Origin: Chitinispirillaceae bacterium
GTDB taxonomy: Bacteria > Fibrobacterota > Chitinivibrionia > Chitinivibrionales > Chitinispirillaceae
Length of the DNA: 17,615 bases
Assembly: GCA_016932075.1 (NCBI GenBank)
Contig: JAFGDP010000111.1
Coordinates: forward strand, 1 to 17,615
Direction of reading: 5' to 3'
The first letter of the stretch is position 1; each line of letters starts with the position of its first letter. Position numbers and translations under genes: made by a program. The notes under the pieces are model-generated. The model was not told the origin of the DNA and did not search any database. It saw only the letters and a list, made by a program, of their open reading frames with translations. Below, piece by piece: positions 1 to 17,615 of this stretch.

Positions 1-509
1 ATGAAATCGAGCGGTCCGCCCGTTCCCGGCACATCGGTACTTGCCGTGTTATCGACAAACACGGTTATGACGTTATCGACCGTACCGGGTGTAACAAGGT
101 CCGTCATATCGACCACGACCGGCGTCCAGCCGTAATAATGGCTTGCGGCAAGGGTTCCGTTCACGTAGACCTGCGCCGTGCTGCTCGCGCCTTCGAGCGT
201 CAGATAGATCTTTTTTCCGGCGTGCTGATTGCCGATGATCAGGTGCTTGCGGTAGGTTCCTGTGCCGTGGTAAAACGTGTTCGCCGGATTATACGTCATG
301 TGCTCGAACGTGTGCGGAAGAAGCACCGTGCTCCAGCCGGCCGCGCTGTCGTTGAAAGCCACCGCGGTCGCGCCGGGTACGTTGCCCCGGTTAAATTTCC
401 AGTTGGCGTTGATATTGACCACCGTGCGCGCGGTAAGTCCGGAAAATGCCGGCAGGCTGCATGCCAGCAGAACAAGCGCTGATTTGATGTGCCGATTGGT
501 TATGGTCAT
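1..509 (-). CDS. GH2-family glycosidase (beta-galactosidase-like), N-terminal part, cut by window edge
   Basis: This is an open frame from the ATG at 507-509 to the left edge, about 169 codons with no stop. It begins with a signal peptide (MTITNRHIKSALVLLACSL, cleavage probably near PAFSG). The mature start looks like the GH2 sugar-binding jelly roll: 'NANWKFNRG' near residue 34, 'LPHTFEH', 'GTGTYRKHL' and 'AQVYVNG' are the usual landmarks of beta-galactosidase/beta-glucuronidase-type GH2 enzymes. The catalytic TIM barrel lies outside the window, so the substrate (galactoside, glucuronide or other) cannot be decided. An AAGGG-type RBS precedes the ATG. It lies 59 bp downstream of the lipoprotein gene on the same strand, with no terminator visible between them, and is probably the third gene of the unit that starts at 3032. 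The GH2 call is from recognised motifs; operon membership is inferred. Confidence 0.8.
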   Translation of the reverse strand, partial: MTITNRHIKSALVLLACSLPAFSGLTARTVVNINANWKFNRGNVPGATAVAFNDSAAGWSTVLLPHTFEHMTYNPANTFYHGTGTYRKHLIIGNQHAGKKIYLTLEGASSTAQVYVNGTLAASHYYGWTPVVVDMTDLVTPGTVDNVITVFVDNTASTDVPGTGGPLDF

Positions 510-568
510 AAAACACCCTTACTTACGCATTGATAGTAATTGTCGAATTGTGTAAAGGTGCATTTTAT

Positions 569-2197
569 TCATTCTCGAGGCACTGTAAAACGGACCAAAC
601 GATCATCCTTCTTTTGATTCATATAGCTCAGCCTGACCCAGTCGGCGCTTCGCGAGCGGTTGGAAACAATCGCTTCATCGATCACGCCGTTCCAATACCC
701 GTAATTGCTCTCAGCCCGTTTGCCGATCTGGACATCGAACGTCGAGTCGCGGAGGCTCGCGCTCGACGTCGTATCGATGGTGCTGTCGGCGCATACGCCG
801 TCCACATACAAGCGCATCTTGGCACCAGAACGGACGCCGGTGAGATACTTCCATTCACCCGATTGCGCCGGCGCGAAATTCGATTCCCAGCACACCGCGC
901 TTTTCAGGTCATAGATCTCCCACAGGTTATAGCCACTGAGGTCGAGGTTGTAATTCCGGTTGCTTTTTGAAATGATGTAATGCGCCGCGCTGTCGATCGC
1001 CGAGGCTAAGACCCATGCCGAAAGGGTATACGTGCCGTTTTCCGGAAAGCTCAGTCTGCTCTGCGCGGTTCCAATCAGGTGTATATAGCTCGATTTCCCA
1101 TCGAAGGCTTTCGCATTGCCGATCATGCCGTCAACGGCCGAAGCGGCGCTCATGCCGTGGTGCGTTCCATTGTACTGGTTTCCCGTGGCATCGAACGCCG
1201 TGGTGTTTCCGGTTTCATTCAAATGCCATACGCCCTGAAATCCGCTTCCCGTATCGAACACTGCCGCGCCGTTTGAATTGTCCGGCGCTCCCGGATTGCC
1301 CCAATACATCATGATTGACTGTGTGCTGTCATTCCCGCGGATGGTGTCGACCTTTACCCATACCTCGGCATGCTCGGCGGCCGGATCCCAGCGTTCGATT
1401 TCATAATTGAGGAATCCGGTGTCCTGTTTTGCAAATCGTATATCCGCACCGGCGGAGAGCGCCTGTGAAAAATCGAAATTGCCGGTATTGAGCCTGATGA
1501 GCACCGGAAAGTTCACCACGGTCCCGGCCACGTTTGCCCCGGTCGCCGATGTGTTTAGAATGAGGGGACACGCGTATTTCCACGATGGATTCCTGACAAC
1601 GGCCGTATCGCCAGATTTTACCTGAACGTTATACCTGATCGTGGTCACGGCTTCCTCGTTTGTCGACGAATAAGCAATTTCCGGGATACGACCTGCCGGC
1701 GCCGGACCCAGCGTCACGAAATCGGTGCGGCTTTCGAGAAAAGCAAAGACCGTTGTTCCGGGAACATAGACGTATCCCGCAGCGCTGTTTATGCCCGAGG
1801 GGAGGAATGCGGTTATCGCTCCCGGCGCCTGTAACGTGCAGGATGTCGTGACCACGGTATCGGTCGCGACATGGATGCCGCTGATGAGCGCGCTGTTTCC
1901 GCTCTTGAGATGCACCGCCTGCGCGGTGTATTTGCCGGAGCCGGTATTATGGAAAGCAAATCTGCCCAGGGAATCGGTTGTATCAACAGGAATTTCGGTA
2001 TTGTCCTTTACGGGATCATAGGCGTCGGGATGAAGCCGCACTTGGACATCCGCCTCAGGAACACCCTGGTCATTGACAACCGACCCGACAATGCCCGTGG
2101 TCGTTTCGGTGCCGGAACCTCCGGGATCGAGGGGTGCGCATGCCGCGGCAAGGAGCAGCGGCAGAAGGAAACGTATTGTGGTGCTCCTACGGTTCAT
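569..2197 (-). CDS. DUF2341/LamG-domain lipoprotein with carboxypeptidase-regulatory-like N-domain
   Basis: From the ATG at 2197 the product is 542 aa. It has a lipoprotein signal (hydrophobic run, then LAAAC with Cys20 as the likely lipidated residue). A carboxypeptidase-regulatory-like beta domain follows (about 32-115, 'TGIVGSVVNDQGVPEADV'). Next is a DUF2341 domain (about 200-330, with 'FPVLIRL', 'IRFAKQD' and 'MMYWGNP'), then a LamG/concanavalin-A-like domain (about 335-530, with 'GVWHLNE', 'YTLSAWV', 'LYVDG' and 'GVIDEAIVSNR'). DUF2341-LamG pairs are typical of surface proteins that bind glycans. An in-frame ATG at 2215 is possible, but 2197 has the better-placed GGAAAA sequence. The 2197 start overlaps the end of the TIGR02147 gene by 11 bp, suggesting translational coupling. 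No enzymatic residues are recognised. A role as glycan binder or sensor lipoprotein is an inference. Confidence 0.82.
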   Translation of the reverse strand: MNRRSTTIRFLLPLLLAAACAPLDPGGSGTETTTGIVGSVVNDQGVPEADVQVRLHPDAYDPVKDNTEIPVDTTDSLGRFAFHNTGSGKYTAQAVHLKSGNSALISGIHVATDTVVTTSCTLQAPGAITAFLPSGINSAAGYVYVPGTTVFAFLESRTDFVTLGPAPAGRIPEIAYSSTNEEAVTTIRYNVQVKSGDTAVVRNPSWKYACPLILNTSATGANVAGTVVNFPVLIRLNTGNFDFSQALSAGADIRFAKQDTGFLNYEIERWDPAAEHAEVWVKVDTIRGNDSTQSIMMYWGNPGAPDNSNGAAVFDTGSGFQGVWHLNETGNTTAFDATGNQYNGTHHGMSAASAVDGMIGNAKAFDGKSSYIHLIGTAQSRLSFPENGTYTLSAWVLASAIDSAAHYIISKSNRNYNLDLSGYNLWEIYDLKSAVCWESNFAPAQSGEWKYLTGVRSGAKMRLYVDGVCADSTIDTTSSASLRDSTFDVQIGKRAESNYGYWNGVIDEAIVSNRSRSADWVRLSYMNQKKDDRLVRFTVPRE

Positions 2198-3032
2198 TGC
2201 GTTTTTTTTCCGCATCGATATTGGTCAAGGGGAACATCTGGAAATTGACCTGAAACACTCCGTCAGGATCGCGTTCCATTCGTGCCATTTCCAGGAGTTC
2301 TTTGCGGATTTCAGCCAGCCGTTCCTTCATGGCCGCAAAGCATTTCCATGATACGCTGACCGTTACCGTCGACGTCTCACGGTTCTTCTTCGGTATATTT
2401 TTAATGGATTCCTCGGCTAGATGGAGCATCTCCCACTGAAAATTTTCAATTGCAATGGAGTTCCATGATTCACCGGTGGTGATGAACCGGTCGGTTAATG
2501 CATACGCGCCGTCGCCGTTCTTTTGCACCAGTCCGAGCTTGACGAGCAGATCGATCGCCTTTCTCGCTTTCGACTCGCTGATCGGCGGATTGAGTTTTGC
2601 GGCAAGGGATGCATAATCTCCGTCGAAGCGGTCGTAGTTCAACAACTCTCGTATCGCGACATAATACCACTTGCTGAAATATTCATATTTATCCGCATCC
2701 AAGGTGTTTGCGCGCAATTCCCGGATTTCAATGATTTTTTCGAAGTAGAGCTTCATTTCATCCTTATGACGGGCCCTGTTGAACCGCACCAGCAGCGTAA
2801 AATAGTCGGTCTCCTTCTTGTTCAGGTTTAAAAAACCGATCAAACGGGGCAGTGATTTAAGAGAAAGATGTATCTGTTTTTGAAGGACTTTCAGGTAAAA
2901 GCTTGGATCCAATCCGGCTTTTGACGATATATAGCGGAGTGAAAAAAAAGAGTTACGCGCTTTATTGGTTTCGTAATGGTCTTTGAGGTATTCCCGGTAA
3001 TCGAGATATTCAAATATCGATTTCAAACCCAT
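2187..3032 (-). CDS. TIGR02147 family protein (Fibrobacter paralogous family, probable transcription regulator)
   Basis: This is a soluble protein of 281 aa from the ATG at 3032. The opening 'SIFEYLDYREYLKDHYE' followed by 'FSLRYISSKAGLDPSFYLKV' is the hallmark start of TIGR02147. The middle part ('LNKKETDYFTLLVRFNRA') is helical. Around residues 145-185 'SESKARKAIDLLVKLGLV' and 'GAYALTD' look like a winged helix, which is why a DNA-binding role is proposed. No signal peptide or membrane segment is seen. The frame stays open to a GTG at 3071 with a GGGGAGG upstream, but that would add 13 residues (LLGGCRKKGKKS) not expected in the family, and an AGGAAAAAAGG lies upstream of 3032. Its TAG stop is shared with the first codons of the lipoprotein gene. 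A copy of the 75-bp module lies 61 bp upstream of its start codon, so autoregulation is plausible but unproven. Confidence 0.85.
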   Translation of the reverse strand: MGLKSIFEYLDYREYLKDHYETNKARNSFFSLRYISSKAGLDPSFYLKVLQKQIHLSLKSLPRLIGFLNLNKKETDYFTLLVRFNRARHKDEMKLYFEKIIEIRELRANTLDADKYEYFSKWYYVAIRELLNYDRFDGDYASLAAKLNPPISESKARKAIDLLVKLGLVQKNGDGAYALTDRFITTGESWNSIAIENFQWEMLHLAEESIKNIPKKNRETSTVTVSVSWKCFAAMKERLAEIRKELLEMARMERDPDGVFQVNFQMFPLTNIDAEKKRNEP

Positions 3033-3093
3033 GGATTTTTTGCCTTTTTTCCTGCAACCGCCCAATAGCACTGGAATTCCAGCCTCCCCTGTT

Positions 3094-3168
3094 CAATATA
3101 AGCAGTCATACGTAGGGGGATTAAAAATATATCACATGATTCAAATTATCGTGGAAAAATATTTCCAC
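3094..3168 (-). promoter_or_regulatory. 75-bp conserved upstream module, copy 1 (34-bp box + 23-bp spacer + palindrome)
   Basis: The box 3094-3127 matches 9479-9512 at 32 of 34 positions (only 3113 and 3114 differ). After an unconserved spacer of exactly 23 bp in both copies comes the palindrome GTGGAAA-AATA-TTTCCAC (3151-3168). Read on the minus strand, the palindrome is distal and the box proximal to the gene. The box contains a C-run and ends in TTATATTG, which could include a -10 element, but no convincing TTGACA-like -35 is present. The fixed spacing suggests a promoter/operator unit bound by a dimeric protein. Confidence 0.65.
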
Positions 3169-3271
3169 AGTTATCCAATAGTTATCTGGCTTTGTTTTTT
3201 ATAACCCATTGAAATAAAAGAAAAAACAAATTGAAATAATATCAAGATAATTCATTTGTTAAATTAGCACC

Positions 3272-3289
3272 TAAATAATTTTTCCACAG
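3272..3289. promoter_or_regulatory. Possible degenerate third copy of the palindrome (one arm conserved)
   Basis: TTTTTCCACAG keeps one full arm (TTTCCAC) and the A/T-rich centre, while the other arm (TAAATAA) is degenerate. It lies about 78 bp upstream of the plus-strand start at 3367, where a site controlling that gene would be expected. It could be chance in AT-rich DNA. Confidence 0.3.
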
Positions 3290-3304
3290 CAGACGGGAAT
3301 ATTT

Positions 3305-3332
3305 TTGTTAATTTACTATATGGTTTCATTAT
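3305..3332 (+). promoter_or_regulatory. Candidate promoter for the plus-strand gene pair
   Basis: TTGTTA (3305-3310) and CATTAT (3327-3332), separated by 16 bp, are a weak sigma70-like pair upstream of the ATG at 3367. This rests on hexamer resemblance only. Confidence 0.25.
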
Positions 3333-3366
3333 TTACCCCTGGCTGAAAATAAGGAGTTGCCGTTTT

Positions 3367-5625
3367 ATGCAAAAAAGCCTTTTTTTTCTCTATACGCCGC
3401 TAGTGCTGGCGTTTTTAGCGACCGAAGGACGGTGTTCAGGTACCTCGATTATGCCTTCCGCATTCGCCGGAGATACGGTGGCTTCATCACAACATCCCCT
3501 TGCCGCCCAGATCAATGGTTTTATCAAAGATCAGGCCTCTTCCACCGGACCATTTTCGCCGACCGGTTTGACGCGCACCGATTATCTCCGCAGTATCGAG
3601 AAAATTGCGCGCGCGATGCTGAAGTATCAGAATTCGAACGGCCAGATCATCGATCCGGTCATAGGGCGGGAGCACCAATATGCCACGCCCTGTTTCGCCC
3701 ATGCGGTTGCGGTGCTGTGCGGAAGCGGCTTTATAAACGATGCGACACTGCTTCAGGCCGGGATAAAGGCCATGGACGCCTCCATTGGTCACATGCTCAG
3801 GGATGACGTACCGGATTCGCACGGCGATTTTTTCACGGTACCGATGATGCTCGCGTTCTGGAACTTTAAAAACGTGGTCGCGGCATCCAAGATTTCCTCC
3901 TGGCGCACCGATCTCGGGAGAATCAATCCTTCGGCCGTCTATATCAATGCGGCGCCAAACTGGATCGGCATCAACATGACCGGCGAGTTCCTGCGCTCTG
4001 TGGAGGGATTGACCTCGATATCGTATACGACAAGCCGGATTCTCTATCAAATCACACGGATGGGAAAAGAAGGATTGTATCAGGACAGCGACCGGCCCGA
4101 AACGACCTCGGTTTCCAACAGTACCGACGGTAATTCAATCGCTTACGATAACGTAGCGCGCTGCATGCTCAATATCGTCGCGATAAACGGATACGAGGGG
4201 ACCCATTACCAGGAACTCCGCCTACGTCTCTGCAGGGGCGCATGGACCGGGCTTTTGTATCAGTCCCCCTTCGGTGAGGTACCTACGGGCATGCGCAGCT
4301 CGCACCATTTCTGGAATGAGGCATATGCCGCCGTCAATTACGAGATCTGGGCCGCGCAATACGCCAGGGCGGGAAAGCCGGAGATCGCCGGCGCATTCAA
4401 ACGCGCGGCCATGCTGTCGCTTTCATGCGTACAATCGTGGCACAGGTCCGACGGGTCCGGTTACGTGACCAAGGCGCGATACCCCATCGAGTCAAAATGG
4501 GGTTACATGAAGTACTCGGGTCACACCCAATACAATCTCTGGACCGCATCGGCCATGGCAATGGCATGGCAGTACGGTGACAGTACCATTGAGGAGAGGC
4601 CGGCGCCGTGCGACATCGGAGGATTTGTTTGTAAAGTCCTTCCGGGATTTAAAAAGGTGTTCGCCAACGCGGGCGGCACCTATGTCGAGTACGATGTACG
4701 GGGCGACCATGCGCATAACCCCACCGGGCTGCTCAGGCTCCACCTCAAAACCGGCTATCCCCAGCTGGGGCCTTCGGACGGCGCCGTGGGCCAGGTGATT
4801 TCCGGGGCGCAATACTGGCCGCTGTATCCGCAGTCCGATCCGCCGGGCCAGCAGAACCTCAGCGTCGGCCCGGCGTGGATGCAATCGGGATCTTGGTACC
4901 CGCTTGCTGAAATGCAACAGATCCCGCAGGTGGCGATCCTCGACGAAACTCCTGAAAAATCGGTTTACAGGCTGGTCTATAGCTTGTCGGGTGGCGCCAC
5001 ACTGCACGAAACCGTCATGGTCGAACCCCGCGGCGTGACCGTCACCGATTCTCTGGCCGGAGGAAATCACTCCGCCATCAGGGCCTATTACCCCATGCTG
5101 CGCACCGACGGCGAAGAGCAGTCACAGATCACCGTGAACGGTAACCAGGTTATCGTACGACTCCGGGACAAGGGGGTCCGGTTCATGGTGCGCAGGCCGG
5201 CCAATGCACTGCTGGTAAGAACAAACGTTCTTCGCAATCACCGTAATGGCAGGTGTGAAGCGATATATGCGGAGGTCCAGGGCAGGGTGGTGGAGTCGTA
5301 TGTCTCTGCCTGGCCGGAATATGATCCGACCGGGATTGCCGGCGAGCGTGACACGCATAAACAAACGATGCCGCCGAACAGGAGGAACGTTCTTTCCGCC
5401 GGGTTCGCCCTGCCCGCGACCATGTCAGGACCGTATACGTTCGTGTATTATTCGCTGCAGGGGAGGGAGGTGGCCATAGGCAGGGGCAACGTGTCAAACG
5501 GCATGCTCAATCCTGCCCCCGTGGCAATGGCAAAGCCTTCCGGCAGCGGGCTGTACAGAGCGGTTTTTACATGTGGTAGGATCAAGGCCTGCGGAATGGT
5601 TCTTGTCACGGGGAAGAGAAGGTAA
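3367..5625 (+). CDS. Secreted (alpha/alpha)-toroid plus beta-sandwich carbohydrate-active enzyme, family uncertain (lyase- or glucuronidase-like)
   Basis: The product is 752 aa with a signal peptide (FFLYTPLVLAFLA, about 25 residues). The start is fixed by AAGGAG 10 bp upstream of the ATG. Residues about 50-400 are helical with repeated aromatic/His-rich segments: 'DSHGDFFTVPMM' (~150), 'NWIGINMTGEF' (~198), 'NSIAYDNVARC' (~255), 'SSHHFWNEAYAAVNYE' (~311) and 'YSGHTQYNLWTA' (~382). After this, to about 690, it is beta-rich. An (alpha/alpha) barrel followed by a beta-sandwich is the architecture of heparinase-II/III-type lyases and of some glycosidases (for example GH154-type), and conserved His/Tyr/Asn residues fit either. 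I do not recognise a specific family. The last ~65 residues ('YTFVYYSLQGREVA', 'GSGLYRAVFTCG') match the sorting-like tails of its neighbours. It is followed 142 bp later by the GH51 gene in the same direction. Confidence 0.6.
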   Translation: MQKSLFFLYTPLVLAFLATEGRCSGTSIMPSAFAGDTVASSQHPLAAQINGFIKDQASSTGPFSPTGLTRTDYLRSIEKIARAMLKYQNSNGQIIDPVIGREHQYATPCFAHAVAVLCGSGFINDATLLQAGIKAMDASIGHMLRDDVPDSHGDFFTVPMMLAFWNFKNVVAASKISSWRTDLGRINPSAVYINAAPNWIGINMTGEFLRSVEGLTSISYTTSRILYQITRMGKEGLYQDSDRPETTSVSNSTDGNSIAYDNVARCMLNIVAINGYEGTHYQELRLRLCRGAWTGLLYQSPFGEVPTGMRSSHHFWNEAYAAVNYEIWAAQYARAGKPEIAGAFKRAAMLSLSCVQSWHRSDGSGYVTKARYPIESKWGYMKYSGHTQYNLWTASAMAMAWQYGDSTIEERPAPCDIGGFVCKVLPGFKKVFANAGGTYVEYDVRGDHAHNPTGLLRLHLKTGYPQLGPSDGAVGQVISGAQYWPLYPQSDPPGQQNLSVGPAWMQSGSWYPLAEMQQIPQVAILDETPEKSVYRLVYSLSGGATLHETVMVEPRGVTVTDSLAGGNHSAIRAYYPMLRTDGEEQSQITVNGNQVIVRLRDKGVRFMVRRPANALLVRTNVLRNHRNGRCEAIYAEVQGRVVESYVSAWPEYDPTGIAGERDTHKQTMPPNRRNVLSAGFALPATMSGPYTFVYYSLQGREVAIGRGNVSNGMLNPAPVAMAKPSGSGLYRAVFTCGRIKACGMVLVTGKRR

Positions 5626-5773
5626 AAAGCAGCCGGGTATTTTCCTAAGCGCGTTTTTCAAATGGTTAATAAAGCAACCGTTTGCACTTAAAAAAACGCA
5701 ACGGCAATGAAAATCGGCATACGCCGCAGATGAATGTAACCACCGAAAAAATATACCGAGAGGCGCTATGTAT

Positions 5774-7534
5774 ATGTGTGCGAAAAAGATCATGAAGCGA
5801 AGTTTGACGGCCGTTTTAGGTTGCCTGGCGGCGAGCATATCCGCCCAGACCACCATGAGCTTGGACCTAGGCCAGGCAACATATACGATCAGCAGAGATA
5901 TATACGGAGGATTGTTGGAAAACTTGAAACGCGATATTTATAACGGTCTCTATGTCGGAACCGCTTCAAGCGTACCGAATATAAACGGCATGAGAAAGGA
6001 TGTCATAGCGGCTTTCAAGGAATGCGGCGTTTCCGTTTTGGACTGGCCGGGCGGTTGTTTCGCTGAAACCTATAACTGGTCGGACGGTATAGGGCCAAAA
6101 TCGGGCCGCCCGGGAGGCGACATGAAAAATGGAATGGGCACGCATGAATATTTTCAGCTCTGCGATTCGCTGAACGCGCCGCCATATATCACGGCTAATA
6201 TCACCTCCCTGCCGGCAGCGATAATGACCGATTGGCTAAATTATATCGATTCGGTATTCCCCAACAAACTCAAATACTGGAAAATAGGGAACGAACCTTG
6301 GGGCGGGTGCGGTTCCGCAATATCCATTAGTGCGTACATTTCCAAATACCGACAATACAAAGCGGCTATTCCATCCAAGCTGCTGGGCAAGATTACGAGA
6401 GTCGCGGATGGCGGTACCGCCGATTATCTGTATAAGGTTACTTGGATTGATTCTTTACTGAAATGCGAGATGGGAAGCTTTGATGCGGTAACATTGCATT
6501 ATTACGGGGCATTCAGCGGTTCATCCATCGGTTTCTCCGTAGATTCTTTTTATACGAGGATTCAGATCGCATTGCGCCTTGGTAATACCTTGGCAATATA
6601 CGACTCAATTATGGCCCGGTACGATCCGAATTATACCGTCGGTTTATGGGTTGACGAATGGGGCGCCTGGTATTCAAGCCTTCCGGGCAAAGATTATCCC
6701 CAAAGCACCTGTCGGGACGCAGTGATCGCCTCTATAAATTTGAATATGTTTAACAATCGCTGCCGGCGCATACAAATGGCTTGTGTCGCGCAGCCGGTAA
6801 ACGTCATACAGTCGCTGATCCTCACCGAGAACCCCGCGCAGAACAGGATAGTGAAGACGCCGACTTTTTATGTGTATAAAATGTATAAAGTGCATCAGCA
6901 GGCTACGATGGTGCCGGTGACGCTCTCCACGCCCAACAACCAGAATATCCCGGTAATCAGCACGTCTTCCTCCGTGGATAGCGCGGGAAAACTTCACATC
7001 AGTTTGTGTAACACGCATGCGACGGCCGCGCACACCGTTACAATAACGCTCAATAACGCTCCCGTATATGCTTCCTGTACCGGAACGATCGTTAATGGTA
7101 CGTCACACAACAGCTATAACGATTTCGGCCAATCCGAGAACGTGAATATCCGGAATTTTTCGGGCGCAACGTATGAAAGGAATACCGTGACCGCGATTAT
7201 CCCTGCTCATAGCGTGGTGACGCTCGAGTTGGCACTCCCGGTTGATGTATCTCAAACGTCAATATCAATGCCGGTTTTTTTCCAAGAAATGGACGTGACG
7301 CCGACGGGTAAAATCAAAGTTCACTATGCAGTTGCTGAAAAGCTGCCTTTTAGCCTCGGTTTGTATACGGTCGACGGCCGTATGGCTGCCGAGACATTCA
7401 AAGGCACGCTTGAGCTTGGTCGAAATAGTATTTGTTGGCAGCCCGTTATTTTAGAGAAAGCGGCAAGGGTTTACATAGCAAAATTTACCGTCAATGGAAA
7501 CGTGAAGTCACGACGTGTTTTCTTGCGGCAATAA
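5774..7534 (+). CDS. Secreted GH51 alpha-L-arabinofuranosidase
   Basis: From the ATG at 5774 the product is 586 aa. An ATG two codons earlier (5768) is also open, but the GAGAGG sequence lies only 4 bp from it against 10 bp from 5774. A signal peptide (SLTAVLGCLAASISAQ) precedes the mature enzyme. GH51 landmarks are clear: 'YGGLLENLKRDIYNGLYVG' at the mature start, 'LDWPGGCFAETYNW' (~90), the acid/base Glu in 'IGNEPWG' (E174) and the nucleophile Glu in 'LWVDEWGAWY' (E295). The family removes alpha-L-arabinofuranosyl side chains from arabinoxylan or arabinan. A beta-sandwich C-domain follows, then a sorting-like tail ('LPFSLGLYTVDGRMA', 'ARVYIAKFTVNG', 'RRVFLRQ'). By eye the gene is more AT-rich than its neighbours. 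Its stop codon lies only 60 bp from the recognisable end of a GH43 relic on the other strand, so an old recombination joint may lie just downstream. Confidence 0.93.
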   Translation: MCAKKIMKRSLTAVLGCLAASISAQTTMSLDLGQATYTISRDIYGGLLENLKRDIYNGLYVGTASSVPNINGMRKDVIAAFKECGVSVLDWPGGCFAETYNWSDGIGPKSGRPGGDMKNGMGTHEYFQLCDSLNAPPYITANITSLPAAIMTDWLNYIDSVFPNKLKYWKIGNEPWGGCGSAISISAYISKYRQYKAAIPSKLLGKITRVADGGTADYLYKVTWIDSLLKCEMGSFDAVTLHYYGAFSGSSIGFSVDSFYTRIQIALRLGNTLAIYDSIMARYDPNYTVGLWVDEWGAWYSSLPGKDYPQSTCRDAVIASINLNMFNNRCRRIQMACVAQPVNVIQSLILTENPAQNRIVKTPTFYVYKMYKVHQQATMVPVTLSTPNNQNIPVISTSSSVDSAGKLHISLCNTHATAAHTVTITLNNAPVYASCTGTIVNGTSHNSYNDFGQSENVNIRNFSGATYERNTVTAIIPAHSVVTLELALPVDVSQTSISMPVFFQEMDVTPTGKIKVHYAVAEKLPFSLGLYTVDGRMAAETFKGTLELGRNSICWQPVILEKAARVYIAKFTVNGNVKSRRVFLRQ

Positions 7535-7553
7535 CGCATGCCGGACCGTACGC

Positions 7554-7684
7554 CCCGATTTCTGAAAAATATCAATGTATACCGTCGGATTGATATCATG
7601 CCCGGTAAAACTATACACCCTTCCGTCGTACACCATCGGCGCGGCATCGGCAGTGTAAATTGTCTGTACGATCGGATTGTCCGC
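7554..7684 (-). pseudogene. GH43 gene relic (N-terminal ~30 codons of the mature enzyme)
   Basis: The minus-strand frame at 7684-7595 reads ADNPIVQTIYTADAAPMVY then DGRVYSFTGHD. This is the conserved first blade of a GH43 arabinosidase/xylosidase subgroup, including the 'TADPAPMVY' block. Upstream the frame meets a TAA (near 7723) with no start codon, and the sequence before the motif (SPRQCV) is not a normal signal peptide. After 'GHD' the similarity stops and the frame runs into the 3' end of the GH51 gene. It is therefore a decayed fragment, located downstream of the BNR-4 gene on the same strand. Overlapping longer open frames here are in other registers and are not genes. The outer limit at 7554 is arbitrary. 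Confidence 0.75.
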
Positions 7685-7753
7685 AACGCATTGGCGAGGC
7701 GAACAAAATGAGGTGGAAGAGATTTTGAATTAAGCGATTTATAAAATCCTATT

Positions 7754-9253
7754 TCACCTATTAATGCGCACGATTGATGGTTTTTGTCCACTGTGATTGA
7801 TTATCACCGGCGGTTTTTGACCGTTCCGCACGAAGTACAATCCGGTCGGCAGGACGGATAACGATCCGCCAGGGAATCGCAATCGTTTTCCCGAAATGGT
7901 GTAGAGCTCTGTCCCGCAATCGGCTGGACCGTTGTTTTCGAGCGCCGCCAACCCGGAGCGGCAGGGTGTTTGGTCCGGCAGAACGCAATATTTTATTCCC
8001 GTGGAATAGTTCGTATAGTGGACATAGTCGCCGTTCATCCAGAAAAGCAGCTTTTTTGCCGGCGGTCGCGTGCCGTACGGCCTGGGCCACGGCGCTATGG
8101 GCCGGACATTCCGTTTTGCCGACCGGGCGGTGATCGCAAGCGTGTCCCAGGTTTTCCCGCTATCGGAGGTCGTCCAGCGCTCGATTTCGCATTGGCCGCT
8201 CACGAATCGGGAAAGGTACGCTATTGACGGATCAGCATGGTCCAGGGAAATTCCGGGAGAATAATTCGGCTCGCGCTCATTTGTTCCCGACGGGGTCTGC
8301 GGAAACCATGTTCCCGCGTTCACCATGTCGTTTATCAACCATTGCGAACCGTTCCAGCGCGCATAGTAGTAATGGTGATTCGTATTGTTGGGGAACACCG
8401 CGAACACCATGACCGGCCTGCCCTGGCCGTCGAGGGCGATATCCCAGATCCACGCTTTGCCATTTGTCGCGCCGTTATAGATCCGTTCGGCCTGGCTCGG
8501 CTCGACGGGAAGGTTGGACGTGTCTTTAATGACGGCGCCGTTCGCCTTGTAGCATTTCCCTTTTTCGTAGTAGGCATAATAGATGCTGTTGGTCGGTTCG
8601 TCCCGCGGGTGGCCGTCGGTAAAGGCGAAATGAATGCGCGATTGTTCGTCCGAAACGAATTTTATATAGGGACGCGCGCCCTCCCCTCCAATAAGCTGCA
8701 CCGGCGCGGTCCAGGTCGAGCCGTTGTCGTTCGAACGAAGCATGGTCGGATGCCAGTCGAGGCAACGGGTAAAAAGATAGGTCCTGTTTTCATCCGACAA
8801 ATGAAATGCGTGCGAGTAGGTGACATTTTCGGCCAGTTCCAACGTCTGTTCCGGTCCCCAGCTCGAGATGTCTTCGGCAGCGGTCGTGGTCCGGTAGAAA
8901 AGGTATCGGTCGGATGTGTGGCGGGAGTAGAAGGCCATGATCCGCCCGTCGTTGCGCACAAACAAAGACGGCGCGTCATGATCGTCATACTGCAGCCCGG
9001 TATGAAGCGTGGATTGCTCTGTCGCGCCGGTGGTATGGTCGTATGACCATGCCTTCACTGTTCCGGACCTGTCGATGAACCCGATATAGGTCTTTTCCCG
9101 GAGGCCGTTGTGATAGATGGCGCGTGGGTCCTGGTACCAGCACCATGCGCCGTCGGTCGTGACGGACGTGAACCCCTCTCCCGGACTGCCCATGGATACT
9201 TGTCCCTGGGCCAGACCGAACAACGCCAGAACGACTATGCAATATCGTTTCAT
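7754..9253 (-). CDS. Secreted BNR-4 beta-propeller enzyme (PL24/PL25- or GH145-like)
   Basis: From the ATG at 9253 the product is 499 aa. An ATG at 9259 abuts the AAAGGA, so 9253, six bp from the RBS, is preferred. The signal peptide is RYCIVVLALFGLAQG. The mature start 'TTDGAWCWYQDPRAIYH' and 'KTYIGFIDRSGTVKAWSYD' are typical of the BNR_4 family, seven-bladed propellers that include ulvan lyases (PL24/25) and relatives such as GH145 rhamnosidase. H92 in 'YDDHDAPSLF' and H112 in 'AFYSRHT' lie 20 residues apart, resembling the catalytic His pair I recall for PL25 lyases. 'SHAFHLSDENRTYLFTR' follows. The Asp-box-like 'SNDNGSTW' and 'SDSGKTW' are also present. Residues ~430-499 form a sorting-like tail ('TELYTISGKRLRF', 'PTGLYFVRNG'). 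Lyase versus rhamnosidase is undecided. A copy of the 75-bp module lies 225 bp upstream. Confidence 0.75.
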   Translation of the reverse strand: MKRYCIVVLALFGLAQGQVSMGSPGEGFTSVTTDGAWCWYQDPRAIYHNGLREKTYIGFIDRSGTVKAWSYDHTTGATEQSTLHTGLQYDDHDAPSLFVRNDGRIMAFYSRHTSDRYLFYRTTTAAEDISSWGPEQTLELAENVTYSHAFHLSDENRTYLFTRCLDWHPTMLRSNDNGSTWTAPVQLIGGEGARPYIKFVSDEQSRIHFAFTDGHPRDEPTNSIYYAYYEKGKCYKANGAVIKDTSNLPVEPSQAERIYNGATNGKAWIWDIALDGQGRPVMVFAVFPNNTNHHYYYARWNGSQWLINDMVNAGTWFPQTPSGTNEREPNYSPGISLDHADPSIAYLSRFVSGQCEIERWTTSDSGKTWDTLAITARSAKRNVRPIAPWPRPYGTRPPAKKLLFWMNGDYVHYTNYSTGIKYCVLPDQTPCRSGLAALENNGPADCGTELYTISGKRLRFPGGSLSVLPTGLYFVRNGQKPPVIINHSGQKPSIVRINR

Positions 9254-9632
9254 TCCCATTCCTTTCTAAATTACCCGCCTGTTATCACATCACCATAACC
9301 GCCATTTACTGATATTAAAGTATATACTGCCTCATGGCCATTAAACAACTGTATTCCTGATTCACCATACAATCGACAGCGCCGGTTCATGGGTGCGATG
9401 ACATTGCGATATTCATGGTTTTTTTTAGCGTTGTTCACAGGCCGTCCACAATAGCGTTGCGGGGTTTGACGCCATTTCCAATATAAGCAGTCATACGCGG
9501 GGGGATTAAAAAATGACCGCATTAAGAAAAAATATGTGGAAAATTATTTCCACGGATGTGCGCTAGAGGTTTTGCTGATTTGTTTCACCTTGACCCCCAA
9601 ACAATAGACACGGTCAGAGTCTACTGACTCTT
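9254..9632. other. Intergenic region upstream of the BNR-4 gene
   Basis: This is 379 bp between the BNR-4 start and the end of the first GH43 gene. It contains the second copy of the 75-bp module (9479-9553). A small 6-bp-stem hairpin, AGAGTC-TACT-GACTCT (9616-9631), sits directly behind the GH43 stop and lacks a T-tract. Positions 9254-9478 would be an unusually long leader if transcription starts near the 34-bp box. No gene or recognisable riboswitch is seen in it. Confidence 0.6.
9479..9553 (-). promoter_or_regulatory. 75-bp conserved upstream module, copy 2
   Basis: The 34-bp box (9479-9512) and palindrome GTGGAAA-ATTA-TTTCCAC (9536-9553) are separated by 23 bp, exactly as in copy 1. The orientation relative to the downstream minus-strand gene is also the same. 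The spacer sequence itself is not conserved, which argues for selection on the two elements and their phasing instead of a very recent duplication. Confidence 0.65.
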
Positions 9633-11534
9633 TCAATGGACAAATCGCTCTACACTCCTGGTGCGGCCGTTTACGGAAAAAGAGACAACATGCAGGCCTT
9701 TTGAACAGTGCCTGACCGCTTCACCCACCTCCACGCTGTTCATCCCTTCGCGCGCCATGCAGGAAACAATTGTCACGGTCCTGCCGAGGATTGTGTGAAG
9801 CGTAATCGTTACCTTCGATGCCGACGGAGCAACAAAACAGAGCGTACCGGTCGAGAAAAACTTTTCCTGGTTGACCATACGGAATACGTCTCCGGGTTTG
9901 TCTGAACGCCGCCGGTTGCCGGTTCCCGGAGAGACGCTGACCTGTGCCGGATCGCCGTAACGAAACCAGTCGAAGTCAGCCGTTTTTGACGCGGCGCCGC
10001 TGCTGTGCACCGCAAAAAACCCGATCGTTCCGGCCGACCACTCGTGGCATTTCCAGCCGATGTACGGCGACCCGTTTTTGCCGAAGTTGATCGCAGAGCC
10101 CAGCGCGGTCCAGTCGGTGTCGTTTGGGCCGTAGAAAAATGTCGCGTTCTCGTTTCCGTCCACTGATAGTTTCAGAAACACCGTGGTGCCGATCGTGTTG
10201 GGCGCAGTGGCCACCGGGGTCGTCGAAACGCCGTTTTTCGTCACGGTAAAGCATGTGACGCCACCGCGCACGGTGGTGGCGAGTTCGATGTGCGCCATGG
10301 GGTCTTTATACAGGAGTATGCCGGCCGCCTCGCCCGCCGACGTCGCGTCAAACTCCACCTTTGCGCTGGCTTCAAACCGCTTGAGGTCAATACGCTGCAG
10401 GAAAACATTGGTCAGGGAGCTGGTCTCTCCCACGTCGCCGCCCTTTGTCTTGATGCGCATGAATCCCGGCCGGTCGCGCAAGGACCACGAGGCGCCGCTG
10501 GTGTCGGGACGCGTATGAAAGAACCACTGGTTTCCAAGCGTGGTTCCGCTGAATTCGTCGGAGCGGGTCGTCTGGACCGTGGATACGGGAAGGTCCGGCG
10601 CGGCCTGCGGGCGAGTCCAGGGGATCCTGCCGTTTTTCGGCCGGAACCAGTTGTCCGTTGTCCATTCAATGGGCTCCATGCACATGAAGCGGCCGAGACT
10701 TACATGGTTCTGGTCAAACGCATGAAAGGTCATGAACCACTTATCGTCAGGCATCTGGAGCAGTTCGCCGTGCGCCGGCCCCTGGATCTCGGCGTTCGAC
10801 GAGCTGGGCGCGCTCATGAGCGGATTGTTCGGGTTCGCGGTCCAGGGTCCGGCAATCTGCTGCGCCCGCAGACAGGAGATGGCGCTGTACTCGTCCATGC
10901 AGGTCCCTCCCGGGGAATAGAGCACGTAGTAATACCCGTTTCGCTTGACGATTTCCGGCCCCTCGAAAAGTCCGCCCGGGTTGAGCCCGCCTGCCACCGG
11001 GCTCGTGCCTTGTATCGAAAGTCCGCTCTGTTCCAGCTCCCAGATTTCGCCGCTCGCAACGATAAGGTACAGCCGGCCGTCGTCATCCGCAAAGAAACCC
11101 GGATCAATAGCCTCAATCCCGATGTCCGACGGACCCGCGTACGGGCCTTCAGGCTTGTCCGATGCGTATGCGACGATCCTGTTGTTGATCGGCGTGTAGC
11201 ATAAAAAAGCCTTGCTGTGGGGATTATACCCTATTTCCGAGCCCCAGGCGCCGCCCGACGTGGTGCCGGTGGCGATGTTGCTGTTCGACAGGTAGGCGTA
11301 GCCGATGTAATCCCAGTGCAGGAGGTCGCTCGATCGCATGATGGGAAGGCCCGGCTGCCAGCCAAAGGACGAGCTGAGTGAATAGTAATATTTGTCAACC
11401 ATTACTATCGCGGGATCGCTCTAGTTGCCGTTTATAACCGGATTGGTGTAGTAGGCGCCGGAAATTTCGGCGGACAGAATATACAACGTAATCAGGATTG
11501 ACCGGATCGCCGGTCCGGACGGGCGCTTGCGCAT
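9633..11534 (-). pseudogene. GH43 glycosidase (beta-xylosidase/arabinofuranosidase type) interrupted by an in-frame TAG
   Basis: AAGGAGG five bp before the ATG at 11534 opens a frame with a signal peptide (IRSILITLYILSAEISGA) and then 'YYTNPVINGN'. Codon 38 is TAG (11421-11423), and the same frame continues without further stops as 'SDPAIVMVDKYYYSLSSSFG' to the TGA at 9633. Intact GH43 enzymes have Tyr/Phe/Asn-type residues before '(A/S)DP', so a one-base change of a Tyr codon (TAC/TAT) explains the stop. D40 (base), D144 ('AIDPGFF') and E191 ('FEGPEI', acid) are all present. A GH43_C2-like concanavalin domain (~320-525) and a sorting-like tail ('ITLHTILGRTVTI', 'SKGLHVVSFSVNG') follow. An internal start at 11402 would give 589 aa lacking both signal peptide and D40. 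It lies 40 bp downstream of the other GH43 gene and is probably co-transcribed with it. Confidence 0.85.
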
Positions 11535-11574
11535 GGGTTCCTCCTTGCCTGGTCACACTTCAGTCATGCATCAA

Positions 11575-13434
11575 TCAACGGCGTACGATGATTGCTTTCG
11601 TTTTGTTCTGCACTCCTGCGCGTATACAACAGAAATAAACGCCCCTTGATAACGGTAACGTAGGTAATCCTATCCGGTGTTTCCCTGCTGCTTTTTCCCC
11701 GTTCGCCAGCGTTGCCACGATCCTCCCGCGAACATCAAAAACGTTTACCGTTACCCGCGATTTTGTCGCAAGTTCAAAACTGATGATAGTCTCAGTAATG
11801 CACGGAGCGGCGCACGCAGCGCCGGGAACCGGCCGTTTGCTGACTTCAGCATCGCCTTCTCCACCCATGTCGAACCAGTCGAAATCAGCGGGATTGACAT
11901 TTTTTGTTCCATTCCCTGATGCGTACATGCCAATGAAAACCCCGGTAAAGCCCTGGATGACTTCCGTGGACAGGTCTCTGGTTAAAGCTGAACCTATCTG
12001 CTCGGCTGTTTTGCCCTGCTCCTGTATTAAAAACTGGTACTGAAGCTCGGTTGCGCTGATCCGCAGGATGATATCGCCGTCTGAAATCTCCTTATACGTG
12101 GTTTCAACCGCATTGTCCTGCAGATATCTCCTGAACATGACGGATCGTTTCCCTTCATGCGTGGTTATCAGGAGGTCGTAATGATTCTTATCATTCCCGC
12201 GGACCACCACCCCCGCCTCTTCATTTGAAGCGGTCGGCGTAAAACTGACTTTTGTCGCGGCAAACATGTTGAACGCCGTCTGTCTTTGGCAGATAAACGC
12301 CGGAGAGTCTTTCTGTTTGAAGTTTATTGCCGAACCATTGAGCCTCAGAAATCCGGGTCGTGCCGTGAGCGACCAGTCGGCTGCATGGGGATTGCGGACA
12401 AAATTCCAGGCCAGCCGCAAGGACGTGCTGTCAAAGTCGTCGCGCACCGGCTCCTTTTCCCACACATGCTGCGGCAGGTCCGGCACCGGGTATTCTTCCT
12501 TTACAATGCCGTCTGTTCCGACTTTCGGCCATCCGTCACTATTCCACGTGACCGGCGCCAGGAACGTTTCACGGCCCAGGTGGTGATAATTGCCCCCCTT
12601 GGGCCTGATGCCGAGGCACACCAGCCACCACCCGTCAGGCGTTTCCACCATATCGGCATGGCCTATTGCATGAAAAGGATTGTTGGGGGCATTCCGGTGT
12701 GATGCGACCGGATTTATGGGACTTGCCGTATACGGTCCCCACGGCGAACTGCTTCGCTGTATGACTTCCCGGTGATCGTACCCGGTCCCCCCTTCCGCTG
12801 ACATTAAATAGTAATTATTGTCCTTTTCATACAAATGCGGACCTTCAGGGGATGAGCCGCCGAGACCTTCCGCTATCTTCGTCAACGCCATGGAAAACTG
12901 GCCTGTTTTAGGATTTATTATCCCGAGCAAAAAACTGCCGTTATTGTCCGGACTATGGTAATACATGTTATCGTTTATGAACAAAATAGAAGGGTCCACA
13001 TACCATTGCCCCACCCAGTACGGTTCAGACCAGGGACCTGCGGGATTCGTGGCAGTTACATAAAACATTCCTTGGGAACCTTGCCCGCCATAGTTGGTGC
13101 CGGTGACATAAAAGGTGCCGTTGTTGTAACGGATGGTCGCCGCGTACTGGCCTCCGGTGCTCGATTCGCAGCCCATCAGAGGATTATTGCTTGGCCGTGA
13201 CAGAGCATGGCCGATCAGTTTCCAGTGCACCAGGTCCTTGCTCTGATAAATGGGCAGGCCGGGAAAATACTCGAACGTCGAGGTCACGATATAGTAGTCG
13301 TCACCGGCGCGGCAGATGCTCGGGTCGGGGTTCATGCCGGAAATGATCGGGTTTTTAAAGGTCATCTGGCCGTGGGCAAGATTCACAAAGAGTGTTATGC
13401 TGATAATAGTTAATGCGGTTACTTTGATTTTCAT
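11575..13434 (-). CDS. Secreted GH43 beta-xylosidase/alpha-L-arabinofuranosidase with GH43_C2 domain
   Basis: From the ATG at 13434 (AGGAG upstream) the product is 619 aa. A TTG eight codons earlier is open but lacks an RBS. The signal peptide ends near 'NLAHGQ'. The five-bladed GH43 domain (~25-330) opens with 'NPIISGMNPDPSICRAGDDYY' and 'TSTFEYFPGLPIY', typical of the XynB-like xylosidase subgroup. The catalytic residues are D37 (base), D147 in 'YVDPSILF' (pKa modulator) and E197 in 'SPEGPHLY' (acid). A beta-xylosidase C-terminal concanavalin-like domain covers ~335-535 ('LRLAWNFVRNP', 'RPGFLRLNG', 'EEAGVVVRG'). A linker and sorting-like tail close it ('SRVTVNVFDVRGRIVATL', 'SRGVYFCCIRAG', 'AIIVRR'). 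It would release xylose or arabinose from (arabino)xylan oligosaccharides outside the cytoplasm. It is complete, unlike its downstream neighbour of the same family. Confidence 0.93.
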   Translation of the reverse strand: MKIKVTALTIISITLFVNLAHGQMTFKNPIISGMNPDPSICRAGDDYYIVTSTFEYFPGLPIYQSKDLVHWKLIGHALSRPSNNPLMGCESSTGGQYAATIRYNNGTFYVTGTNYGGQGSQGMFYVTATNPAGPWSEPYWVGQWYVDPSILFINDNMYYHSPDNNGSFLLGIINPKTGQFSMALTKIAEGLGGSSPEGPHLYEKDNNYYLMSAEGGTGYDHREVIQRSSSPWGPYTASPINPVASHRNAPNNPFHAIGHADMVETPDGWWLVCLGIRPKGGNYHHLGRETFLAPVTWNSDGWPKVGTDGIVKEEYPVPDLPQHVWEKEPVRDDFDSTSLRLAWNFVRNPHAADWSLTARPGFLRLNGSAINFKQKDSPAFICQRQTAFNMFAATKVSFTPTASNEEAGVVVRGNDKNHYDLLITTHEGKRSVMFRRYLQDNAVETTYKEISDGDIILRISATELQYQFLIQEQGKTAEQIGSALTRDLSTEVIQGFTGVFIGMYASGNGTKNVNPADFDWFDMGGEGDAEVSKRPVPGAACAAPCITETIISFELATKSRVTVNVFDVRGRIVATLANGEKAAGKHRIGLPTLPLSRGVYFCCIRAGVQNKTKAIIVRR

Positions 13435-13588
13435 AATGCAGGTTTCTCCTGAGATCAATTGTCTTTTAGATAATTAGTGTTAAAAAATTGACTAAAAAGC
13501 TCATCTATCCCAGAATAGGACTGGATGAAATATGTTTGAGCGTCCACTAATAATAAAGATTTTGGTGGGGGCACCGCCTTTCAATTTT

Positions 13589-13616
13589 GGATTGCAGATT
13601 GCGGAATGCGGATTGA
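13589..13616. repeat. Four tandem degenerate 7-mers
   Basis: GGATTGC, AGATTGC, GGAATGC and GGATTGA follow each other without gaps. This is a short tandem repeat in non-coding DNA with no evident function. Confidence 0.6.
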
Positions 13617-13642
13617 AAAACTAATAACATCCAAAAACATCT

Positions 13643-13850
13643 GGGCGCCCCGCGCTCCCTGCGGGAGCGCGGCGGTTCTCCTCCGGGCTTAAATACGTTG
13701 CCACTGGCAACACGCTCCCTCTGGTCGGTCTGTCACGCACTGCGGCACATTTGTGCCTAGTGCGTGACAGACTAATGGCTTCTCTCCGTTCAGCCACGCA
13801 ACAAACCGCCACTGGCGGTTGCGAATCCTCTGTCCAACCTGGCGCAAAAA
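13643..13850. repeat. Hairpin-rich block flanked by a short direct repeat (possible non-autonomous palindromic element)
   Basis: Four perfect or near-perfect stems lie within 171 bp. They are a 10-bp stem with loop TGC (13650-13672), GTTGCC-ACT-GGCAAC (13697-13711), a 14-bp stem with an inner 5-bp stem (13728-13772) and AACCGCC-ACT-GGCGGTT (13804-13820). Two of the loops are the same triplet ACT in the same CC-ACT-GG context. CCAAAAACATCT (13631-13642) and CCAAAACATCT (13851-13861) flank the block as near-identical direct repeats, like a target duplication. No clear terminal inverted repeats or transposase are seen. It could instead be a structured RNA. Confidence 0.5.
13728..13772. repeat. 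Large perfect inverted repeat inside the hairpin block
   Basis: GTCTGTCACGCACT (13728-13741) pairs with AGTGCGTGACAGAC (13759-13772) without mismatch. Inside, GGCAC (13744-13748) pairs with GTGCC (13753-13757) around a four-base loop. The stem would be stable in either strand's RNA or as a DNA cruciform. It has no T-tract on either side, so it is not a normal intrinsic terminator. Confidence 0.75.
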
Positions 13851-13992
13851 CCAAAACATCTTTTCCTATTTAATCCTTTACATACACGCTATCTACCATG
13901 TCTTCTTCAATATTAAAAAGTCTGTTTCGAAATTCACGTTTCCCGAGAGGATCACAGCTTCTTGATAAAGACTAACGGTGGTCCGCATAGAA

Positions 13993-14046
13993 GGGGTGTG
14001 CCCCGATACCGCACAGCGGAATCGGGGCCAGGGGAACCCATTCCCC
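13993..14046. repeat. Second hairpin cluster downstream of the esterase gene
   Basis: CCCCGAT-A-CCGC-ACA-GCGG-A-ATCGGGG (14001-14027) forms an 11-bp stem with one A/A mismatch, and it can alternatively pair with GGGG at 13993-13996. GGGGAA-CCCA-TTCCCC (14031-14046) forms a second stem. It lies about 100 bp beyond the minus-strand esterase stop and could end or stabilise that transcript. The T-rich tract lies on the plus-strand downstream side, so it does not fit an intrinsic terminator for the minus-strand gene. Confidence 0.5.
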
Positions 14047-14143
14047 TCCAGCATTCCTTTTTCCTCTTTTCATCTTTTTATAGTAACTGCCTTTTTCCAG
14101 TACCTCTGCGCGAAAATGCATTTGAATTTATGATGAAAGCGGG

Positions 14144-15265
14144 TCACTGCACCATGACTCTCTCAAGATACTGTTTATTCCCAACCTCTAGCGAAATAAG
14201 GTAGCACCCCCGGGAATCCGGTTTCCATAAAACGGAATTGGAATTACAGGGAAGTCTTTTATCCAGCAATTTGCCCTGCAAATCGAAAATTGCAATATTC
14301 GAAGGCCGGATTTGACCGGTGAAAGAGATTCGTATGCCGTTAGCATCGGCATCAGGTACAATGACATAGCTCTTGATTAAAGGAGCACAGGCGCGGGTAG
14401 AAGGATGCACGGGAAGCAAATCGAAGTTCGCGCTTTTCACCACGCCGGAAAATGCGGCGTCGGTGCAGATCTTGCAGGCACTCCCCACGAACATGTCGCG
14501 GCCGGCCCCATCCCCCATGAAGCGCCAGCGCATCCATCCGATGTACGCCTCCTGGGCCTTTGCGCTTCCGGCGACACGGTTGTGATCAATGCCGGCGAGC
14601 GCAGCACCAAAGGCAGGCTGGGTTGATCCGGTGACCGCCGTGCTGAGGGCATCCCAGTTGAATATTGCGTCCTGATCTCCGCCGATAACGGCCCACGGAG
14701 CTTTCAGGTTCCTGACGTTGCCGTTCGACGCAAAGAAAAAGGTGGACGTGATGCGTGCGTTACTGCCCACGGTGATGGCCCCCATGCCCCCGAGTGAGTA
14801 CCCGGTGGAGCCGATCTTTGTCGGATCGATCTTGCCGTAGTCCTTGCTCGCCGGATCGTTGGCCAGACGGAGCACGTAGTCTATAGCCTGGTTCATGTGG
14901 TCGGCCGTCACCTGCGTTTGTTCGGGCGCCACCACGACGAAGCCGTACGTGGCCACGCGTGAGAGGAACCCCTGCCAGATGTCGACGGTGTTGGTGGACC
15001 CGTTGCCCCAAACGATGAGGGGATGCTTGACGCCGCCTTGTCCGTACTTTGCAGCGGCCGGGCGGAAGATGGCCACCGTGTTGGTCCCCATGCTCGCGTC
15101 GGCGGTCCTGCGCGTGACGTCAGCCGGACCGAAACCGCCGTCCCGCGCCGTATAATCGGTAATGGGCGGGAAAAGAGCGCCCGTGCCGCCTCCTGCGCCC
15201 GTGGTTTGAACGTTGACGGATAAACCGATCACAACAGCGAGACTGAACGACACTCGATGGAACAT
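14144..15265 (-). CDS. Secreted alpha/beta-hydrolase, PET-hydrolase/dienelactone-hydrolase-like, with sorting-like tail
   Basis: The product is 373 aa. AGGAGG six bp before the ATG fixes the start. A signal peptide (MFHRVSFSLAVVIGLSVNV) is followed by an alpha/beta hydrolase. It has a strand 'LIVWGNGS' (oxyanion region), nucleophile S157 in 'GYSLGG', acid D199 (or D197) in 'GGDQDAIF' and H228 in 'GIDHNRV'. The sequence 'TGYSLGGMGA' and the following 'AITVGSNARI' resemble bacterial cutinase/PETase-like and chlorophyllase-like hydrolases. Residues ~300-373 are a sorting-like tail ('SNIAIFDLQGKLL', 'SRGCYLISLEVGN', 'ERVMVQ'). In this setting it probably cleaves ester substituents of hemicellulose or a cutin-like polyester; substrate specificity cannot be read. 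It is 102 bp downstream of the next esterase gene, same strand. Confidence 0.8.
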   Translation of the reverse strand: MFHRVSFSLAVVIGLSVNVQTTGAGGGTGALFPPITDYTARDGGFGPADVTRRTADASMGTNTVAIFRPAAAKYGQGGVKHPLIVWGNGSTNTVDIWQGFLSRVATYGFVVVAPEQTQVTADHMNQAIDYVLRLANDPASKDYGKIDPTKIGSTGYSLGGMGAITVGSNARITSTFFFASNGNVRNLKAPWAVIGGDQDAIFNWDALSTAVTGSTQPAFGAALAGIDHNRVAGSAKAQEAYIGWMRWRFMGDGAGRDMFVGSACKICTDAAFSGVVKSANFDLLPVHPSTRACAPLIKSYVIVPDADANGIRISFTGQIRPSNIAIFDLQGKLLDKRLPCNSNSVLWKPDSRGCYLISLEVGNKQYLERVMVQ

Positions 15266-15367
15266 ACCATACCTCCTCTTTCTGGATTCGGACTCGATGG
15301 ACCAACCGCATCCCAGCCGACTATTGCATGGTGACCTCGACTTTTTAAGCTTTTTCCCGCATCCCGG

Positions 15368-16795
15368 CTACGGAAGTGTAAACCGCAGGAAGAATTCCCA
15401 GATCATCGGACTCATTTTAAAGTCGCCGGGATTGTCGCCGGTTCCTAAACAATTCAGGTCCTCAGGCCAGCAATGACCCATGCCCGTGACCGTGCAGAAC
15501 ACCACTTCGACGCCGTCGTCGCAACCCTTGTACGTTACGCACCTGGTCGACCCGACGTTATATGTCTCGATGGGCGTGCTGTTGCAGCCGTTGCGTCTTA
15601 CCCAGCCGTCGACATTTGGCTGGGCGCTCGAGTAGGGGATTGTTCGATCCATGGTACCATGTACATAGAAGTAGGAGATCGGGCGCGCCGGCGAGCAGCT
15701 TCCGCTGACTCCCCCGGAAACACCGCCCACGGCCGCGAAAAGGTCGGCTGCCTTGCACCCCAAAAACGCGGTCATCATGGAACCGTTCGAGATCCCCGCG
15801 GCATACACGCGCTTTGGGTTGATGCATGCGTGTTTCTGGATAGTGTCGACGACAGCTCTAAGAAATCCTACATCATCGTCCGCAGCAGGGCAGCCGCCGA
15901 TCGTAAACCCGCAGTTCCAACAATCGACAGCCTGTGGGTAGACAACGATGAACCCTTTCGCGTCGGATACCGGATTCATTTGCGACCAGCTTTTAACCAT
16001 CGCGATCGTGTTGTGGGCGCCGTGGATCACCATCATGAGCGGCACGGCCGTATCTCCCGTGTAACCCTTGGGAATGTGCACCTCGAACTTCCGCGAGTCT
16101 TTGCCGTACGTAAAAGTGATGGTGCGATCTCCGGCAGTCCATCCCCCGCCCCCACATCCTCCCCCTGAACTCAATATGATATCGCCCACATCCCCGACAT
16201 ATTTATTAATGGCAAGGAGAGAATCACGATACCCGGCCGCGGAAACGGATAATTGATCCATACCCGCCTTTGCTTTTGCCAGAGATTCTTTTTTAACCCT
16301 CTTGTCTAATTCGCAGATGACCATCCGCTCTCGTTCAAAATAAAATTTTCCCAAAACGGCCCGGTCTCCGATGTTCACTTTCAAAATATAGAGGCCGCCG
16401 GCCAGACCTTTCATTCTCCCGGAAAGAGCAATGGCGTTGTCGCCTTTTTGGAACGTTTCGGTAAAGAAGGTGGTTACTTTTCTCCCGTTGTAATCATACA
16501 TCGCTATCTCGCCGATTTCGGATCCGTTCCTTTGGATATAGATGACCCCGTTCCGTATAACGATATACTCGGAGAGCCTGGGGGAAACAGCATTTATGGC
16601 AACGGTTGAACGCAAGGTAAACAGGCCCTCGGCGTTTGTCGAAGTTGATTTTCCGGCATTTTTCAGCGACACGTTCGCGTTTTGAATGGGAGCGGAGTTT
16701 TTATTAATGACCCTTCCCGTAAGGTTTATCTCCTGCGCCGGCGATAGTACATATAACGCCAGCAATGAAATAGTGATTACATGCATTCTTTTCAT
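15368..16795 (-). CDS. Secreted PHB-depolymerase/feruloyl-esterase-like esterase (CE1-related) with nested N-terminal domain
   Basis: The product is 475 aa, with AGAGGAAACC directly before the ATG. A signal peptide (1-20) is followed by a carboxypeptidase-regulatory-like start ('INLTGRVINKNSAPIQNANV', 'STNAEGLFTL'). A sorting-tail-like segment covers ~66-165 ('IGEIAMYDYNGRKV', 'AGGLYILKVNIGD', 'GKFYFERE'). The closing strands of the first domain come only at ~181-209 ('LSVSAAGYRDSLL', 'VGDIILS'). After a Gly-rich linker, the esterase (225-475) shows 'VPLMMVIHGA', S337 in 'GISNGS', D383 in 'VHGTMDRTIPY' and H441 in 'GMGHCWP', the triad of LpqC/PHB-depolymerase-type enzymes that include feruloyl and acetylxylan esterases. 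It is rich in Cys, as expected for an exported protein. It has no C-terminal tail and ends in TAG. Confidence 0.88.
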   Translation of the reverse strand: MKRMHVITISLLALYVLSPAQEINLTGRVINKNSAPIQNANVSLKNAGKSTSTNAEGLFTLRSTVAINAVSPRLSEYIVIRNGVIYIQRNGSEIGEIAMYDYNGRKVTTFFTETFQKGDNAIALSGRMKGLAGGLYILKVNIGDRAVLGKFYFERERMVICELDKRVKKESLAKAKAGMDQLSVSAAGYRDSLLAINKYVGDVGDIILSSGGGCGGGGWTAGDRTITFTYGKDSRKFEVHIPKGYTGDTAVPLMMVIHGAHNTIAMVKSWSQMNPVSDAKGFIVVYPQAVDCWNCGFTIGGCPAADDDVGFLRAVVDTIQKHACINPKRVYAAGISNGSMMTAFLGCKAADLFAAVGGVSGGVSGSCSPARPISYFYVHGTMDRTIPYSSAQPNVDGWVRRNGCNSTPIETYNVGSTRCVTYKGCDDGVEVVFCTVTGMGHCWPEDLNCLGTGDNPGDFKMSPMIWEFFLRFTLP

Positions 16796-16852
16796 GGTTT
16801 CCTCTCGCTGTCCATACTGCCGTTTCGCGATCAGGGCTAAAGGAAAGGTTGT

Positions 16853-16890
16853 CTATTCCCTCCTCCCGCGCAAGCGGGAGGAGGGAATAG
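16853..16890 (-). terminator. Perfect 17-bp hairpin behind the CE1 esterase gene
   Basis: CTATTCCCTCCTCCCGC (16853-16869) and its exact reverse complement (16874-16890) flank a four-base loop (TTGC on the minus strand, GCAA on the plus). It begins six bases after the TAA of the CE1 gene. No T-run follows in the minus direction, so it may be a T-less terminator or a 3' end stabiliser between two operon genes. Confidence 0.6.
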
Positions 16891-16896
16891 AATCCA

Positions 16897-17615
16897 TTAC
16901 TGCCTCTCAATGCAATTGTATCCTTTGCCGATCGCATATTTGCCGGTGTAGCTATGGCTGCCGCTTTGCCACTGGATGATATACGATCCCGGCGAAAGAT
17001 CGCGTGCCCGAGTGGAGAATTCCGGAGCCGAAATATTTTTCAGGAATTTTCCCCGCAAATCAAATACGCCCACGTTCCCGGCCATGGCGGCAATGGAAAA
17101 ATGGCCGGCAGTATATTCCCGGACGGAAACGTCTCCTATCGTAAATCCGCTCTGGTCCGCCATCTGGACGAAATTCCAGAAGCTCGGCCGCCACGTGACC
17201 CTGTCATGCGCCCCTCCCGGGGCGATCCAGTTAAATATGATGTCATCTGAAATACCAACATTATCACAATAACCCCTTACCGTATTGTTATTGTTACAGC
17301 CATAGGCACCCACTTCCCGCTCTCCGCAGGTAAACAGTATTAATTTCAAATTCGCCTTGGCCTTTGTCCCGCCGTCCCCAAACAGTTGGCTTTGTCCCTG
17401 GATGCCGGGCGCCGAGGAAGAAGGCATGAGATAATTGAATTTGTCCGCATTCGGCAATCCGATATTGATCGTTTGCATGCCGCCCATGGAAAGACCGCCC
17501 AGGGCCCGGTGAGCGCCGTCTTTGGAAACGGAATAATGGTCTTCGATATAGGGGATCAGTTGATCAATCAGAATACTCGTGAAGTTCCAATTGTTCATAT
17601 CATTTCTGGTAAATA
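16897..17615 (-). CDS. CE1-family esterase (feruloyl/acetylxylan esterase type), 5' end outside window
   Basis: The frame is open to the right edge, and the ATG at 17598 is internal: residues FTRND precede 'MNNWNF' in frame, so the N-terminus is missing. About 238 residues are visible. 'LIDQLIPYIEDHYSV' and 'RALGGLSMGGMQTINIG' are classic for CE1 (esterase-D-like) enzymes, with the nucleophile Ser at residue 37 counted from the internal Met. His131 in 'GGAHDRVTW' completes the triad, and the acid may be near 'FTCGERE'. Residues ~165-233 are a sorting-like tail ('GNVGVFDLRGKFLKNI', 'PGSYIIQWQSG'). CE1 enzymes remove feruloyl or acetyl groups from arabinoxylan. It is first in a series of three esterase genes on this strand. 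Confidence 0.88.
   Translation of the reverse strand, partial: FTRNDMNNWNFTSILIDQLIPYIEDHYSVSKDGAHRALGGLSMGGMQTINIGLPNADKFNYLMPSSSAPGIQGQSQLFGDGGTKAKANLKLILFTCGEREVGAYGCNNNNTVRGYCDNVGISDDIIFNWIAPGGAHDRVTWRPSFWNFVQMADQSGFTIGDVSVREYTAGHFSIAAMAGNVGVFDLRGKFLKNISAPEFSTRARDLSPGSYIIQWQSGSHSYTGKYAIGKGYNCIERQ

Follow-up and report, generated by a model that had tools for sequence, protein, structure and literature searches.

Isolated in-frame stop codons are a known feature of bacterial genes. In the part of Belinky et al. (2021, PMC7918605) that describes them, they are widespread and mostly short-lived, with carbohydrate metabolism among the commonest functional categories affected; the genes that contain them often keep a dN/dS below 1, and a substantial part of the raw cases is expected to be artefacts. 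A TAG within an open frame is also a feature of natural amber suppression, as in the pyrrolysine system. The main text of a genetic-code screen (PMC8629427) makes no mention of Fibrobacter, and among the titles listed in literature searches none deals with in-frame stops in Fibrobacterota. For the enzyme family concerned here, solved structures are available for the GH43_C2-containing xylosidases/arabinofuranosidases BlXynB (6ms2), the Bacillus halodurans enzyme (1yrz) and BoGH43B (5joz).

We analyzed a stretch of 17,615 nucleotides (hereafter the window) from a Chitinispirillaceae-like bacterium of the Fibrobacterota, in which a gene predicted to encode a secreted GH43 enzyme of the xylosidase/arabinofuranosidase type contains a single in-frame TAG. 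Its product is 25-28% identical to the three solved enzymes above and differs from them in having an extra C-terminal tail and in being interrupted. The features of the gene are the following:

9633..11534, minus strand: gene coding for a GH43 propeller and a GH43_C2 beta-sandwich, with a single in-frame TAG, assigned from Pfam and from the intact relatives P0003 (81%) and P0004 (80%, partial).
11421..11423, minus strand: the in-frame TAG, codon 38, a Trp position in the closer family, from the sequence and the homologue alignment.
11415..11417, minus strand: codon of the catalytic-base Asp (D40), 3′ of the TAG, aligned with the DP-motif Asp of solved GH43 enzymes.
11540..11546, minus strand: AAGGAGG ribosome-binding site of the full-length GH43 gene, read in the sequence, with a duplex energy of -10.0 kcal/mol.
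11400..11402, minus strand: first in-frame ATG past the TAG (codon 45), a weak start (-2.1 kcal/mol).

The GH43 frame runs on the minus strand from an ATG at 11534, through a signal-like N-terminus, to a TGA at 9633. The TAG is preceded by NPVINGN and followed by SDPAIV, two codons before the catalytic Asp; it is the sole stop within the frame, and the 595 codons that lie 3′ of it are open. The Glyco_hydro_43 domain spans the TAG as one continuous match (residues 29-297) and GH43_C2 follows at residues 325-526, and when the TAG is read as X the propeller scores 189 bits against a curated PF04616 cut-off of 32.2. Since the Pfam domains continue across the TAG, the frame is not a product of chance. 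Alignment with the intact P0003 revealed a single in-frame two-residue gap and zero frameshifts. The counterparts of the catalytic residues are kept, D40 in all 26 rows that have a letter at that column and D144 and E191 in all 27 (the window's own rows counted); we presume their catalytic roles, in agreement with the titles of the mutant structures 2exi, 2exj and 2exk. An earlier note on this DNA, made from its letters, had described the AAGGAGG site, the signal, the NPVINGN motif, the TAG at 11421-11423, the 595 codons after it and the intact catalytic residues, and we see all of these directly. It had also described a sorting-like tail; the tail is indeed present and is common to the interrupted gene and to P0003, but it matches no Pfam or NCBIfam sorting-domain model at E 0.001, PF18962 and TIGR04183 included.

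The residue that the TAG replaced could be read from relatives taken from the best 120 listed in a search of 5.8 billion proteins. The nearest match, P0002 (1 member, 1 contig), is the window's own shorter ORF starting from the ATG at 11402, and the next are P0003, which is full length, and P0004, from a Chitinispirillaceae MAG. For the site alignment, 72 proteins were chosen among the 120 listed, of which 71 reach the site; the exception is P0002, which starts downstream. All 71 homologues reaching the site have Trp there, so that the gene has an early stop at a position coding for an amino acid in its intact relatives, the pattern of a null allele. Trp has one codon only, which is a single substitution from TAG. 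The original Tyr implied by the earlier note is thus not what the homologue alignment indicates, and we rejected it, although Tyr does occupy the aligned position in one distant solved GH43 enzyme (5z5d). The other distant solved enzymes have His (6ms2 and 1yrz) or Asn (5joz), and therefore the site is not invariant family-wide, Trp being a feature of the closer group. A search of genome contigs using GH43 found no relative, and a second contig search with the TIGR02147 alignment as query gave 33 loci, mostly from Fibrobacterota judging by their titles.

We consider it probable that the TAG is real and arose very recently, by a nonsense substitution in a conserved Trp codon that gave a null allele, and we put the probability of this at about 0.7. 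Translation would begin at the normal start, yield a 37-residue signal-peptide stub and halt at the TAG. Ribosomes would re-initiate only weakly at 11402, giving a cytoplasmic product devoid of the catalytic base. This start lacks the signal and the catalytic Asp, as had been pointed out before, and also a good ribosome site, and a functional restart there was rejected on account of the weak site. With a stub and a weak restart that omits the catalytic base, the allele would be null. This reading takes the base to be real and supposes that no enzyme is made. Loss of the enzyme would probably be tolerated because another GH43 gene adjoins and more hemicellulase genes lie nearby, a redundancy that may account for the survival of the allele. 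The adjoining gene is the following:

11575..13434, minus strand: open neighbouring GH43 gene, upstream of the interrupted gene on the same strand, assigned from Pfam; a possible backup activity.

The two genes form a GH43+GH43_C2 tandem pair (11575-13458 and 9633-11534). The upstream copy passes the TIGR04183 sorting-domain cut-off (29 vs 23 bits), a model for which the interrupted copy gives no match. Beside the hemicellulase genes, the plus strand of the window also encodes a 752-aa protein (3367-5625) for which neither Pfam nor NCBIfam gave a match at E 0.001; judging from its N-terminus, it is possibly secreted.

A null allele presupposes that TAG terminates translation in this lineage. 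Two other genes of the window end in this codon, as the earlier note had stated and as can be read directly:

2187..2189, minus strand: TAG ending the TIGR02147 gene, aligned with the end of its closest relative.
15368..15370, minus strand: TAG ending the 475-aa esterase gene, from the sequence.

The TIGR02147 protein and its closest relative, P0123, end in the same column, and the ends of the other 15 aligned relatives lie no more than 5 columns away. When ORFs of at least 200 aa are delimited mechanically, TAG closes 2 of 10 in the window; the figures are 13 of 64 for seven named Chitinispirillaceae loci and 7 of 32 for contig G005:C213 of a relative. TAG is thus a regular terminator in the window and in relatives, which bears out the earlier view that its general reassignment is unlikely.

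The TIGR02147 gene and its homologues gave three further observations. Its end overlaps the start of a DUF2341/LamG gene by 29 bases (2187-2215); that start has no separate ribosome-binding site (0.7 kcal/mol), which suggests translational coupling of the two genes if the start is right. The DUF4423/TIGR02147 family is much expanded in some relatives, with 49, 52 and 58 matches in genomes G005, G002 and G004, and it has no match in 8 of the 24 Chitinispirillaceae genomes. On one contig (G024:C187), two DUF4423 (TIGR02147-like) genes at 6217-6936 and 12049-12768 are inverted, have equal scores and are accompanied by identical matches to the CTA-tRNA pattern described below; they likely represent a recent inverted duplication.

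If TAG were instead a sense codon in the lineage, either reassigned or read as pyrrolysine, the GH43 frame would simply be open, and stops should recur within other conserved frames. We found in-frame stops in 2 of 145 GH43 matches from 24 Chitinispirillaceae genomes and in none of 43 matches from 26 further genomes of the phylum; a search of 167 phylum genomes with the GH43 alignment, in which at most 7 candidates were scored per genome, listed 71 matches at E 1e-30; the one stop among them was already among the rows of the 24 genomes. In other families, stops were present in 1 of 81 GH10 matches, and there was no stop in the rows listed for GH5 (out of 192 matches) and DUF4423 (out of 370), which speaks against recoding. 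The stops of G010:C692 (TAA, GH43) and G018:C5 (TAG and TAA, GH10) adjoin overlapping fragments of the same domain, and we therefore read them as frameshifts and not as isolated nonsense codons. As to the machinery of suppression, none of the 167 Fibrobacterota genomes had a PylS match above the cut-off, against 1 of 14 control genomes. A CTA tRNA-like pattern, which presumes a standard T-arm, occurred at 56 places in the 24 family genomes vs 45 for a reversed control pattern, and at 35 of the 56 places in these relatives ARAGORN found no CTA tRNA, only other anticodons or none. The gene shares with the pyrrolysine system a TAG within an open frame, and differs from it in the lack of a PylS above cut-off in the 167 genomes of the phylum and in the Trp that relatives have at the site. 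General reassignment and pyrrolysine were rejected for the relatives tested, where TAG terminates and PylS was not found, and for the window itself recoding is barely credible, even with the one further isolated TAG that we found in the GH43 gene of a relative.

This second TAG lies in genome G005 (L035:1558-1560, on G005:C213), where the sequence reads PDI-stop-IV and the stop follows the catalytic Asp by two codons, with the downstream frame open; no other isolated stop occurs among the 188 GH43 matches of 50 relatives. At its position, 14 of the 15 relatives aligned, among 120 listed, have Ser and one has Ala. A 100% identical ORF that starts 3′ of the G005 stop (P0243) lies on a Logan contig 10,999 bases long, different from the contig of 49,453 bases searched here; this makes an assembly slip at the G005 stop less likely, though both contigs may derive from the same reads. 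Since the GH43 proteins of the window and of G005 are only about 30% identical, the two TAG events are independent. By post hoc arithmetic, in a gene of about 600 codons a second, independent stop would land no more than four codons from the first with a probability of about 1.5%. One could see in these ambers of the catalytic-base loop a recurrent and selected off-switch of Chitinispirillaceae GH43 enzymes, or one that turns them down by readthrough; we regard this as highly improbable, and give little weight to the proximity of the two codons, which is probably a coincidence.

We also compared the window gene with its two closest relatives for signs of decay beyond the TAG. A column was counted as conserved if the two compared relatives were identical there and at least 90% of 23 other homologues shared their residue. 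By this measure, departures occur at 2 of 136 columns for the window, 2 of 136 for P0003 and 0 of 134 for P0004; when every column on which the other two agree is counted, they number 29 of 422, 35 of 428 and 57 of 450, respectively. There is thus no excess change at conserved columns that would indicate further decay or relaxed constraint in the window GH43 gene, and the branch of an intact gene is at least as long as that of the window. The earlier remark that decay has barely begun fits this result. The same pattern would be expected of a young change, of a wrong base or of a protein that is still made, and does not separate them, and we do not claim a pseudogene in the settled sense.

The second of these possibilities is that sequencing, amplification or assembly introduced the TAG, in which case the organism would have a sense codon and a normal enzyme. 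The TAG is known from one contig only (P0002 has 1 member on 1 contig), the protein search gave no second entry of the species, and a lone substitution in a gene otherwise free of signs of decay is what an error would look like. On the other hand, a domain scan of the other nine window proteins showed no split domain. In deep short-read contigs a substituted base seldom enters the consensus, which also counts against an error if this contig is of that kind. We consider an error unlikely, though with a chance large enough to be kept in mind.

The third possibility, low-level or regulated readthrough by which the TAG would hold down the amount of a secreted enzyme that is still of use, would explain the lack of relaxed constraint at conserved sites, and it agrees with the dN/dS below 1 often kept by genes with in-frame stops, as stated in the relevant part of PMC7918605. 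The base directly 3′ of the TAG is A, and not the T that favours termination according to a figure legend of PMC11126739. According to the portion of the same paper that treats E. coli, TAG is read there as Tyr, Gln or Lys and not as Trp, and a product made by leak would therefore still lack the Trp of the close group; yet the variation among distant GH43 enzymes (Tyr, His or Asn) means that a leaked Tyr might be tolerated. Other evidence is against readthrough: close relatives have Trp, so that the TAG is not conserved, and no CTA tRNA was found at the 35 of 56 candidate places in the family genomes. Nor is there a stable structure directly 3′ of the TAG, where the fold is unremarkable (z -0.39 for 81 nt, and 0.36 for 101 nt including the TAG), and structure-stimulated readthrough was rejected for this reason. 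The lowest z among the four folded stretches was -1.72, for the stretch ending at the restart ATG, with 10 of 200 shuffles as good. Readthrough is thus without positive evidence, and we judge it distinctly improbable.

A null mutation, a strain-level polymorphism, an error and readthrough had all been listed as options in the earlier note, and as a list they stand. The recent nonsense substitution that we favour places the window among the isolated in-frame stops of bacterial genes, a known kind that it fits. As in the cases of Belinky et al. (2021), insofar as the relevant part of PMC7918605 characterizes them, a single nonsense codon of short persistence sits in a constrained gene of carbohydrate metabolism; unlike those cases, the window stop is on one contig, and the same stop was found in no second species. 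Should the base prove to be an error, the case would be a caution for annotators, with P0002 standing as a 589-aa protein entry that starts from the ATG at 11402 and lacks the catalytic base. If the TAG is real, it would provide a clean snapshot of the first step of gene loss inside a hemicellulase cluster, and would be useful for asking how long in-frame stops last and whether they are read through by bacteria.
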